Shown: positions 1 to 64,000 of the stretch, one piece after another
Layout of the letters: every line of letters begins with the position of its first letter
Position numbering within the stretch: position 1 is the stretch's first letter
Assembly: GCA_001828855.1 (NCBI GenBank)
Contig: MHZT01000030.1
Span: 82,320 to 146,319, forward strand
Direction of reading: 5' to 3'
Length of the DNA stretch: 64,000 bases
Origin: Rhodobacterales bacterium RIFCSPHIGHO2_02_FULL_62_130
Lineage (GTDB): Bacteria > Pseudomonadota > Alphaproteobacteria > Rhodobacterales > Rhodobacteraceae
Program-made: the position numbers and the translations under genes
Notes under the pieces: model-generated
The model's input: the letters and a program-made list of their open reading frames with translations, nothing else
Told to the model about the DNA's origin: nothing
The model's database searches: none

Positions 1-362
1 ATGTCCTCGGCTGTGGTGTTGCGATAGTCGATGGTCAGGCCGGACTGTTCGGCGTGAAGTTGCGCGACAGGGATGTTGCGCGGTGCGGCATCGGCCCCCA
101 CCACGGTCGCGCCCAGCCGCGCCATCGGTTCTGACAGCAGCCCGCCGCCGCAGCCGATGTCCAGAATCCTCAGGCCCGCAAAGGGTTGCGGCACTGTCAG
201 ATCGCGGTCAAACTCGGCGGCGATCTGGCGGGTGATATAATCCAGCCGCACGGGGTTCAGCATGTGCAGCGGCTTGAACTTGCCATTCGGGTCCCACCAT
301 TCGGCGGCCATCGCCTCGAACTTGGCAACTTCGGCGGGGTTGATCGAGCTGGTCTGGGTCAT
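1..362 (-). CDS. ubiG: Ubiquinone biosynthesis O-methyltransferase, 3' part missing
   Basis: The N-terminal 120 residues are visible; the gene runs off the left edge. The protein begins [18 protein letters not shown], followed by [18 protein letters not shown], a stretch typical of UbiG, and then the SAM-binding glycine motif [20 protein letters not shown]. UbiG is a SAM-dependent enzyme that does both O-methylation steps of ubiquinone synthesis, at the cytoplasmic face of the inner membrane. The start ATG (362-360) has GGAG-like bases just upstream and faces pip across a 60-bp divergent gap. The family call is firm. The end cannot be judged. Confidence 0.93.
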
Positions 363-422
363 CGGAACTCCTTGCGCGTAGGTCTATGGCGGCGCAGTCT
401 GGAGGCGTTATATAGGACGATT

Positions 423-1403
423 ATGGATCATAGATCAGGCCAAAAGCGCGCAGTCGAATATCTTTACCCGCCGGTCGATCCCTTCGATCAGCGCGTGCTG
501 GACGTGGGCGATGGCCACCGGATTTATGTGGAACAATGCGGGCGGCCGGATGGGGTGCCGGTGATCGTGTTCCACGGCGGTCCGGGGGGCGGGTGCAGCC
601 CTGCGATGCGGCGCTATTTCGATCCGGCGGTGTATCGGGTGATCTTGTTCGATCAGCGCGGCTGCGGGCGGTCGCGGCCACATGCGTCCGTTGAGGCGAA
701 TACGACGTGGCATCTGGTGGCGGATATCGAGGCGATCCGGGTTGCGCTGGGGATTGAGCGGTTCATCGCCTTTGGCGGCAGTTGGGGGGCCACTCTGGCG
801 CTGGTCTATGCGATCACGCACCCTGAACGAGTGCGGCATCTGGTGTTGCGGGGGGTGTTTCTTTCGACGCGGGCGGAGTTGGACTGGTTTTACGGTGGCG
901 GGGCGGGGGCGTTTTATCCGGACCTCTGGGCGCGGTTTGTCGCGGCGGTTTCTGAGGAGGAGCGGGGCGATCTGATTGCGGCCTATCACCGGCGGCTGTT
1001 CAGCGGGAACTTGTTGGAGGAGACCAAGGCGGCGCGGGTCTGGGCGGCTTGGGAAAACGCGCTGGCTTCGGTGCATTCGGCGGGGATGTTCGGCGAAAGC
1101 CCTGCCGATTACGCGCGGGCCTTTGCGCGGCTGGAGAACCACTATTTCGTTAACGCGGGGTTTCTGGAATCGGACGGCTGGATCATGGCGAACAGGGGCC
1201 GGATCGAGCATATTCCGGCGGTGATCGTGCAGGGGCGCTACGATATGATCTGCCCGCCGGTATCGGCGTCAAAGCTGGCTTCGGGCTGGGCCAAGGCGGA
1301 TCTGAGGATCATTCCGATGGCGGGGCATGCGCTTTCGGAGCCGGGGATTTCCGAGGCTTTGGTGGCGGCCATGGATACGCTGCGCGGGGTGAATGGCGGG
1401 TAG
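423..1403 (+). CDS. pip: Proline iminopeptidase (alpha/beta hydrolase)
   Basis: A 326-residue cytosolic serine peptidase that removes N-terminal proline from peptides. The oxyanion-hole motif HGGPGGG is near residue 43, the nucleophile elbow GGSWGA near residue 115, the acid in GRYDMICP and the catalytic histidine in MAGHALSEPG near the C terminus. These are all standard features of the S33 proline iminopeptidase family, which is usually 310-330 residues long. The frame is open further upstream to about 186, but that part lies opposite ubiG and lacks family similarity, so the ATG at 423 (MDHRSGQKRAVEYLYPP) was chosen. The gene is monocistronic and followed by tandem hairpins. Confidence 0.93.
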   Translation: MDHRSGQKRAVEYLYPPVDPFDQRVLDVGDGHRIYVEQCGRPDGVPVIVFHGGPGGGCSPAMRRYFDPAVYRVILFDQRGCGRSRPHASVEANTTWHLVADIEAIRVALGIERFIAFGGSWGATLALVYAITHPERVRHLVLRGVFLSTRAELDWFYGGGAGAFYPDLWARFVAAVSEEERGDLIAAYHRRLFSGNLLEETKAARVWAAWENALASVHSAGMFGESPADYARAFARLENHYFVNAGFLESDGWIMANRGRIEHIPAVIVQGRYDMICPPVSASKLASGWAKADLRIIPMAGHALSEPGISEALVAAMDTLRGVNGG

Positions 1404-1489
1404 GTTCCAACGCGGGATCGAAAAATACTGTTGATTTACAGTAGGTTGATCCCTCGCCGTTAACGGATTTTTAATGTTTCGGGCCGCGA

Positions 1490-1531
1490 GCGGGGGTTTC
1501 ACACCCCCGCGCAGGCTTGTGCCAAGCCTGC
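1490..1531. terminator. Tandem hairpins between convergent genes
   Basis: Two perfect hairpins lie side by side: GCGGGGGT/ACCCCCGC (1490-1497 and 1503-1510, 5-nt loop) and GCAGGCTT/AAGCCTGC (1511-1518 and 1524-1531, 5-nt loop). They sit between pip and the oppositely oriented flavin-binding gene, so a bidirectional terminator is likely. There is no clean T run. Confidence 0.6.
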
Positions 1532-1540
1532 GTCCCCCGT

Positions 1541-1564
1541 GGGATATTTGTGCAAAGAGGATGA
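1541..1564 (+). repeat. Copy 1 of an intergenic tail motif (GGATATTT...AAGAGGATGA)
   Basis: The sequence GGGATATTT, then a short spacer, then CAAAGAGGATGA directly follows the GC-rich hairpins. Related tails occur at 13385-13407 (after a large inverted repeat) and on the minus strand at 53064-53088 (after a GC hairpin). In all three the order is GC-rich hairpin, ATATTT-like core, AAGA(G)GATGA. The role is unknown. Confidence 0.45.
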
Positions 1565-1594
1565 CAATTTTAGGAAAATTGTCGGCAGTCTTCG

Positions 1595-2242
1595 TCAGCC
1601 GATTTTGTAGCTGGCGACGTGATCGGGCATCGGGGTGCCATCTATCAGGCGCGGGTCGGGGCGGATTTCGCCTGCGGTCAGGGCAAAGGGGATGACGCCG
1701 GCCCAGATCGGCAGGGCGTAGTCTGCCGCTTCATCTTCGGGGTCGTCGGCGCGGATTTTGGCGGACACCTCATCCAGTTTCAGGCCAAGGATCGTGGTGG
1801 CCTTGATCTCCTGATCCAGCATCGGGCGCAGGAGTTTGGTGCGGCCGGGGAACAGGGTTTCGACGAAAGTATCCAGCCGCGCGCGCTTTTCCGCCGGATC
1901 GGTGACGATGAAGGCCTGACCGAAGGCAGTGACAGAGCGGTAGTTGCAGGAATGGTTGAAGGCCGAGCGCGCCATCACCATGCCGTCGAACAGCATCACC
2001 GAGACACAGACCTGATGATTGGCGCTTTTCCGCAGCATCCGGCTGGCGGATGATCCGTGCCAGTAGATCGTGTCGCCTTCACGCCATTGCAGGGTGGGGG
2101 TAGCGTAGGGGGTGCCGTCGATCACATAGGCGACGGTGCAGTTCGGCTGGGCGTCAAGGATGGCGTGGACGGTTTCGGCATCATAGCGGGCGCGGTCGTG
2201 AAAGCGCTTGGCACGGGTGCGGGCGGTAGGTGTGTTGGTCAT
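1595..2242 (-). CDS. Pyridoxamine 5'-phosphate oxidase-family flavin-binding protein
   Basis: A 215-residue protein of the split-barrel FMN-binding class (PNPOx-like, flavin-nucleotide-binding). Recognisable parts are the N-terminal RARYDAETVHAILDAQPNCTVAYV, the strand TIYWHGSSASRM, and the C-terminal ALPIWAGVIPFAL, which matches the family's usual WxGxxP-type region. The start ATG (2242-2240) overlaps the stop of the upstream Tm-1-like gene as ATGA; an upstream ATG-like extension would sit inside that gene and is less likely. The substrate is unknown. Translational coupling suggests it is made together with the Tm-1-like and aldehyde dehydrogenase genes. Confidence 0.82.
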   Translation of the reverse strand: MTNTPTARTRAKRFHDRARYDAETVHAILDAQPNCTVAYVIDGTPYATPTLQWREGDTIYWHGSSASRMLRKSANHQVCVSVMLFDGMVMARSAFNHSCNYRSVTAFGQAFIVTDPAEKRARLDTFVETLFPGRTKLLRPMLDQEIKATTILGLKLDEVSAKIRADDPEDEAADYALPIWAGVIPFALTAGEIRPDPRLIDGTPMPDHVASYKIG

Positions 2243-3471
2243 GGGCGGGCAATCAATCCTTCGGCGACCCATGTATCGAACTGGGCCAGAACGGCATCCG
2301 TAAAGGCGGTGTCGTTGATATGGGCATCGAGTTCAAGCAGCGTGACATTGGGTGGGCAGGATTGGCGCATCTGGTCGATGAAGGCGGCCAGCCCCTCGGC
2401 ATTATGCAGTGGGCCGTCCGCGCGATCCCACTCGTTGCCGCCTTGGGTGGGCAGCAGGAAAGTCACGGGGCCTTTGGCGCCTGCCAGTTTGGTGCAGAAT
2501 GTGCGGGCCAGTTCGCGGCGCTCATCTGGCGTTTGCACGATAGAAGTCAGCAGGCGGTTATGGGCATGGGCGGGGGTATCGCGGAAGCGGTCCGGCAGCG
2601 GGTGCCAGCCGACGAAATCGATCAGATCATAGCAGCCGATCGACACCATTTGCGGGATGCCTTTGGCGCCTGCATTGGTCATCCGGTCTGCGCCCGCGCT
2701 TAGGGCGGAACCGAACAGGTGGTTGCCAACCTCTTGCGGGGCGAAATCCAGAACGGCGGCGAAGGCACCTTCGGCGGCCAGCGATTCGAAGGCGCGGCCG
2801 CCCATGCCGGTGGCATGGAACACGGCCACCTCAAACCCGCGTTGTTCAAGCGCGGGTTTCAGGCTGACCATGTAGCGCAGCACGGTTTTGCCAAAACTGG
2901 TCATGCCAATCAGCGGGCGATCGCGTTTCGGCGGTTCGACCGCGCGGGCGGCCCCCAGAACCGCGCCTGCGGCCTGCGACAGCGAGGCCTTGCAGACCGA
3001 GTTCAGCCCGTAAAGACCGCCCGCCCAGAGGATCATCTGGATGTCGGCGGCAAGGCGCTCGGGCGGGATCATCGGGGAAAAGCTGACGGTCGAGACGATG
3101 TATTTCGGCACACCCAAGGGCAGAGCCGCGCAGAGGTCCAGCGCAAGGTCGGTTCCCATCGATCCGCCCAGCACCAGAACGCCGTCAAAGCGGCCTTCGT
3201 GGTGCAGGCGGGCGGCAAGGCGGGCCGACCCCAGTGCCATCGCCTGCATGGCGGCGTTTTCATCATTTAGCGCGATGATGGCGGGGATGGTGGTATCGGC
3301 AGCGGCGGCGATGTCGTGCTTGGTCCAGTCGGTGGGCAGCTTGGGGTCGCCCAGCACCGAGACATCCATCGTCAGCGCCTGCCCGCCTTGGGCAGCGATC
3401 ACCGATGCGATGTAGCGAAGTTCGTCGTCCTTGGTGTCATAGGTGCCGACGATCAGGATGCGGTTGCCCAT
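2239..3471 (-). CDS. UPF0261 / Tm-1-like ATP-binding domain protein
   Basis: A 410-residue protein of the UPF0261 family, whose N-terminal half resembles the ATP-binding domain of tomato Tm-1. The N terminus ILIVGTYDTKDDELRYI, the glycine-rich VLVLGGSMGTDLAL near residue 105, the segment KYIVSTVSF and the second-domain FHATGMGGRAFE and HAHNRLLTSI are characteristic. The bacterial function is not established. It lies 7 bp from the aldehyde dehydrogenase gene upstream and overlaps the flavin-protein gene downstream, so it belongs to the same minus-strand operon, possibly an amine or amino-acid breakdown set. Confidence 0.88.
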   Translation of the reverse strand: MGNRILIVGTYDTKDDELRYIASVIAAQGGQALTMDVSVLGDPKLPTDWTKHDIAAAADTTIPAIIALNDENAAMQAMALGSARLAARLHHEGRFDGVLVLGGSMGTDLALDLCAALPLGVPKYIVSTVSFSPMIPPERLAADIQMILWAGGLYGLNSVCKASLSQAAGAVLGAARAVEPPKRDRPLIGMTSFGKTVLRYMVSLKPALEQRGFEVAVFHATGMGGRAFESLAAEGAFAAVLDFAPQEVGNHLFGSALSAGADRMTNAGAKGIPQMVSIGCYDLIDFVGWHPLPDRFRDTPAHAHNRLLTSIVQTPDERRELARTFCTKLAGAKGPVTFLLPTQGGNEWDRADGPLHNAEGLAAFIDQMRQSCPPNVTLLELDAHINDTAFTDAVLAQFDTWVAEGLIARP

Positions 3472-3478
3472 GGTGACC

Positions 3479-4966
3479 TCAGAGTTGAATCCACGCAGTT
3501 TTCAGATCGGTGTATTTGTCCAGCGCGTGCAGGGATTTGTCGTGGCCGTTGCCGGATTGCTTGTGGCCACCCAAGGGGACGGTGTTATCCGCGCCGCCAT
3601 AGGTGTTCACATGCACCACGCCCGAGCGGATGCCGCGCACCATGCGATGCGCGCGGCTTAGGTTGCCGGTCCAGACCCCTGCGGCAAGGCCGAAGTCGCT
3701 GGCGTTGGCAAGGCGCAGGGCGTCGGCGTCGTCGGTAAAGGGGGTGACGGCAAGGACGGGGCCGAAGACCTCTTCGCGATAGAGGCGGTGGGTGGGCTGC
3801 ACGCCGGTGACGATGGTGGGCTGCATGTAGTAGCCGCCGGTCTCGGTCAGGGCGCGTTGGCCGCCGGTGACGATCTGGCCGCCTTCGCGGGTGGCATCGG
3901 CGATGAAGCCAAGGTTGCCTGCCAGTTGGGTTTCCGAGTTCACCGCGCCGATCTGGGTGGACAGGTGCAGCGGGTTGCCGATGGTCATCTTGGCGGTGGC
4001 TTTTGCCAGAAGGTCGATGAACTCGTCGTGGATGTCCGATTGCACCAGAAGGCGGGAGCCAGCCACGCAGACTTGCCCTGCGTTGCGGAAGATCGCGGTG
4101 GCGGCGGTCTTGGCGGCGGTGGGCAGGTCGGGGGCGTCGGCGAAAACGATGTTGGGGGATTTGCCGCCGAGTTCGAGGTAGCAGCGTTTGAGGTTCGACT
4201 GGGCCGAGTATTGCAGCAGGCGGCGGCCTGTGGGGCCTGATCCGGTAAAGACCAGCACATCGACATCGTTGGACAGGGCGAGGGCCTCGCCGGTGATGCG
4301 ACCGGGACCGGTGACGACGTTGAACACGCCGGGGGGGATGCCGGCCTCAAGCGCCAGTTCGGCAAGGCGCAGCAGGGTGAGGGATGCGGTTTCGGCGGGT
4401 TTCAGGATGATGGAATTGCCTGCGGCCAAGGCGGGGGCAATCTTCCATGCGCCGATCATCAGCGGGAAGTTCCACGGCACGATGGCGGCGACCACGCCGA
4501 CGGGTTCGCGGTGGATCAGGGCAAGGACGTTATCGGCGGTGGGGGCGATTTCGCCGTAAACCTTGTCGATGGCCTCGGCATAATAGCGGAAGGTTCCGGC
4601 GGCGCTGGCGGGTTCGGCCTTGAGCGCCATGGAAATATCGGTGCCGTTGTCGCGCACACCCAGCACGGCCAGTTCCAGCGCGTGTTTGTCGATCAGATCG
4701 GCAAGGCGGTGCAACACGGCTTTGCGGGTGGCGGGGGCCGAGCGCGACCAGATGCCGGATTCGAAGGCGGCGCGGGACGAGGTGACAGCGCGGGCGACAT
4801 CGGCGGCAGAGGCGCTGGCGGTGGTGGTCAGGGCTTGGCCGTTGATCGGGGAAAGCACCACGGTTTCACCGCCTTCGCCATCAAGCCATTGGCCATTGAT
4901 CAGCAGTTTTCCGGCGGCAACGGGGCGGGCGGCGAGGGTGTCGATGTCGGTTTGTGTCAGGGCCAT
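3479..4966 (-). CDS. NAD(P)-dependent aldehyde dehydrogenase
   Basis: A 495-residue aldehyde dehydrogenase of full family length. The catalytic cysteine is C300 in FRNAGQVCVAGSR and the general base is E265 in LELGGKSPN; WNFPLM near residue 165 and the GSGPTGRRL turn near residue 242 mark the cofactor site. It resembles gamma-glutamyl-gamma-aminobutyraldehyde and betaine/amino-aldehyde dehydrogenases (PuuC type). An APC permease upstream and a class III aminotransferase across the divergent promoter suggest that it oxidises the aldehyde left after transamination of a diamine or amino acid. The exact substrate is inferred only. Confidence 0.88.
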   Translation of the reverse strand: MALTQTDIDTLAARPVAAGKLLINGQWLDGEGGETVVLSPINGQALTTTASASAADVARAVTSSRAAFESGIWSRSAPATRKAVLHRLADLIDKHALELAVLGVRDNGTDISMALKAEPASAAGTFRYYAEAIDKVYGEIAPTADNVLALIHREPVGVVAAIVPWNFPLMIGAWKIAPALAAGNSIILKPAETASLTLLRLAELALEAGIPPGVFNVVTGPGRITGEALALSNDVDVLVFTGSGPTGRRLLQYSAQSNLKRCYLELGGKSPNIVFADAPDLPTAAKTAATAIFRNAGQVCVAGSRLLVQSDIHDEFIDLLAKATAKMTIGNPLHLSTQIGAVNSETQLAGNLGFIADATREGGQIVTGGQRALTETGGYYMQPTIVTGVQPTHRLYREEVFGPVLAVTPFTDDADALRLANASDFGLAAGVWTGNLSRAHRMVRGIRSGVVHVNTYGGADNTVPLGGHKQSGNGHDKSLHALDKYTDLKTAWIQL

Positions 4967-5020
4967 GGTCTTGTCCAGTGAAAGGAAGGGCGGCAGTTGC
5001 CCGCCGCCCTGTGGGGTGGA

Positions 5021-6454
5021 TTACTTGGTCTGACCCATCTTGCCGAAGCGCACAGGGTCGGATTTTGCAAGGTTCGAGGCCATGATATAGCCGATCACCG
5101 CTACAACCAGCACCAGCGCGGGCAGGGCGATGCCCAGCCAGCCCGCAGCGCCCGTCAATGCGCCGAAGTCCCGGAAGATGATGGCGAACAGGATCGCCAT
5201 GACCACACCCGTCAGCACCGGAAACACCTTGGTCGACAGCGGGCCTTCGCCGCGCGCGTCCTTGGCGAAGAAGGCGACTACCGCGAAAGAGGTCAGCGCC
5301 ATCAGGCCCAGAACCGCCAGCGTGCCAACCTGCGTCAGCCAGACGAACAGGTTCAGCACCGGATCAAGCCCGCCCATCACAAAGCCCGTCACCACCACCA
5401 GCGCCAGCACGGTCTGGATCACCGAGCCGATATGCGGGCTTTGGTGTTCGGCATGGGTCACACCGACGCGGGCGGGCAGGATGCCTTCACGGCCAGCGAC
5501 GAATTTGTAGCGTGCCACGGCATTGTGGAAGGCCAGCACGGCGGCGAAAACCGAGGTCATGAACAGGATGCCCATGATCGAGGTCAGTGTGCCACCCAGA
5601 TAGCGGCCACCCAGTTCGAACAGGAACATTGCCGGATCGGGCAGACCTTGCAGTGTGGGCATCAGGTTGTCGACGCCGACACCCATCACCATCAGCCACG
5701 AGGTCAGGATGTAGAACACCCCGATGATGCCGACGGAAAGGTAGGTGGCGCGGGGAACGGTGATCGAGGGATTCTTGGCCTCTTCGGCGTAGATGGTGGT
5801 GGCCTCGAACCCGATGAATGAGGCAAAGCAGAACAGGATGCCGATCGATGGCGTGCCGGATGTGACTTGCGCCCACGAGAACGGCTGCGCGTTCAACCCA
5901 GAGTCGCCGCCCGAAATCAGGATCGCGGCGTCCAGCGCCAGCACGATCAGGAATTCGGCCAACACAAGGCCCATCAGCACCTTGGCCGACAGATCGACTT
6001 GACGGTAACCCAGCACGGCCACCAAGGCGATGGCGATATAGGACCAGACATACCACGGCAGGACCAAGCCAAACTCGGCAAAGGTGCCGGATGCGATGGC
6101 CCCCAGCAGGCCCAGCAGGCCGATCTGCATGGTGTTATAGGCCAGAATGGCGACCAAGGCCGCCGCCCCGCCCATCCGACCCCCAAGGCCGCTGGCGGTG
6201 AAGGCATAGAAGGCGCCAGCGTTGCGGACATGCCGCGCCATGGCGACATAGCCGACCGAGAACAGCAACAGGATCACGGTGACGATCACGAACGCCCCTG
6301 CGATGCCCGCGCCATTGCCGAACAGCATCGAGGGCGGGATACCGCCGCCCGCCGCTGTCAAAGGGGCCGCCGCCGACACCACCATGAAGGTGATGGCGCT
6401 GGTGCCTAACGAGTTTCCACGCAACTGGTTTGCGCCTTTGGTTGGTTCAGCCAT
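5021..6454 (-). CDS. APC-family amino acid/polyamine permease
   Basis: A 477-residue inner-membrane permease with about 12 hydrophobic segments. It starts with a polar stretch and LGTSAITFMVVSAAAPLTA, followed by the glycine-rich first helix typical of the amino acid-polyamine-organocation superfamily; GFEATTIYAEEAKNP around residue 220 matches the conserved loop of that family. It ends with a short basic tail. It is the first gene of the minus-strand cluster with the aldehyde dehydrogenase and faces the IclR regulator, so it probably imports the cluster's amine or amino acid. A putrescine permease (PuuP-like) is possible but not shown. Confidence 0.86.
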   Translation of the reverse strand: MAEPTKGANQLRGNSLGTSAITFMVVSAAAPLTAAGGGIPPSMLFGNGAGIAGAFVIVTVILLLFSVGYVAMARHVRNAGAFYAFTASGLGGRMGGAAALVAILAYNTMQIGLLGLLGAIASGTFAEFGLVLPWYVWSYIAIALVAVLGYRQVDLSAKVLMGLVLAEFLIVLALDAAILISGGDSGLNAQPFSWAQVTSGTPSIGILFCFASFIGFEATTIYAEEAKNPSITVPRATYLSVGIIGVFYILTSWLMVMGVGVDNLMPTLQGLPDPAMFLFELGGRYLGGTLTSIMGILFMTSVFAAVLAFHNAVARYKFVAGREGILPARVGVTHAEHQSPHIGSVIQTVLALVVVTGFVMGGLDPVLNLFVWLTQVGTLAVLGLMALTSFAVVAFFAKDARGEGPLSTKVFPVLTGVVMAILFAIIFRDFGALTGAAGWLGIALPALVLVVAVIGYIMASNLAKSDPVRFGKMGQTK

Positions 6455-6529
6455 ATCTGCCGTTTCCCTTTGGTGTGCTGCGGCGCTGTCGGGTCAATCC
6501 TGCGCTGCTTCCCTGTTGGTTTATTATAT

Positions 6530-6578
6530 GAACCGATGGTTCGAATTTAGATTGACAGAGTGGGGGGCGATCTGTCAA
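6530..6578. promoter_or_regulatory. Operator-like inverted repeats in the permease/IclR divergent promoter
   Basis: Two perfect inverted repeats lie in the 185-bp gap: GAACC-GAT-GGTTC (6530-6542) and TTGACAG/CTGTCAA (6552-6558 and 6572-6578, 13-nt spacer). IclR-family regulators usually bind short palindromes between divergent genes, so these are candidate autoregulatory sites. Which one is bound cannot be told. Confidence 0.45.
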
Positions 6579-6639
6579 CAAAAATGAAAGGAGCACGGTT
6601 TCGGGGGTTTCCCGTGCCGTGGCGCAGACCGAGGACAGC

Positions 6640-7425
6640 ATGGGAACCGTTTCAAAGGCGCTTGAACTTCTGAACCTGTTCACACGGGCGCGGCCCCTGA
6701 TCGGGCTGTCGGATCTGGCGCGGCTTGCGGGGGTGAACAAGGCCACCTGCTATCGGCTGATGACAGAGCTGGCCGAATTCGGGCTGGTCGAACAGATCGG
6801 AACGGGGCGGGAATACCGGCTGGGTCCGGCGGTGTTGCGGCTGGCGGTGCTGCGCGAGGCGCAGGTGCCGATGCGCGATGCCGCGATGCCGGTGTTGCAA
6901 GCCTTGGCGCAGGCGACGGGGGAAACCGCGCATCTGTCGATCTTGATCGGGGGGGCGCTGCGGACACTGGCCCATGCCTATGCGACCGCCCATGCCACCA
7001 AGGTGACGATGGAGGATGCCGAGGTGCTGCCGTTTCATGCGACATCTTCGGGCATGGCGGTGCTGGCGTTTCAGCCCGAGGCGTTTCAGGCGGGGGTGCT
7101 GGCCGCGCCGTTGCAACGGCTGACGGAGGTGACCGAAACCGATGTGGCTGCGCTGCGCGCGCGTTTGGCGCAGGTGCAGGCCAGCGGCATTGCCGAAAGC
7201 GCGGGCGGCTATGAATCGGATGTCAGCAGCATGGCGGTGCCGCTGTTCGATGCGCGCGGCCAATGCTGTGGCGGGCTGTCGGTGGCGGCTTTGTCCAGCC
7301 GGATGACGCCCGCGCAGCGCGATCTGATCCGCAGCGAAATCACCCGAGCAGGGGCCGAGATTACCACAAGCTGGGGTGGCACGTTGCCGCCCGCCATTGC
7401 CACACTTTGGCGCGCCCGCGCCTGA
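6640..7425 (+). CDS. IclR-family transcriptional regulator
   Basis: About 261 residues. The N-terminal winged helix-turn-helix spans VSKALELLNLFTRARPLIGLSDLARLAGVNKATCYRLM and the C-terminal effector domain includes HATSSGMAVLAF, AESAGGYESDVSSMAVPLFD and GGLSVAAL, all IclR hallmarks. The ATG at 6640 follows GAGGA by four bases; a GTG at 6619 in frame would add seven residues and cannot be excluded. Divergent from the APC permease and 15 bp before the aminotransferase gene, it most likely controls this amine/amino-acid cluster. The ligand is unknown. Confidence 0.9.
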   Translation: MGTVSKALELLNLFTRARPLIGLSDLARLAGVNKATCYRLMTELAEFGLVEQIGTGREYRLGPAVLRLAVLREAQVPMRDAAMPVLQALAQATGETAHLSILIGGALRTLAHAYATAHATKVTMEDAEVLPFHATSSGMAVLAFQPEAFQAGVLAAPLQRLTEVTETDVAALRARLAQVQASGIAESAGGYESDVSSMAVPLFDARGQCCGGLSVAALSSRMTPAQRDLIRSEITRAGAEITTSWGGTLPPAIATLWRARA

Positions 7426-7440
7426 CGAAAGGATCAAGCC

Positions 7441-8793
7441 ATGAAAGACGAGAACTTCCTCAAGGCCAATAACGCCCGCAGCGTCTGGCATCCGATGACC
7501 GCACCGGGCGACAGCCTGAAGAATGCGCCGGTGATCGTGACCGGCGGGCAGGGTGTGCGGATCACCGATATCGACGGGCATGAGGTGGTCGATGGCGTGG
7601 GCGGGCTGTGGAACGTGAACCTTGGCTATTCCTGCCAGCCGATCAAGGACGCGATTGCGGCGCAGTTAGAGAAGCTGCCCTATTACTCGATCTTCCGCGG
7701 CACCTCGAACGACGCGGTGATCGAGCTGGCCGAGGAATTGCGGACGTTTTTCGCGTCCGATGGGCTGACGCGGGCGTTCTTTACCTCGGGCGGATCGGAT
7801 TCGGTGGAAACGGCGCTGCGGCTGTCGCGTCAGTATCACAAGATCCGCGGCGAGGGCGGTCGGGTGAAGTTCCTGTCGCTGAAAAAGGGCTATCACGGCA
7901 CGCATTTCGGCGGGGCCTCGGTGAACGGAAACGCGAATTTCCGCACCATGTATGAGCCGCTTTTGCCCGGATGCCACCATATCCCCGCGCCCTATACCTA
8001 TCGCAATCCTTTCAACGAATCCGATCCGGCCAAGCTGGCGGCGCTGTGTCTGGCGGCGTTGGAGGACGAGATCGCGTTTCAGGGGGCTGGCACGATTGCG
8101 GCCTTCATCATGGAGCCGGTTTTGGGCGCGGGTGGGGTGATCCCGCCGCACCCGTCCTTCATGCCGGGGGTCGCCGCGATTTGCCGGAAGAACGGGATTT
8201 TGCTGATCGCGGATGAGGTGATCACGGCGTTCGGCCGCACGGGGGCCTGGACGGGCAGCCGGCTGTGGGGGGTGAAGCCCGATTTCACCTGCACTGCCAA
8301 GGCAATCACCAACGCCTATTTCCCCTTCGGCGCGGTGATGATCGCGGAAAACGTGGCCGAGGTGTTCGAAAAGGATGAATCCGGCAAGGCTGCCATCGGG
8401 CATGGCTATACCTATTCGGGGCATCCGGTGGGGGCGGCGGCGGCGCTGGCTTGTCTGGCGGAAACCCAAAGGCTGAACGTGAAGGACAACGCGGCGGCGC
8501 GGGGGGATGAACTGTTCGCGGGGCTGAAGGCGCTGATGGCCAAGCATGAGGTGATTGGCGATGTGCGCGGCGGCTATGGGTTGATGAACGCGATTGAACT
8601 GGTCGCGGATCGGGACAGCAAGAAACCGGCAGACAAGGCGGTTCCGGCAAAGGTGCAGGCCCGCACCTATGAGGAAGGTGCGATGGTGCGGGTGTCGGGG
8701 AACAATATCATCCTGTCGCCGCCGCTGGTGCTGACAAGCGCCGATGTCGGGGTGATCCTGTCGGCGCTGGATGCGGGATTTTCGGCTCTGTAA
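7441..8793 (+). CDS. Class III PLP-dependent aminotransferase (omega-amino acid/pyruvate type)
   Basis: A 450-residue fold-type I aminotransferase. The PLP lysine is K287 in CTAKAITNAYFPFGAV, with D258 in LIADEVITAFGRTG holding the pyridine nitrogen; SGGSDSVETALRLSRQYH binds the phosphate and KKGYHGTHFGG stacks on the ring. The layout fits omega-amino acid:pyruvate or diamine transaminases. It is co-transcribed with the IclR gene and opposite the permease and aldehyde dehydrogenase, which would give import, transamination and aldehyde oxidation. Taurine, beta-alanine, putrescine and similar amines are all possible substrates. Confidence 0.9.
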   Translation: MKDENFLKANNARSVWHPMTAPGDSLKNAPVIVTGGQGVRITDIDGHEVVDGVGGLWNVNLGYSCQPIKDAIAAQLEKLPYYSIFRGTSNDAVIELAEELRTFFASDGLTRAFFTSGGSDSVETALRLSRQYHKIRGEGGRVKFLSLKKGYHGTHFGGASVNGNANFRTMYEPLLPGCHHIPAPYTYRNPFNESDPAKLAALCLAALEDEIAFQGAGTIAAFIMEPVLGAGGVIPPHPSFMPGVAAICRKNGILLIADEVITAFGRTGAWTGSRLWGVKPDFTCTAKAITNAYFPFGAVMIAENVAEVFEKDESGKAAIGHGYTYSGHPVGAAAALACLAETQRLNVKDNAAARGDELFAGLKALMAKHEVIGDVRGGYGLMNAIELVADRDSKKPADKAVPAKVQARTYEEGAMVRVSGNNIILSPPLVLTSADVGVILSALDAGFSAL

Positions 8794-8813
8794 GCCGATT
8801 AGTGACGTAGTGG

Positions 8814-8833
8814 GGCGGCCTGCTCAGGCCGCC
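8814..8833. terminator. Bidirectional hairpin between aminotransferase and EamA genes
   Basis: A perfect 9-bp stem, GGCGGCCTG/CAGGCCGCC, with a two-base loop spans the last codons and stop of the EamA gene. It lies 20 bp after the aminotransferase stop and so can serve both convergent genes. Confidence 0.6.
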
Positions 8834-9699
8834 TTCATCCGCGACAGTTGCACCGCCAGAATGCCTGCGGCGGCGATGGCGACGCCGATCATGTCCAGCA
8901 GGCCGATCTTTTCGCCCAGCAGCGCCGCCGCAACGCAGACCCCGAAGAACGGGTTCAGGAAGTGGAAGGTCGAGGCGCGCACCGCCCCGACCCGCCCGAC
9001 CAGAGCGAACCACAACAGTGTCGCCGCAAGGCCGGGGATGGCGATCTGATAGGCGAAAGCCAGCATCAGCGGCGTGGTGAGTGCCACTTGCGGGGTTTCC
9101 AGCACGGCGGACACCGCGCCAAGGGTGATGGACCCGACCAGCATTTGCAGGCCGACCACCATTAAAAGATTGCCGCCCGAGGACACCGACCGCACCGTCA
9201 GCGTGGCCACGGCCAGCGCCAAGGCTCCGCCCACACAGAGCGCAACCGCCACAGGATCGGCCCCGCCCGACACGCGGCCGCCCATGATCAGCGCCACACC
9301 CGCAAAGCCCGCCAGCAGGCCAAGTATGCCCAAGGGACCAACCTTGTCGCCGCGCCAGATCCAGCCCAGCAGCGCCACGATCAGCGGCATCGAGGAGGCG
9401 ATGATCGACGCCAAGGATGCCTGCACCGATTGCAGCGCGATGAAGTTCAGCCCCAGATACAGCGCGTTCTGGCACAGGCCAAAGATGATGACCGACAGGG
9501 CGACGGGGCGGGTAAGACGCCAGCTTTGCCCCATCGCCCGCGCGGCGATCACCGCGATCAGGCCGGAAATCGCAAAGCGCGCTGAAAGGGCCAGCAGGGG
9601 CGGGGCATCGGCCACGATGATCCGCGCGGTGGCAAAGGCCGAGGACCACATCAGCGAAAACGCAAGGCCCATCAGGATAGCGCGGAAATCCATAGTCAT
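8824..9699 (-). CDS. EamA/DMT-family transporter
   Basis: A 291-residue inner-membrane protein with about ten hydrophobic segments in two repeated halves, as in the drug/metabolite transporter superfamily (EamA domains). SLMWSSAFATARIIVADAPP in the first helix pair and RASTFHFLNPFFGVCVAAALLGE in the last half are family-typical. The ATG at 9699 follows a GGGGG run; a second ATG two codons later at 9693 is equally possible. It starts just downstream of the HU terminator and is transcribed alone. The substrate is unknown; many relatives export amino acids or metabolites. Confidence 0.85.
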   Translation of the reverse strand: MTMDFRAILMGLAFSLMWSSAFATARIIVADAPPLLALSARFAISGLIAVIAARAMGQSWRLTRPVALSVIIFGLCQNALYLGLNFIALQSVQASLASIIASSMPLIVALLGWIWRGDKVGPLGILGLLAGFAGVALIMGGRVSGGADPVAVALCVGGALALAVATLTVRSVSSGGNLLMVVGLQMLVGSITLGAVSAVLETPQVALTTPLMLAFAYQIAIPGLAATLLWFALVGRVGAVRASTFHFLNPFFGVCVAAALLGEKIGLLDMIGVAIAAAGILAVQLSRMKAA

Positions 9700-9709
9700 C
9701 CCCCAAGCA

Positions 9710-9736
9710 AAAGGGCCGCCGATAGGGCGACCCTTT
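9710..9736 (-). terminator. Intrinsic terminator of the HU gene
   Basis: The stem AAAGGG/CCCTTT continues with CGCC/GGCG around a short loop, with one internal mismatch. On the minus strand it is followed by TTTTGCTT. It lies 23 bp after the HU stop and just before the EamA start. Confidence 0.7.
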
Positions 9737-9759
9737 GTTTCATCCGTCATCGCCACAAA

Positions 9760-10053
9760 TCAGGCGTTGACGCTGTCTTTCAATGCCTTGGCAATCGAGA
9801 ATTTCACCTGCTTGTCAGCGGCCTTGGTCACGGTTTCGCCGGTGGCGGGGTTGCGAACCTGACGCTCGGGGCGTTCACGGCAGACAACTTTGCCCAGACC
9901 CGGCAGCGCAACCGAACCGCCCGCAGCGACTTCACGCGCCACGATGGCAGCGATGGCATCCAGTGCAGAGGTGGCGGTTTTCTTGTCAGCGCCCATTGCG
10001 TCGGCAATAGCGGCCACCAGCTGCGTCTTGGTCATCGGTTTCGTCGTCATCAT
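9760..10053 (-). CDS. HU-family nucleoid DNA-binding protein
   Basis: A protein of up to 97 residues with the complete HU/IHF fold: TKTQLVAAIADAMG at the N terminus, ALPGLGKVVCRERPERQVRNPATGE forming the beta arm with its RNP tip, and AKALKDSVN at the C terminus. HU bends and compacts DNA as a dimer. Alternative starts are the second methionine or M7 (MTKTQLV); most HU proteins begin near the latter. The GRNP motif is altered to VRNP. It is a single gene with its own terminator. Confidence 0.93.
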   Translation of the reverse strand: MMTTKPMTKTQLVAAIADAMGADKKTATSALDAIAAIVAREVAAGGSVALPGLGKVVCRERPERQVRNPATGETVTKAADKQVKFSIAKALKDSVNA

Positions 10054-10184
10054 CTTGTTCCTTCGTTTCGGCCACCGTTGTGCAACAGAGGCCTGTTCCA
10101 GCCGTTACGGCGAATGAGACCGCTTCCCACGGATTTAAGCGGCAAGGCAAGGGGTTTTCGTGCGAAATAAGGAGTTTTCCCACG

Positions 10185-11693
10185 TCAGAGGAAGGCAGTT
10201 TCCTCGAAACTCCGCAGTTTCCGGCTGTGAATCCGTTCGATCGGCATGTCGCGCAGATGCTCCATGGCGCGGATGCCGATCTGCAAGTGGCGGCTGACCT
10301 GGGTCTTGTAGAACTCGGATGCCATGCCGGGCAGCTTCAACTCACCATGCAGCGGCTTGTCCGAGACACACAAAAGCGTGCCATAGGGAACGCGGAAGCG
10401 GAAGCCGTTGGCGGCGATGGTGGCGCTTTCCATATCCAGCGCGATGGCACGCGATTGCGACAGGCGGCGCACGGGGCCGGACTGGTCGCGCAGCTCCCAG
10501 TTGCGGTTGTCGATGGTGGCAACGGTGCCGGTCCGCATGATCCGCTTCAGTTCGTATCCCTTAAGCTGCGTCACTTCGGCCACGGCATCCTCAAGCGCGA
10601 TCTGGATTTCGGCCAGCGCGGGGATGGGAACCCAGATCGGCAGATCGTCGTCCAAGACGTGATCTTCGCGCAGGTAGGCATGGGCCAGACAGAAATCGCC
10701 AAGCGACTGGCTGTTCCGCAGCCCCGCGCAATGGCCGACCATCAGCCACGCATGGGGCCGCAGCACCGCGATATGGTCGGTGGCGGTTTTGGCATTGCTG
10801 GGACCGACGCCGATGTTGACCAGTGTGATGCCGTTCCCGTCGGTCCGTTTCAGGTGATAGGTCGGCATCTGCGGGGTTTTGGAATGGGGCGGGATCACGC
10901 CGTCGGGGGTCGTGATCTCGTGGTTTCCGGTGGCGACAAAGCTGGTGTAGCCGGTGTCGGGATCGGCCAGTGCGGCGCGGGCATAGGCTTCGAATTCATC
11001 GACGTAGAACTGGTAGTTGGTGAACAGCACATGGTTCTGGAAATGCGTGGCATCGGTGGCGGTGTAATGTGACAGGCGGGCAAGGCTGTAATCCACGCGC
11101 TGCGCGGTAAAGGGTGCCAAGGGGGCAGACCCGTCGGGGTTATGGGTGCGGGTGCCGTTGACGATGTCATCGTTCGTGGTCGCCAGATCCGGCACGTCGA
11201 ACACATCGCGCAGGGAAAACTCCAGCACGCCCTCTTGCGGGACCGAGACATTGGGATTGCCCGCCACCGCAAAATGCACGGGGATCGGGGTATCCGACGG
11301 CCCGATCTGCACCGAGACACTGTGGTTGTGCATCAGAAGGCTAATCTGCTGGGTAAGATAGCTGCGGAACAGGTCGGGGCGGGTGATCGTGGTGGCATAG
11401 GTGCCGGGGCCAGCGACATGGCCAAAGGACAGGCGGCTGTCGGTCTTGGCGTGGCTGGTCACGGTCAGGCGGATTTCGGGGTAAAAGGCGCGGATGCGGG
11501 TGTCTGGCTTTTGCCCGGTCACCGTCGCGCTGAAATGGGTGGACAGAAACTCGACAGCCTGTTCGTAAAGCTGTTCCAGCCGCGCAACGGCGGCAGGGGC
11601 ATCGGTGAAGGCCTGCGCGGCAGGTTGGTCGGGGGTCAGGACAAAAACAGCATCTTCGATCATCGCGTCATCTTCCAAAATCTGATCGGGCAT
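10185..11693 (-). CDS. amn: AMP nucleosidase
   Basis: A 502-residue enzyme that hydrolyses AMP to adenine and ribose 5-phosphate in purine salvage and adenylate balance. The N-terminal AMP-nucleosidase domain contains YPEIRLTV and SRLSFGHVAGPGTYATTITRPDLF; the C-terminal half is a nucleoside phosphorylase-type domain with VNIGVGPSNAKTATDHIAVLRPHAWLMVGHCAG and ALDMESATIAANGFRFRVPYGTLLCVSDKP. The length is close to E. coli Amn (about 484). M1 (MPDQILEDDAM) and M11 are both usable starts. It is 36 bp downstream of the methyltransferase stop, on the opposite side of its own promoter. Confidence 0.95.
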   Translation of the reverse strand: MPDQILEDDAMIEDAVFVLTPDQPAAQAFTDAPAAVARLEQLYEQAVEFLSTHFSATVTGQKPDTRIRAFYPEIRLTVTSHAKTDSRLSFGHVAGPGTYATTITRPDLFRSYLTQQISLLMHNHSVSVQIGPSDTPIPVHFAVAGNPNVSVPQEGVLEFSLRDVFDVPDLATTNDDIVNGTRTHNPDGSAPLAPFTAQRVDYSLARLSHYTATDATHFQNHVLFTNYQFYVDEFEAYARAALADPDTGYTSFVATGNHEITTPDGVIPPHSKTPQMPTYHLKRTDGNGITLVNIGVGPSNAKTATDHIAVLRPHAWLMVGHCAGLRNSQSLGDFCLAHAYLREDHVLDDDLPIWVPIPALAEIQIALEDAVAEVTQLKGYELKRIMRTGTVATIDNRNWELRDQSGPVRRLSQSRAIALDMESATIAANGFRFRVPYGTLLCVSDKPLHGELKLPGMASEFYKTQVSRHLQIGIRAMEHLRDMPIERIHSRKLRSFEETAFL

Positions 11694-11729
11694 CTAAGGC
11701 CGACACGATCCTTTCCGCAAGTGACGTGT

Positions 11730-12368
11730 TCATGACGCCCGAAACAGCGCCACCATCGCGTGATCCTTGGCATGGGCCGGATCAAGCGCAAGGGCGGCGT
11801 CCGTATAGACCGCAACTTCGATCAGATGCAGGGAATGGATAAGCCCTTTGTCGGTCAGGTCTTGCAAGGCAGTGTCAAAGCCGTCCGCTGTCCAGACCCG
11901 CTCATTGATGGATACCGCAAACAGCGCGTCGGGGGCGGCAACGGACAAAAGAGGGCCGAACGCCTGCGGCCCGACATGGCCAGCGGTAAAGGTGCCGGAA
12001 CTGACTATGCCGTTATAGCGTGGGGTCAGTGGCAAGGGTTTGGTGATATCGGCTTCGGCCAGATCGCGGTAAATGCCCTTCTGCGCGGCAAAGGCCAGCA
12101 TATCGGGTGACAGGTCGATACCGTCAATCGGCGCGCTAAACCCCATCTCGCGCAGACTGGCCGCCAAAAGGCCTGTGCCGGCGCCGACATCCAGCACAGG
12201 GCCGACACCGCCAGCCGCAAGGAACGCCCCGGCAACATGGGCAGGCAGGCGATACCCCATTCCGGCCACAAAGCCGGAGTCGTAACTGGCCGCCCAGTCA
12301 CGGTAAAGCCGCAGGGTTTCATCGGTGCCGCGCAAGGCGAGGGCAGAGGTCAGGTCAGGTTCTGTCAT
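11730..12368 (-). CDS. Class I SAM-dependent methyltransferase
   Basis: A 212-residue soluble methyltransferase. VLDVGAGTGLLAASLREMG is motif I, IDGIDLSPDMLAFA motif II and YNGIVSSGTFTAGHVGPQ the motif IV region. It resembles Methyltransf_11/25-type enzymes with an N-terminal LYRDWAASYDSGF element often seen in WBSCR27-like proteins. The ATG at 12368 (MTEPDLTSALALRG) was chosen because upstream residues in the open frame are low-complexity and lie in the divergent promoter. The substrate is unknown. Confidence 0.82.
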   Translation of the reverse strand: MTEPDLTSALALRGTDETLRLYRDWAASYDSGFVAGMGYRLPAHVAGAFLAAGGVGPVLDVGAGTGLLAASLREMGFSAPIDGIDLSPDMLAFAAQKGIYRDLAEADITKPLPLTPRYNGIVSSGTFTAGHVGPQAFGPLLSVAAPDALFAVSINERVWTADGFDTALQDLTDKGLIHSLHLIEVAVYTDAALALDPAHAKDHAMVALFRAS

Positions 12369-12443
12369 GTTGTGATAGGGCCATGACGACAAAAGGAAAT
12401 CAACCACCTTGCCGGGGCGCGGCACAGGGCCGATATTGGAGCG

Positions 12444-13280
12444 ATGAACACACTGCTTTCTCTTGGCCACGGCTATTCCGCGCAGGCACTGGCCCGTCTG
12501 CTGATCCCGCAAGGCTGGCGGGTCATTGGCACGACCCGAAGTGCGGCCAAGGCGCAAGCCTTGCGCGCCCAAGGGGTCGAGCCGATCCTGTGGCAAGACG
12601 ACCTTACGTCCGCGCTGGCGCAATCGACGCATTTTCTGTCCTCTATCGCGCCGGACGAGAGCGGCGATCCGGTGCTGCTGCGCTATGGCCAGCAGATTGC
12701 GGCCACGCCGCTGCACTGGGTGGGCTATCTGTCAACCACGGCAGTTTATGGCGACCATAAGGGCGCCTGGGTGGATGAAACCACGGCCCTGACGCCCGGC
12801 ACTGCACGCGGCGCGGCGCGGGTGGCGGCGGAACAGGCATGGTCTGCGCTGGGCCTGCCGCTGCATATCTTCCGGCTGGCCGGCATCTATGGACCCGGCC
12901 GCGGCCCTTTCGAAAAGGTGCGCGACGGAACGGCCCGCCGGATCATCAAGACAGGGCAGGTGTTCTCGCGCACGCATGTGCAAGACATCGCACAGGTTCT
13001 TGCGGCCTCGATCGCGCGGCCCGCTCCGGGAGGGATCTATAACGTCTGCGACGACGATCCCGCCCCGCCCGAAGACGTGCTGTCCCACGCCGCCCGGCTC
13101 CTTGGCCTGCCCGACCCCCCCGCGATTCCCTATGAGACCGCCGAGATGACCCCGATGGCCCGCAGCTTTTACGCCGAGTCAAAGCGGGTGCGGAATGACC
13201 GGATCAAGGCCGATCTTGGCCTCAAACTGCTGTATCCCACCTACCGCGAGGGTCTGGCGGGACTGCTGTCCGAAAGCTGA
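12444..13280 (+). CDS. NAD(P)-dependent epimerase/dehydratase-like protein (YeeZ type)
   Basis: A 278-residue Rossmann-fold protein of the extended SDR group. The nucleotide-binding loop is the variant LLSLGHGYSAQALARLL instead of GxxGxxG, followed by VIGTTRSAAKAQAL; YLSTTAVYGDHKGAWVDE supplies the serine/tyrosine region and FRLAGIYGPGRGPFEKV the substrate loop. The pattern matches the YeeZ/atypical SDR family, whose physiological reaction is not known. The usual YxxxK lysine is not clear here (VYGDHKG has Y-x-x-x-K), so activity is plausible. It is followed by intergenic repeats. Confidence 0.83.
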   Translation: MNTLLSLGHGYSAQALARLLIPQGWRVIGTTRSAAKAQALRAQGVEPILWQDDLTSALAQSTHFLSSIAPDESGDPVLLRYGQQIAATPLHWVGYLSTTAVYGDHKGAWVDETTALTPGTARGAARVAAEQAWSALGLPLHIFRLAGIYGPGRGPFEKVRDGTARRIIKTGQVFSRTHVQDIAQVLAASIARPAPGGIYNVCDDDPAPPEDVLSHAARLLGLPDPPAIPYETAEMTPMARSFYAESKRVRNDRIKADLGLKLLYPTYREGLAGLLSES

Positions 13281-13291
13281 CCTGCCATCGG

Positions 13292-13317
13292 GGTGCGTGC
13301 AAGCACACACCCTACCC
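13292..13317 (-). repeat. Degenerate copy of the GGTGCGTG/CACGCACC intergenic repeat
   Basis: Starting 12 bp after the epimerase-like gene, GGTGCGTG, a short centre, a variant CACACACC arm and CCTACCC match the exact 27-bp repeat at 13413-13439 and 23072-23098 apart from a few bases. Confidence 0.55.
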
Positions 13318-13337
13318 TTTGGGCTTCAGCTTGGTTC

Positions 13338-13394
13338 AAATACTCCCGCCGGAGGCTCCTCCATATGCTGCAAGAGCCTCCGGCGGGAGTATTT
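13338..13394. terminator. Large perfect inverted repeat, 21-bp arms
   Basis: The arms 13338-13358 and 13374-13394 are perfectly complementary (AAATACTCCCGCC... pairing with ...GGCGGGAGTATTT) and enclose a 15-nt loop. The structure ends in ATTT and is followed by the tail AGGCCAAGATGAA (to 13407). It lies between the epimerase-like gene and terC and would stop transcription from the former; it is also part of a repeated intergenic module (see tail motif at 1541 and 53064). Confidence 0.65.
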
Positions 13395-13412
13395 AGGCCA
13401 AGATGAATTCAG

Positions 13413-13439
13413 GGGGTAGGGTGCGTGATTTCACGCACC
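13413..13439 (+). repeat. 27-bp intergenic repeat, exact copy A
   Basis: GGGGTAGG followed by the near-perfect palindrome GGTGCGTGA-TT-TCACGCACC. The same 27 bases occur in reverse orientation at 23072-23098, right after ilvE. Here it lies upstream of the terC leader and in inverted orientation to the degenerate copy at 13292-13317, flanking the large hairpin. Confidence 0.7.
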
Positions 13440-13482
13440 ATGGCTTGAAATGCGGAATTTTGTGCATAGGTTCTGCACGCAG

Positions 13483-13552
13483 ACCGGGCCCCTCTGACGG
13501 CAATCGTGCCGTGATGTCGGACTGCATCGAGCGCGCTCGGTGTCGGCCCGGT
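13483..13552 (+). ncRNA. Candidate structured leader (three-way junction) of terC
   Basis: The 5' region of terC can fold as an outer 8-bp stem ACCGGGCC/GGCCCGGT (13483-13490 with 13545-13552) that encloses two hairpins: ACGGCA-ATCG-TGCCGT (13497-13512) and CATCGAG-CGCG-CTCGGTG (13525-13542). The junction strands are CCTCTG and about 12 nt with GATGTCGGACTG. The terC ATG is 51 nt further on. TerC-family genes in other bacteria can carry the manganese-sensing yybP-ykoY riboswitch, but its conserved core is not recognisable here. The role in regulation is inferred from position and structure only. Confidence 0.4.
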
Positions 13553-13602
13553 GGTTTCCCGGACGTTTTCCAAGCGCACTCTTCATCGCAAAGAGGCTGC
13601 AT

Positions 13603-14595
13603 ATGGAAAGTTTGCTATTCACGTTGTTTCTGGGAACCCCGCTTTGGTTGTGGTTCACCTTTATCGGGCTTGTCGTCACACTTCTGGTTTTTGATCTTGG
13701 TGTGTTGAACAAGGGCGATCACGAGATCGGGGTGCGCGAAAGCCTGCGGCTTTCGGCGCTGTATATCAGTTTGGGCGTCGGTTTTGGCGGTTTTGTCTGG
13801 TGGCATTTCGGTGCCGTTCCGGCGGCGGAATATATGACCGCTTTTGTTGTTGAAAAGACTTTGGCCTTGGACAACGTCTTTGTCATCGCGCTGATCTTTT
13901 CGTTCTTTGCCATCCCGCGTGCTTATCAGCATCGGGTGTTGTTCTGGGGCATTCTGGGCGTGATCGTGTTGCGCGGCATCATGATCGGCGTGGGTGCCAC
14001 TTTGGTCGCCAGCTATGGTTGGGTGCTTTATCTTTTCGCGGCCTTCCTGATCTTTACCGGTATCAAGATGCTGGTGACGGACGAGAAAGAAACCGACATG
14101 GCCGCCAACCCTGTTCTGCGGTTCATGCGGAAGCGGTTTCGGGTGACCGAGGGCTTGCGGGGCAGTGCTTTCTTTGTGAACGAGGCTGATCCGGCGTCGG
14201 GCAAGGTGGTGCGCTGGATGACGCCGCTTTTCCTTGCGCTGGTGTTGATCGAGATTGCAGACCTTGTGTTTGCCGTGGATTCGGTGCCTGCCGTGTTTGC
14301 GATCACGACCGATCCTTATATCGTCTACACCTCTAACATCTTTGCCATTCTTGGCCTGCGCGCGTTGTATTTCGCCTTGGCTGCTGTGCTGCATCGGTTC
14401 CACTATCTGAAGCATGCTTTGGCGATCCTGTTGGTGTTCATCGGGTCGAAGGTGTTTGTGGCCGATCTGTTCGGGTGGCAGAAATTCCCCGCAAGCTGGT
14501 CTTTGGGGATCACCTTTGCGATCCTTGCCGCGGGCGTGGTCTATTCGCTGTGGCGGTCGCGCAAGGACGGGGCGCTGCCGGTGGCGGGGTTGTAA
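13603..14595 (+). CDS. TerC/Alx-family integral membrane protein
   Basis: A 330-residue membrane protein with about nine transmembrane segments. The two acidic signature helices EKTLALDNVFVIALIFSFF (residues about 85-103) and EIADLVFAVDSVPAVFAIT (about 225-243) are diagnostic for TerC/Alx proteins, which are linked to metal ion (notably manganese) handling during secretion and to tellurite resistance. The ATG at 13603 follows AAGAGGCTGC; the frame is open upstream into the structured leader but without similarity. It precedes exoD by 51 bp and may be co-transcribed with it. Confidence 0.93.
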   Translation: MESLLFTLFLGTPLWLWFTFIGLVVTLLVFDLGVLNKGDHEIGVRESLRLSALYISLGVGFGGFVWWHFGAVPAAEYMTAFVVEKTLALDNVFVIALIFSFFAIPRAYQHRVLFWGILGVIVLRGIMIGVGATLVASYGWVLYLFAAFLIFTGIKMLVTDEKETDMAANPVLRFMRKRFRVTEGLRGSAFFVNEADPASGKVVRWMTPLFLALVLIEIADLVFAVDSVPAVFAITTDPYIVYTSNIFAILGLRALYFALAAVLHRFHYLKHALAILLVFIGSKVFVADLFGWQKFPASWSLGITFAILAAGVVYSLWRSRKDGALPVAGL

Positions 14596-14646
14596 CCCCG
14601 CCGCTTGCGGCCCATATCGGGTGTTCCGGTGGTGAGGGTTTTCCCC

Positions 14647-15318
14647 ATGTCTGACGAGCCTGAGTCCAAGCCCCTGCGCCCCGCTTTGGGCCAGCGTCTG
14701 CATCTGAACGCGGCCGAACCGGGGCGGCGGATGTCCGAGCTTCTGAAATCGATCGCCGCCGATTCCACGCAAGAGCGGATCACGATTGCCGATCTGTTGT
14801 CGGCGATGGAGGGGCGGGCCTTTGGCGCGTTGCTGCTGCTGTTCGCCTTTCCGAACATCCTGCCCAGCCCGCCGGGGCTGGCGGGGATACTGGGGTTGCC
14901 GCTGATCTATCTGGCGTCGCAACTGATGCTGGGGCGCAGCCCGTGGTTGCCGAATTTCATCGGCAACCGGTCGGTGACGCGCGAAGCCTTTGCCTCGCTT
15001 GTCACGCGCGCCGCGCCGTGGATTGTGCGGGCCGAAAAGATGCTGGTCGAGCGGATGGTGTTTCTGGTCAGCCCCTCGGCGCAAAGGGCGCTGGGGGCGG
15101 TGTGCCTGCTGCTGGCGCTGATCCTTGTGCTGCCGATCCCGTTTGGCAACATGCTGCCCTCGATTGCCATTTGCGTCATCGCTTTGGGGATACTGGAGCG
15201 GGATGGCGCGTGGATACTGGGCGGGTTGGTGGCCGGTCTGGTTGCAACGGTGGTGGTGGGCGGTCTGGCCTATGGATTGGTGAAATCCGCGATCTTCGTG
15301 CTTATGAACGCATTCTAG
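14647..15318 (+). CDS. ExoD-family membrane protein
   Basis: A 223-residue protein of the ExoD family (exopolysaccharide synthesis and alkali tolerance in rhizobia; exact biochemical role unknown). A polar N terminus with MSELLKSIAADSTQERITIADLLSAMEGRAFGALLLLFAFPNILPSPPG is family-typical, and four to five hydrophobic segments follow, including VCLLLALILVLPIPFGNMLPSIAICVIALGI. The ATG at 14647 follows GAGGGTTTTCCCC. It lies just downstream of terC. No terminator is visible afterwards. Confidence 0.88.
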   Translation: MSDEPESKPLRPALGQRLHLNAAEPGRRMSELLKSIAADSTQERITIADLLSAMEGRAFGALLLLFAFPNILPSPPGLAGILGLPLIYLASQLMLGRSPWLPNFIGNRSVTREAFASLVTRAAPWIVRAEKMLVERMVFLVSPSAQRALGAVCLLLALILVLPIPFGNMLPSIAICVIALGILERDGAWILGGLVAGLVATVVVGGLAYGLVKSAIFVLMNAF

Positions 15319-15437
15319 TGCTGAAGTCAGGCGCACTGCTACCACTACGAAATGCGTTCCCACTGTATGTTCAATTTGGTGGCCGTTAACCCCTGAAAAA
15401 GAGAAATTGCAAAATTAGTTAAGTTATGGTTTGTGAA

Positions 15438-15540
15438 TGGTGCGGACGACCGGGATTGAACCGGCACGGGGCATCTGAGTTTGAGCGCTCGCCCCCGTGG
15501 CTTCCAAGGCCACTGTGTCTACCTATTTCACCACGTCCGC
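15438..15540 (-). tRNA. Class II tRNA, leucine-type body with UGG anticodon and oversized variable region
   Basis: The 103-nt gene has a perfect acceptor stem GCGGACG/CGTCCGC, discriminator A and an encoded CCA (15440-15438). The D arm GGTGAAATAGGTAGACAC is of the leucine-tRNA type. The anticodon arm is GTGGC-CTTGGAA-GCCAC, giving anticodon TGG (15506-15504), which would read proline CCA. The T arm is GCCGG-TTCAATC-CCGGT. The variable region (15466-15496) is 31 nt: a GGGGC/GCCCC stem with an extra GAG/CTC pairing inside. Leucine tRNAs usually have about 13-16 nt there, and proline tRNAs are class I. It could be a functional odd tRNA, a leucine tRNA with a mutated anticodon, or a decaying copy. 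Confidence 0.75.
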
Positions 15541-15658
15541 GGTGAATGTGGTCATCGGCCAGATAACTCTTGGACGATGACCGCGTTGCCCCTCCGCCTT
15601 GGCGGTCGGGTTGTTAAGCTAAGGCGGCGGCATAATCATGTCCTCCTTGGATAAAGCC

Positions 15659-15701
15659 AGAAGCGGAGGGGTTCTCCTCGCAAGATTAATCCTCCGCTTC
15701 T
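15659..15701 (-). terminator. Hairpin directly after the orphan gene
   Basis: Perfect 11-bp arms AGAAGCGGAGG (15659-15669) and CCTCCGCTTCT (15691-15701) around a 21-nt loop start at the base next to the stop codon of the orphan gene. On the minus strand CTGGCTTTATCC follows, a weak T tract. The rest of 15541-15658 holds no gene that I can support. Confidence 0.55.
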
Positions 15702-16190
15702 TCACGATGAAGTCTCTGATGATGTTAGATACCAGAGGCTATTTTGTTCTTTATAGCGATTATCTTCGCGGCCTTTACGCAGTTCGCCGCGTATGGTTGA
15801 TAACGCTATCATTTTTTCCATGTCGCTTTGCGCTGACATCACAATATCATCTAGGCTCACGCCTTCTGGGTGATCTGCCAAGACTCTATTTACAAAGTTA
15901 CGCGGAAGCCCCTTCGGTGCTCGCTTTCTGTCACGGTTTTCGGCGTGAACACTTGGGGCGCTAAAGCGCTGCTCTACAACATTGGATGAAGTCTGCGCGA
16001 TGTTGACAGCGAATTCTTGGCTGACGACAGTTGCAGCTTCCGGCCGGTCCATTTGTAAAAGCGCGCGAATTTCTGCTTTTGCATCGGTATGGCCCTGAGC
16101 ATAAGCTTCGGAGTGAGCCTTGGAAATAGCAGCATCCAAGAGTGGCCGGATTGCCGACAGTATCTCGCTGACAATAGAATCGCTGCTCAT
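15702..16190 (-). CDS. Orphan protein with a possible C-terminal winged helix
   Basis: A 162-residue soluble protein I do not recognise. Residues 1-50 are helical and charged (SEILSAIRPLLDAAISKAHSEAYAQG), the middle is low-complexity, and residues about 100-158 (LPRNFVNRVLADHPEGVSLDDIV... IRGELRKGRED... YKEQNSLWYLT) read like a small winged-helix domain with a final beta hairpin. The start ATG at 16190 follows GGGGGG; a TTG five codons earlier is possible. Codon use and base composition are AT-richer than in neighbours, the gene has its own strong promoter and terminator, and it sits next to a tRNA gene, which together suggest acquisition by transfer. Confidence 0.7.
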   Translation of the reverse strand: MSSDSIVSEILSAIRPLLDAAISKAHSEAYAQGHTDAKAEIRALLQMDRPEAATVVSQEFAVNIAQTSSNVVEQRFSAPSVHAENRDRKRAPKGLPRNFVNRVLADHPEGVSLDDIVMSAQSDMEKMIALSTIRGELRKGREDNRYKEQNSLWYLTSSETSS

Positions 16191-16219
16191 CGAAATACCC
16201 CCCAAATGCTGTCATGCGA

Positions 16220-16248
16220 TATATAGCATAAGCGCGACCGTGTGGCAA
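16220..16248 (-). promoter_or_regulatory. Sigma-70-type promoter of the orphan gene
   Basis: On the minus strand TTGCCA (16248-16243), exactly 17 nt, then TATATA (16225-16220). The predicted start of transcription is about 20-25 nt before the ATG at 16190. A TAGCAT half-site overlaps the -10/spacer boundary (16224-16229). Confidence 0.6.
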
Positions 16249-16253
16249 TAGGT

Positions 16254-16289
16254 TAGCATCACATTGGCGCCACTCTCCCTGTGATGCTA
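16254..16289. promoter_or_regulatory. 10-bp inverted repeat TAGCATCACA/TGTGATGCTA upstream of the orphan promoter
   Basis: Perfect arms at 16254-16263 and 16280-16289 enclose 16 nt. A third TAGCAT lies at 16224-16229, so the half-sites start at 16224, 16254 and 16284 (the last inverted), each 30 bp or about three helical turns apart. It may be an operator for the orphan gene or a terminator for dxs, whose stop is 36 bp away. Confidence 0.5.
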
Positions 16290-16324
16290 TTTGACACAAT
16301 CTGATTTTAGGATCTCTGCGGTTG

Positions 16325-18253
16325 CTAGGCCCGCTTCCCCACCACAGCGACGCCCAGAACTTGCAGCACCTTTGCCTCGATGTGGGCGGCGTCCATGGCG
16401 GCGGTGCGGTACATGGATTCGGGGGTGGCGTGGTCGATGAAGGTGTCGGGCAGGACCATGCTGCGGTATTTCAACCCGGTGTCGAAGATGCCTTCTTCGG
16501 CCAGCAGTTGCGCGACGTGGCTGCCGAAGCCGCCGATGGCGCCTTCTTCGATGGTGATCAAAGCCTCGTGCGTGCGGGCCAGATCAAGGATCAGGTCGCG
16601 GTCCAGCGGTTTGGCAAAGCGGGCGTCGGCGATGGTGGGGGTCAGGCCTTTGGAGTCCAGCGCCTCGGCGGCCTTTTGCACTTCGGACAGGCGGGTGCCG
16701 AAGGACAAGAGGGCCACGCGCGCGCCGCGCTGGATCATCCGGCCCTTGCCGATTTCAAGCGGGATGCCTTTGGCGGGCATATCAACGCCGGTGCCTTCGC
16801 CGCGCGGATAGCGGAAGGCGATGGGGCCATCGTTATGGGCGGCGGCGGTGGCGACCATGTGGACAAGTTCGGCCTCATCTGCGGCGGCCATCACCACCAT
16901 GCCGGGCAGGTTGGCAAGGAAGGCCACGTCGAAAGACCCCGCATGCGTCGCGCCGTCGGCGCCGACCAGACCGGCGCGGTCGATGGCAAAGCGGACGGGC
17001 AGGCGTTGGATTGCCACGTCATGCACGACCTGATCGTAGCCGCGTTGCAGGAAGGTCGAGTAGATCGCACAGAAGGGTTTCATCCCGCCAGCCGCCAGAC
17101 CTGCAGCGAAGGTGACGGCGTGCTGTTCGGCGATGCCCACATCAAAGCAGCGCTTGGGGAAGCGGGCGGCAAACAGGTCAAGCCCGGTGCCGTCGGGCAT
17201 GGCGGCGGTGACGGCGACGATTTTGTCGTCAGCCGCACCTTCGGCGATCAGCGATTGCGCGAAAACCTTGGTATAGCTGGGCGCGTTCGAAGCGGCTTTG
17301 ACCTGCACACCGGTCAGAACGTCAAATTTTCCGGTCGCATGGCCCTTGTCGCGGGCGGATTCAGCGGGGGCATAGCCTTTGCCCTTCTGGGTCAGCACAT
17401 GGATCAGGATTGGACCCGTGGCGCGGGCCTGTGCAGTGCGGAGGACGGGAAGAAGCTGCTCAAGATCGTGGCCGTCGATAGGGCCGACATAGGAAAAGCC
17501 CAGTTCTTCGAACAGGGTGCCGCCAACGGCCATGCCTTTGAGCATCTCTTTCGCCCGACGCGCGCCTTCCTGAAAGGGTTCGGGCAGCAGGGAAACCATG
17601 CCCTTGGCGGCGGATTTCAATTCTTGGAACGGTTGGCCCGCATACATGCGCGACAGATAGGCCGACAGCGCGCCGACGGGGGGCGCGATGGACATTTCAT
17701 TGTCGTTCAGGATCACGAACAGGCGCTTTTTCAGGTGGCCCGCGTTGTTCATCGCCTCGAACGCCATGCCTGCCGACATCGAGCCATCGCCGATGATCGC
17801 CACCGCATCGCCCGGATCGCCGCCCAGTTCGGCGGCCATCGCAAAACCAAGGGCTGCGGAGATTGAGGTTGAACTATGGGCCGCGCCGAAGGGATCGTAG
17901 GGGGATTCGCTGCGCTTGGTAAAGCCGGACAACCCGCCTTCGCTGCGAAGGGTGCGGATGCGGTCACGGCGGCCCGTCAGGATCTTGTGCGGATAGCATT
18001 GGTGGCCCACGTCCCAGATGATCTTGTCGCGCGGGGCGTTGAACACGGCATGCAGGGCTACGGTCAGTTCTACCACGCCCAGACCCGCGCCAAGGTGGCC
18101 GCCCGTGACCGACACTGCCGAAATGGTTTCGGCGCGGAGTTCATCGGCCAGTTGGCGCAATTCGCGGTCGTTCAACGCCTTCATATCCGAAGGCAGCTTT
18201 ACGCGGTCCAGCATTGGAGTGGCCAGCGTCGGGGTTTTCGGTGTGTCCGTCAT
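16325..18253 (-). CDS. dxs: 1-deoxy-D-xylulose-5-phosphate synthase
   Basis: A 642-residue thiamine diphosphate enzyme that joins pyruvate and glyceraldehyde 3-phosphate in the first step of the MEP isoprenoid pathway. The N-terminal [19 protein letters not shown] and [18 protein letters not shown], the TPP motif [18 protein letters not shown] near residue 152, and [18 protein letters not shown] near residue 425 with the C-terminal transketolase domain are all present. The full length matches the family. It is the last gene of the deacetylase-xseB-ispA-dxs operon, 15 bp after ispA. Confidence 0.97.
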
Positions 18254-18268
18254 GGTCCCCTCGGGCTG

Positions 18269-19138
18269 TCAGGTCTCGCGCGAGATAGCGAAGCGCGCGG
18301 CGGCAATCAAGTTGGTGGCGGCTGCACCATAGGGCTGCAGGTGGCTTTCGGCCTGTTCCACCAGTTCGGCGGCGCGGGCGCGGGCGGCATCAAGGCCCAG
18401 AAGCGAGACGAAAGTGGCTTTTCCGGCATCGGCGTCTTTTTGCAGGCGCTTGCCGGCTTTGGTGGCGTCTCCGGTTACGTCCAGAATGTCGTCGGCGATC
18501 TGGAAGGCAAGGCCAAGCGCTGTGGCGTAGGCGCGCAGGGGGGAGGGATCGGCATGGGCGATGATTGCGCCCGCCTCGGCGGACCAGCGGATCAGGGCGC
18601 CGGTCTTGCCCGCCTGAAGCGCGGTGATCTGGGGCAGGGTCAGCGGTGTGGCGGCGGTTTCGGCGGCGATATCAAGCGCCTGACCCAGCACCATGCCTTC
18701 GGCCCCCGAGGCTTTGGCTAGGCTGGCGACCAGCGCGATGCGGGTTTCGGCGCTGCCAAGGGCCGGATCGGCCAGCAGCTCGAAAGCCAGCGTTTGCAGC
18801 GCGTCACCGGCCAGAATCGCGGTGGCCTCATCCCATTTGATGTGCAGTGTGGGCAGGCCGCGGCGCAGGTCGTCATTGTCCATCGCGGGCAGATCGTCGT
18901 GGATCAGCGAATAGGCGTGCAGGGATTCGACCGCCGCCGCTGCCGCGATGGCGGTTTCAGATGGCACGCCCAGCATGCGGGCGGATTCCAGCACCAGAAA
19001 GCCGCGCAGGCGTTTGCCGCCCTGAACAGCATAGCGCATGGCGTGGATGACGGGCTGATCGGCCTTGTCGGCCAAGGCCGCGTCCAGACGGGCTTGGATC
19101 AGGCAGGCATCGGCGGCAAGGGTTTGCGGAAAGGTCAC
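18269..19138 (-). CDS. ispA: Polyprenyl (farnesyl) diphosphate synthase
   Basis: A 289-residue trans-prenyltransferase that builds farnesyl diphosphate from isopentenyl and allyl diphosphates. The first aspartate-rich motif is DDLPAMDNDDLRRG near residue 85 and the second is DDILDV near residue 225; GGKRLRG and KTGALI are also conserved. The start was set at GTG 19138, which overlaps the xseB stop as GTGA; the frame is open further upstream but runs inside xseB. It works with dxs in isoprenoid synthesis, supplying quinones and carotenoids. Confidence 0.95.
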   Translation of the reverse strand: MTFPQTLAADACLIQARLDAALADKADQPVIHAMRYAVQGGKRLRGFLVLESARMLGVPSETAIAAAAAVESLHAYSLIHDDLPAMDNDDLRRGLPTLHIKWDEATAILAGDALQTLAFELLADPALGSAETRIALVASLAKASGAEGMVLGQALDIAAETAATPLTLPQITALQAGKTGALIRWSAEAGAIIAHADPSPLRAYATALGLAFQIADDILDVTGDATKAGKRLQKDADAGKATFVSLLGLDAARARAAELVEQAESHLQPYGAAATNLIAAARFAISRET

Positions 19139-19374
19139 ATCCCCTCCACGGGGGTGGTGCCGATGGCGCGGCCTTCGGCGGCACGGATCAGTTCGACCTT
19201 TTCTTCGGCGTCTTTCAATTTGCCAGCGCAATGGGATTTCAGCGCCGCGCCGCGTTCGTAAAGGGCGATGGATTGTTCCAGCGCCACTTCGCCGCGTTCC
19301 AGTTGCGTGACGACGGATTCAAGCGCGGCCATCGCCTCTTCGAAGGACATTTCGGCTACGGGTTTGTCGGTCAT
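19135..19374 (-). CDS. xseB: Exodeoxyribonuclease VII small subunit
   Basis: A 79-residue helical protein. SFEEAMAALESVVTQLERGEVALEQSIALYERGAALKSHC matches the XseB coiled-coil repeat. It binds several copies per XseA large subunit to make exonuclease VII, which degrades single-stranded DNA. It is coupled to both neighbours: the deacetylase stop overlaps its start as ATGA, and its own stop overlaps the ispA GTG. xseA is not in the window. Confidence 0.95.
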   Translation of the reverse strand: MTDKPVAEMSFEEAMAALESVVTQLERGEVALEQSIALYERGAALKSHCAGKLKDAEEKVELIRAAEGRAIGTTPVEGM

Positions 19375-20297
19375 TGGCCTTGCTCCATCAGAACGCCCAC
19401 ATGCGCCGCGACCGAAGCCGCGAGTGCATCCAGATCATAGCCGCCCTCAAGGCAGGATACCACCCGCCCGCCGCAGGTGGTTTCGGCGATTTCGCAAATC
19501 CGGCGGGTGAGCCAAGCATAATCGTCGGTCTGCCATTCCAGCCCTGCCAGCGGATCATCCTGATGGGCGTCAAAACCGGCGGAAATCAGGATGAGTTCTG
19601 GCTGCCAAGCGGTCAGGGCGGGGAAGGCAAGGGTTTCATAGGCCGCGCGCATCACGCCGCTGCCCGAGCCTTCGCGCAGGGGGATATTCACGATCTGGCC
19701 ATGCGCGCCGGTTTCGATGCGCGCGCCGGTGCCGGGGTAAAGCGGCATCTGGTGGCTTGAGATGAACAGGGCGCGGGGTTCGTCCCAAAGCAGGTCTTGG
19801 GTGCCGTTGCCGTGATGCACGTCGAAATCCACGATGGCAACGCGGGACAGCCCGTGATGGTCCAGCGCATATTTTACGGCAATAGCGACGGTGCCGAACA
19901 GGCAGAAGCCCATTGCAGTGGCGGTCTCGGCGTGGTGGCCGGGTGGGCGGCATGCGATGAAAGCGTTTTTCAGATCGCCCGACAGTACGGCATCCACCGC
20001 AGCACAGGCCCCACCGACCGCGCGCAGGGCGGCATCGAGCGATCCGGGGGAAAGGTAGGTGTCGCCATCCAGTTGCGCCCAGCCTGCCGATGGCACGGCG
20101 GCGCGGACGCGGGCAAGATAGGCGGCAGGATGACAGCGCAGGATTTGCGCGTCATCAGCCACGGGGCAGTCACGCAGGTCCGGCGAAAGGGGGGCAAGAC
20201 CCGACTCGACCGCAGCAAGGCGGGCCACCTGCTCGGGGTGGCCCGGAGGCGTGACATGCCTCCGGAACGCCGCAGCGGTATAGACGGCTGTTGTCAC
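19371..20297 (-). CDS. Histone deacetylase-family protein (amidohydrolase)
   Basis: A 308-residue arginase/deacetylase-fold zinc hydrolase. CRPPGHHAETATAMGFCLFG carries the two catalytic histidines, DFDVHHGNGTQDLLW the zinc aspartate and histidine, and SAGFDAHQDDPLAGL the second zinc aspartate; all catalytic residues are intact. Bacterial relatives act on acetylated polyamines, acetoin-utilisation proteins or other amides; the substrate here is unknown. The start is a GTG (20297) overlapping the upstream stop. The position ahead of xseB-ispA-dxs suggests co-transcription rather than a shared pathway. Confidence 0.9.
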   Translation of the reverse strand: MTTAVYTAAAFRRHVTPPGHPEQVARLAAVESGLAPLSPDLRDCPVADDAQILRCHPAAYLARVRAAVPSAGWAQLDGDTYLSPGSLDAALRAVGGACAAVDAVLSGDLKNAFIACRPPGHHAETATAMGFCLFGTVAIAVKYALDHHGLSRVAIVDFDVHHGNGTQDLLWDEPRALFISSHQMPLYPGTGARIETGAHGQIVNIPLREGSGSGVMRAAYETLAFPALTAWQPELILISAGFDAHQDDPLAGLEWQTDDYAWLTRRICEIAETTCGGRVVSCLEGGYDLDALAASVAAHVGVLMEQGQ

Positions 20298-20785
20298 CCT
20301 TGGACTTCTTGGCAGGCGATGGTTTCGGCAATCGCCTCATCCGTGCCGGAGAGGTCGATCGACATCACGTCACTGCCATCGTGTTGCAGCACCATGACAT
20401 TGCGCGCGGCAAGGTCGGTCAGGAAATCGATGCTGTCAAAGGTGATCACGGCGCCGGGCAGCGCGTCCAAATGGACGCCAACCGCTTCGCCGTCATATTG
20501 CTGATCGTCCAGCAGGAACGAGATCGGATAGGACGCGCCATCTTCGATGTCGCCCCATGCGTCATTGAAGGCGGCGACATAGCCATTGCCCGCGGTGCGG
20601 TCAAAACCGATCCGCACGGTTGAGCCATCTTCGAAATCCGAGGTCAGCAGGCAGCCATTGCCCAAGGTCGGGTCAACGGCCACGGCCCAGCCGCCGGCTT
20701 CGGAATAAGGCACAAGATCCTGAGCGGTGGCGGCGGTGGTCAAAAGGGCAAGGCCAAGGGCAGAGGCAAGGTGCAGAAAGGTCAT
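20294..20785 (-). CDS. Secreted protein of unknown function
   Basis: A 163-residue protein with a clear signal peptide: MTFLHLASALGLALLTTAATA followed by a probable cleavage before QDLVPYSEAGG. The mature part has YSEAGGWAVAVDPTLGNGCLLTSDFEDGSTVRIGFDR and alternating beta-like segments with two cysteines, a pattern seen in small periplasmic proteins of this family of bacteria. I do not recognise a function. The ATG at 20785 was chosen because it starts the signal peptide. Its stop overlaps the deacetylase GTG as GTGA, so the two are translationally coupled. Confidence 0.75.
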   Translation of the reverse strand: MTFLHLASALGLALLTTAATAQDLVPYSEAGGWAVAVDPTLGNGCLLTSDFEDGSTVRIGFDRTAGNGYVAAFNDAWGDIEDGASYPISFLLDDQQYDGEAVGVHLDALPGAVITFDSIDFLTDLAARNVMVLQHDGSDVMSIDLSGTDEAIAETIACQEVQG

Positions 20786-20851
20786 GTAAATCCTCGATAT
20801 ATGGAGAGTGTAGTGTAGATCGCCAAAGCGGTGCGGCAAGCGGTGGGAGGC

Positions 20852-21565
20852 TTAATCCGGTTGCAGCATATAGCCTTCGCCGCGCACGGTTTGCAGATAG
20901 CGGGGCTGTTTGGGGTCTTCTTCGATCTTGCGGCGCAGGCGGGTGATCTGGACATCGACCGCGCGTTCCTGACCGCCATTTTCATCGCGCGCCTCGTCGC
21001 GGGGCATGTCTCCGACCAGCTTGTCGCGTGACAGGGCCGTGCCGGGTTGGGCCGAAAAAATCCGCATCAGCGCGGCCTCGGTGGAGGTCAGGCGGATTTG
21101 CTCGGTTCCGCGCCATAGCTCTCCCCGGTCCATGTCATAGCGGACGGCCCCAAGGTGCAGCACTTTGGGCGCAGGCGTGGCGGGCTTTACTTGCGGCACA
21201 CGGCGCAGGATGGCGTTGATCCGCAGCAGAAGTTCCTTGGGTTCAAACGGCTTTACAAGGAAATCGTCTGCGCCAGCCTCGAACCCTTCGATGCGGTTGG
21301 CGGTTTCGCCCTTGGCGGTCAGCAGCAGGATGGGCAGGGACAGCGATTTGCGCAGATCGCGGGTCAGAGCGATGCCGTCTTCGCCGGGCATCATCACATC
21401 CAGCACCAGCATATCAAATTCCAGACCGGCCAGCAGGCGGCGGGCCTGTGCGGCATCGCGGGCGGTGGTGACCAGAAAGCCGTTGCGGATCAGGAATTTC
21501 TGCAGCAGCCCGCGGATGCGTTCATCATCATCGACGACAAGAAGGTGGGCGTGGGTATCGGTCAT
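20852..21565 (-). CDS. petR: OmpR-family response regulator PetR
   Basis: A 237-residue two-domain regulator. The receiver has the acidic pair in VVDDDERIRG, phosphoacceptor D56 in VLDVMMPGEDG, and the lysine in DDFLVKPFEP; the C-terminal winged helix contains LTSTEAALMRIFS and ERAVDVQITRLRRKIEEDPKQPRYLQTVRGEGYML. With the MarR-type gene directly upstream this matches the petPR pair described in Rhodobacter capsulatus, needed for expression of the cytochrome bc1 (petABC) genes. No histidine kinase or petABC genes are in the window. Confidence 0.9.
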   Translation of the reverse strand: MTDTHAHLLVVDDDERIRGLLQKFLIRNGFLVTTARDAAQARRLLAGLEFDMLVLDVMMPGEDGIALTRDLRKSLSLPILLLTAKGETANRIEGFEAGADDFLVKPFEPKELLLRINAILRRVPQVKPATPAPKVLHLGAVRYDMDRGELWRGTEQIRLTSTEAALMRIFSAQPGTALSRDKLVGDMPRDEARDENGGQERAVDVQITRLRRKIEEDPKQPRYLQTVRGEGYMLQPD

Positions 21566-22062
21566 GTTCCGCTTTCCTTCAGACCTTGATACTGGCGGCG
21601 CTGTTCCGGGTCCATCATCGCCTCAAGCACGGTGCGAAAACCGTGGACGGCCTGCGGCCCTGCCGCGCGATAGGCGGCGCGCATGCGGGCGCGCTGGGCA
21701 TCGGACAGCGCGCGTTCAAGGGTGGCCCCTTTGTCGGTCAGGTAAAGGTGGCGCTCGCGCTTGTCCTGCTTGCCCACGCGGGCCTCGACCAGACCATCGT
21801 CGAACAGGGTCCGCAGAACGCGGTTCAGCGACTGTTTGGTGACGCCCAGAATGGTCAGCAGATTGCCAACCGTCGTGCCGGGGCTGCGATGGATGAAATG
21901 CACGGCGCGATGATGGGCGCGGCCGTAATCCATACCTTCAAGGATGCGATCCGGGTCCGAGGTAAAGCCGCGATAGGCAAAGAACATCGCCTCGATGCCC
22001 TTTCGCAACTGTTCATCGGTCAGGAACAGCAGGCTTTCGCTGCCAGTGGTCGGGTCTGCCAT
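21562..22062 (-). CDS. petP: MarR-family regulator PetP
   Basis: A 166-residue winged-helix regulator: HHRAVHFIHRSPGTTVGNLLTILGVTKQSLNRVLRTLFDDGLVEARVGKQDKRERHLYLTDKGATLE is a complete MarR DNA-binding domain with its wing. It overlaps petR as ATGA. The order and proximity match the R. capsulatus petP-petR operon, in which both genes are reported to be needed for bc1 expression. A 19-bp palindrome lies 25 bp before its start (22087-22105). Confidence 0.88.
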   Translation of the reverse strand: MADPTTGSESLLFLTDEQLRKGIEAMFFAYRGFTSDPDRILEGMDYGRAHHRAVHFIHRSPGTTVGNLLTILGVTKQSLNRVLRTLFDDGLVEARVGKQDKRERHLYLTDKGATLERALSDAQRARMRAAYRAAGPQAVHGFRTVLEAMMDPEQRRQYQGLKESGT

Positions 22063-22086
22063 GGTATCCTCCGCTGCGGGGATTTT

Positions 22087-22105
22087 ATGTCAGCCTTGTT
22101 GACAT
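22087..22105. promoter_or_regulatory. Palindrome ATGTCA-N7-TGACAT before petP and ilvE
   Basis: A perfect 6-bp inverted repeat with a 7-nt spacer lies in the divergent petP/ilvE promoter. Dimeric MarR proteins bind sites of this size, so PetP autoregulation is plausible. TTGACA at 22099-22104 inside it could be the -35 element for ilvE (the -10 at 17 nt, TAGCCC, is poor). Confidence 0.5.
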
Positions 22106-22199
22106 TCCAAGACACAACTGTTAGCCCGCACTCGATTTGGCGCAATATTATGTCCGAAACGGACCAAAGCGGCGCAACATTCGCAAAGAGGGGGCCGAA

Positions 22200-23066
22200 A
22201 TGGCTGGATATGACGATCGTGACGGCTTCATCTGGATGGATGGCAAACTGGTCAACTGGCGGGATGCAAAGGTGCATATCCTGACCCATGCGATGCACTA
22301 TGCAAGTTCGGTGTTTGAAGGCGAGCGCTGCTATAACGGCAAGATCTTCAAATCGGTGGAACATTCCGAACGGCTGCGGAAATCGGGCGAGTTGCTGGAT
22401 ATGGAGCTGCCGTGGTCGGTCGCGGAAATCGAGGCTGCGAAAGAGGCGACGCTGAAAGCCAACGGGCTGACCGACGCCTATGTGCGCCCCGTGGCGTGGC
22501 GCGGTTCGGGTGAGGATATGGGTGTTGCCGCCAAGCGTAACCCGATCCATCTGGCCGTGGCTGTGTGGACTTGGGGTGCCTATTACGGTGATGCCAAGTT
22601 CAAAGGGGCGAAACTGGACATCTCGAAATGGAAGCGGCCAAGCCCCGAAACCATCCCGCATGCGGCCAAGGCGGCGGGGCTGTATATGATCTGCACGATG
22701 TCAAAGCACGCCGCCGAGGCGAAGGGCTGCTCGGACGCGATGATGTTCGACTATCGAGGCTATGTGGCCGAAGCGACGGGCGCGAATATCTTTTTCGTCA
22801 AGGATGGCGAAGTGCATACGCCCAAGGCCGATGCCTTCCTGAACGGGATCACGCGGCAAACCGTGATCGGGATGCTGAAAGACAAGGGCATCACCGTGCA
22901 TGAGCGCGTGATCATGCCAGCCGAACTGGAAGAGTTCCAGCAGTGCTGGCTGACCGGCACGGCGGCAGAGGTGACTCCGGTCGGGCAGATCGGGGATTAC
23001 AATTTCGAGGTGGGCGATCTGACCAAGGCGATTGCGACCGATTACGAAAAGCTGGTCCGCGCGTAA
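22200..23066 (+). CDS. ilvE: Branched-chain amino acid aminotransferase
   Basis: A 288-residue class IV PLP enzyme that makes or degrades valine, leucine and isoleucine by exchange with glutamate. MDGKLVNWRDAKVHILTHAMHYASSVFEGERCY near the N terminus, VRPVAWRGSGEDMG, the PLP lysine in IPHAAKAAG, and GYVAEATGANIFFVKDGEVHTP are family hallmarks. The ATG at 22200 follows AAAGAGGGGGCCGAA; a longer open frame begins at 22137 but lacks similarity. The exact intergenic repeat copy B follows 5 bp after the stop. Confidence 0.95.
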   Translation: MAGYDDRDGFIWMDGKLVNWRDAKVHILTHAMHYASSVFEGERCYNGKIFKSVEHSERLRKSGELLDMELPWSVAEIEAAKEATLKANGLTDAYVRPVAWRGSGEDMGVAAKRNPIHLAVAVWTWGAYYGDAKFKGAKLDISKWKRPSPETIPHAAKAAGLYMICTMSKHAAEAKGCSDAMMFDYRGYVAEATGANIFFVKDGEVHTPKADAFLNGITRQTVIGMLKDKGITVHERVIMPAELEEFQQCWLTGTAAEVTPVGQIGDYNFEVGDLTKAIATDYEKLVRA

Positions 23067-23071
23067 GGAAA

Positions 23072-23098
23072 GGTGCGTGAAATCACGCACCCTACCCC
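23072..23098 (-). repeat. 27-bp intergenic repeat, exact copy B
   Basis: Identical over 27 bases, in reverse orientation, to 13413-13439: a GGTGCGTGA-AA-TCACGCACC palindrome followed by CTACCCC. It starts 5 bp after the ilvE stop, where it would form a hairpin in the 3' end of the mRNA. Confidence 0.7.
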
Positions 23099-23138
23099 AG
23101 CAATGCAAGGGCGCGCCGGTGTGGTGCGCCCTTTGTCG

Positions 23139-23324
23139 TTACACCTGACGCCCGCGCGCGATGCGGACATATTCGACAACGCGGCGGTGGCCGCCATCGG
23201 TTTCGCGGTTGCGCTGCCAAGCGGTGCGCCACACCTCTTCGGAGCGGTCGCGCGCGATGCGAAGGAAGTGTTTCAGCCTGCCGCCTTGTGACGGGGTGCG
23301 GTGATCTGCAAGATGTTTGGTCAT
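23139..23324 (-). CDS. Small basic protein, 61 residues
   Basis: The sequence begins MTKHLADHRTPSQGGRL and continues with KHFLRIARDRSEEVWRTAWQ and a basic C terminus ending in ARGRQV; it is strongly charged and lacks a membrane segment. The call rests on a very good ribosome-binding site, GGAGGA spaced four bases from the ATG (23324), and on its location in an otherwise empty stretch. I do not recognise a family. It may be a nucleic-acid-associated small protein. Confidence 0.55.
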   Translation of the reverse strand: MTKHLADHRTPSQGGRLKHFLRIARDRSEEVWRTAWQRNRETDGGHRRVVEYVRIARGRQV

Positions 23325-23409
23325 TCGCTCCTCCGGTTTCTGTCCGGCAAGGCTACGCCAGAATCGCGGGATTACCTAATGGCAGATCGCAAGACTCCCG
23401 CAGATCCGC

Positions 23410-23826
23410 CTAGCTGCCGGGGCCAAAGCGGCGGGGAACCGCTGAACCGCTGCTTTGCGATGTATCCGAAGTCAGCCGCGCGGCGAAATCCTGCAGGGTT
23501 TGCTGCACAGGCAGGTCGGATTGCAGCACCCAAGCGGTAGCAATCAACGCGGGCAGCACCAGCACCGACAGATTCAGCAAGATGCGGAACGGCTGCTTGC
23601 GGGACTTGTGACGGAACAGGCGCTGGGCAAGTTTCGCACCGACCCAACCGCCCAGTGTTGCCAGCAACAGCAGCGTCCTTTCGGGAATACGCCAATCGCC
23701 GTTCAGGGCGCGGCGTTTATCAAGGCCAAAGGCTGTGAATGCCAGAAGGTTGGCAACCAGAAGGTAGCCCGCAAGGCACAGAACCAGAAAACCTGTGGTG
23801 CCGGGGGAAACATCGGGCAGTGTCAT
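23410..23826 (-). CDS. DUF1294 membrane protein
   Basis: A 138-residue protein with an N-terminal membrane segment (FLVLCLAGYLLVANLLAFTAFGLDKRRA) and a second (LLLLATLGGWVGAKLAQRLFRHKSRKQPFRILLNL). The stretch AFGLDKRRA...RIPERTLLLLATLGGWVGA...FRHKSRKQPF is the DUF1294 signature, a domain often found alone or fused to cold-shock domains; its role is not known. It is a single gene and reads away from the phosphonate region. Confidence 0.88.
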   Translation of the reverse strand: MTLPDVSPGTTGFLVLCLAGYLLVANLLAFTAFGLDKRRALNGDWRIPERTLLLLATLGGWVGAKLAQRLFRHKSRKQPFRILLNLSVLVLPALIATAWVLQSDLPVQQTLQDFAARLTSDTSQSSGSAVPRRFGPGS

Positions 23827-24102
23827 GCGGTGCTAATGTCCATGCAAAATTGAACCTGTGTTTGCAATGCGCCCCCTTTGGGCAGGCTGTGTTTCAAAGG
23901 CCTTGGCGGTTTGGCGGCGCGGGCAGAATATCGTCCTGTCGTGTTTTAGACCTGCGCGATGAATGTCGGCAAGTGGGCCGCAACATTTACGCGGCTCTGG
24001 TATCTGGCCAAGGGGGTTGCCCCCATAGCGCATTCACGGCGACAGGCTGCCCGAAACCGCCTGCGGTGTGCAGAGGCGCGTAGTCGCAAATCCGTAACGG
24101 GA

Positions 24103-24120
24103 CTGTCACTCCAGTATCAT
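24103..24120 (+). promoter_or_regulatory. Pho-box-like site before the first phosphonate operon
   Basis: CTGTCAC (24103-24109), four bases, then GTATCAT (24114-24120): two 7-bp half-sites at the 11-bp period of PhoB boxes (consensus CTGTCAT). It is 53 bp before the start of the PhnD-like gene. The rest of the 23827-24172 gap shows no gene. PhoB control in phosphate starvation is inferred. Confidence 0.5.
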
Positions 24121-24172
24121 TTACGGCTGCTAGGCACAGCGGAATTTCAGCCATTGGAACCCGGACCCTGAC

Positions 24173-25039
24173 ATGAAACACCTGCTTAGCTCTGCCTTTG
24201 TTGCTTTGGGCCTTCTGGCCGCAGCGCCCGCCGTGGCGCAGGAAACCATCCGTTTTGCCGTCACCGACATCGACGGGCTTGAGGCGCTTCAGCGCGAGAT
24301 GGGTCCGTTCAAGGACGCTTTCGAGGCCGCCTCTGGCCTGAAGGTCGAGTTCTTTCCGGTCTCGGGCCGGACCGTTGCGGTCGAGGCAATGGCCGCCGAT
24401 CAGGTTGATTTCGTGATGACCGGCCCTGCGGAATATGTCGTGTTCAACGCGCGGCTGGAGGCAAAGCCGGTGGTGACATGGGTGCGCCCCGACTATTATT
24501 CGACGCTGGTGGTGCTGGAGGGCAGCGCCGCGCAGTCGGCTGCCGATCTGAAAGGCACCAAGGTTTCCTTCGGGGAAGTCGGCTCTACCTCGCAGCACCT
24601 TGGGCCTGCCAGCCTGCTGGCCGAAGCCGGTCTGACCTATGCTACCGATTACGAGCCGGTGTTCCTGAACCGTAACGTCGCCGTTGAGGCGTTGATCGCA
24701 GGCGAGATCGCCGCCATCGGTCTGAACCGCACCCATATCGACAGCATCACCAAGAAATTCCCCGACCAGAAATTCCGCGTGCTGGCAAAGGGCGAAGAAC
24801 TGCCGTCTGACGTGCTGCTGGTGTCGCCCAAGGTTGCGCCCGAAGTTGTCGAGGCCGTGCGTAAGACCTTTGCCGAAAAGGGCGATGTCCTGCTGGCGGC
24901 GCTGACCCAGACCGAAGAGAATGCCAAGTATCTTGGCGGTGGCTTTGGCGCGGATGTTACCGACGCCGATTACGACATTGTCCGCAAGATGTTCGCCAAT
25001 GTCGGCGTGACCGAGTTCACCGAATTCGTCGGCGAATGA
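24173..25039 (+). CDS. PhnD-type periplasmic binding protein (first phosphonate operon)
   Basis: A 288-residue secreted protein. The signal peptide is MKHLLSSAFVALGLLAAAPAVAQ with cleavage expected after AVAQ or AVA. The mature protein has FAVTDIDGLEALQREMGPFKDAFEAASGLKVEFFPVSGRTVAVEAMAADQVDFVMTGPAEYVVF and KVSFGEVGSTSQHLGPASLLAEAGL, the pattern of PhnD/SsuA-type phosphate/phosphonate binding proteins. It heads a five-gene operon and differs clearly from the PhnD at 29753. The bound compound is not known; a phosphonate or phosphate ester is likely. Confidence 0.88.
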   Translation: MKHLLSSAFVALGLLAAAPAVAQETIRFAVTDIDGLEALQREMGPFKDAFEAASGLKVEFFPVSGRTVAVEAMAADQVDFVMTGPAEYVVFNARLEAKPVVTWVRPDYYSTLVVLEGSAAQSAADLKGTKVSFGEVGSTSQHLGPASLLAEAGLTYATDYEPVFLNRNVAVEALIAGEIAAIGLNRTHIDSITKKFPDQKFRVLAKGEELPSDVLLVSPKVAPEVVEAVRKTFAEKGDVLLAALTQTEENAKYLGGGFGADVTDADYDIVRKMFANVGVTEFTEFVGE

Positions 25040-25046
25040 CCGGCTG

Positions 25047-25853
25047 ATGAACGCTCCTGTTTCTACGATTACAGGTCTGGCAGGCTCCACTTTGGTGGGG
25101 CCTGCTTTGGCTGTGAATGGCTTGACCAAGGCTTATGATGGCCGCCCTATCCTGCAAGGCGTCAGTTTCAGCGTTGCTGTTGGCACGGCGACGGCATTGA
25201 TCGGGGCGAACGGATCGGGCAAGTCTACGCTGCTGAAATGCCTGATCCGGCTGGTTGAACCCGATAGTGGCGCGATTGCGATGCTGGGGCGGGATGTCTG
25301 CGCGCTTGCCCCGCCCGATCTGCGGGCCTTCCGGTCTGGTGTGGGCATGGTCTGGCAGCGGCACAATCTGGTGCCACGGCTGTCGGTTCTGACCAATGTG
25401 GTACAGGGCGTGCAGGCACGGCGCACGGGGCCGCGCGGCTGGTTCCAGTCTATCGCCCCTGCCGCCGTGCGGGCCGAGGCTATGGCCTGCCTTGATCGGG
25501 TGGGTCTGGCGGACCGCCCGCTTGCGCGGGTGGACAGCCTGTCGGGCGGCCAGCAACAGCGCGTTGCCATCGCGCGGATGCTGATGCAGCGGCCCAGGTT
25601 TATTCTGGCCGACGAACCCGATGCCAGCCTTGACCCGCAATCGGGCGAGGATGTGATGCGGCTGTTGCTGGATCTGGTGCGGCAAGAGGGGCTGACTTTG
25701 GTCGTCATCTCGCACCGGCTGGAACATACGCTGGGCTATTCCGACCGGATTCTGGGGCTGTCGCAGGGTCGTATCTCGCTGGATACCGCGACGCGGCAGG
25801 CCGATGCCGCCAGTCTGCGCCATTTCTTTGACCATGAAGGCAGCACGCCATGA
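25047..25853 (+). CDS. PhnC-type ABC transporter ATP-binding protein (first operon)
   Basis: A 268-residue ATPase with Walker [14 protein letters not shown]-loop [20 protein letters not shown], signature [15 protein letters not shown], Walker [13 protein letters not shown] and the H-loop histidine in [10 protein letters not shown]. The [15 protein letters not shown] stretch is characteristic of PhnC-type ATPases. It starts 7 bp after the binding-protein stop and overlaps the permease gene as ATGA, so it powers this importer. Confidence 0.9.
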
Positions 25854-26650
25854 GTTCCTATCCCATAGCCCCGCAGCGGTTCCGCCATCGGGGCTGGATT
25901 GAATATGCCATTGTTCTGGCGGTTCTGGCGCTGGTGCTGTCCAGCCTTGTTGCCACCGCCCCAAGGTTTGACGCCTTGGGCCGTGGGATTGCGCGGCTTT
26001 TTGCGCCGTCAGGCCTGCTGATGCAGATGTTCCCGCCGGATTTCAGCCGTGCGGGCCATATCGCGGGCAAGCTGTTTGAAACCCTGCAAATGGCGGTGGC
26101 GGGGGCGGCGCTGGGGCTGGTCTTTGCGGTGCCTTTTGCCATTCTGGCGACTGACCGGCTGTCGCCGCAGCCCGTGGTGCGCCATGCTGCCCGCGCGCTG
26201 ATCGCGCTGTTCCGCACCGTGCCGGATCTGGTCTGGGCGATTTTCTTCATCATCGTCGTGGGGCTTGGCCCTGCGGCGGGCGTGCTGGCGATCATGGTGG
26301 ACAAGATCGGCTTTGCCGGACGCTTTTTCGCCGAAGCGATGGAAGAGGCCGACACCGGCCCGCAAGACGCCCTGCGCGCGATGGGGGCAAGCCGGATGGG
26401 GATCATCTTTTCCGCCGTATTCCCCGCCTGTCTGCCGTCCTTTACCGCCACCTCGCTGTTCGCGCTGGAAAAATCCGTGCGCGGATCGGCGGCGTTGGGG
26501 CTGGTGGGGGCGGGTGGCATTGGCGTGGACCTGAAAGTCGCCTTCGATCTGTTCAACTATGACGAGGCGCTGGCGATCATCCTGATGATGCTGGCGCTGG
26601 TGATCGGGGTCGAGCAGGCGTCGGGCTATATCCGCAAGAGGTTGATATGA
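25850..26650 (+). CDS. PhnE-type ABC transporter permease (first operon)
   Basis: A 266-residue inner-membrane protein with about six hydrophobic segments. FRTVPDLVWAIFFIIVVGLGPAAGVLAIMVDKIGFAGRFFAEAMEEADTGPQDALRAMGASRMGIIFSAVFPACLPSF contains the EAA loop that docks the ATPase and matches PhnE. It overlaps the preceding and following genes (ATGA, TGATG-type), indicating tight coupling. Unlike the second locus there is only one permease gene, so it presumably acts as a homodimer. Confidence 0.9.
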   Translation: MSSYPIAPQRFRHRGWIEYAIVLAVLALVLSSLVATAPRFDALGRGIARLFAPSGLLMQMFPPDFSRAGHIAGKLFETLQMAVAGAALGLVFAVPFAILATDRLSPQPVVRHAARALIALFRTVPDLVWAIFFIIVVGLGPAAGVLAIMVDKIGFAGRFFAEAMEEADTGPQDALRAMGASRMGIIFSAVFPACLPSFTATSLFALEKSVRGSAALGLVGAGGIGVDLKVAFDLFNYDEALAIILMMLALVIGVEQASGYIRKRLI

Positions 26651-27906
26651 TGATGCACAGTTCCCCCTCGCATGACGCCGAAATCATCGAAGGCGCGCGG
26701 GTGATCCTGTCGGATCGGGTCGAGGTCGTTTCGGTTCGGATCGAGGGCGGGCGTATCACCGGGCTGGACGTGGCCCGAGACGGCGCGCGCGTGATCGCGG
26801 GCAAGGGGCGGGTGTTGGCCCCTGCCTTTGTCGATGTGCATGGCGATGCCTTTGAACGCCAGCTTATGCCGCGCCCCAGTGTCATGGTGCCGACCGAGGC
26901 CGCGCTGCTGGAAACCGACCGCCAGCTTGCCGCCAATGGCATCGCCACCGCTTACCACGCGCTGACCCTGTCATGGGAGCCGGGGTTGCGGAGTGTCGAA
27001 ACAGGCTGGCAAGTGCTGCGCGCGCTGGAATCGCTGCGCCCGCGTCTGACGGTGGAAAACCGCGTCCAGTTGCGTTGGGAAACCTTCTGCCCCGAGGCCG
27101 AGCCGCTGATCGCCCATGCGCTTGGGATGCCCGAACGTCCGGCCTTGGCCTTCAACGACCATACCTCGGCGGTGCTGCTGCACCCGTCGATTGCCCTGCA
27201 TGACCGCCCGTTTGATCTGGTGAGCGACTATCCGGTAACAGATCTGGATGCCCCCGGCTTCCTTGCCAAGATGGGCGACCGCGCCAAGCGCGCCCATATG
27301 TCGCGTGAGGATTTCGTGGCTCTGATCGCCCGCGTCTGGGATCGCCGCCCCGGGGTTGGCACAAGTATCGCGCGCATGGCAGACTTGGCCAAAGGCGCGC
27401 CGATGCTAAGCCATGATGACAGCCAGATCGAAACCCGCAGCTTCTATCGCGGTCTGGGGGCGAATATCGCGGAATTTCCGATGCACGAGCGGGTCTTTCT
27501 GGCAGCGCGTGCGGCGGGGGACTGGATCGTGCTGGGTGCGCCGAACGCGATGCGCGGCGGCAGTCATCTGGGCAGCCCCGGTGCGGCTGATATGATCCGC
27601 CGGGGACTGTGCGATATTCTGGCCTCGGATTATTTCTACCCCGCGATGCTGGGCGCGGTGACGCGGCTTCTGGCCGATGGCGTGGGGGATCTGTCCGCGC
27701 TGTGGCGGCTGGTGTCGGCCAATCCGGCGGCGGCGATGGGGCTGGCGGATCGCGGCCAGATTGCCCCCGGCCTGCGCGCCGATCTGGTGCTGCTGGATTG
27801 GCCCGACGGCCATATGCCCGCCCCGCTGCAAACATGGGTTGCCGGACGCGGCGGCTATTCCGCCCTGCGGCCTGACAGCTTTGCCATTGGAGGTTCCGAT
27901 GCTTGA
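26647..27906 (+). CDS. PhnM-like metal-dependent hydrolase (first operon)
   Basis: A 419-residue amidohydrolase-superfamily protein related to PhnM, the RPnTP diphosphatase of C-P lyase. It has FVDVHGDAFERQLMPRP near residue 61 where true PhnM has ELHTDNLERHIEPRP, then SHDDSQIE, a GAPNAMRGGSHLGSPGAADMIRRGLCDILASDYFYPAM segment shared with PhnM (whose version is GAPNLIRGGSHSGN...), and a C-terminal DRGQIAPGLRADLVLL. It lies in an importer operon, not in the C-P lyase core, and a second, more standard PhnM is at 40137. It may act on a different phosphorylated substrate or be a specialised copy. Confidence 0.8.
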   Translation: MMMHSSPSHDAEIIEGARVILSDRVEVVSVRIEGGRITGLDVARDGARVIAGKGRVLAPAFVDVHGDAFERQLMPRPSVMVPTEAALLETDRQLAANGIATAYHALTLSWEPGLRSVETGWQVLRALESLRPRLTVENRVQLRWETFCPEAEPLIAHALGMPERPALAFNDHTSAVLLHPSIALHDRPFDLVSDYPVTDLDAPGFLAKMGDRAKRAHMSREDFVALIARVWDRRPGVGTSIARMADLAKGAPMLSHDDSQIETRSFYRGLGANIAEFPMHERVFLAARAAGDWIVLGAPNAMRGGSHLGSPGAADMIRRGLCDILASDYFYPAMLGAVTRLLADGVGDLSALWRLVSANPAAAMGLADRGQIAPGLRADLVLLDWPDGHMPAPLQTWVAGRGGYSALRPDSFAIGGSDA

Positions 27907-28798
27907 CAGCCTTGCCCCCCTTGAGGACGCCGCGCCCCGCGTTGCTTTTACCTATTCCCATGAAAGCCAGTCGCGTTTTCGCCGCGGGTTGATCCGCGCG
28001 GTCGAACGCATCAGCGGACAGCCCAAGCTGTTCAACCTGTATCGGGATTGGGCCAATTCGGGGAAACAGTCCGACGAGCCGGTTTTTGACGCCGCCCTGC
28101 GGTTGCTGAATCTGAAACCGCAGATCGCGGGGCAGGGTCATCTTGACGGGCTACCGGCCCAAGGCGGGCTTTTGCTGGTGGCGAACCACCCTTACGGCAT
28201 CGTTGACGGCTTGGTGATGGGGCATCTGGGGATGCGGCTGCGCGGCAATGTGCGGATCATGACCAACAGCTTGCTGTGCAAAGTCCCCGAGGTTGATCCC
28301 TATCTTCTGCCCGTCGATTTCTCCGGCACCGCCGAGGCGCGCAGGCTGACCGGACAGACGCGGCGGCTGGCAGCGGGTCTGCTGGCCGAGGGCAAGGTGG
28401 TGGCGCTGTTTCCCGCAGGCGGCGTGGCCACGGCCAATTCGCCGGTGCGAAAGCGCGCGGTCGATTCCGAATGGCACCCTTTTGTCGGGCGGCTTGCCAC
28501 CATTCCCGGTGTGACCACGGTTCCGGTGCATTTTTCCGGCCAGAACTCGCGCCTGTTTCAGGCCGCCAGCCATTTTTCCTACCCTTTGCGGGTGGCGCTG
28601 ATCTTTCATGAAACGCGCCGCCGGATGGGTCGCCCGCTGCCGCTGACCATCGGTGCGCCGATCCATGCCGAGACATTGCAAGCGATGGACAAGGCCGACA
28701 TCGCCCGCACCCTGCGCCGCCGCACGGTTGAATTGGCCGGTCCCCATGCCGGTGATCCAGACGAGGTATTTGTCTGGCCGTCGCGCGTGAAATGGTAG
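27899..28798 (+). CDS. Lysophospholipid acyltransferase-family protein (PlsC-like)
   Basis: A 299-residue acyltransferase. The catalytic HX4D motif is NHPYGIVDG near residue 88, followed by the FPAGGVAT block (equivalent to FPEGTRS) near residue 177 and [14 protein letters not shown] near residue 205. The start ATG at 27899 overlaps the previous stop, with GGAGG upstream. There is no long N-terminal membrane anchor. Relatives in this position acylate lipid headgroup precursors; a role in lipid remodelling under phosphate stress is a guess from the operon. Confidence 0.85.
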
Positions 28799-28892
28799 CG
28801 GCATCGGCTGTTACCAAAGTTTCTTGGAACCGAAGGCCCGCTGTCACATCCCGCCGTTAAACCCCGCCAAGACGCAGACAGGGGATGCCAGA

Positions 28893-29711
28893 ATGTTGCA
28901 GGTCAATGCGGTGACGCGGATGTTCGGCCAGAAAGCGGCCGTGGATCGCGCCAGCTTTACCATTGATCGTCCGGCCTTTGTGGGCGTGATCGGGCGGTCG
29001 GGTGCGGGAAAATCCACCCTGCTGCGGATCATGAACCGGCTGACCGATGCCAGTATGGGCGAGATCCTGTTCGAGGGCCGCAATGTGCTGGCGCTTGATG
29101 GCAAGGCCAAGCGGATCTGGCAAAGCCAATGCGCGATGATCTTCCAGCAGTTCAACCTTGTGCCGCGGATGGACGTGGCCTCGAATGTGCTGCACGGCAT
29201 TTTGAACCGTCGGTCAACCCTTGCCACCATGTTCAGCCTGTGGTCCGAGGCCGAGATCACCCGCGCCTTGGGTATCCTTGACCGGCTTGGCATATCCGAG
29301 CAGGCCCCGAAACGCGCCGAAGCCCTGTCGGGCGGCCAACAGCAGCGCGTCGCCATTGCGCGGGCGCTGATGCAAGACCCCAAGGTTATTCTGGCCGACG
29401 AACCCATCGCCAGCCTTGATCCGATGAACGCGCAACTGGTGATGGATACGCTGCGCCGCATCCATGACGAAGATGGCCGCATGGTGATCGCCAACCTGCA
29501 CACGCTGGACACCGCGCGGCGCTATTGCGACCGCGTGATCGGGATGCGCGATGGGCGCATCGTGTTCGACGGCACCCCTGACCAGCTTTCGACAGGCGTC
29601 GCCCGCGACATTTACGGGGCGGATGCCAGCTTTAACGAAGCCGCCACCTCGACAGCGCTTCCCACCGATACCGGACCCGACCGCGATTATGCGGATCTGA
29701 TCCTGTCCTGA
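28893..29711 (+). CDS. phnC: Phosphonate ABC transporter ATP-binding protein
   Basis: A 272-residue ATPase with Walker [19 protein letters not shown]-loop [20 protein letters not shown], signature [15 protein letters not shown], Walker [13 protein letters not shown] and [17 protein letters not shown] with the switch histidine. The QQFNLVPR segment is diagnostic of PhnC. The start was set at ATG 28893 ([13 protein letters not shown]); upstream reading frame is open but lies in the promoter. It begins the second, canonical phosphonate locus. Confidence 0.95.
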
Positions 29712-29752
29712 TTTTACCCCCGGCCTGCAATGCGGGCCACGAACCGGAGACT

Positions 29753-30652
29753 ATGATGAAAACCATCCTTCTGGCCCTTGCTGCCACCACCGCCTTTGCA
29801 GGGGCTGCCCAAGCCCAAGACATCAAGGAATTCAACATCGGTATTCTGGGCGGCGAGAACGCGCAGGACCGTCTGACCTCGACCGAGTGTCTGCGGGTGG
29901 CGATGGAAAAGGAACTGGGCGTTCCTGTGAAAGTTTTCACACCCGCCGATTATGACGGTGTGGTTCAGGGCCTGCTGGGCGGCACGCTTGATTATGCGTG
30001 GCTGGGTGCCTCGGCCTATGCCAAGACCTATCTGACCGATCCCGAAGCTGTCGATGTCATGCTGACCAAGCAGAACGTTGACGGGTCGACCGGCTACTAC
30101 TCGATCGGCTTTGCGCGCAAAGACGCTGGCATTGCCTCGATGGAAGATGCCAAGGGCAAGACCTTTGCCTTTGCCGATCCGAACTCGACCTCGGGCTATC
30201 TGGTTCCCGCAGCCGAGTTGACCGCCAAATACGGCAAACTCGAAGAGTATTTCTCGGAAGTGAAAATGTCGGGCGGGCATGAGCAGACCATCGTCGGCGT
30301 CGCCAATGGCGATTTCGCGGCGGGCGTTTCCTGGGCTGATGGTCTGGGCAACTGGGAAGACGGCTATACCTCGGGCGCGTTCCGCAAGGCCGCCGATGCC
30401 GGTCTGGTGGACATGAACGATATCGTCGAAATCTGGCGCTCGACCCTGATCCCCGAAGGCCCGCTGGTGGTGCGTCGCGCCCTGCCGCAGGACGTCAAGG
30501 ACAAGGTTTATGCTATGATGGACACCATGTGGGCCACCGACAAGGAATGCGCCTACAACGTGGCCGCAGGCGATGCGAAAGACTTCGTTCCGGTCAAGCA
30601 TGACGACTATCTGGGCGTGATCGAAGCCCGCAAAATGCAAGACGGTCTTTAA
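29753..30652 (+). CDS. phnD: Phosphonate-binding periplasmic protein
   Basis: A 299-residue secreted binding protein with signal peptide MMKTILLALAATTAFAGAAQAQ. The mature part has FNIGILGGENAQDRLTSTECLRVAMEKELGVPVKVFTPADYDGVVQGLLGGTLDYAWLGASAYAK and TFAFADPNSTSGYLVPAAEL, typical PhnD features. It is followed by a strong terminator-like hairpin just before phnE, which would raise the amount of binding protein relative to the permeases. Confidence 0.95.
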   Translation: MMKTILLALAATTAFAGAAQAQDIKEFNIGILGGENAQDRLTSTECLRVAMEKELGVPVKVFTPADYDGVVQGLLGGTLDYAWLGASAYAKTYLTDPEAVDVMLTKQNVDGSTGYYSIGFARKDAGIASMEDAKGKTFAFADPNSTSGYLVPAAELTAKYGKLEEYFSEVKMSGGHEQTIVGVANGDFAAGVSWADGLGNWEDGYTSGAFRKAADAGLVDMNDIVEIWRSTLIPEGPLVVRRALPQDVKDKVYAMMDTMWATDKECAYNVAAGDAKDFVPVKHDDYLGVIEARKMQDGL

Positions 30653-30669
30653 GATCTAACGACCTTTCG

Positions 30670-30702
30670 TCGGGCCGCCTGCACAGGGCGGCCCGATTTT
30701 TT
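30670..30702 (+). terminator. Intrinsic terminator/attenuator between phnD and phnE1
   Basis: A perfect 10-bp stem TCGGGCCGCC/GGCGGCCCGA (30670-30679 and 30687-30696) with a 7-nt loop is followed by six Ts. It ends 16 bp before the phnE1 ATG. It probably lets only part of the transcription reach the permease genes. Confidence 0.75.
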
Positions 30703-30718
30703 CAGTCAGGAATCCCCC

Positions 30719-31597
30719 ATGGTTGACATCGCCTTTGGCCCCACACCGGGCAAGCGCCCCGATATGACCAACCCGCGCCAAGCCTATCTGGAGCAGGTGC
30801 GGCGCAAGCGCATGTATGGCGGGATTCTGCTGGCGTTGTTTGTGGGTATGCTGGCCTCGGGCTGGATATTGGCCGAGGGGCGCAACGCGGGGGGCTTCTG
30901 GAGCGGATTGCCGCAGATCGACGATTTCGCGGGTGAGGTGATCTCTGAGGCTTGGGCCAACCGCGCCAACCTGCCGGGCCTGTTTGTCGAATTTCTGCCC
31001 TCGCTGATCGAGACGCTGAACATCGCCGCGATTGCGACGCTGGTGGGCGGGTTGGCGGCGATGGTGCTGGCGCTGTTGTCCACGCGCGGTCTTGCGCGCT
31101 GGCCACGGCTGATCCCGCTGTTCCGCCGCGCAATGGACGGCTTTCGCGCCATTCCCGAAATCGTCATCGCGCTTGTGCTGATCTATGTGCTGGGCGGTGG
31201 CCCCGTGCCTGCGGTGATCGCCATTGCCCTGCATACCAGCGGGGCCTTGGGCAAGCTGTTCTCCGAAGTCGCGGAAAACGCCGATCTGAAACCTGTTGAG
31301 GGGTTGACCTCGGTCGGGGCGACATGGGGGCAAAGGATGTGGCTGGGCGTGTTGCCGCAAGTCGCGCCGAACTGGCTGTCTTATGCTCTGCTGCGCTTTG
31401 AAATCAACGTGCGGGCCAGTGCCATTCTGGGTTTCGTCGGCGAAGGCGGGATTGGCTATGACCTCAAGATCGCGATGCAATGGGGGCAGGGGCGCTATGA
31501 CAAGGTTGTGGCGATTTTCCTGCTGCTGTTCCTGACGATCTTTGTGATCGACCGCGTGTCAGACCATTTTCGCAACCGCATGGTAAAGGGGCATTGA
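30719..31597 (+). CDS. phnE: Phosphonate ABC transporter permease 1
   Basis: A 292-residue inner-membrane protein with an N-terminal TM segment (MYGGILLALFVGMLASGWIL) and a core of five more. FRAIPEIVIALVLIYVLGGGPVPAVIAIALHTSGALGKLFSEVAENADLKPVEGLTSVGATWGQRMWLGVLPQVAPNW contains the PhnE EAA loop. ATG at 30719 is given; MTNPRQ (30764) is an alternative start. The stop is followed directly by the ATG of the second permease. Confidence 0.93.
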   Translation: MVDIAFGPTPGKRPDMTNPRQAYLEQVRRKRMYGGILLALFVGMLASGWILAEGRNAGGFWSGLPQIDDFAGEVISEAWANRANLPGLFVEFLPSLIETLNIAAIATLVGGLAAMVLALLSTRGLARWPRLIPLFRRAMDGFRAIPEIVIALVLIYVLGGGPVPAVIAIALHTSGALGKLFSEVAENADLKPVEGLTSVGATWGQRMWLGVLPQVAPNWLSYALLRFEINVRASAILGFVGEGGIGYDLKIAMQWGQGRYDKVVAIFLLLFLTIFVIDRVSDHFRNRMVKGH

Positions 31598-32938
31598 ATG
31601 ACCGCCGCCACCCTTAACCCGTCGCTTCACGATCAGATCAGCCTGCGATTTACCCGCAAGCGGCGGCTGGCCTTTGCCATCCCGCTGATCATTCTGGCCT
31701 ATCTGACCTATGCCTTCTTTGCCTTTGATCTGCCAGGCCTTGCTGCCCGCGCGCGGATGGACAATGCAGTCATTTTGCTATCGGATTTCTGGTCGCACAA
31801 GACCCATGTCACCCGCGACAACCGGAGCGGTGCCGTGACCGTCGCCATTGAGGGCGAGGCGAAAGGCACTTATCCTGCCGGTATGCTGCCCGACTGGGTG
31901 ACGCTTGACGGTGAGACCACCCGCATCGACCTTGGTTCGGGGCATATGGTGACTTATGACAGCGCCGGTGCGCGCTATGTCGTGCCGGATTATGGCACCA
32001 TCGACATCCGGCGCGAAGGTGGCAAGGTCGTGCTGACCGCCCCGCAGCCCTTGCCAGAGTGGATTAACGCCAGCGACACCAAAGTGTCGGTCACAACCGA
32101 GGCGGGCCGGTTCAGCTATTCCCGTTCCAAGGTGGAAACCTTCAAATATCAGGCAGGGTGGGAGCTTTTCTTCTTCACCCTCGACAGCCCGTTTTACGGA
32201 AAGGGGCCACTTGATCTGGCCGCCCTTGCCCTGACGGGCGACCGTATCGACCCCGACCGCAGCAACCTTGGCTACATGATCTCCGAGGTCTGGATGAACA
32301 AGATGTGGCGGCATGGCGATGTGGTCTGGGCGCTGTTTGAAACTGTGCTGATGGCCTTCCTTGGCACCATAGGGGCGGCCATGATCGCGCTGCCCTTGGG
32401 TTTTGTCGCGGCCAGCAATTTCATGCCGGTGCGGGCGGTGCGTTTTGCCTTCCGCCGCGTGTTCGACTTCATCCGCGGGGTTGACGGGTTGATCTGGACG
32501 ATCATCCTGTCGCGCGCCTTTGGTCCCGGACCGATGACGGGGGCGCTGGCCATCCTGATCACCGATACGGGTTCTTTCGGCAAGATGTTCTCCGAAGCTT
32601 TGGAGAACATCGACGAAAAACAGGTTGAAGGTGTGCGGTCCACAGGGGCCAACGCGCTGCAACGCGCGCGGTTCGGGGTGATCCCGCAGGTGACGCCTGT
32701 GCTGCTGTCACAGGTGCTTTACTATCTGGAATCCAACACCCGCAGCGCCACGGTGATCGGCGCGATTGTCGGCGGTGGCATCGGCCTGCTGCTGACCCAA
32801 GCGATCCAGACCCAGAAAGACTGGGAAGAGGTCGCCTATTACATGACGCTGATCGTGCTGATGGTGATGGCGATGGACAGCCTGTCGGGCTGGCTGCGCC
32901 GCCGCTTGATTCGGGGCGATGGCACGGGCCGGAATTAA
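31598..32938 (+). CDS. phnE: Phosphonate ABC transporter permease 2 with large periplasmic insertion
   Basis: A 446-residue permease, far longer than the usual 260-290. After an N-terminal TM segment (LAFAIPLIILAYLTYAFFAFDL) comes about 190 residues of soluble, beta-rich sequence (LLSDFWSHKTHVTRDN... TIDIRREGGKVVLTAPQPLPEWIN...), then the standard PhnE transmembrane core with IRGVDGLIWTIILSRAFGPGPMTGALAILITDTGSFGKMFSEALENIDEKQVEGVRSTGANALQRARFGVIPQV. Long PhnE proteins of this kind occur in other alphaproteobacterial loci. It forms a heterodimer with the first permease. Confidence 0.92.
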   Translation: MTAATLNPSLHDQISLRFTRKRRLAFAIPLIILAYLTYAFFAFDLPGLAARARMDNAVILLSDFWSHKTHVTRDNRSGAVTVAIEGEAKGTYPAGMLPDWVTLDGETTRIDLGSGHMVTYDSAGARYVVPDYGTIDIRREGGKVVLTAPQPLPEWINASDTKVSVTTEAGRFSYSRSKVETFKYQAGWELFFFTLDSPFYGKGPLDLAALALTGDRIDPDRSNLGYMISEVWMNKMWRHGDVVWALFETVLMAFLGTIGAAMIALPLGFVAASNFMPVRAVRFAFRRVFDFIRGVDGLIWTIILSRAFGPGPMTGALAILITDTGSFGKMFSEALENIDEKQVEGVRSTGANALQRARFGVIPQVTPVLLSQVLYYLESNTRSATVIGAIVGGGIGLLLTQAIQTQKDWEEVAYYMTLIVLMVMAMDSLSGWLRRRLIRGDGTGRN

Positions 32939-32950
32939 GGGAAGATCACG

Positions 32951-33613
32951 ATGGATACGCTTGAAAAGATTGCCGGAAACGGGGCTTCCTATCGCGCCCC
33001 GCGGCTGTCGGCCACTGCGCCGCTGATCCATGCTGGCTGCGAGATCGTCAATTCCACCTTCGGCGCGTGGTGCGAGGTTGGCACCCAGTCGCGGGTGATT
33101 AACTCGACGTTTGAGGATTACGCCTATTGCGACCGGATGGCCGATATTGCCAATACCACGCTTGGCAAATTCGCCAATATCGCCGCGATGACCCGCATCG
33201 GGCCGACCGATCACCCGATGGACAATGCCAGCCTGCATCATTTCCTGTACCGCTCCAGCTATTACTGGGACGATGTGCAGGATGATGCCGAGTTCTTTGC
33301 CCGCCGCGCCAGCCGCCGCACGGTGATCGGGCCGGATACATGGATCGGTCATGGCGCGATTATCAAACCCGATGTGACCATCGGCGCGGGGGCGATTGTG
33401 GCCTCGGGTGCTGTCGTGACCAAGGATGTGGCACCCTATATGATCGTGGCCGGTCTGCCCGCAACGCCGCTGCGCGCACGGTTTGCGCCGCGTGTGGCGG
33501 ATCGGTTGCTGGCGCTGGCGTGGTGGGATTGGCCGCACGACCGCCTGCGCGCCGCACTGGACGATTTCCGCGCGCTGAAAGCCGAGGCGTTTCTGGAGAA
33601 ATATCAGGGCTAG
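32951..33613 (+). CDS. Phosphonate-locus hexapeptide-repeat transferase (TIGR03308 type)
   Basis: A 220-residue left-handed beta-helix protein: imperfect hexapeptides run from APLIHAGCEIVNSTFGAWCEVGTQSRVI to IGPDTWIGHGAIIKPDVTIGAGAIVASGAVVTKDVAPYMIVAGLPATPLRARF. This is the xenobiotic acetyltransferase-like protein often found in C-P lyase operons; its acyl acceptor is not settled, N-acetylation of aminophosphonates being one proposal. It is 12 bp after phnE2. Its stop shares the CTAG sequence with the convergent phnF stop. Confidence 0.87.
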   Translation: MDTLEKIAGNGASYRAPRLSATAPLIHAGCEIVNSTFGAWCEVGTQSRVINSTFEDYAYCDRMADIANTTLGKFANIAAMTRIGPTDHPMDNASLHHFLYRSSYYWDDVQDDAEFFARRASRRTVIGPDTWIGHGAIIKPDVTIGAGAIVASGAVVTKDVAPYMIVAGLPATPLRARFAPRVADRLLALAWWDWPHDRLRAALDDFRALKAEAFLEKYQG

Positions 33614-34320
33614 TCGGGCGCAACCGTCAGGCTGACCCGATCCCCTGCGAACCATGTCTGGCCGAACTCGACCGGCTGCCCCGCCGCATCGACGTTGACC
33701 GCGACCGAGCGTAGCAGTGCCGCGCCTTCGGCAAGGCGCAGGTGCAGGGCCAGCAGGGGGTTTGCCAGCTTGGCGGTGATGCGGGTTTCGGCGCGGGTGA
33801 AATCCGAAAGGCCACAGGCCGCCAGCGCCGCAGTTACCGACTGCAACTCCTCAAGCCGTTGCAAAAGCTGTGGAAACCGCGCGGCGGGAAAGATCGAGCG
33901 GAACATCGCCAAAGGCACCCCATCGGCCAGCGACAGGCCTTCAACCACATGCACCAAGCTGCCTGCAGGCAGGGTCAGGGCTTCGGCCTCGCGCGGGTCG
34001 GCGGGCAGGGTTTCCATCCGCAGGAACTGGCGTGACGGTGTGCGGCCCGACTCGCGCACGTTCTGGTGAAAGCGCACACGTCGCCCCAGCCGATAATCGG
34101 TGGGGTGGCTGGCCACGAATACCCCCGCGCCGCGCCGCGCATGAACCGTGCCTGCCTCGGCCAGCGCCGCCAAAGCGTGCCGCACCGTATGGCGGTTGAC
34201 GCCAAAGCGTTGGGACAAAGCCGCCTCTGTCGGCAGCTTGTCGCCCGAGGCATAGCGGCCTTGGGCAATCTCGGCGGCAAGGGTGTCGGCGATGGAGCGC
34301 CAGAGCGGGCTGCGGGTCAT
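33610..34320 (-). CDS. phnF: GntR-family regulator PhnF
   Basis: A 236-residue repressor of the GntR/HutC type. PLWRSIADTLAAEIAQGRYASGDKLPTEAALSQRFGVNRHTVRHALAALAEAGTVHARRGAGVFV is the winged helix, and the C-terminal UTRA domain has RMETLPADPREAEALTLPAGSLVHVVEGLSLADGVPLAM. It is divergent from phnG across a 96-bp gap containing GT-TA-AC style operator sites and should control the C-P lyase operon in response to a phosphonate or phosphate signal. Confidence 0.93.
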   Translation of the reverse strand: MTRSPLWRSIADTLAAEIAQGRYASGDKLPTEAALSQRFGVNRHTVRHALAALAEAGTVHARRGAGVFVASHPTDYRLGRRVRFHQNVRESGRTPSRQFLRMETLPADPREAEALTLPAGSLVHVVEGLSLADGVPLAMFRSIFPAARFPQLLQRLEELQSVTAALAACGLSDFTRAETRITAKLANPLLALHLRLAEGAALLRSVAVNVDAAGQPVEFGQTWFAGDRVSLTVAPD

Positions 34321-34365
34321 GTTACGAAAACTTCACGTGCATAGGCGGGGCTTCGCGGTTAGAAT

Positions 34366-34394
34366 TTGTCTAGTTGTATAGGAATATAGACAAC
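34366..34394. promoter_or_regulatory. PhnF operator candidates in the phnF/phnG gap
   Basis: TTGTCTA (34366-34372) and TAGACAA (34387-34393) form a perfect 7-bp inverted repeat with a 14-nt spacer that also holds GTATAG. HutC-subfamily GntR proteins favour GTNTANAC-like sites, so this is the likely PhnF target. It lies 23 bp before the phnG start. Confidence 0.6.
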
Positions 34395-34416
34395 TTCGCA
34401 AGATGTCGGGACCAAG

Positions 34417-34863
34417 ATGACAGCAGCTTTTGACACCACCGCCCGTCAGGCATGGATGGGCCTTTTGGCCCGTGCCATTCCTGCGCGGCTGGAACAGCTT
34501 TTCCCTGATCTGCCGCCGCATGACATGCTGCGCCCGCCTGAGGTGGGCGCTGTGATGGTGCAGGGGCGCGCAGGCGGCACCGGCCAGCCCTTCAATCTGG
34601 GCGAGGTGACGGTGACGCGTTGTGCGCTGCGCCTTGCCTCGGGCGCTGTGGGCCACGCCCATGTGCAGGGCCGCGACAAGGCCCATGCAACCCGCGCCGC
34701 CGTGCTGGATGCGTTGCTGCAAACCGATGCGGCGGCACCGCTGCGCGCATCCGTTCTGGCCCCGCTGGAGGCCGAGGAAACCGCCCGCCGCGCGACCCGT
34801 GCCGCCAAGGCCGCCGCGACGCGGGTCGAGTTTTTCACCCTTGTGCGTGGAGAAGACCAATGA
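34417..34863 (+). CDS. phnG: C-P lyase core subunit PhnG
   Basis: A 148-residue subunit of the PhnGHIJ complex. ARQAWMGLLARAIPARLEQLFPDLPPHDMLRPPEVGAVMVQGRAGGTGQPFNLGEVTVTRCALRL and VGHAHVQGRDKAHATRAAVLDALLQ are the conserved PhnG blocks. With PhnH, PhnI and PhnL it couples the phosphonate to ATP to make ribose 1-phosphonate 5-triphosphate. It starts the phnGHIJKLN operon and overlaps phnH by four bases (ATGA). Confidence 0.95.
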   Translation: MTAAFDTTARQAWMGLLARAIPARLEQLFPDLPPHDMLRPPEVGAVMVQGRAGGTGQPFNLGEVTVTRCALRLASGAVGHAHVQGRDKAHATRAAVLDALLQTDAAAPLRASVLAPLEAEETARRATRAAKAAATRVEFFTLVRGEDQ

Positions 34864-35429
34864 CCCCCGAAGCCCTGACCGGCGGTTTTGCCGATGCGCC
34901 GGTGCAATCGGCCCATGCGTTTCGCGCGGCCCTTGAGGCGCTGTCCCGTCCTGCAACCATCCACAGCCTGCACGGGGCAACTCCGCCTGAACCGCTGTCG
35001 GTGGCGGCCGGAGTGCTGATCCTGACCCTGTGCGATGCGACGACACCAGTGCATCTGGCGGGCGACCACGATTGCCCCGCCTTGCGCGACTGGATCACCT
35101 TCCATTGTGGCGCCCCCTTGGTGGCGGCCCAAGAGGCCAGCTTTGCCGTGGGCCGGTGGGAGGCATTGCAGCCCGTGGCCCGCTTTGCCATTGGGCAGCC
35201 GGATTACCCCGACCGCGCCGCGACGCTGATTGTGGAAATGCCTGAATTGTCTTCCGAAGGCCCGCGTCTGCGTGGCCCCGGTATCGACGGTATTGCCACG
35301 CTGTCTTTGCCCGAATCCGCAGCCTTCATCGCCAATCGGGGGCTGTTCCCCTTGGGTTTTGATTGCTTTTTGACCGCCGGTGCCAGTGTGGCCGGTCTGC
35401 CCCGATCAACCCGTGTGGAGGATGTCTGA
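34860..35429 (+). CDS. phnH: C-P lyase core subunit PhnH
   Basis: A 189-residue subunit with the PhnH signature GGFADAPVQSAHAFRAALEALSRPATIHSL and the C-terminal RGPGIDGIATLSLPESAAFIANRGLFPLGFDCFLTAGASVAGLPRSTRVE. It has no catalytic residues of its own that are known and is a structural part of the core complex. The ATG at 34860 overlaps the phnG stop; its own stop overlaps phnI as TGATG. Confidence 0.95.
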   Translation: MTPEALTGGFADAPVQSAHAFRAALEALSRPATIHSLHGATPPEPLSVAAGVLILTLCDATTPVHLAGDHDCPALRDWITFHCGAPLVAAQEASFAVGRWEALQPVARFAIGQPDYPDRAATLIVEMPELSSEGPRLRGPGIDGIATLSLPESAAFIANRGLFPLGFDCFLTAGASVAGLPRSTRVEDV

Positions 35430-36514
35430 TGTATGTCGCCGTCAAAGGGGGCGAGCGCGCCATCGACAGCGCCCACGCATGGCTTGCCGAGGAGCGCCGC
35501 GGCGATCTTTCGATTGCCGAACTAAGCGTGCCGCAGATACGGGCGCAACTGGCGCTTGCGGTCAATCGGGTGATGGCGGAAGGGTCGCTTTACGATCCCG
35601 ATCTGGCCGCCTTGGCCATCAAGCAATCGCGCGGTGATCTGATCGAGGCGGTGTTTCTGATCCGCGCCTATCGCACTACGCTGCCGCGCTTTGGGGCTTC
35701 GCGCCCTGTGGAAACCGCGCAGATGGCGGTGATCCGGCGCATCTCGGCCACGTTCAAGGATTTGCCGGGGGGGCAGATCTTGGGGCCGACGTTTGACTAC
35801 ACCCACCGGCTGCTGGATTTCAAACTGGCCGCCGAGGGCGACGCACCGCCTGCCGCCGCAACTGCCCCCGCTGGCCTTGCCGCCGTGCCGCGCGTGACGG
35901 ACTTCCTGAACCGCGATGGCATGATCGAAACCGAAGCCCGCAGCGACGCCACCCCGCCCGATCTGACGCGCGAACCGATGGAAATGCCCAGCCAGCGCCC
36001 GTTGCGCCTGCAAGCCCTGACGCGCGGGGACGAAGGCTTTATCCTGTCGCTCGCCTATTCCACCCAGCGCGGCTATGGGCGCACCCATGCCTTTGTGGGA
36101 GAGCTTCGCATCGGCATGGTCGCGGTGCAGATGGACATTCCCGAGTTGGGCTTTGCCGTAGACATCGGCGAGGTGGAGTTGACCGAATGCGAAACGGTCA
36201 ACCAGTTCAAAGGATCGAAAACCGAACCGCCGCAGTTCACCCGTGGCTATGGGCTGGTGTTTGGCCAGACCGAGCGCAAGGCGATCGCCATGTCCTTGGT
36301 CGATCGCGCCCTGCGCTGGAAGGAATTGGGCGAGGAGAACATCGGTGCGCCCGCGCAGGATGAGGAATTCGTGCTGATGCATGCCGATAACGTGCAGGCC
36401 ACGGGCTTTCTGGAACATATCAAGCTGCCGCATTACGTCGATTTCCAGTCCGAACTGGAGCTGATCCGCCGTTTGCGCGCAGATGTCTTTGCCACGCAGG
36501 AGGCTGCGGAATGA
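35429..36514 (+). CDS. phnI: C-P lyase core subunit PhnI
   Basis: A 361-residue subunit. MYVAVKGGERAIDSAHAWLAEERRGD, VNRVMAEGSLYDPDLAALAIKQSRGDLIEAVFLIRAYRTTLPRFG and the C-terminal LVDRALRWKELGEENIGAPAQDEEFVLMHADNVQATGFLEHIKLPHYVDFQSELELIRRLR are the conserved blocks. PhnI carries the nucleosidase activity that starts the pathway. The start is fixed by the TGATG overlap with phnH. The length agrees with the family. Confidence 0.96.
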   Translation: MYVAVKGGERAIDSAHAWLAEERRGDLSIAELSVPQIRAQLALAVNRVMAEGSLYDPDLAALAIKQSRGDLIEAVFLIRAYRTTLPRFGASRPVETAQMAVIRRISATFKDLPGGQILGPTFDYTHRLLDFKLAAEGDAPPAAATAPAGLAAVPRVTDFLNRDGMIETEARSDATPPDLTREPMEMPSQRPLRLQALTRGDEGFILSLAYSTQRGYGRTHAFVGELRIGMVAVQMDIPELGFAVDIGEVELTECETVNQFKGSKTEPPQFTRGYGLVFGQTERKAIAMSLVDRALRWKELGEENIGAPAQDEEFVLMHADNVQATGFLEHIKLPHYVDFQSELELIRRLRADVFATQEAAE

Positions 36515-37377
36515 CGGACCAGTCCTACAACTTTGCCTATCTGGACGAACAGACCAAGCGCATGATCCGCCGCGCGATCCTGAAAGGCGTGGCAGTGCCG
36601 GGCTATCAGGTGCCTTTTGCCAGCCGTGAAATGCCGATGCCTTACGGCTGGGGGACGGGCGGGGTGCAGGTGACGGCGGCCTGTCTGACGCCGGACGACA
36701 CGCTGAAGGTCATCGACCAAGGTGCCGATGACACCACTAACGCGGTGTCGATCCGCAAGTTCTTCCAGCGCACCGCAGGCGTGGCTGTGACCGAGGCGAC
36801 CACCGAGGCCACTATCATCCAGACCCGTCACCGTATCCCTGAAACCGCGCTGACCGCAGGGCAGATCCTTGTCTATCAGGTGCCGATCCCGGAACCCCTG
36901 CGCTTTCTGGAGCCGCGCGAAACCGAGACCCGCAAGATGCACGAGCTTGAGGAATACGGGCTGATGCATGTGAAGCTGTATGAGGACATCGCGCGTCACG
37001 GCACCATCGCCACCGCCTATGATTATCCGGTGCGGGTCGAGGGGCGCTATGTGATGGACCCTTCGCCGATCCCGAAATTCGACAATCCGAAACTGTCGGA
37101 TTCTCCTGCGCTGCAACTGTTCGGGGCAGGGCGTGAACAGCGCATCTACGCCCTGCCGCCCTTTACCCATGTGGTCAGTCTTGATTTCGACGACCACCCT
37201 TTTGTGGCGTCAAAGGCTCCGCATGACTGCGATCTGTGCGGAGCGGGCGAAAGCTATCTGGACGAGGTGATTACCGACGATCAGGGCGGGCGGATGTTTG
37301 TCTGCTCGGACACCGATTTCTGCCGCAGCCGTGTTGCGGCGGGGCATAGCGGGCGGTTGGGCGCAGGGGGCAAGTGA
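36511..37377 (+). CDS. phnJ: C-P lyase radical SAM enzyme PhnJ
   Basis: A 288-residue enzyme that breaks the carbon-phosphorus bond. AVPGYQVPFASREMPMPYGWGTGG near the N terminus holds the radical glycine (G31), and the iron-sulphur and thiyl cysteines are C240, C243, C265 and C271 in a CX2CX21CX5C pattern, matching the spacing known from E. coli. It turns ribose 1-phosphonate 5-phosphate into the cyclic phosphate and the alkane. It overlaps phnI and phnK. Confidence 0.97.
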   Translation: MTDQSYNFAYLDEQTKRMIRRAILKGVAVPGYQVPFASREMPMPYGWGTGGVQVTAACLTPDDTLKVIDQGADDTTNAVSIRKFFQRTAGVAVTEATTEATIIQTRHRIPETALTAGQILVYQVPIPEPLRFLEPRETETRKMHELEEYGLMHVKLYEDIARHGTIATAYDYPVRVEGRYVMDPSPIPKFDNPKLSDSPALQLFGAGREQRIYALPPFTHVVSLDFDDHPFVASKAPHDCDLCGAGESYLDEVITDDQGGRMFVCSDTDFCRSRVAAGHSGRLGAGGK

Positions 37378-38180
37378 TGGATTTCATGCAAAAAAGCGTG
37401 GCGCCAAGCGTCGAGACGCCGCTTTTGTCGGTGCAAGGCCTGACCAAGCGCTATGGCGCGCGGATCGGCTGTGCCGACATCGGATTTGATCTGTTCCCCG
37501 GCGAAGTGCTGGGGATCGTCGGCGAAAGCGGCTCGGGGAAATCGACGTTGCTGTCGTGCCTAGCGGGGCATCTGGCCCCCGATGAAGGTCAGGTGATCTT
37601 TGACACCGCCAGCGGCCCGCGCGACACCGTGACCATGCCCGAGGCCGAGCGTCGCCGCATGGCGCGCACCGATTGGGCCTATGTTCACCAGAACCCGCGC
37701 GACGGGTTGCGGATGGGCGTTTCGGCGGGGGGGAATGTGGGCGAACGGCTGATGGCCATCGGCGCGCGTCACTATGGCGAGATCCGCGAGACGGCGGTGG
37801 ACTGGCTGGGGCGGGTCGAAATCGCTGCCGACCGCATCGACGACCGCCCGCGCGCCTTTTCCGGTGGGATGCAGCAACGCCTGCAAATCGCGCGTAATCT
37901 GGTGACCGGTCCGCGTCTGGTCTTCATGGACGAACCCACGGGGGGCTTGGACGTTTCCGTGCAGGCCCGCCTTCTGGACCTGCTGCGCGGGTTGGTGCGC
38001 GAGATGGGGCTTTCGGCCATCATCGTGACGCATGATCTGGCGGTGGTGCGGCTGTTGGCCGACCGGTTGATGGTGATGAAGGGCGGCTATGTGGTGGAGC
38101 AGGGCCTGACGGATCAGGTGCTGGACGATCCGCAACATGCCTATACGCAGCTTCTGGTCTCCTCGGTCTTGCAGGTGTAA
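37377..38180 (+). CDS. phnK: C-P lyase ATPase PhnK
   Basis: A 267-residue ABC-type ATPase that binds the core complex rather than a transporter. Walker [20 protein letters not shown]-loop VHQNPRDGLRMGVSAGGNVGERLMAIG, signature FSGGMQQRLQIARNL, Walker B LVFMDEPTGGLDVS and IVTHDLAVV are intact. The NPRDGLRM region is a PhnK hallmark. The start was set at ATG 37377, which overlaps the phnJ stop as TGATG; a GTG one codon earlier is also open. Confidence 0.95.
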   Translation: MDFMQKSVAPSVETPLLSVQGLTKRYGARIGCADIGFDLFPGEVLGIVGESGSGKSTLLSCLAGHLAPDEGQVIFDTASGPRDTVTMPEAERRRMARTDWAYVHQNPRDGLRMGVSAGGNVGERLMAIGARHYGEIRETAVDWLGRVEIAADRIDDRPRAFSGGMQQRLQIARNLVTGPRLVFMDEPTGGLDVSVQARLLDLLRGLVREMGLSAIIVTHDLAVVRLLADRLMVMKGGYVVEQGLTDQVLDDPQHAYTQLLVSSVLQV

Positions 38181-38181
38181 A

Positions 38182-38865
38182 ATGATCGAAATTCGCAATC
38201 TTTCCAAAAGCTTCACCCTGCATAACCAAGGCAGTGCCGTCATTCCGGTAATGCAGGATGCCGCGCTGCATGTGGCGGCGGGGGAATGTGTCGGCCTGAT
38301 CGGGGCCTCGGGTGCGGGGAAATCGACGCTGATGCGGATGGTCTGGGGCAATTACCTTGCGGCCAGTGGCGTGATCCGTGTGGGGGGGCTGGATGTGGCC
38401 TCTGCCGAACCACGCCAGATTATCCGGCTGCGGCGCGATACGCTGGGCTATGTCAGCCAGTTTCTGCGGGTGGTGCCGCGCGTGCCGACGCGGGAGGTTG
38501 TGGCCGAACCGCTGTTGAACCTTGGGGTTCCGCCGGATCAGGCGCGGGATCGTGCCGCCAGCCTTCTGGCGCGGCTGAATATCCCCGAACGGCTGTGGTC
38601 GCTGTCACCCACCACCTTTTCGGGCGGCGAGCAGCAGCGTGTGAACATCGCGCGCGGCTTTGCCCATGGCTATCCGGCGCTGTTGCTGGATGAACCCACT
38701 GCCAGCCTTGACGCCACCAACCGCGAGGTTGTGCTGGCCCTGATCGAAGAGGCCAAAGCGCGCGGGGCGGCGATCCTGGGGATTTTCCATGACGAGGCCG
38801 CCCGCGCGCGGGTCTGTGACCGCGTGGTCGATGTGCGCGACTTTACCCCCAAGGCCGCCGCATGA
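38182..38865 (+). CDS. phnL: C-P lyase ATPase PhnL
   Basis: A 227-residue ABC-type ATPase. [84 protein letters not shown], signature FSGGEQQRVNIARGF and Walker B ALLLDEPTASLD fit PhnL, which forms a dimer with PhnK on the core complex. It begins one base after the phnK stop and overlaps phnN by four bases. Confidence 0.95.
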   Translation: MIEIRNLSKSFTLHNQGSAVIPVMQDAALHVAAGECVGLIGASGAGKSTLMRMVWGNYLAASGVIRVGGLDVASAEPRQIIRLRRDTLGYVSQFLRVVPRVPTREVVAEPLLNLGVPPDQARDRAASLLARLNIPERLWSLSPTTFSGGEQQRVNIARGFAHGYPALLLDEPTASLDATNREVVLALIEEAKARGAAILGIFHDEAARARVCDRVVDVRDFTPKAAA

Positions 38866-39395
38866 CGGGACGGCTGTTTCTGGTCGTCGGGCCTTCGGGG
38901 GCAGGCAAGGATACGCTGCTGGCCGGTGCGCTGGCGGCTGATCCGCGCCTGCACTGGGCGCGGCGGGTGATCACGCGGCCAGAAAGCGCGGGGGGCGAGC
39001 CGTTTGAAGGTGTTGATCAGGCGGAGTTCGACTGCCGCTTGGCGCAGGGCGATTTCGCGCTGCACTGGGAGGCGCATGGGCTGCGCTATGGCGTCCCGAA
39101 AGCGCAACTTACCGCGCTGGGGGAAGGCCGCGTTGTGCTGGTAAACGGCTCACGCGGGGCAATGGCGCAGGCTTGGGCGGCCTATCCCGATCTGCGCGTA
39201 ATTGTCATCACTGCCCCCGCCGAGGTGCTGGCCGACCGTCTTGCCGCGCGGGGCCGCGAGGGGCGGGCGGATATTCTGGCGCGCCTTTCGCGGGCCGAAC
39301 TGCCGCTGCCGGAGGGGTTGCCGGTGATCGAGATCGTCAACGACGACACCCCCGCCGCAGGCGTTGCGCGCTTGCTTCAGGCGCTCAGGGCATAG
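38862..39395 (+). CDS. phnN: Ribose 1,5-bisphosphate phosphokinase PhnN
   Basis: A 177-residue P-loop kinase with GPSGAGKDTLLAGAL at residue 9 and the guanylate-kinase-like RVITRPESAGGEPFEGVDQAEFDCRLAQGDFALHWEAHGLRYGV. It phosphorylates ribose 1,5-bisphosphate to PRPP, the last step that returns the C-P lyase ribose to general metabolism. The gene overlaps phnL at the start. Its 3' end overlaps the convergent DUF1045 gene by 19 bp. Confidence 0.94.
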   Translation: MTGRLFLVVGPSGAGKDTLLAGALAADPRLHWARRVITRPESAGGEPFEGVDQAEFDCRLAQGDFALHWEAHGLRYGVPKAQLTALGEGRVVLVNGSRGAMAQAWAAYPDLRVIVITAPAEVLADRLAARGREGRADILARLSRAELPLPEGLPVIEIVNDDTPAAGVARLLQALRA

Positions 39396-40051
39396 CGGTG
39401 CAGCAGATGGAACTGCCCCGCCGCATCCTCGCCGCACAGGCACAGATCTTCCAGCCGGAAGGGCTGCGGCACCGTGCTGCCGAAATGCGCCACAGCGGCT
39501 GCGATCAGGTGGGGGCTGTCGGTGTCCGACAGGCGGCCCGTCAGAGTCAGGTGGAACTGGAATTCTTCCATGACATAGGGATAGCCATAAATACCCAGCA
39601 AGGCGCGCTGACGATCAGTCAGCCTTTCGGGCCTGCGGCGAGCGACCTCTGCTTCGGTCAGGGGCGCGCGCAGCGGATCAAGGGCGCGCACCACCTCGGC
39701 GGCCAGATCGCCCAGCGCGGCGGTATCGCCATCAGGCACAAAAGCCAGAAATCCGTCGATCTGCCGCAGGGCCAGCGCGGGCAATTCGACCGCCCGCAAA
39801 CTGGTCGCAAGCCGTGCCACAGCCTGCGTCAGATCGGTGGGGCTGACGCCTTCGGCCAGCCGGAAGGGCGGCTTGATCGTGCCGTGAAAGCCGTATTTGC
39901 GCGGATCGGCCATGTGGTCGGCCAGATCGGGCAGGGCGCTGGCCTCGGCGCGGCCTGCCAACAAATCCCAGCCCAGCCAAGCGGCGGCGGCATCGGCAAA
40001 AGCACCGGCGCGCGGCGCGTAATAGATCGCAAAGCGTTTCATCTTGTCCAT
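39377..40051 (-). CDS. DUF1045 2H-phosphoesterase-type phosphonate protein
   Basis: A 224-residue cytosolic protein of the DUF1045/TIGR03223 family, known from C-P lyase operons. It carries the two HxT motifs of 2H phosphoesterases: FHGTIKPPF (H56, T58) and FHLTLTGRL (H167, T169). Such enzymes open cyclic phosphates. PhnP, which hydrolyses the cyclic ribosyl phosphate made by PhnJ, is missing from this locus, so this protein is a natural candidate for that step. The start could also be M4 (MKRFAIYYAP). Confidence 0.88.
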   Translation of the reverse strand: MDKMKRFAIYYAPRAGAFADAAAAWLGWDLLAGRAEASALPDLADHMADPRKYGFHGTIKPPFRLAEGVSPTDLTQAVARLATSLRAVELPALALRQIDGFLAFVPDGDTAALGDLAAEVVRALDPLRAPLTEAEVARRRPERLTDRQRALLGIYGYPYVMEEFQFHLTLTGRLSDTDSPHLIAAAVAHFGSTVPQPFRLEDLCLCGEDAAGQFHLLHRYALSA

Positions 40052-40087
40052 GACCGCCGCCTTTACCCCCGCTTCGTCACAAGCCTG

Positions 40088-40103
40088 TGACAGATCGCTG
40101 TCA
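40088..40103. promoter_or_regulatory. Palindrome TGACAG-ATCG-CTGTCA before phnM
   Basis: A perfect 6-bp inverted repeat with 4-nt centre lies between the DUF1045 and phnM starts, 33 bp before phnM. The right arm CTGTCAT equals a Pho half-site, but there is no second half-site at an 11-bp distance, so a palindrome-binding regulator is equally possible. Confidence 0.4.
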
Positions 40104-40136
40104 TTCTTCCTTTAAGCCGTTCCGAAAGCCAGACAC

Positions 40137-41279
40137 ATGACACAGACCATCCTTGCCAATGCCCGCCTTGTTCTGCCCGATGAGGTGATCCACGGCGCGA
40201 TCCATATTCAGGACGGCCATATCGCCGCCATCGACCAAGGCGAAGTGGTGCCTGCGGGGGCTGTGGATTGCGAAGGCGATCTGGTGATGCCCGGTCTGAT
40301 CGAGTTGCACACCGACAACCTTGAACGCCATATCGAGCCGCGTCCGCGCGTCAACTGGCCCCATGCCAGCGCCATTATCGCCCATGATGCCGAGCTTGCG
40401 TCCGTGGGCATCACCACGGTCTTCGATGCGCTGCGGGTGGGGTCGGTGGTGTCGGCCAAGAAGGCCAATTACGGCGAATATGCCCGCCATCTGGCCGATG
40501 AAATCCTTGACCTGCGGGCCAAGGGCGCGCTGCGGATCAGCCATTTCCTGCATTTGCGCGCCGAGGTCTGCTCGGAAACCCTGATCGACGAGTTGGCCAA
40601 GTTCGGACCCGCCGACCGTATCGGCATCGTCAGCCTGATGGACCACACCCCCGGCCAGCGCCAGTTCCGTGACGTGACGCAACTGCGCGCCTATGTCTGC
40701 GGCAAGCATGGGTTGTCCGAGGCCGAGTTCGAAAGCCATATCGCCGAACAGATCGAATTGTCGTCCCGGCTTGGTCAGTTGCACGAGGCCGCCGCCGTCA
40801 CCGAGGCCCGCCGCTTTGGCGCGGTTTTGGCCAGCCATGACGATACGACGGCGGAGCAGGTTGCCGTATCGGCCCTTCACGGCGCGCATTTCGCCGAGTT
40901 TCCAACCACGGTCGAGGCGGCGCAGGCCTGCCGTGATCATGGGATCAAGGTGATGATGGGCGCGCCGAACCTGATCAGGGGCGGCTCTCATTCCGGCAAT
41001 ATCGCGGCCAGCACCTTGGCCGAAGCCGATCTTCTGGACATCGTTTCATCGGATTACGTGCCTTCGGCGCTGTTGTCGGCGGCCTTGCTGCTGGGGGATC
41101 TGTGGGGCGACGTGGCGCGGGGTATCCGCACCGTCACGGCAGCACCTGCGGCGGCGGCTGGCTTGACCGACCGCGGCCAGTTGCAGATCGGTGCGCGCGG
41201 CGATGTGGTGCGGGTGACGCGGGTCGGCGGGGCCGCTGCCCTGCGCGGAACATGGGTGCAAGGTCGGCGGGTGGGGTAG
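40137..41279 (+). CDS. phnM: Alpha-D-ribose 1-methylphosphonate 5-triphosphate diphosphatase
   Basis: A 380-residue amidohydrolase that removes diphosphate from ribose 1-phosphonate 5-triphosphate to give the PhnJ substrate. PGLIELHTDNLERHIEPRPRVNWP holds the first metal histidines, then VSLMDHTPGQRQFRD, LASHDDTTAEQV and GAPNLIRGGSHSGNIAASTLAEADLLDIVSSDYVPSALL. All are standard PhnM features, unlike the divergent copy at 26647. It is the last gene of the C-P lyase region, separated from phnN by the DUF1045 gene. Confidence 0.95.
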   Translation: MTQTILANARLVLPDEVIHGAIHIQDGHIAAIDQGEVVPAGAVDCEGDLVMPGLIELHTDNLERHIEPRPRVNWPHASAIIAHDAELASVGITTVFDALRVGSVVSAKKANYGEYARHLADEILDLRAKGALRISHFLHLRAEVCSETLIDELAKFGPADRIGIVSLMDHTPGQRQFRDVTQLRAYVCGKHGLSEAEFESHIAEQIELSSRLGQLHEAAAVTEARRFGAVLASHDDTTAEQVAVSALHGAHFAEFPTTVEAAQACRDHGIKVMMGAPNLIRGGSHSGNIAASTLAEADLLDIVSSDYVPSALLSAALLLGDLWGDVARGIRTVTAAPAAAAGLTDRGQLQIGARGDVVRVTRVGGAAALRGTWVQGRRVG

Positions 41280-41296
41280 CATCTGTCGACTGTTCA

Positions 41297-41334
41297 CTGA
41301 TCGGGCAGTAGGCCGATCAGCGGCGTGACTGCCC
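41297..41334. terminator. Alternative hairpins between phnM and livM
   Basis: Two overlapping stems can form: CTGATCGG/CCGATCAG (41297-41304 and 41313-41320) and GGGCAGT/ACTGCCC (41303-41309 and 41328-41334). They lie between the convergent phnM and livM stops and probably end transcription from one or both sides. Confidence 0.5.
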
Positions 41335-41339
41335 GAAGA

Positions 41340-42389
41340 TCAAGGCTCGGGCCGGGGTGTTTTTTGCAAACGTCTTCGGATGGGGAAGAATTGCAGTCCG
41401 GTGCGATCTGTAATCGCGCCCCAGATGCCGCGGGGGGCAAAAAGCATGACGAGGATGCCGATCATGCCCAGAGCAAGCAGATAGGTTGAACCGTAATCGG
41501 CAAAGAGGGTCTGCAGCACGAAGAACACGAGGATGCCGATGATTGGTCCTTCGATCGTGCCGATGCCACCGATCACCGTGATGAAGATGACATAGGCGGT
41601 CCAGTCCGTCACACTGAAGGCGGCTTCCGGGCTGATGCGGCCTTTCTGGAGATAGATCAGGGCGCCTGTCAGGCCCGTGCCGAAAGAGGCGGCAAGAAAG
41701 ACCAGCCACTTCATCCGCCCTGCATCGACGCCGACGGCGCGCGCTGCCTCGGCATTGTCGCGCACGGCGGCCAGAGCAAGCCCGGCCTTTGATCGCAAGA
41801 GAAGGTAGATGCCGCCAATTGTGGCCACCGCAAGGGCAAGGGCAAGCCAATAGGACAGGATGTCCTGCGCCGCGGCGCTACGCACGCCGAACAGGGTTCC
41901 CACAAAGTCGGTGCCGGTCATATCTGCCTGCACGCTGCGTGGCAGGCTGGTTCCTGTGCCACCGCCCACAGCTTTCCATTGGGCGATGGACAGGCGCACC
42001 ACCTCGGCCACGACCCATGTGCCGATGGCAAAATAGGCTCCGGCCAGACGGAAGGCGAAGAATGCGGTGGGGATTGCGACAGCCAATGCGAAAAGGCCAG
42101 CAAGCGGCAGGGCCAGCACAGGGTCCATCCCCCAGACGATGGCGGCCCCGAAAAGGCCATAGGCTCCCAGACCCACAAAGGCCTGCTGGCCGACGCTGAC
42201 CAGTCCGCCATATCCCGCAAGCAGGTTCCAGTATTGCGCCAGGGTCAGCATGGTCAGGATAAAGAAAAGATCCTTGATCATGCTTCTGTCGACAAAGGCC
42301 GGCAAGGCAAGGCCCGCTGCGATCAGCAGCACGGCGGCGATGGTCGCAAGGCGTGATGCGCGGGTGCGTGTGGTGACGGTGTGGGTCAT
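41340..42389 (-). CDS. livM: Branched-chain-type ABC transporter permease LivM
   Basis: A 349-residue inner-membrane protein with about ten hydrophobic segments. NLLAGYGGLVSVGQQAFVGLGAYGLF, LRSKAGLALAAVRDNAEAARAVGVDAGRMKWLVFLAASFGTGLTGALIYLQKGRISPEAAFSVTDWTAYVIFITVIGGIGTIEGPIIG are the LivM signature regions. It overlaps livH as TGATG. In this cluster it is expected to import the aromatic compound or a related acid handled by the neighbouring genes rather than leucine. Confidence 0.92.
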   Translation of the reverse strand: MTHTVTTRTRASRLATIAAVLLIAAGLALPAFVDRSMIKDLFFILTMLTLAQYWNLLAGYGGLVSVGQQAFVGLGAYGLFGAAIVWGMDPVLALPLAGLFALAVAIPTAFFAFRLAGAYFAIGTWVVAEVVRLSIAQWKAVGGGTGTSLPRSVQADMTGTDFVGTLFGVRSAAAQDILSYWLALALAVATIGGIYLLLRSKAGLALAAVRDNAEAARAVGVDAGRMKWLVFLAASFGTGLTGALIYLQKGRISPEAAFSVTDWTAYVIFITVIGGIGTIEGPIIGILVFFVLQTLFADYGSTYLLALGMIGILVMLFAPRGIWGAITDRTGLQFFPIRRRLQKTPRPEP

Positions 42390-43252
42390 CAGTCAAAAGC
42401 CCTTGGAAACAGGCCGCGCGGGCGGACAAGCAAAACGGCAAGAAAGGCGATATGACCCGACAGGATCTGCCATTCGGGGTTGACCGCAGCCCCGAATGTC
42501 TGGGCAACACCGATGATGATACCTCCGGCGAGTGTCCCCCAGAGGCTACCCAATCCGCCGATGATCACGGCCTCGAACGCATAGATCAGACGGGCAGGCC
42601 CGATGGTCGGATCGAAATTCGCCCGCATCCCGAGGTAGAGCGCGGCAACCGTTACGACGACCATCGCAAGGCCGGTTGCCTGTGCGAAGATCGCCTTGGG
42701 GCGGATGCCCATCAGACTTGCCGTTACCGGATCGTCGCTGGTCGCACGGAAGGCGCGGCCCATCGCGGTGTGGTAAAATATCCAGTTCAGCACGAGGATG
42801 ACGGCGATGGCCGAAGCGAAGGTCAACAGCGGCATGACGCCCAAGGTGACAAAACCCAGATCAACCGAGGCTGTCTCCAGAGGTCCGGCAGAAATGCGGC
42901 GACTGTCGGCGGTGAAGCCCATTTGAAGCCCGTTCTGGATGACGATGGAAAGGCCAAAGGTCACGAGAAGCGGTGGCAGGATATCGGGACCAAGCACGCG
43001 GTTCAGCACCAGCCTTTGTATGGCCCACCCCAGCGCGAACATCAGTGGCGCGGCGAAAAGTGCGGCGAGGACAGGGTTTATGCCCAGCGCGCCCACAAGA
43101 TACATCACAAGATATGCCCCCAGAACGATTAGATCGCCGTGGGCCAGATTGACAAGGCGCATGATGCCGAACACCAGCGCCAGCCCTGCGGCAAACAGGG
43201 CGTAAAGTCCGCCAAGCAGAATGCCCTGCAAGATTGTGTCGAGCCAGTTCAT
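42389..43252 (-). CDS. livH: Branched-chain-type ABC transporter permease LivH
   Basis: A 287-residue inner-membrane permease. LQGILLGGLYALFAAGLALVFGIMRLVNLAHGDLIVLGAYLVMYL at the N terminus and AFRATSDDPVTASLMGIRPKAIFAQATGLAMVVVTVAALYLGMRANFDPTIGPARLIYAFEAVIIGGLGSLWGTLAGGIIIGVAQ are typical LivH blocks. It overlaps livF (ATGA) and livM (TGATG), so the four transporter genes are translated together. Confidence 0.93.
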   Translation of the reverse strand: MNWLDTILQGILLGGLYALFAAGLALVFGIMRLVNLAHGDLIVLGAYLVMYLVGALGINPVLAALFAAPLMFALGWAIQRLVLNRVLGPDILPPLLVTFGLSIVIQNGLQMGFTADSRRISAGPLETASVDLGFVTLGVMPLLTFASAIAVILVLNWIFYHTAMGRAFRATSDDPVTASLMGIRPKAIFAQATGLAMVVVTVAALYLGMRANFDPTIGPARLIYAFEAVIIGGLGSLWGTLAGGIIIGVAQTFGAAVNPEWQILSGHIAFLAVLLVRPRGLFPRAFD

Positions 43253-43959
43253 GCATTTGCTCCGAAATAGGCGTCATGGATTTCGGCTCGGGTCAGATCC
43301 GCTGGGCGACCCTGAAGCGTCACGCGGCCTTCCATCATGCAGTAGACGCGGTCTGCGACCTTAAGCGCCTGACCGATGTCCTGCTCGACGATGATGATAC
43401 TGGCCCCGCCCGCGCGGATGCGCGGCAGGGCGGCATAGATGTCGCGGATGACCACGGGGGCCAGACCGAGACTGAGTTCATCGCAGAGAATGACGCGGGG
43501 GTTCGACATCAATGCCCGCCCGATGGCGACCATCTGCTGCTGACCGCCCGATAATGCCGTGCCGGGATTGTGGCGACGCTCCCTGAGGATAGGAAAAAGG
43601 TCATAGATGGCGTCGAGTGTCCAAGGCCCCGCTGTCTTGCGGCCATGCGCTCCGACGAGAAGATTTTCTTCGACCGTCAGCGAAGGGAAAAGACGGCGGC
43701 CTTCCGGGACCATTGCGATGCCGCGTGCCATGACTTGATCTGCGGGCAGCGCCCCGATGAGGTCGGTTCCGAATATCACCTGTTCGGCAGCGTTCACCAG
43801 AACGCCCGAGATAGAGCGCATGAGCGTGGTCTTTCCCGCCCCGTTCGCCCCGATGATTGCGACGCATTCGCCTTCCTCAAGATGGATGTCCACCCCGAAC
43901 AATGCCTGGAAATCGCCGTAACGGGCTGTAAGGCCGCGCGTTTGCAGAAGCCCACTCAT
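43249..43959 (-). CDS. livF: Branched-chain-type ABC transporter ATPase LivF
   Basis: A 236-residue ATPase with Walker A GANGAGKTTLMRSISG, Q-loop MVPEGRRLFPSLTVEENLLVGAHGR, signature LSGGQQQMVAIGRAL and Walker B VILCDELSLGLAP. The MVPEGRRLFPSLTVEENL motif distinguishes LivF. It pairs with LivG to drive uptake. The gene overlaps livG by four bases. Confidence 0.93.
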   Translation of the reverse strand: MSGLLQTRGLTARYGDFQALFGVDIHLEEGECVAIIGANGAGKTTLMRSISGVLVNAAEQVIFGTDLIGALPADQVMARGIAMVPEGRRLFPSLTVEENLLVGAHGRKTAGPWTLDAIYDLFPILRERRHNPGTALSGGQQQMVAIGRALMSNPRVILCDELSLGLAPVVIRDIYAALPRIRAGGASIIIVEQDIGQALKVADRVYCMMEGRVTLQGRPADLTRAEIHDAYFGANA

Positions 43960-44675
43960 ACGTCGATCCCCAGATAGATTTCCTGCACCTCGCGCCGGGC
44001 CATTACGTCGTCGCAGGCCCCCGTGGCGATCAGACGCCCGAAATCCAGCACAAGCAGGCGGTCGACCACCGATGTCAGGGCATGAAGCACATGTTCGATC
44101 CAGACGATGGTGACGCCCGATGCATGGATCGCGCGGATCGTATCAACCAGCGCGTGACATTCACCTTCGGTCAGACCTCCGGCAATTTCGTCCAGAAGCA
44201 GCAGTTTCGGCCCCGTGGCCATCGCCCGCGCCAGTTCCAGCCGTTTGCGCCCCAGAAGGCTGAGGCTGCCCGCAGACTGGTTCGCCCGCGCAAGCAGTTC
44301 AGTCTGTTCCAGCACACGCACGCAGTCATCGGTCACTTCGCGTTCGGGCAGGCCACGGCCATGCGTTGCTGCGACAACAAGATTTTCAAAGACGGTCAGA
44401 TTGGAGAAAGGCTGGGGAATCTGGAAGCTGCGCCCGACACCCATAAGGCAGCGCTGCATGGGCGAGATGCGGGTCACGTCACGGCCCAGCAAGGTGATGC
44501 TGCCACGATCGGAAAGCAGGTTTCCTGTGATCAGGTTGAACAGGGTCGATTTTCCGGCCCCGTTCGGGCCGATAATCCCCAGCGCCTCTCCGGCGGCGAC
44601 GGTAAACGAGACGTCGTCGGTGACTTTCAAAGCACCGAAGGATTTCGAGACATGGTCGAGTTCAAGAATCGTCAT
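43956..44675 (-). CDS. livG: Branched-chain-type ABC transporter ATPase LivG
   Basis: A 239-residue ATPase with Walker A GPNGAGKSTLFNLITGNL, RSFQIPQPFSNLTVFENLVVAATHG, signature LSLLGRKRLELARAMAT (LLGRK in place of LSGGQ), Walker B LLLLDEIAGGLTEGE and WIEHVLHAL. The modified signature is common in LivG proteins. It follows a stable hairpin after the binding-protein gene. Confidence 0.93.
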   Translation of the reverse strand: MTILELDHVSKSFGALKVTDDVSFTVAAGEALGIIGPNGAGKSTLFNLITGNLLSDRGSITLLGRDVTRISPMQRCLMGVGRSFQIPQPFSNLTVFENLVVAATHGRGLPEREVTDDCVRVLEQTELLARANQSAGSLSLLGRKRLELARAMATGPKLLLLDEIAGGLTEGECHALVDTIRAIHASGVTIVWIEHVLHALTSVVDRLLVLDFGRLIATGACDDVMARREVQEIYLGIDV

Positions 44676-44699
44676 GGTGTCCCGCGAAAGAGGAAGATG

Positions 44700-44722
44700 G
44701 GGTCCGGCAATGCGCCGGACCC
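44700..44722 (-). terminator. Hairpin between binding-protein gene and livG
   Basis: A perfect 9-bp stem GGGTCCGGC/GCCGGACCC with a 5-nt loop lies in the 61-bp gap. There is no T run on the minus strand, so it may protect the upstream binding-protein mRNA or attenuate, rather than fully stop, transcription into livGFHM. Confidence 0.5.
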
Positions 44723-44736
44723 GAATGTGGCAGGTG

Positions 44737-46011
44737 TCAGGCCAGAGCTTCCATGACGCCCTGTGTCGGGATCATGGGCGCGGATTTGTTGTCGACCACC
44801 ACAAGATCAAAGCTGCCATCGTCTTTGCGGCGCCATTGGCCTCCGACAAGTGGCGTCTTGCAGACGTTGGCGGCGGCAAATTCGGGAACGCCTGCACCAT
44901 CCCAAGCGATTTTGCCGACCACGGTATCAAGCTGCGTTGCGGCAAGGGCTGCGGCGACGGCATCGGCATCGCCCGCATCATCCACGCGGCCCATCGCATC
45001 GGCCGCCACTTCGAACAGCGAGTGGATGAAGCCGATGGGCTGCGTCCACGGGCGGTTGGTCGCGGTGGTGAAGTCGGCCGCAAGCTCGGCTGCCGATTTT
45101 CCGGTGAGCGAGGATTTGAACGGATGCGCCGGCGTCCACCACACCTCATTCGACAGGTTATGTGCGGCCTCGCCCAGAACTTCGACGTTCGAGGGGTATA
45201 GGATTGCCTTGCCGACCGAGATGATCTTGGGGCGGAAGCCTTGCTGGATCGACTGGTTGCGGAAGGTGGTGAAATCGGGCGGAATCACTACGCCGGTGAC
45301 GATCTCGCAATTCGCCGCCTTGAAGGCGTTGATCTGTGCCGAGAAATCGTCTGTCAGGTTCTGGTAGCGGCCCGGATCGACGGTGGTATAGCCTGCTGCC
45401 GCAAAGCCCGGTGCAACGCCGACATTCGGATCGCCCCATGCATTGCCGTCGCCGTCATTCGGGAAAAGCCCTGCCACCTGCTTGTTGGTGTCAAGCTGGT
45501 TCCACATATTCGTGAAAACCGCGATGATATCTTCCAGTCCCCAGAAGTAATGGAAGGCGTAATCGAACTTTGCCCAAGTGGTCGGATCGGTCGGATTGCC
45601 CTGCTGGCCGATGAACCACGGCTGCCACGGTGCCATCGTCGAGACGACGGGAATCCCTTCGCTTTCACAGACGGTAGCGACGGGGTTGGTGGTTTCGGGA
45701 GTCGATGCAACAACGATCATCGACACGCCGTCCTGCAGGATCAGTTCTGACGCGACTTCGGCTGCGCGGTTCGGGTTGGACTGGCTGTCCTTGACGATGA
45801 CTTCGAAATTGGCCCCCGCCTCGGTGCCAAGGAACGACTGGATATTGAAGGCATCGCTTTCCGCAAAGCTGGCCAAGGGGCCGGTCTGCGGGCTGACGTA
45901 ACCGATCTTGATCTTTGCGCCTTGTGCCAAGGCAGGGGCGGCAAGGCCCGATGTTCCCAAAATCAGGCCCGTGGCCCCTGTCGATCTGATGAACGTCCTT
46001 CTGGTCAGCAT
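44737..46011 (-). CDS. LivK/amide-type ABC transporter substrate-binding protein, Tat-exported
   Basis: A 424-residue periplasmic binding protein with a twin-arginine signal: MLTRRTFIRSTGATGLILGTSGLAAPALAQG. The mature part KIKIGYVSPQTGPLASFAESDAFNIQSFLG, VKDSQSNPNRAAEVASELI and VASTPETTNPVATVCESEGIPVVSTMAPW is the type I Liv-like fold. The start at 46011 is set by the Tat signal; upstream frame is open but lies in the promoter. The ligand is probably an aromatic acid given the catabolic genes next door, but this is inference. Confidence 0.9.
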   Translation of the reverse strand: MLTRRTFIRSTGATGLILGTSGLAAPALAQGAKIKIGYVSPQTGPLASFAESDAFNIQSFLGTEAGANFEVIVKDSQSNPNRAAEVASELILQDGVSMIVVASTPETTNPVATVCESEGIPVVSTMAPWQPWFIGQQGNPTDPTTWAKFDYAFHYFWGLEDIIAVFTNMWNQLDTNKQVAGLFPNDGDGNAWGDPNVGVAPGFAAAGYTTVDPGRYQNLTDDFSAQINAFKAANCEIVTGVVIPPDFTTFRNQSIQQGFRPKIISVGKAILYPSNVEVLGEAAHNLSNEVWWTPAHPFKSSLTGKSAAELAADFTTATNRPWTQPIGFIHSLFEVAADAMGRVDDAGDADAVAAALAATQLDTVVGKIAWDGAGVPEFAAANVCKTPLVGGQWRRKDDGSFDLVVVDNKSAPMIPTQGVMEALA

Positions 46012-46114
46012 TCTGGGTCTCCTCCCCCAATGAATAGTCCCTGTGCGGTCCGCGTTGGCGGGGCCTGATAGCGGCTGTGAAGCTTTGCACCACGGAAAAA
46101 TCATTATGTCAACG

Positions 46115-46147
46115 ATAATATATTTTCGTAATTTAATGCATTAAATT
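46115..46147. promoter_or_regulatory. AT-rich operator region upstream of the Liv binding protein
   Basis: The 12-mer ATAATATATTTT (46115-46126), flanked by CG/CG in a near-palindrome, is repeated exactly at 47256-47267 in the promoter of the FAH gene. Beside it lies an 18-bp perfect palindrome AATTTAATG-CATTAAATT (46130-46147). On the minus strand TTGACA (46112-46107) could be a -35 box. The GntR regulator between the two promoters is the likely binder. Confidence 0.5.
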
Positions 46148-46171
46148 GCCCCCAGACACATTACAAAGTGC

Positions 46172-46453
46172 ATGACTAGGCGCTTTGCCCTGCTGACGGG
46201 GGTTGGCGGCGAAGGCTGGATCAAGGCGGCCAAGCAGCGCTTTGGCATTGATATTGCGGCTTTGACCATCGGGCCGTCCGGCTGTGATGCGGTGAATATC
46301 TACGCCGGCTGGTATCGTGCATCCGAGATCGAAGAGGACGGCTGCATTCTTGTTCGTCCCGACCACCATGTTGCGTGGCGCATGCAGTCGGACAGTGCCA
46401 AGGCTGGGGCCGAGTTGGCCGCTGTTCTTGCGCGGCTACTTGCTGTCGCCTGA
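46172..46453 (+). pseudogene. C-terminal fragment of an FAD-dependent aromatic hydroxylase
   Basis: About 93 codons read RRFALLTGVGGEGWIKAAKQRFGIDIAALTIGPSGCDAVNIYAGW...EIEEDGCILVRPDHHVAWRM, which is the thioredoxin-like C-terminal domain of TfdB/MhpA-type FAD hydroxylases. Neither the FAD-binding nor the substrate domain lies upstream; that DNA is the AT-rich promoter of the Liv gene. The intact hydroxylase at 49417 has its own, different C terminus, so this is a remnant of a second enzyme. Expression as a small protein cannot be excluded. Confidence 0.65.
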
Positions 46454-46467
46454 CAGGGCAGAGACGG

Positions 46468-47226
46468 TCAGGCCGTCTCTGCCTCATGCGCCTTGACCAC
46501 TTCGGAAGCGATCAGGATGCGGGTTGTCTTTTGCAAGTGGTCCCGCAACGCGGCGCAGGCACGGGCGCTGTCGCGCGCGATGGCAGCATCGGCGATTTCC
46601 TTATGTTCAGCATGCAGGTCGCGCCCCGTGCGATTGAGCGGCACCGAAACGCGGCGATAGCGTTCCGATTGCACGAACAAGATCTCGCGCAGGCGCAGCA
46701 GCCACGGGCTTTCGCAGGCTGCTACAAGCGCCTCGTGAAAGCGGCGGTGGGTATCGGCCCAGGTTTCACTGACGCGGGCCGGGTCTGCGGCGTCTTGCAG
46801 GCTGGTCCGTGACAGCTCGAACAGGGTTGCCACGATATTGGCTTCCCACTTCACATCGCCGTTGCTGATCGCACTTTCGAGACAAAGGCTTTCGATTGTG
46901 CTGCGGACTTTGGTGATGTCCTGCAATTCGGTTTCAGTGATCGGCGCAACGCGGAAGCCTTTGCGAGGCTCGGCTTCGACCAGCCCTTCGGAGGTCAGCC
47001 GCGCCAAGGCTTCGCGCACCGCGCCAAGGCTGAAGCCAAGCTGCTGGCACAAATCGGCGATCACCAGCTTCTGTCCGGGGGGCAGGCGGCAGGCGAGGAT
47101 TTCCGCACGGATGCGGCTGAAGGCTTCTGCGGTCAGGCTGCCGCTTTCCGGTCTGGTCAAGATGCACCTATTGTTAGCCGATGACACACTAGCGCATGAG
47201 TTCACATCATTCCACTGACTAAGCAC
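46468..47226 (-). CDS. GntR-family regulator with FCD domain
   Basis: A FadR-subfamily regulator of up to 252 residues. LTAEAFSRIRAEILACRLPPGQKLVIADLCQQLGFSLGAVREALARLTSEGLVEAEPRKGFRVAPIT is the winged helix and the C-terminal all-helical FCD domain has TWADTHRRFHEALVAACESPWLLRLREIL and HKEIADAAIARDSARACAALRDHLQKT with metal-binding histidines. The start is uncertain: GTG 47226 is the longest; GTG 47187 or TTG 47160 (after AGGTG) leave more room for the divergent promoter. It probably controls the aromatic catabolic and Liv genes. Confidence 0.88.
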   Translation of the reverse strand: MLSQWNDVNSCASVSSANNRCILTRPESGSLTAEAFSRIRAEILACRLPPGQKLVIADLCQQLGFSLGAVREALARLTSEGLVEAEPRKGFRVAPITETELQDITKVRSTIESLCLESAISNGDVKWEANIVATLFELSRTSLQDAADPARVSETWADTHRRFHEALVAACESPWLLRLREILFVQSERYRRVSVPLNRTGRDLHAEHKEIADAAIARDSARACAALRDHLQKTTRILIASEVVKAHEAETA

Positions 47227-47229
47227 AAT

Positions 47230-47267
47230 TTGTCATATAAAGTATCTACAGTTATATAATATATTTT
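47230..47267 (+). promoter_or_regulatory. Promoter and operator-like 12-mer of the FAH gene
   Basis: TTGTCA (47230-47235), exactly 17 nt, then TATATA (47253-47258) form a good sigma-70 promoter. The 12-mer ATAATATATTTT (47256-47267), shared with the Liv promoter, overlaps the -10 box and likely start point, which suits a repressor site. The FAH ATG is at 47325. Confidence 0.6.
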
Positions 47268-47324
47268 TATTGACGTGTGATCGACTCGCCGAGTACAGTC
47301 GGTGAAAAGCTGAAGGAGACTGAA

Positions 47325-48182
47325 ATGCGCTTTGCGTCCTATAGCATCGGGGGCCGGTTGGGCCTTGCCGTGAAGGCCAATGACGGTTGGCATGGTCTGG
47401 CCGAAGGGGACGCAAATTTTCCCGGCCCGCTGCAATCGCTGATCGAGGCGGGCGGCGATGCGCTTTCACGGGCAGGGTCCGTGCTTGAGGCGGCACCCGC
47501 TGTCGATTTGGCCAAGGTCACACTGCTGCCGCCGCTGTCGCATCCCGAAAAGATCATCTGCATCGGGCTGAACTACAAAGACCATTCGGCGGAAAGCGGG
47601 TTCAAGCAACCAGAATATCCAACCGTCTTTGGCCGTTTCAATTCCAGCCTGATCGCCCATGGCGCGCCTATCCTGCGCCCCGATTTTTCGGAGCAACTGG
47701 ATTACGAAGGCGAGTTGGTCGCCGTGATCGGCAAGACCGCGCGTGATGTGGCCGAGGCGGACGCGCTTGATTTCATTGCCGGTTACTCGATCTTCAACGA
47801 TGCCTCGATCCGTGACTACCAGTTCAAGTCGCCGCAATGGACGCCGGGAAAGAATTTCGACGATACCGGCGCATTCGGTCCCGATTTCGTGACGGCTGAC
47901 GAATTGCCCCCCGGTTGTGAAGGGTTGCGCCTTCAGACGCGGCTGAATGGTCAGGTGGTGCAGGATGCTTCGATTTCCGACATGGTATTTTCGGTGGCGC
48001 GGCTGGTCGCGATCCTGTCGCAGTTCATGACGTTGAAGCCCGGCGATGTGATCGTAACCGGAACGCCCTCGGGTGTGGGACTGGCGCGCAAGCCGCCACT
48101 GTGGATGAAACAGGGGGATACCGTCGAAGTGGAGATCGACCGTATCGGCCTGTTGTCGAATCCGGTGCGCGACCGCACCTGA
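47325..48182 (+). CDS. Fumarylacetoacetate hydrolase-family protein
   Basis: A 285-residue FAH-fold enzyme. IICIGLNYKDHSAESGFKQPEYPTVFGRFNSSL, DYEGELVAVIGKTARDV with the metal-binding glutamates, YSIFNDASIRDYQFKSPQWTPGKNFDDTGAFGPDFVT and GDVIVTGTPSGVGLARKPPLWMKQGD are full FAH signature regions. Relatives hydrolyse acylpyruvates or act as hydratases in ring-cleavage pathways. Good ribosome-binding site GGAG eight bases before the ATG (47325). It is followed by the extradiol dioxygenase and likely acts on a cleavage product. Confidence 0.9.
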   Translation: MRFASYSIGGRLGLAVKANDGWHGLAEGDANFPGPLQSLIEAGGDALSRAGSVLEAAPAVDLAKVTLLPPLSHPEKIICIGLNYKDHSAESGFKQPEYPTVFGRFNSSLIAHGAPILRPDFSEQLDYEGELVAVIGKTARDVAEADALDFIAGYSIFNDASIRDYQFKSPQWTPGKNFDDTGAFGPDFVTADELPPGCEGLRLQTRLNGQVVQDASISDMVFSVARLVAILSQFMTLKPGDVIVTGTPSGVGLARKPPLWMKQGDTVEVEIDRIGLLSNPVRDRT

Positions 48183-48239
48183 CCAATGGCCCGGCTGAAA
48201 GGTCGGGCCTGTTTTGAATGGGGTGAGGAGGACCCAAGC

Positions 48240-49199
48240 ATGACAGCCATCACCGGCAAGGTCGAGATCGTCAAGCGACCGGGAGAGTTGGGTATTCATT
48301 CTATGGATACCTTCAATATGGTCGTACCCGACCTCAAGGTGGCCGAAGAGTTCTACAAGACCTTCGGCCTTGATGTGCGGGAAGAGCGGAACAGCCTTGG
48401 GCTTTATACCTTTGGCAGTTCCCATCGTTGGGCCAGCATCGGCGAAGGACAGCGCAAGCAACTCAACTTCCTCTCCTTCGGTGTTTTCGAGGAGGATTTC
48501 GAACCGATCAAACGGCGGATCGAAGCGGAGGGCATCCGCCTGCTTGATGCGCCGCGCGGGATTGAGTCCAACGGCGTCTGGTTCCACGATCACAACGGCG
48601 TGCTGATCGAGGTGAAGGTGGCGGAAAAGACCTCGCCGAACGACAAAATGCCTTTTGACATGGCGTCCAGTCCGGCAGGTGTCGTCGGTGCGCCACGGCG
48701 CTCCAAAGCACCGAAGGTGCGGCCGCACCGACTTGCCCATGTGCTGATTTTTACCGCCGACGTGCCGCAGGCGATTGCCTTCTATAGCCGCGTTCTGGGG
48801 CTGCGCCTTTCAGACCGGTCGGGCGACGGCATCTGCTTTATGCACGGGATACACGGGTCAGATCACCATCTTGTTGCCTTTGCGAAGTCGAGTGCGCCGG
48901 GGCTGCACCATTGCAGTTGGGATGTCGGCTCGATCAACGAGATCGGCAAGGGCGCGATGCAAATGGCTGAAAAGGGTTTTCAGAAAGGCTGGGGTCTGGG
49001 GCGCCATGTTCTGGGATCGAACTACTTCCACTATGTGCGCGATCCATGGGGCAGCTATTCCGAATATTCGGCAGATATCGATTATATCCCCGCCACCTGC
49101 GACTGGGATGCCGGTGACTACCCGGCCGAGGATTCCATCTATCTTTGGGGGCCAGAGCTTCCTGCCGATTTCATCGTGAACCACGAAGCGGTCAAATAG
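48240..49199 (+). CDS. Type I extradiol ring-cleavage dioxygenase (VOC family)
   Basis: A 319-residue two-domain vicinal-oxygen-chelate enzyme. The C-terminal catalytic domain has the iron ligands in RLAHVLIFT (His), GLHHCSWDV (His) and WGSYSEYSAD (Glu), with the conserved tyrosine in NYFHYVRDPWG. The N-terminal domain (FNMVVPDLKVAEEFYKTFGLDVREE) has lost such residues, as usual. It should cleave a catechol-type ring next to its hydroxyl pair. It is 57 bp after FAH, with a GAGGAGG-like site before ATG 48240. Confidence 0.9.
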   Translation: MTAITGKVEIVKRPGELGIHSMDTFNMVVPDLKVAEEFYKTFGLDVREERNSLGLYTFGSSHRWASIGEGQRKQLNFLSFGVFEEDFEPIKRRIEAEGIRLLDAPRGIESNGVWFHDHNGVLIEVKVAEKTSPNDKMPFDMASSPAGVVGAPRRSKAPKVRPHRLAHVLIFTADVPQAIAFYSRVLGLRLSDRSGDGICFMHGIHGSDHHLVAFAKSSAPGLHHCSWDVGSINEIGKGAMQMAEKGFQKGWGLGRHVLGSNYFHYVRDPWGSYSEYSADIDYIPATCDWDAGDYPAEDSIYLWGPELPADFIVNHEAVK

Positions 49200-49416
49200 C
49201 AGACCAGCCTGTGGCGACGGATTTCGGCTTGTTCGACGATCTTGCTGGCGAAGCCAGAGGCGACAGCGCCCGCTATGCGCGGACCAAAGCCTGATCATCC
49301 GCGCGCCGCTTGGCACAGGACAGCGACCCGCGCCCCAAGCGCGGGCATCACCAGAAACATGGTGAGCAATACAACAGACCGGGACGATGCCGGTAAAACC
49401 AGAGGGAGGACATGGC

Positions 49417-51039
49417 ATGGGTTCCAACGGCCAAGACTACGATTTCGACGTAATCCAGATCGGCTACGGCCCTGTCAGCAAGGCATCTGCGCTGTTTCTG
49501 GAGCGGCTTGGCTGGCGGGTCGGGATCTTTGAACGGTTCGAAGAAGTCTATCCCTTGCCGCGTGCGGTCTGTATCGACCATGAACTTTATCGTGTCCTGC
49601 ACGCATCCGGCTTGGCGGATGTGGCGCAGCGTGTGTGTAACGATGCGCCAACCTATCGCTGGTTCAATGCCGACTGGAAACAGCTTCTGGCGATCGACTG
49701 GGCGGCGGGGTCGATTTCCGGCGGATCGGAAGTGAACTTCATCCATCAGCCGACCTTTGAATGGGCGCTGGATGCGCGGATCAAGGCCAGCGACAAGATC
49801 AGCCTGAACCTGCACTCCGAGGCGGTGGCGATCCGTCAATCGGCGGACCATGTGACGGTCACGATCCGCGATACCAAGACGGGCGTGACGCGGGACTATA
49901 CGGCGCGCTATCTGATTGGCATCGACGGGGCCAACAGCTTTGTGCGTGAAAGCCTTGGTATTGCACGCAGCGACCTTGGCTTCGAGGCGGATTGGCTGGT
50001 CATCGATTTTGCCCTGAGCGATGGTCTGACCGCCCGCGATCTGGGTATTCCGGAATGCGGGCAATATGCCAATCCGGTGCGCCCCACGACTATCGTGCCG
50101 GGCGGGACCGAGGCCGATGGCCGCATCCTGCGCCGCTGGGAATTCATGCGCTTGCCGCATGAAACCAAAGAGGAGATGGTTCAGGAGGCAAAGGTCTGGG
50201 ATCTGCTGGACGCATGGATCAAGCCTGATCAGGGTGAGTTGATCCGCCATGCGCTTTATACGTTCCGCAGTCTGGTGGCTGACCGTTTTCAGGACGGGCG
50301 TATCTTCATCGCAGGCGATGCAGCCCATATCATGCCGCCCTTCATGGGGCAGGGCATGTGTGCCGGATTGCGTGACGTCTGGAACCTGTCATGGAAGCTC
50401 GATCTCGTCATGCGCGGCAAGGCGGATGCATCCCTGCTTGAAACCTACACGCCCGAACGCGCGCCCCATGTGACCGATGTGATCAAGATTTCCATGTTTC
50501 TCGGATCGATCATCTGCATGCCCGATCCGCAAGACGCGCAGCGGCGGGACGAGATGTTCCTTGGCGGCAACGCGCCAAAGCCCGCGCCATTTCCGATCCT
50601 GACCGATGGCATGCTGGAACGAGACGCTTTGGGCCAAGTCGTTGCACCGGCAGGTGAGTTGTCTTGTGCCGGAACTGTCCGGCTTAATGGGCGAACGGGG
50701 CGCTATGATGCGCTTGTCGCGGGGGGCGGGTTCACGCTTGTCACAATGGCAGGGTTCGACATCCCGGCCCCGTCCCGACAGACCTGCGGCCGTCTGGGCG
50801 TGCGGATCGTGACGATTGCCGACCGGCGTTCTGCCGATGAGGACGAGGTTGCCGACACCCAAGGCCAGTTCGGGCGTTTCATGGAAAGCCACGGTATCGG
50901 TGCCATGCTGGTCCGACCGGATTTCTATCTGTTTGGCGGAGCAAGCGATTCCGTGCGGCTGGAGCGGCTTTTGGCCGATTTTACCCGTCAGATCAGCGAG
51001 TTCAAAATCACCGATGCGCCGGGATCTGCCTTTGCCTGA
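49417..51039 (+). CDS. FAD-dependent aromatic hydroxylase (MhpA/PheA type)
   Basis: A 540-residue flavoprotein monooxygenase that would hydroxylate an aromatic ring at the expense of NAD(P)H and oxygen. DVIQIGYGPVSKASALFLERLGWRVGIFERF is the FAD dinucleotide fold, with GxGxxS in place of GxGxxG; IGIDGANSFVRE is the DG motif and FIAGDAAHIMPPFMGQGMCAGLRDVWNLSWKL the GD motif. The C-terminal thioredoxin-like domain ends in a short polar tail. ATG 49417 follows GGAGG. The 217-bp gap before it holds no gene that I can support. Confidence 0.9.
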   Translation: MGSNGQDYDFDVIQIGYGPVSKASALFLERLGWRVGIFERFEEVYPLPRAVCIDHELYRVLHASGLADVAQRVCNDAPTYRWFNADWKQLLAIDWAAGSISGGSEVNFIHQPTFEWALDARIKASDKISLNLHSEAVAIRQSADHVTVTIRDTKTGVTRDYTARYLIGIDGANSFVRESLGIARSDLGFEADWLVIDFALSDGLTARDLGIPECGQYANPVRPTTIVPGGTEADGRILRRWEFMRLPHETKEEMVQEAKVWDLLDAWIKPDQGELIRHALYTFRSLVADRFQDGRIFIAGDAAHIMPPFMGQGMCAGLRDVWNLSWKLDLVMRGKADASLLETYTPERAPHVTDVIKISMFLGSIICMPDPQDAQRRDEMFLGGNAPKPAPFPILTDGMLERDALGQVVAPAGELSCAGTVRLNGRTGRYDALVAGGGFTLVTMAGFDIPAPSRQTCGRLGVRIVTIADRRSADEDEVADTQGQFGRFMESHGIGAMLVRPDFYLFGGASDSVRLERLLADFTRQISEFKITDAPGSAFA

Positions 51040-51099
51040 GCCGATCGGAAAACAGTGATCTGGCGCGGGGTGCCTGAACCATGTTGCGCCTTGTATATC

Positions 51100-51127
51100 C
51101 AGCCAGCTCCCGCAAAGGGGCTGGCTG
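51100..51127 (+). terminator. Hairpin after the hydroxylase gene
   Basis: CAGCCAGCTCC/GGGGCTGGCTG (51100-51110 and 51117-51127) forms an 11-bp stem with one G-T pair and a 6-nt loop, 60 bp after the stop. No T run follows. Confidence 0.5.
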
Positions 51128-51212
51128 TGGCAGGGACAATCCAGCAGAAATTCCGAGGGCAATTCAACATTAGGCCGACCTTTACCGCCCGATCCCTGCA
51201 AAGATCGGAAGG

Positions 51213-51977
51213 TCAGACAGCAGAAAACCCGCCATCCACAAACAACTGCGTGCCGTTCACGAACTCCGCATCGTCCGAGGCCAGATAAAGCGCTGCGCGG
51301 GCGATGTCTTCGGGCTTGCCCAGCCGACCCTGCGCGGCGGTAATCGCCGCTTCAGAGGCATCAACCCCTAATGCAGTCAGCTCTTTGATCTCGCGCAGCC
51401 CATGCGGGGTTTCGATGAAACCGGGGCAGACGGCGTTACAGCGGATGCCCTTGTCGCGGAACTCGACCGCAATCGCGCGGGCGAACATGTGGCAAGCGCC
51501 CTTCGTGGCATCATACAGCACTTCCATCGGCGTGGCGTAGACCGCCGAAATGCTGGAAGTGCAGACGATCGCGCCTTTACCGGCCTCAAGCATCATTGGC
51601 AGAACGGCGCGGGTCATCAGATACATCGACTTCACGTTCACATCGAACAGGAAATCCCAATCCTCTTCCTCGGTTTCAAGGAAAGGTTTGATGACGATGG
51701 TGCCTGCATGGTTGAACAGCACGTTCACCGGACCAAGCTGTGATTTCACCGTGGCCACGGCGGCTTCGACCTGCGCTTTCTGGCTGACATCTGCGGTGGC
51801 GAACATGGCGCGATGGCCTGCCAGCACCAGTTCAAACGCCAGCGCCTGCCCTGCCTGCACATTGCGGTCGATGATGCCCACCGCCGCGCCCTCGGCTGCA
51901 AACAGACGCGCTGCGGCGGCCCCGATGCCCGTTGCCCCGCCCGAAATGATCGCCACTTTGCCCGCAAGCCGTCCCAT
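51213..51977 (-). CDS. Short-chain dehydrogenase/reductase
   Basis: A 254-residue classical SDR. The nucleotide loop is GGATGIGAAAARLF, the NHAG structural motif occurs as LFNHAGTIV, and the catalytic Ser-Tyr-Lys lies in TSSISAVY...YDATKGACHMFARAIAVEFRDKGIRCNAVCPGFIETP. The C terminus AALYLASDDAEFVNGTQLFVDGGFSAV is standard. It reads towards the hydroxylase gene and may act on an alcohol or diol from the same aromatic pathway; that link is based only on position. Confidence 0.9.
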   Translation of the reverse strand: MGRLAGKVAIISGGATGIGAAAARLFAAEGAAVGIIDRNVQAGQALAFELVLAGHRAMFATADVSQKAQVEAAVATVKSQLGPVNVLFNHAGTIVIKPFLETEEEDWDFLFDVNVKSMYLMTRAVLPMMLEAGKGAIVCTSSISAVYATPMEVLYDATKGACHMFARAIAVEFRDKGIRCNAVCPGFIETPHGLREIKELTALGVDASEAAITAAQGRLGKPEDIARAALYLASDDAEFVNGTQLFVDGGFSAV

Positions 51978-52034
51978 ATCCGCCCCCTGATTTTGCTGCA
52001 GCCTAGCACGGGGCGGCGGGCATTCAAGCCGTGG

Positions 52035-53063
52035 TCAGCGCAACCGCGCCACAGCCCAAAGCGCAGCCTCGGCAACGGTAGGATCGGGGTCTTGGCACAG
52101 CGGGGCGGCGTGGGCCGCCAGCGCGGGCAGGCCGGAATTGCCGATGGCATAAAGCACATTGCGCACAAAGCGGTCCCGCCCGATGCGCTTGATCGGGCTG
52201 CCCGCAAAGCGCGCCCGAAATCCGGCATCGTCCAGCGCAACGAGTTCGGTCAGCTCCGGCGCGCCGACACGGGGGGCATAGCCGATCTCGCGCGCGGCCT
52301 GGGCGAATTTGTTCCATGGGCAAACGGCAAGACAATCGTCGCAGCCGTAAATCCGGTTGCCCATCAGGGCGCGCAATTCTGGATCGACCGGCCCCTTATG
52401 CTCGATGGTCAGATAGGAAATGCAGCGCCGCGCATCCAACTGGTAGGGCGCAGGAAAAGCCCCGGTCGGGCAAATATCAAGACAGGCGCTGCAGGTGCCG
52501 CAATGGCTGATCTCGGCCTGATCTTTTGGCAGATCAAACGTGGTAAAGATCGCACCCAGAAAGAACCAAGACCCCAGATCACGGGCGAGAAGGTTGGTGT
52601 GCTTGCCCTGCCAGCCAAGCCCCGCCGCCTGCGCCAAGGGTTTCTCCATCACGGGGGCGGTATCGACGAAAACCTTGATCTCGGCCCCCGTCAGGGCGGC
52701 AAACCAGCCGCCAAGCCGCTTTAGCCGTCGCTTGACCAGATCATGATAATCCTTGCCCTGCGCGTAAACCGACACCGCCGCGCGATCTTTCTGCGCCAGC
52801 ACCGCCAAAGGATCGGCCTGCGGCGTGTAAACTTCGGCCAGCATGATCACCGACCGCGCCTCGGGCCACAGCGCCGCAGCCGATCCGCGCCACGCCTCGC
52901 GCTCGGCCATCCAGCCCATCTGCCCGTGATGCCCCGCCGTCAGAAACGCGCGCAGCCGTCCTGCGGTATCCGGTGTCGAATCCGGTGCGCAGATGCCAAG
53001 CTTGGAAAACCCCTCGACGTGGGCGCGCGCGATCAGCCGATCCTTCAGCACCTCGGGTTCCAT
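52035..53063 (-). CDS. queG: Epoxyqueuosine reductase
   Basis: A 342-residue cobalamin and iron-sulphur enzyme for the last step of queuosine synthesis in tRNA. The two ferredoxin-like cysteine clusters are [16 protein letters not shown] and [17 protein letters not shown]; the N-terminal [24 protein letters not shown] and [43 protein letters not shown] are QueG signatures. The C-terminal HEAT-like repeat ends with the [13 protein letters not shown] stretch. The full length matches the family. Its start overlaps the tail-motif copy at 53064-53088, which also supplies GAAGAGGATGA as a ribosome-binding region. Confidence 0.96.
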
Positions 53064-53088
53064 TCATCCTCTTCGTCTAAATATCCTC
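53064..53088 (-). repeat. Tail motif copy 3 (GAGGATATTT...GAAGAGGATGAA) before queG
   Basis: On the minus strand GAGGATATTTAGACGAAG is followed by AGGATGAATGG, in which the ATG is queG's start. It follows a GC hairpin (53113-53133), the same order as the copies at 1541 and 13385. Confidence 0.45.
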
Positions 53089-53112
53089 GGGGGGTGAATT
53101 GGCGCAGCCAAG

Positions 53113-53133
53113 AGGGGGGCAGACGGCCCCCCT
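53113..53133 (-). terminator. GC hairpin after the glutathione transferase gene
   Basis: AGGGGGG/CCCCCCT (53113-53119 and 53127-53133) with a 7-nt loop lies 18 bp after the transferase stop. There is no T run on the minus strand; CTTGGCTGCG follows. Confidence 0.5.
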
Positions 53134-53150
53134 TTCTTTCGCCCGAAGGT

Positions 53151-53816
53151 CTAGAAATCCAGATCGGCGTAATGCGCGGGCGGCGGGAAGCCCGGCACCT
53201 GATCGGCCAGAAGTGTGCGGAAAGACGGGCGGGATTTGATCTTGGCATACCAGTCCTTCACCGTCGCCGACCGGTTCCAGTCCACGTCCGAGATATAATC
53301 CAGCGACGACAGATGCGCGGCTGCGGTAAAATCCGCCAGCGTCATCACATCGCCTGCCAGCCAGCGGCGCTGATCCAGCAGCCAGCCCAGATAATCGATA
53401 TGGTATTTGATCCGTCCCGCGCCGGATTTCACATTCTTGGAATCCGGATAGCCCTGCGCCATGATCTTCTTGTTGATGCGTTCATAGAGCAGTTTCGACG
53501 TGACTTCACTGTGGAACTTGTCGTCAAACCACGCGCACAGCCGCCTCACCTCATAGCGGGTGTCCAGATCGCGCGGCATCAGGGCGGGGCTGGGATAGCT
53601 TTCCTCCAGATATTCGCAGATTGCCTGCGATTCCGACAGAACCTTGTTGTCGATCCGCAGCACCGGAACCTTGCCCGCCGGATTGCGGCGCAGGAAATCG
53701 GGGCTGGGTTCCCAATAGCGTTCCTCGATCAGTTCGACCTCAAGCTTCTTCTCGGCCAGCGTCAGGCGGACCTTGCGGCAGAAGGGCGACAGGGGGAAGT
53801 GATACAGGCGGATCAT
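53151..53816 (-). CDS. Glutathione S-transferase family protein
   Basis: A 221-residue protein with the N-terminal thioredoxin-like domain MIRLYHFPLSPFCRKVRLTLAEKKLEVELIEERYWEPSPDFLRRNPAGKVPVLRIDNKVLSESQAICEYLE (SPFC is the active-site loop, SQAI the glutathione contact) and an all-helical C-terminal domain with GDVMTLADFTAAAHLSSLDYI. The start at 53816 begins the first beta strand. The substrate is unknown. It lies between queG and mtgA on the same strand but with its own terminator. Confidence 0.9.
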   Translation of the reverse strand: MIRLYHFPLSPFCRKVRLTLAEKKLEVELIEERYWEPSPDFLRRNPAGKVPVLRIDNKVLSESQAICEYLEESYPSPALMPRDLDTRYEVRRLCAWFDDKFHSEVTSKLLYERINKKIMAQGYPDSKNVKSGAGRIKYHIDYLGWLLDQRRWLAGDVMTLADFTAAAHLSSLDYISDVDWNRSATVKDWYAKIKSRPSFRTLLADQVPGFPPPAHYADLDF

Positions 53817-53901
53817 CTGGGTCTCGGTGTGCGAAAGGCTTGGGTTCGATGGGCTGATCTTCAATGCAGCGCGGACGGCGCAAATTCAACAGGCAATAGG
53901 A

Positions 53902-54630
53902 TCAGTCGCCGCGATCAAAACAACCGGCACGGCCATCGGCGGCAATCGTCTCGGCGCCGGCGATAATGGCGCGGGTGCGTTTTTTCACAAAGGACGACGG
54001 GTTCGAGGCGCTGCGGCCCTGTGGGTCGGGCAGCACGGCGGCAAGGCGGGCGGCCTGCAACGCAGACAGATCGCGGGCGTCGACACCGAAATGGTGCTGC
54101 GCGGCGGCCTGCACCCCAAAGATGCCTTCGTCAAACTCGGCCACGTTCAGATAGACCTCGAGTATGCGCTGCTTGGACCAGACCAGTTCCACAACGGGTG
54201 TCAGAACGGCCTCCATGGCTTTGCGAAGCCAGCTTCGGCCATGCCAGAGGAACGTGTTCTTGACCACCTGCTGCGACAGGGTTGATGCCCCACGGCCCTC
54301 TCCTTCTTCGACGGCGGCGCGGATGGCGGCCATGTCAAAGCCCCAGTGCAGACAAAAATTCGCATCCTCGGCGGCGACCACAGAGCGGCCCATCACGGGG
54401 GCAATCTCGTCAAAGGACACCCAGTCTTTCGAGATGCCACCAAGCCGGAAGGATTCACCCAGTTGATACAGGTTGATCGGCGGTGGCAGAAAGCTGAACA
54501 GCAGGATCAGCACGCCATAAAACGCCGCGATCCCTGCCAGACCTCGCAAAGCCCAACGCCGCGCGCGCCGCAGCCGGGGTTCGGGTGCGAGCGGTGGGGG
54601 TTCGGTTTTTTTCTTGCGGGGCGTAGCCAT
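53902..54630 (-). CDS. mtgA: Monofunctional peptidoglycan transglycosylase
   Basis: A 242-residue GT51 enzyme that polymerises lipid II. A cytoplasmic basic tail (MATPRKKKTEPPPL) and one TM segment (GLAGIAAFYGVLILLFSFLPP) precede the catalytic domain with AEDANFCLHWGFDMAAIRAAVEEGEGRGASTLSQQVVKNTFLWHGRSWLRKAMEAVLTPVVELVWSKQRILEVYLNVAEFDEGIFGVQAAAQHHFG. The ED of EDANF and the QQ motif are intact. The gene lacks the transpeptidase domain, as MtgA does. Confidence 0.95.
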   Translation of the reverse strand: MATPRKKKTEPPPLAPEPRLRRARRWALRGLAGIAAFYGVLILLFSFLPPPINLYQLGESFRLGGISKDWVSFDEIAPVMGRSVVAAEDANFCLHWGFDMAAIRAAVEEGEGRGASTLSQQVVKNTFLWHGRSWLRKAMEAVLTPVVELVWSKQRILEVYLNVAEFDEGIFGVQAAAQHHFGVDARDLSALQAARLAAVLPDPQGRSASNPSSFVKKRTRAIIAGAETIAADGRAGCFDRGD

Positions 54631-54685
54631 GAAGCCAGTCTATATTCGGGAAACCCCACGGGGGGAAACCCGAGTTTTGCTGGGC

Positions 54686-55585
54686 TTAGGCGTAATTGAA
54701 TGAGGCTGCAGCCGTCGCGCCGGTGATTTCAACCGCAGACATCCAAGGCCGCTGCTGATTTTCGACAGCCGCGACCTGCGAGGCGCGTTTGATGGTCACA
54801 GGTTCGGGGAAGAAGTATTCCGACAAGGCGCCATAGGTATCCAGCAGGCTGTGATCGTCCAACACCAAATGGTAATATTCCACGACCGGGATCGGCATGC
54901 GGACAATCGATTTTCCGTTCACAAGGTTCTTGGCCGCGATCAGTTCTTCTTTGCCGGTCTCGCTATTGTCAAAGTGCAGACGGTGGTTCGGCGAAAGCAG
55001 GAGCGGCTCGTCATTCCCGATCGAGTCGGCACAGAACAGGACAGGGGCTGCGCGGTCATTGCCTTGGACTTTGCTTCGCAAGATTTTGCGAAGCCGCACA
55101 TGGCCGTTCGCCAGTGTCCATATGTTCATACCCGGCAGCAAATCTTCAACCATACAGTCGCCGCTCTCGGTGCGGACCAAAGTGCCGCCAGTGAAGGAAG
55201 CCGGTGTAAGCGGGACCGGTTTGGGTCCGGTCTTGGCAAGGGATTTGACACTCAGGCCGGTTCCGCCACAGGCCAGAAGCGGCACGCCATCATCGCTCAC
55301 ATCGATGGCAACGGTTTTGAAGTTGCCGTTGGCCATCGCGATGCGGACGAATTGTGCCTGCTGCGCGATATTGCCCTTCACATATCCATAGCCAAGATAA
55401 GCAAAGGTAAAGTCGCTGCCGACACCTGCAACCGAAACTCGGGCTTCGGTATCGCGGGACAGAAAGCAGTCGCCCATTTCACTGAAGATCACGGTCGAGG
55501 TTCTGTCCTTCAAAATGATGATCTCGCCACCATCAAGAACCGGATCTCCGGCAACGTCTTGGACTGTCAGAACGTAGGTGCTCAT
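54686..55585 (-). CDS. Hint-domain protein with serine at the nucleophile position
   Basis: A 299-residue protein. Residues 1-115 are beta-rich and of unknown function (MSTYVLTVQDVAGDPVLDGG). Residues about 128-270 form a Hint (hedgehog/intein) domain: SFTGGTLVRTESGDCMVEDLLPGM, SPNHRLHFDN and AAKNLVNG...YYHLVLDDHSLLDTYGALSEYFFP. In most such proteins of this bacterial family the domain opens with CFxxGT; here the Cys is S130. Serine can be a nucleophile in inteins, so activity is uncertain. The start could be 55585 or 55597. Confidence 0.82.
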   Translation of the reverse strand: MSTYVLTVQDVAGDPVLDGGEIIILKDRTSTVIFSEMGDCFLSRDTEARVSVAGVGSDFTFAYLGYGYVKGNIAQQAQFVRIAMANGNFKTVAIDVSDDGVPLLACGGTGLSVKSLAKTGPKPVPLTPASFTGGTLVRTESGDCMVEDLLPGMNIWTLANGHVRLRKILRSKVQGNDRAAPVLFCADSIGNDEPLLLSPNHRLHFDNSETGKEELIAAKNLVNGKSIVRMPIPVVEYYHLVLDDHSLLDTYGALSEYFFPEPVTIKRASQVAAVENQQRPWMSAVEITGATAAASFNYA

Positions 55586-55715
55586 TGGCGACCCCATATT
55601 GAGAGACGTGCCTTTGGAAAGGCGGTCTGTGACACCGAACAGCACGGCATATCGATACCGACTCGCACCACATGGATGGCGCGCGCATGTTTGTTTTGTC
55701 TAATGGAAGGGGGGC

Positions 55716-55747
55716 GATAGATCGTCCTATCTACCGTATAGATCGCC
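55716..55747. promoter_or_regulatory. Direct repeats ATAGATCG upstream of the Hint gene
   Basis: GATAGATCGTC (55716-55726) and TATAGATCGCC (55737-55747) are 21 bp apart, two helical turns, and the segment between them contains ATCTA...TAGAT. They lie about 130-160 bp upstream of the Hint start, in a 279-bp gap that otherwise holds only the gltB terminator. An activator site is possible. Confidence 0.35.
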
Positions 55748-55816
55748 ATAACTTAGGCATATCAAATGTCTGAAACGGGTATGTCGCGTGGTCTCAAAGG
55801 GGTTTGGAAAGGCAAA

Positions 55817-55840
55817 TGGCCCCGCTTTGAGGCGGGGCCA
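55817..55840 (-). terminator. Intrinsic terminator of gltB
   Basis: A perfect stem TGGCCCCGC/GCGGGGCCA with a 6-nt loop follows the gltB stop by 25 bp; on the minus strand it is followed by TTTGCCTTTCC. Confidence 0.65.
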
Positions 55841-55864
55841 TCTGGAAATCACGGGAATCAGACC

Positions 55865-58800
55865 CTATTCCGCCGGAACCTTTTGCGCCTCGTCCGACAG
55901 TGGATAAGGCAGGTGGATCAGCATCTCTTTCGGGCAGATTTGCAGGAAGTTTGCGCGCTCGGTCTCCCAATCGGCAAGGATTCGGGCGGCGTGGCGGCTG
56001 CCGGTTTCGGCGGCGTGCTGTTCGATCAGGTGATGCAGTTGCCCTTCCCAATGCGGATGGGCCACGGCACAGGTCAGCACGGTTTCACCGTTCACGAAAT
56101 CCTCGGCCACGCCTTTGGGATCATAGACATAGGCCATCCCGCCAGTCATGCCCGCACCGAAGTTTGCGCCGATCCGGCCAAGGATCACCGCGACGCCGCC
56201 GGTCATGTACTCACAACCGTTCGACCCGCAGCCCTCGACCACCACTGATGCGCCCGAGTTCCGAACCGCAAAACGCTCGCCCGCACGGCCCGAGGCGAAC
56301 AGATAGCCCGCCGTTGCACCATACAGCACGGTATTGCCGATGATGGTGTTATCCTCGGCCTTCAAGGGGCTTGCCATCGCGGGGCGCACGACAATCGTGC
56401 CACCGGACAGGCCTTTGCCAACGTAGTCGTTGGCATCGCCCTGCACTTCGATCTTCAACCCGTTGACGGCAAAAGCCCCCAGCGACTGCCCGCAGGAACC
56501 GGACAGCTTTACCGTCAGGTGATCGGGCTGAAGGCTGTTCTTCATGCCGAACTTCTTGACGATATGGCTGGAAGCCCGCGTGCCGATGGTCCGCAGCGTG
56601 TTCCGCACGGCATAGGAAAGCTGCATCTTCTCGCCGTCCTCGAAGAAGCGCGCGCCGTCCTTGACGATTTCGGCGTCCAGCGTATCCGGCACCGCATTGC
56701 GGGGCTTGGACCGATCATAGGTGATCTTGGACGCACCATCGACGGTGATCAGCAGCGGGTTCAGGTCAAGATCATCAAGGTGGGCCGAACCGCGCGACAC
56801 TTGGCTTAGCAGGTCAGCCCGCCCGATGATCTCATCCATCGACCGCGCCCCGATCTGCGCCAGAATCTCGCGCACCTCTTGGGCGTAGAAGGTGATCAGG
56901 TTGACCACCTTGTCGGCCGATCCGGTGAACTTGGCGCGCAGGGCGGTATCCTGCGTGCAGACGCCGACGGGGCAGGTGTTCGACTGGCACTGACGCACCA
57001 TGATGCAGCCCATTGCGATCAGGGCGGCGGTGCCGATGCCGTATTCCTCGGCCCCCATCATCGCGGCCATGACCACATCGCGGCCCGTCCGCAGCCCGCC
57101 ATCGGTGCGCAGGGTGACGCGTTCGCGCAGGTTGTTCATCGCCAGAACCTGATGCGCCTCGGTCAGGCCCATCTCCCACGGTAGGCCCGCGTATTTGATC
57201 GAGGTGCCTGGGGATGCGCCCGTGCCGCCATTGTGGCCCGAGATCAGGATGATATCTGCCTTGGCCTTGGCTACACCCGCCGCGATGGTGCCGACGCCAG
57301 AGGCCGAGACCAGTTTCACTGTCACCTTGGCACGCGGGTTGATCTGCTTCAGATCATAGATCAACTGGGCCAAGTCTTCGATGGAATAGATGTCGTGGTG
57401 CGGCGGCGGGCTGATCAGGGTCACGCCCGGCGTCGAATGGCGCAGACGCGCGATCAGCGCCGTCACCTTCATCCCCGGAAGCTGCCCGCCTTCGCCCGGT
57501 TTCGCACCTTGGGCGACCTTGATTTCCAACTCTTCGCAGGCGTTCAGGTATTCGGCGGTTACACCGAAACGGCCCGAAGCCACCTGCTTGATCTTGGCCG
57601 AAGGGTTGTCGCCATTCGGTTCCGGCAAGAAGTGTGCCGGATCTTCGCCGCCCTCGCCCGAGTCGGATTTCGCGCCGATGCGGTTCATGGCGACGTTCAG
57701 GGTCTTGTGCGCTTCGGGGCTAAGGGCGCCCAGCGACATACCCGGCGTCACGAAACGCTTGCGGATCGAGGTGATGGATTCCACCTCTTCGATCGGAACC
57801 GGCTTGCCCAGTGCCTTGATGTCCAGCAGGTCGCGGATATGGATCGGCGGGTTCGACCGCATGGCGGCGGAATACTGCTTCCAGATGTCAAACGACGCGC
57901 GGTCACAGGCCGATTGCAGCATGTGCATGGTCTGCGCTTCCCAAGCATGCTTTTCGCCCGAACGCCGCGCCTTGTAGAAGCCGCCGATGGGAAGCACGTC
58001 TGCGCCGCCCTTCCAGCCCTTCGCGTGGACTTCCTCAAGTTTCATCTGGATGCCGTGCAGGCCGATACCGGAGATGCGCGACTGCATACCGGGGAAATAT
58101 TCGGCCACCATGGCGCGGGACAGACCCACGGCCTCGAAATTCAGACCGCCGCGATAGGACGAGATTACCGAAATGCCCATCTTGGACATGATCTTCAGCA
58201 GGCCCGCATCCACAGCATAGCCATAGCGGCGCATGGCATCGACAAGGCTGCCTTCGATCAACCCGCGACGGATGCGGTCCGCGATGGAATCCTGCGCCAG
58301 ATAGGCGTTGACGGTGGTGGCCCCCGAGCCGATCAGAACGGCGAAATAGTGGGGGTCGATGCACTCGGCGCTACGCACGTTGACCGAACAGAAGGTCCGC
58401 AGGCCCTTGCGCGTCAGCCACGAATGAATCGCGCTGGTGGCAAGGATCATCGGCATCGGGACGCGTGTTTCGTTCTGGTGCTGATCGGTGATCACCAACT
58501 GGCCTGCGCCGGACCGGACGGCATCCTCGGCCTCGGCGCGGATGCGTTCCAGCCCCAGACGCAGCGCATCAGGGCCACCATCGGCGGGGAAGGTGCAGTC
58601 GATGAAAGCCACCTGATCGCCAAAGCGTTTGACCAGCACGTCAAATTCCGAATTGGCAAGGAAGGGGCTTTCCAGCACCAGAATCTCGGATTGCGCGTTG
58701 GTTTCGTCCAACACGTTCCGAAGGTTACCAAAGCGGGTTTTCAGGCTCATCACCCGACCTTCGCGCAAGCTGTCGATGGGCGGGTTGGTGACCTGGCTGA

Positions 58801-60403
58801 AGTTCTGCCGGAAGAAATGCGACAGCGGGCGATAGACCGACGACAAGACAGCCGCAGGTGTATCATCGCCCATCGAGGCGATCATTTCCTTGCCGTCTTC
58901 GGCCATCGGGGCCAGAACCTGCTCCAGTTCTTCCACCGTATAGCCCGCCGCGATCTGGCGTTTGCGCAGATCGGCACCGGTGAACATCGGCTCTTCGGGC
59001 ACGTCACGCAGCAGGGCGTTCAGATCGACGATCTTTTCGATCCATTCGCCATAGGGCTGCGACGAGGCCAGTTTATCTTTCAGCGCAACGTCGTGGTAAA
59101 GTTTTCCATTGGCCATATCGACGGCAATCATCTGCCCCGGCCCAAGCGCGCCCTTTTCGCGCACCGTGGATTCGTCGGTTGGCACCATGCCAGCCTCGGA
59201 GCCTGCGATCAGCAACCCGTCACCCGTGATGACATAGCGCATCGGGCGCAACCCGTTGCGGTCAAGCCCGCCGCAGACCCAGCGGCCATCGGTCATGGCA
59301 AGGGCGGCGGGGCCATCCCACGGTTCGATCACTGAATTGCAATAGGCATACATGTCTGCCCATTCTTTCTTCATGTCGGTCGTGGCCTTGGACCATGCTT
59401 CGGGGACCAGCATGGTTTTCGCCAAGGGCGCGTTGCGGCCAGACCGCACAAGCGCCTCGAACACCGCGTCAAGTGCGCCAGAGTCAGAGGTGCCAGCCGG
59501 AATGATCGGCTTGATGTCCTCTGCCGCATCGCCGAAGGCCGAAGACGCCATGCGAATTTCGTGCGATTTCATCCAGTTGACGTTGCCCTTCAGCGTGTTG
59601 ATCTCGCCGTTATGGGCCAGCATGCGGAAGGGCTGGGCCAGCCACCACTGCGGGAAAGTGTTGGTCGAATAGCGCTGGTGGTAGATCGCAAAGGCGGATT
59701 CAAAGCGGTCATCCATCAGATCGGGGTAGAACACGGCCACCTGTTCGGCCAGCATCATGCCCTTGTAGATGATCGAGCGGCAGGAAAAGCTGCACAGATA
59801 CATGCCCTGAATCTGGCTGGCCAATGCTGCCTTTTCGATGCGGCGGCGGATGATATACAGCTCACGCTCGAACTGTTCCTCGTCGATGGCCTTGTCACAG
59901 CGGATCAGGATCTGTTCGATCTCGGGGCGGGTCGCGTTGGCCTTTTCACCGAGAACCGAGGTGTCCACCGGAACGTGACGCCAGCCATAGATATAGTGGC
60001 CCATCCGCAGCACTTCAGCCTCGACGATAGTCCGGCAGCGTTCCTGCGCGCCGAAATCGGTGCGCGGCAGGAATACCTGACCGACCGCGATCAGCTTGTT
60101 CATATCGGGTTCATGACCGGTGCGGCGGACTTGGTCATAGAAGAAACGCACCGGAATCTGCACATGGATGCCCGCGCCGTCACCCGTCTTGCCGTCGGCA
60201 TCGACAGCCCCGCGGTGCCAGATCGCCTTGAGCGCGGAAATGCCGTTTTCGACGACCTTGCGTGACGCCTTGCCCGAGATTGCAACAACCAGACCCACGC
60301 CGCAGGACGAATGTTCATCCTCGGTCTTGTAAAGCCCGTTGGCATCCATCCAAGCGCGCTTGGCTTCTTCGGCGGCTACCCACGCTTCATCATATTTGGT
60401 CAT
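55865..60403 (-). CDS. gltB: Glutamate synthase (NADPH) large subunit
   Basis: A 1512-residue enzyme that takes ammonia from glutamine and makes two glutamates from 2-oxoglutarate. The N-terminal Ntn amidase starts at C34 (EDEHSSCGVGLVVAIS) after a propeptide. The synthase domain has PPPHHDIYSIEDLAQLIYDLKQINP and SGHNGGTGASPGTSIKYAGLPWEMGLTEAHQVLAMNNLRERVTLRTDGGLRTGRDV, with the iron-sulphur cysteines in MVRQCQSNTCPVGVCTQD. The C-terminal GXGXG beta-helix is complete (LSGSCGQSLGAFAVNGLKIEVQGDANDYVGKGLSGG). It is the last gene of gltD-hypothetical-gltB. Confidence 0.98.
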   Translation of the reverse strand: MTKYDEAWVAAEEAKRAWMDANGLYKTEDEHSSCGVGLVVAISGKASRKVVENGISALKAIWHRGAVDADGKTGDGAGIHVQIPVRFFYDQVRRTGHEPDMNKLIAVGQVFLPRTDFGAQERCRTIVEAEVLRMGHYIYGWRHVPVDTSVLGEKANATRPEIEQILIRCDKAIDEEQFERELYIIRRRIEKAALASQIQGMYLCSFSCRSIIYKGMMLAEQVAVFYPDLMDDRFESAFAIYHQRYSTNTFPQWWLAQPFRMLAHNGEINTLKGNVNWMKSHEIRMASSAFGDAAEDIKPIIPAGTSDSGALDAVFEALVRSGRNAPLAKTMLVPEAWSKATTDMKKEWADMYAYCNSVIEPWDGPAALAMTDGRWVCGGLDRNGLRPMRYVITGDGLLIAGSEAGMVPTDESTVREKGALGPGQMIAVDMANGKLYHDVALKDKLASSQPYGEWIEKIVDLNALLRDVPEEPMFTGADLRKRQIAAGYTVEELEQVLAPMAEDGKEMIASMGDDTPAAVLSSVYRPLSHFFRQNFSQVTNPPIDSLREGRVMSLKTRFGNLRNVLDETNAQSEILVLESPFLANSEFDVLVKRFGDQVAFIDCTFPADGGPDALRLGLERIRAEAEDAVRSGAGQLVITDQHQNETRVPMPMILATSAIHSWLTRKGLRTFCSVNVRSAECIDPHYFAVLIGSGATTVNAYLAQDSIADRIRRGLIEGSLVDAMRRYGYAVDAGLLKIMSKMGISVISSYRGGLNFEAVGLSRAMVAEYFPGMQSRISGIGLHGIQMKLEEVHAKGWKGGADVLPIGGFYKARRSGEKHAWEAQTMHMLQSACDRASFDIWKQYSAAMRSNPPIHIRDLLDIKALGKPVPIEEVESITSIRKRFVTPGMSLGALSPEAHKTLNVAMNRIGAKSDSGEGGEDPAHFLPEPNGDNPSAKIKQVASGRFGVTAEYLNACEELEIKVAQGAKPGEGGQLPGMKVTALIARLRHSTPGVTLISPPPHHDIYSIEDLAQLIYDLKQINPRAKVTVKLVSASGVGTIAAGVAKAKADIILISGHNGGTGASPGTSIKYAGLPWEMGLTEAHQVLAMNNLRERVTLRTDGGLRTGRDVVMAAMMGAEEYGIGTAALIAMGCIMVRQCQSNTCPVGVCTQDTALRAKFTGSADKVVNLITFYAQEVREILAQIGARSMDEIIGRADLLSQVSRGSAHLDDLDLNPLLITVDGASKITYDRSKPRNAVPDTLDAEIVKDGARFFEDGEKMQLSYAVRNTLRTIGTRASSHIVKKFGMKNSLQPDHLTVKLSGSCGQSLGAFAVNGLKIEVQGDANDYVGKGLSGGTIVVRPAMASPLKAEDNTIIGNTVLYGATAGYLFASGRAGERFAVRNSGASVVVEGCGSNGCEYMTGGVAVILGRIGANFGAGMTGGMAYVYDPKGVAEDFVNGETVLTCAVAHPHWEGQLHHLIEQHAAETGSRHAARILADWETERANFLQICPKEMLIHLPYPLSDEAQKVPAE

Positions 60404-60463
60404 GGCGGATTCCTTTCGGACTTGGTGTCGGTCATTGGGGTGTGGCCCGTTGGGGCCAACAGG

Positions 60464-61183
60464 CTAGTTTTGTGCCGAAGCCAGATGCAGCAAGCGCCGC
60501 AGCGGATCGGGCTGTTCAAGGGATGACATCACGGCATCACATTCAAAAATCGGCTGGGTCACGGCAAAGCCCTTGTCGCCCGGCTCGCTGAATTGCATCG
60601 GAGAGCCGTTCATCGGCAGCCATTCGTCGCCGCTTTTCCATTCCGAGGTGCCGGAAAAGAAGTTGCGCCAGTCTTTGTGGATAAATTCGTGGCCGCGCGC
60701 CTGCCGCAGAATGGTGCCTGCGTCATCGGTTTCGGTATATTCGAACTCGGTCTGTTGCAGGGTCACGCCGTCAATGGTCACGCTTTTGCCCGTCAGCCGG
60801 TCAAACCCGCGCACGTTGGAATGCTCGCCGTTGTCCTTGGACAGGCTGAAGGCAAAGCTGTCATAGCCGGTGGCCAGAAGGTCGCTGAACGAGGCAGGGT
60901 CCATCGGGTTTGGGTCCAGAGTCTGGCGGACGTTGGGGTTAATTTCGATGCTTTCGACCCATTGCGTCTCGGAATCGATGCGGGACAGGTAGAACAGCCC
61001 CTCTTGGTCAAAATCCGCGCGCCACTGGTCGCCCGCCGCGTCTTTTTCGCAGCGGTAATAGTTCGCCACATAGCAGCCACGCGATTGCACGGTCAGATAG
61101 GTGGTGCAGCCTTCGGGTGCCGTAAAGCTGCCCGCCGCCGCAGGGGTGACAAAAGCCAAGGAAAGAAGCAGGGCCGTCCGCAT
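60464..61183 (-). CDS. Secreted protein inserted between gltD and gltB
   Basis: A 239-residue protein with signal peptide MRTALLLSLAFVTPAAAGS. The mature part begins FTAPEGCTTYLTVQSRGCYVANYYRCEKDAAGDQWRADFDQEG and has at least four cysteines, then WVESIEINPNVRQTLDPNPMDPASFSDLLATGYDSFAF and HEFIHKDWRNFFSGTSEWKSGDEW. I do not recognise a function; the sequence is of a kind common in the family of bacteria. It is 28 bp after gltD and 60 bp before gltB, so co-transcription is likely. A hairpin TGGCCC/GGGCCA (60443-60458) lies before gltB. Confidence 0.75.
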   Translation of the reverse strand: MRTALLLSLAFVTPAAAGSFTAPEGCTTYLTVQSRGCYVANYYRCEKDAAGDQWRADFDQEGLFYLSRIDSETQWVESIEINPNVRQTLDPNPMDPASFSDLLATGYDSFAFSLSKDNGEHSNVRGFDRLTGKSVTIDGVTLQQTEFEYTETDDAGTILRQARGHEFIHKDWRNFFSGTSEWKSGDEWLPMNGSPMQFSEPGDKGFAVTQPIFECDAVMSSLEQPDPLRRLLHLASAQN

Positions 61184-61211
61184 GTCTGTTTCCTTTGAAA
61201 TGTGGGTCAGA

Positions 61212-62648
61212 TCACTCTGCCGCCACAGAGGCAGGTTGCGCCAGATAGGACAGGATCGAGTCGGCGGCTTCGCGCCCGTCGCGGATCGCCCAGACCACCA
61301 AGGAAGCCCCGCGCACGATGTCACCTGCCGCGTAAACGCCGGGCAGATTGGTCGCGTGGCTGCGGAAATCGGCTTTGATGGTCCCCCAGCGAGTCACGGC
61401 CAGCTCCGGCACGCCCCAGAGGGTCGGGATCGCTTCGGGTTCAAAGCCAAGCGCCTGCACCACCAGATCGGCGGGTTCAACGTAATCCGCGCCTTCGATC
61501 AGTTCCGGCGATTGGCGGCCCGAGGCATCGGGTGCGCCCAGACGCATCTTCTGCACCAGCACACCGTCCACCGCATCGCCGCCGCTGAACCCTTTGGGTG
61601 CGGCCAGCCAGACGAATTCGACGCCTTCTTCTTCGGCGTTCTGCACTTCGCGCACGGAACCGGGCATGTTGGCGCGGTCACGGCGGTAAAGGCATTTGAC
61701 CGAGGTTGCGCCCTGACGGATCGCGGTGCGGACGCAATCCATCGCGGTATCGCCGCCACCGATCACGACAACGCGCTTGCCTTCGGCATTCAGCGCGCCG
61801 GAGTCAAACTCGGCCACGTCATCGCCAAAGGATTTGCGGTTGCTGGCGGTCAGATAATCCAGCGCGCGGACGATACCTGCGGCCCCGACGCCGGGGGCGG
61901 CGATGTCGCGCGCCTTGTAGACGCCGGTGGCGATCAGCACGGCATCGTGCTGGCCACGGATGGCGTCAAAGGACAGATCCTCGCCCACGCGGCAGTTCAG
62001 CACAAAGGAGACGCCGCCTTTTTCAAGCTGTTCGATCCGCTGCATCACGACCGGCTTTTCCAGTTTGAAACCGGGGATACCATAGGTCAGCAAGCCGCCG
62101 GCGCGGTCATAACGGTCATAAACCGTGACCTGCACACCCTGACGGCGCAGCACATCGGCGGCGGCCAGACCGCCGGGGCCAGCGCCGATGATCCCGACGG
62201 ATTCGGTGCGCTCGGTATGCGGGCGGATCGGTTTGACCCAGCCCTGTTCCCATGCGGTGTCGGTGATGTATTTTTCAACCGAACCGATGGTGACGGTGCC
62301 GTGGCCGGATTGTTCGATGACGCAGTTGCCTTCGCACAGGCGGTCCTGCGGGCAGATGCGGCCGCAAATCTCGGGGAAGGTGTTGGTGGCCTGGCTGATC
62401 TCGTAGGCTTCTTCCAGACGGCCTTCGGCGGTCAGGCGCAGCCAGTCGGGGATGTTGTTGTGCAACGGGCAATGTGACTGGCAATAAGGCACGCCGCATT
62501 GGCTGCAGCGGCTGGCCTGCTCGGCTGCCTTTTCGGCGGCAAACTCGCGGTAGATTTCATCGAAATCGGTGGCGCGTTCATCGGCGCTCCGCTTGGAGGG
62601 CATTTCTTTGCCCAGCGTCACGAATTTCAGCATCTTTTGCCCAGCCAT
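61212..62648 (-). CDS. gltD: Glutamate synthase (NADPH) small subunit
   Basis: A 478-residue flavoprotein that passes electrons from NADPH to GltB. The N-terminal iron-sulphur cysteines are in CSQCGVPYCQSHCPLHNNIPDWLRL and EICGRICPQDRLCEGNC; the FAD fold is GIIGAGPGGLAAADVLRRQGV and the NADPH fold VVVIGGGDTAMDCVRTAIRQGA. The C-terminal GDIVRGASLVVWAIRDGREAA is conserved. It is the first gene of the operon and is preceded by a 161-bp region with repeated GGTCAGT sites. Confidence 0.97.
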   Translation of the reverse strand: MAGQKMLKFVTLGKEMPSKRSADERATDFDEIYREFAAEKAAEQASRCSQCGVPYCQSHCPLHNNIPDWLRLTAEGRLEEAYEISQATNTFPEICGRICPQDRLCEGNCVIEQSGHGTVTIGSVEKYITDTAWEQGWVKPIRPHTERTESVGIIGAGPGGLAAADVLRRQGVQVTVYDRYDRAGGLLTYGIPGFKLEKPVVMQRIEQLEKGGVSFVLNCRVGEDLSFDAIRGQHDAVLIATGVYKARDIAAPGVGAAGIVRALDYLTASNRKSFGDDVAEFDSGALNAEGKRVVVIGGGDTAMDCVRTAIRQGATSVKCLYRRDRANMPGSVREVQNAEEEGVEFVWLAAPKGFSGGDAVDGVLVQKMRLGAPDASGRQSPELIEGADYVEPADLVVQALGFEPEAIPTLWGVPELAVTRWGTIKADFRSHATNLPGVYAAGDIVRGASLVVWAIRDGREAADSILSYLAQPASVAAE

Positions 62649-62712
62649 AGTGGCGCCCTCCGGTCGAAATTATCGGCTGGGCTTTGATACTTTGGGGGGC
62701 TTTGGAATAAAA

Positions 62713-62792
62713 GTCAGCAAGACTGACCTATTGTCGGGTTTTTTGCGCGATGGGTCATCAAAACTGACCATTTCTTGTGAATTTAGGTCAGT
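62713..62792. promoter_or_regulatory. Cluster of ACTGACC/GGTCAGT sites upstream of gltD
   Basis: Three exact copies of one heptamer: ACTGACC at 62722-62728 and 62763-62769, and its reverse complement GGTCAGT at 62786-62792. Degenerate partners complete inverted repeats: GTCAG/CTGAC (62713-62727) and GGTCA/TGACC (62753-62769). The two forward copies are 41 bp apart, about four helical turns. A regulator of the glutamate synthase operon is the likely binder, or of uppP, which ends next to it. Confidence 0.5.
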
Positions 62793-62809
62793 ATATGATA
62801 CCTATAAGC

Positions 62810-63610
62810 TTAAAGCCCCGCCCAAAGTGCCGCAAGGGCAAGCGTTCCGATGATGATTCGCCACCATCCGAACACCGCATAGCCGTTGCGGCTGACGAAA
62901 TTCAGCAGCCAGCGCACCACCAGAACCGCGCTGAGGAAGGCGACGACAAAGCCCACGGAAATGTCGGCCCATGCAGAGAAGTCCAGATCGTGTCGCGTCT
63001 TGTAGATGTCGTAGGCCACGGCCCCCGCCATGGTGGGCAGCGACAGAAAGAACGAAAATTCAGCCGCCGCGCGTTTCGATATGCCCAGCATCAGCGCGCC
63101 GACGATGGTGGACCCAGACCGCGACACGCCGGGAACCATGGCAAGGCATTGGATAAAGCCGATCGCCAGCGCCTTGCGAAAGGGGATGGCGGTAGCATCA
63201 TCATGCAGGGGGGCTGGCGCGATGCGTTCTGCAAATAGCAGGATCACGCCGCCAAGGATCAGCATCACAGCAATCAGCATCGGGGTTTCGAACAGCACCG
63301 ATTTGATAAAGCCATGCGCCAGCACGCCGATCACCACGGCGGGTACAAAGGCCAGCGCCACCGACACGATGAACCGCAGCGCCGCCGGATCGCGGTGCGC
63401 GGTGCCGAACACGGTGACAAGCTTGCCGAAATAGACGCTCAGAATCGCCAGAACCGCGCCAAGCTGGATCACCACCTCGAACGTTTTGCCCGCGCTTTGG
63501 AAGCCAAGGAAATGGCCCACCAACAGAAGATGCCCCGTGGAAGAGACGGGAATAAATTCGGTCAGCCCCTCGATCAGACCGAGAAGTCCGGCGATCAGGG
63601 TGTTTTCCAT
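62810..63610 (-). CDS. uppP: Undecaprenyl-diphosphatase
   Basis: A 266-residue inner-membrane enzyme that recycles undecaprenyl diphosphate for cell-wall synthesis and gives bacitracin resistance. The catalytic (E/Q)X4E region is [27 protein letters not shown] at residue 10, and the PGxSRSG motif is [34 protein letters not shown]. There are about eight TM segments. It follows the NDUFA9-like gene by 4 bp, so the two form an operon. Confidence 0.96.
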
Positions 63611-63614
63611 AAAG

Positions 63615-64000
63615 TCAGGCTTTCTTGAGGTTCTTTGCAGAATCCTTGATCGCCGCGTATTGGCCCGAGGGGCGATAGCGCCACAGATATTCGGGGATCA
63701 CCGAGTCATAGCTCGTGGCCTCAATCCCCAGATCGGCCAGGGTTTTCGCGCCCGCAGACACAACGTTATCTGACCGCAAAGACAGCACCTGATCGCGGGT
63801 CAGTAGGCTGTTCCTGATCAGACCACCGGTTGCGAAGGCCACGAAATCCAGCACGTTGCCGATGGCGTTGGCTGCGAAGAACGGCACATTCAGGACCAAG
63901 CGGCGGCGCTGGATCACGGTCAGCATCTTTTTCATCAGGCCCTTGAAGCTTTCGACTTCGGGACCGCCGAGTTCGTAGATGCCGGTGGCCTGACCCGTGA
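63615..64000 (-). CDS. Complex I NDUFA9-like NAD(P)-binding protein, 5' part missing
   Basis: Only the C-terminal 128 residues are in the window; the gene continues past the right edge. [41 protein letters not shown] is the conserved end of the Rossmann domain of complex I NDUFA9-subunit family proteins, followed by [56 protein letters not shown]. It is an extended SDR that binds NADPH at the respiratory chain. Its stop is 4 bp from uppP. Confidence 0.88.

Follow-up and report, generated by a model that had tools for sequence, protein, structure and literature searches.

A leucine-type tRNA gene with a proline anticodon belongs to a family of passengers of IS1595 transposons

The window analysed here, a 64,000-nucleotide stretch of a Rhodobacterales genome, encodes on its minus strand a tRNA gene (15438..15540) and, upstream of it on the same strand, an orphan gene (15702..16205) for a protein of 167 amino acids. 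The tRNA has the anatomy of a leucine-type class II molecule and carries the anticodon UGG, that of proline. It scores 53.1 bits against the Rfam covariance model RF00005, well above the gathering score of 29, and the parts described in an initial annotation (a leucine-type body with a proline anticodon, a 31-nt variable region, a perfect acceptor stem, discriminator A, an encoded CCA and a GTG/CAC D stem) are all confirmed when the gene is read from 15540 to 15438. All seven acceptor pairs form and the 3′ end is A73 followed by CCA, while the T stem is paired at 5/5 positions, one of them G-U. The five-base-pair anticodon stem GTGGC/GCCAC frames the loop CTTGGAA (15502..15508, minus strand), which sets the anticodon as UGG, followed by A37. 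In the variable region (15466..15496, minus strand), an outer stem GGGGC/GCCCC encloses an inner stem GAG/CTC. A minimum-energy fold did not yield the full cloverleaf and was no better than shuffled sequences (z -1.12), as can occur for tRNAs; the structural support comes from the covariance model and the family alignment described below. The A at position 37 needs no special cause, because the tRNA-Leu(UAA) of the same genome has the loop CTTAAAA and therefore also A37; two anticodon changes in CTTAAAA would give CTTGGAA.

The identity elements of the window tRNA are those of leucine. In the excerpted text of PMC9976931, the determinants listed for bacterial leucyl-tRNA synthetase (LeuRS) are A73, A15-U48, G18G19, A20a and U8:A14, the anticodon not being listed, and those for bacterial prolyl-tRNA synthetase (ProRS) are G72, G15:C48 and the anticodon. 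Every LeuRS determinant given there is present in the window tRNA, together with a long variable arm, and only a leucine anticodon is missing, so we class the gene as having a leucine-type body rather than as a tRNA-Leu. As a tRNA-Pro it would be anomalous: G72 and G15:C48 are replaced by C72 and A15-U48, and a 31-nt arm stands where a class I loop would be. These features support the earlier prediction of a LeuRS substrate, and we infer that LeuRS would charge the tRNA and that leucine would enter at CCA codons. Tallies of the same features among the relatives are approximate, with the acceptor start misplaced in some rows (L072, L085 and L091 among them); the row for the window is right.

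The host genome (4.97 Mb in 53 contigs, with 44 tRNA matches) holds the ordinary leucine (CAA, UAA, UAG, CAG and GAG) and proline (CGG, UGG and GGG) tRNAs, so that the window gene is an additional one. BLAST found it at full length in one of 61 genomes, its own, as a single copy, and a stricter pattern matched in one of 394 genomes of the family; plasmid and phage DNA searched with the tRNA gave no match. The neighbouring orphan gene, annotated earlier as AT-rich, is so in relative terms, with a GC content of 49.6% compared with 62.0% for the window. Its product is predicted to consist of N-terminal helices and a C-terminal winged-helix-like domain, residues 101–160 of the AF2 model reaching a pLDDT of 93–96. 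No Pfam match was found at E values up to 1, and a fold search of the model against the PDB gave nothing at E ≤ 0.001, the top matches being mostly winged-helix proteins. Homologues of this gene lie next to the tRNA in two other loci, L066 and L077; a gene in L072 matches weakly and itself matches one in L074. Three further homologues (L400–L402) had no tRNA found nearby, and plasmids searched with the orphan gene gave no match. Elsewhere in the window, a terC RNA motif (RF03067, 58.7 bits) lies at 13476-13529, just 5′ of an open reading frame whose product resembles a TerC-type membrane protein.

A search of 84,980 bacterial and archaeal genomes, plus viral contigs, with a pattern combining a leucine body with UGG returned 54 stretches (40 genomic and 14 viral). 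A cloverleaf with at least six acceptor, four anticodon and four T pairs formed in 42 of them, 29 genomic and 13 viral (five of the latter nearly identical), or 43 with the window. The folding loci come from taxa that include Alphaproteobacteria (as genera), Gammaproteobacteria, Acidobacteria, Planctomycetes, Chloroflexi and Myxococcales; among the relatives compared, the nearest to the window tRNA are those of L077 (95/101 aligned bases) and L066 (87/99). Variable regions of 27-35 nt occur in 14 of the 42. In an alignment of the window tRNA with 13 long-armed relatives (14 sequences in all, 13 UGG and one AGG), 97.1% of 350 cells are paired, 16 of 25 pairs show changes on both sides, and double-sided changes fill 81 cells compared with 23.9 in shuffles (0/500); the outer stem of the variable arm is paired in 87.1% of its cells. 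These tRNAs are maintained, with pairs kept through double-sided changes. The same variable arm recurs among relatives, as the initial annotation had asked, and its caveat that a normal leucine tRNA might have decayed into this gene is disfavoured, both by this conservation and because BLAST of the 61 genomes gave no relative of full length that has a leucine anticodon. The long arm alone does not mark the family, because tRNAs with leucine anticodons and arms of 31-34 nt occur in three viral contigs: L301 (TAA), L310 (TAA) and L345 (TAG).

The neighbourhoods of these tRNAs have in common a gene of about 320 amino acids that encodes an IS1595-family transposase (PF12762 + PF12760). A match to it was found in the examined DNA around 21 of the 42 folding tRNAs (three of them only fragments) and around none of 112 viral contrast loci that carry the long-arm pattern with any anticodon, not all of which fold as tRNAs. 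Elements of the IS1595 family (ISXO2-like) are known by their transposase domains, inverted repeats, 8-bp duplications and passenger genes, and the elements described here share all of these traits; they differ from known ones in that the passenger is an anticodon-swapped tRNA. The arrangement is exemplified by L077 (Roseobacter sp. HKCCD6576-2), in which 28-nt inverted repeats, with the duplication AAAGAAAA on both sides, enclose a homologue of the orphan gene, the tRNA and the transposase. When 21 tRNA-bearing loci were searched for repeats and duplications, the tRNA proved to lie within an element flanked by a perfect 8-bp duplication in 15, the ends of the other six not being resolved. Thirteen of these elements carry a leucine-type UGG tRNA, one a serine-type UGG tRNA (L245) and one a leucine-type GGA tRNA (L174, in which the repeats match at only 14/20 positions). 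A further complete element, L264, has a UGC tRNA inside.

As replication, 20 loci from Planctomycetota and Chloroflexota were picked by transposase similarity alone. Ends could be resolved in 16 (one, L456, weakly), and seven of the 20 have a tRNA inside the element: leucine-type UGG in L442, L449 and, with C33, in L441; leucine-type UGC in L446 and L448; leucine-type UUA in L443; and a class I UGC tRNA of unassigned body in L459. In total, 23 complete IS1595 elements with perfect 8-bp duplications contain a tRNA between their repeats, with anticodons UGG (17, of which 16 are leucine-type), UGC (4), UUA (1) and GGA (1). The window gene is a member of a family of mostly class II, anticodon-swapped tRNAs that are passengers of IS1595 transposons in several phyla. 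In one further locus, L184, a leucine-type AGG tRNA with a weak anticodon stem lies beside a transposase in an element of unresolved ends. Many elements lack a tRNA. None was found in nine of the 16 replication elements with resolved ends or in L403, a sister of the L077 element that is borne by a plasmid, and none was detected near most of the other IS1595 transposases searched.

The patchy occurrence, with a single match among 394 family genomes and a sister of the L077 element that has no tRNA, speaks for a passenger that hitch-hikes neutrally or for a mutant tRNA that is decaying. We disfavour that account and give it a low probability, since 97.1% of cells are paired with double-sided changes across phyla and 23 complete elements carry the tRNA. 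The order and orientation of the tRNA relative to the transposase also vary between elements, which, with the nine resolved elements in which none was found, could fit a non-decoding role in the element (in transcript processing, insulation or structure) to which the anticodon is incidental. Against this improbable alternative, a few anticodon swaps recur, UGG most often, on different bodies, and the loop is kept except for C33 in L441; moreover, transposase codon use follows the anticodon, as described below.

Around the window tRNA itself there is no transposase, terminal repeat or target duplication of the kind seen in the complete elements. No convincing inverted repeats were found, the window genome contains no transposase of this group (A1-like) at E ≤ 1e-30, and no empty site is defined, because the tRNA's neighbouring gene is only 36–46% alike in members of the genus. 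The earlier suggestion that the gene was imported is nevertheless supported and sharpened: its relatives are IS1595-family passengers, and the orphan homologue accompanies the tRNA in L066 and L077. We read the window tRNA and its winged-helix partner gene as a passenger pair that was left behind or adopted. Passenger proteins that combine a helical N terminus with a small C-terminal domain also seem to accompany the tRNA in L061, L065, L068, L070, L079, L089 and L245; they are very divergent and their likeness was judged by eye. Second tRNA-like genes were noted between the repeats of L459 (2614-2688, minus strand; four-base anticodon according to ARAGORN) and L091 (2970-3040, plus strand; Cys GCA according to ARAGORN).

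Detection of these tRNAs depends on the program. ARAGORN missed the window gene when run on its locus and, going by the anticodon alone, labels most relatives with shorter arms as proline tRNAs, a warning for annotation. Among the 23 element tRNAs, 19 were confirmed, 18 by ARAGORN with the same anticodon and that of L449 by cmscan; those of L056, L077, L104 and L442 come from our own fold check only. Even at E values up to 5, cmscan left the tRNAs of L264/L415, L442 and L448 unreported, whereas ARAGORN reported those of L415 and L448 and not that of L442. For L066, ARAGORN gave the anticodon AGC and our fold the loop CTTGGAA (UGG). Our first custom finder missed tRNAs found by cmscan, and a looser version still missed that of L441, found by cmscan, and the second tRNA of L459. 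When 40 transposase loci were rechecked with cmscan, one (L249) held a tRNA that the custom finder had missed; as the remaining loci were only partly rechecked, some taken as tRNA-less may carry an unseen tRNA.

We then compared codon placement in the transposases with the anticodon carried, using the share of tRNA-less homologues that have the standard amino acid at positions of the cognate codon and of its synonyms, with permutation within sequences. A set of 17 carriers was limited to near-complete transposase genes (leaving out L059, L087, L094, L098 and L234). Twelve of these, with L441, L442 and L449, make up a set of 15 UGG carriers; L052, L065, L070, L091 and L076 were dropped from the 17 as near relatives of others, and L440, whose UGG tRNA lies 2 kb away and whose ends are not resolved, was left out. 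In the 15 UGG carriers, CCA stands where homologues seldom have proline (0.128 compared with 0.344 at synonyms; p 1/5000; with all 17 carriers, 0.128 compared with 0.328), whereas GCA shows no significant difference (0.313 compared with 0.301). The tests are in part post hoc, the CCA signal having first emerged on inspection, and the relatives are not independent. The three UGC carriers, which are 56-64% identical to each other, show the reciprocal pattern, with GCA displaced (0.075 compared with 0.322; 0/5000) and CCA not significantly so (0.19 compared with 0.317; 5 codons, 1353/5000). Neither codon is displaced in 150 transposases taken as tRNA-less (CCA 0.351 compared with 0.409, 233/500; GCA 0.336 compared with 0.322). 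L446 and L448, which were new data when tested, gave 0.031 compared with 0.302 for GCA (0/5000); the first UGG replicate, L442 and L449, gave 0.109 compared with 0.288 for CCA and was not significant (p 0.115). At GCA positions of the UGC carriers, homologues more often have hydrophobic residues (0.428 compared with 0.246; in tRNA-less transposases, 0.178 compared with 0.178).

Several observations temper the CCA signal. Random sets of 12 tRNA-less transposases gave a CCA difference as large as -0.20 in 12 of 193 draws. CGA, for which there is no matching tRNA, is similarly displaced in UGG carriers, and L459, with its class I body and UGC anticodon, shows no codon effect. Apart from one C-terminal column, CCA positions are not leucine-like (0.021 compared with 0.026), and CCA also stands at conserved prolines (columns 56 of L062, 52 of L065, 138 of L091, 214 of L068 and 52 of L449) and at an invariant proline in the orphan gene of L072. 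Strict reassignment of CCA to leucine in the transposases is therefore rejected as a general rule, and decoding would be at most ambiguous. L440, L442 and L419 contain in-frame stops that do not match their tRNA. In L443, the leucine-type UUA tRNA (5295-5382, minus strand), which lies in a complete IS1595 element, would read the stop codon UAA; stop-codon recoding was considered there and set aside, the transposase frame having no internal TAA and ending in TAA, reading on from which adds 51 codons. With these qualifications, the codon evidence suggests that the transposons use the tRNAs in decoding their own transposase.

The C-terminal column is the most conspicuous single position, with CCA in 12 of the 17 carriers. 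In a core of 15, it is the best conserved among 103 four-fold columns, even though the rarest third base is A. In 142 other transposases the same column most commonly has leucine (42, using all six leucine codons), followed by threonine (31), proline (19, of which 18 are CCT and one CCA) and others. In L441, CCA was seen at this column before the UGG tRNA was found, and L244, in which no tRNA was found, also has CCA there, its contig ending 324 bases further on. The AGG carrier L184 has only two CCT codons, which fall at the C-terminal column and at another CCA column. The five exceptions among the 17 have GCG, GCG, ATT, CTG and CCT (the last in L077), and the new carriers L442 and L449 have CAT and TAT. 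In 83 other transposases, picked by residue, the third base at this column (alignment column 522) is T in 76 and the residue varies (Thr, Pro, Ile, Ala, Ser and Val), so that a nucleotide-level constraint exists here, close to where the transposase gene ends; matching tRNA-like hairpins numbered three in those 83, with no excess. As a stand-alone proof, the C-terminal CCA is weakened by this T-ending constraint and by the seven carriers without it.

The explanation that we favour, at somewhat better than an even chance, is of an IS1595 passenger tRNA family that provides a LeuRS-charged second reading of a codon, the window pair having been left behind or adopted. The host LeuRS, blind to the anticodon, would charge the passenger tRNA with leucine, and the tRNA would read CCA, and perhaps other CCN codons, as leucine in competition with the host tRNA-Pro(UGG). 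In the transposons this would amount to a private and probably inefficient second reading of the codon matching the element's tRNA (CCA for UGG, GCA for UGC), the codon being placed where the standard amino acid is unneeded and sometimes where leucine is expected. Such ambiguous reading would limit active transposase, which other insertion sequences limit by programmed frameshifting. The anatomy of the tRNA is firm; the recoding claim itself, which is drawn from sequence comparison, we hold to be about evenly balanced. A stronger form, to which we would give a little less than an even chance, is that this transposon group has a private codon (CCA, GCA, perhaps UAA or UCC/UCU) that is read as leucine or serine, that active transposase depends on the element's own tRNA and that codon choice differs by element.

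Alternatively, the passenger tRNA might act on the host, placing leucine at CCA codons proteome-wide or reading CCA when tRNA-Pro(UGG) is limiting or destroyed, so as to confer an advantage or make loss of the element costly, with the winged-helix gene as regulator. The tRNA and an orphan homologue do stand without a transposase in the examined DNA of the window, L066, L072 and L074 (1,020 bases in the last), and the window genome has no such transposase at the threshold given above. CCA is moreover rare in the host, with 41 of 607 proline codons, or 3.2 per 1000 codons, in 32 long open reading frames of the window, which would make the load tolerable. We nonetheless consider this reading unlikely, because it is the transposases that show the codon displacement, in step with the anticodon carried. 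Under the favoured explanation, a second reading of the element's own codon, the window host would experience low-level proline-to-leucine changes at a rare codon.

The proposed system resembles phage suppressor tRNAs, which recode stop codons, in that a mobile element supplies a tRNA altering the reading of its own genes; it differs in that mostly sense codons (CCA and GCA) would be read, one element carrying UUA. An extra bacterial tRNA in which body and anticodon disagree is also known from Streptomyces, where, in the excerpted text of PMC11415595, tRNA-ProX has a proline body, alanine, asparagine or threonine anticodons and a partner synthetase, ProRSx, and leads to mistranslation when expressed in Escherichia coli. 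Here, by contrast, the body is of leucine type (once serine), the anticodons are those of proline, alanine, serine or stop, the gene is borne by a transposon, and no synthetase was found in the elements read. Allo-tRNAs likewise are class II molecules with non-cognate anticodons; those described in the excerpt of PMC7609411 have 8/4 or 9/3 acceptor–T arms, whereas the window tRNA has a normal 7/5 body with a leucine-type D arm. High-copy threonine-like UGA tRNAs in the fungus Serpula lacrymans have features indicative of pseudogenes, according to the excerpt of the tRNAscan-SE 2.0 paper (PMC8450103). A full-text literature search, in which subscription papers were mostly not covered, returned no tRNA gene inside an IS1595 element and no tRNA-Leu(UGG) passenger. 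If the explanation is true, a small bacterial transposon that naturally recodes a sense codon would represent a new form of self-control for a mobile element, and the family would provide a new reservoir of tRNAs that have swapped anticodons and seem functional. Because each element brings its own candidate target gene, it becomes directly testable whether a natural tRNA whose body and anticodon disagree serves a purpose.

Viral contigs hold further tRNAs of related form. Leucine bodies with AGG, CGG or GGG and serine bodies with UGG were found there in ten stretches, none with an IS1595 match. The contig L376 encodes (523-624, plus strand) a tRNA with the same two-stem long arm and the anticodon AGG, with no IS1595 match in the examined DNA, and L109 a leucine-type UUA tRNA (2145-2232, minus strand) about 0.8 kb from an IS1595 transposase. 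Other viral contigs (L273, L277, L282 and others) carry a class II tRNA whose D arm is leucine-like and whose variable arm measures 28-34 nt, with discriminator G and the anticodon GTT (Asn). This type accounts for 32 of the long-arm viral cloverleaves, and its combination of an asparagine-type acceptor end with a class II body looks unusual.
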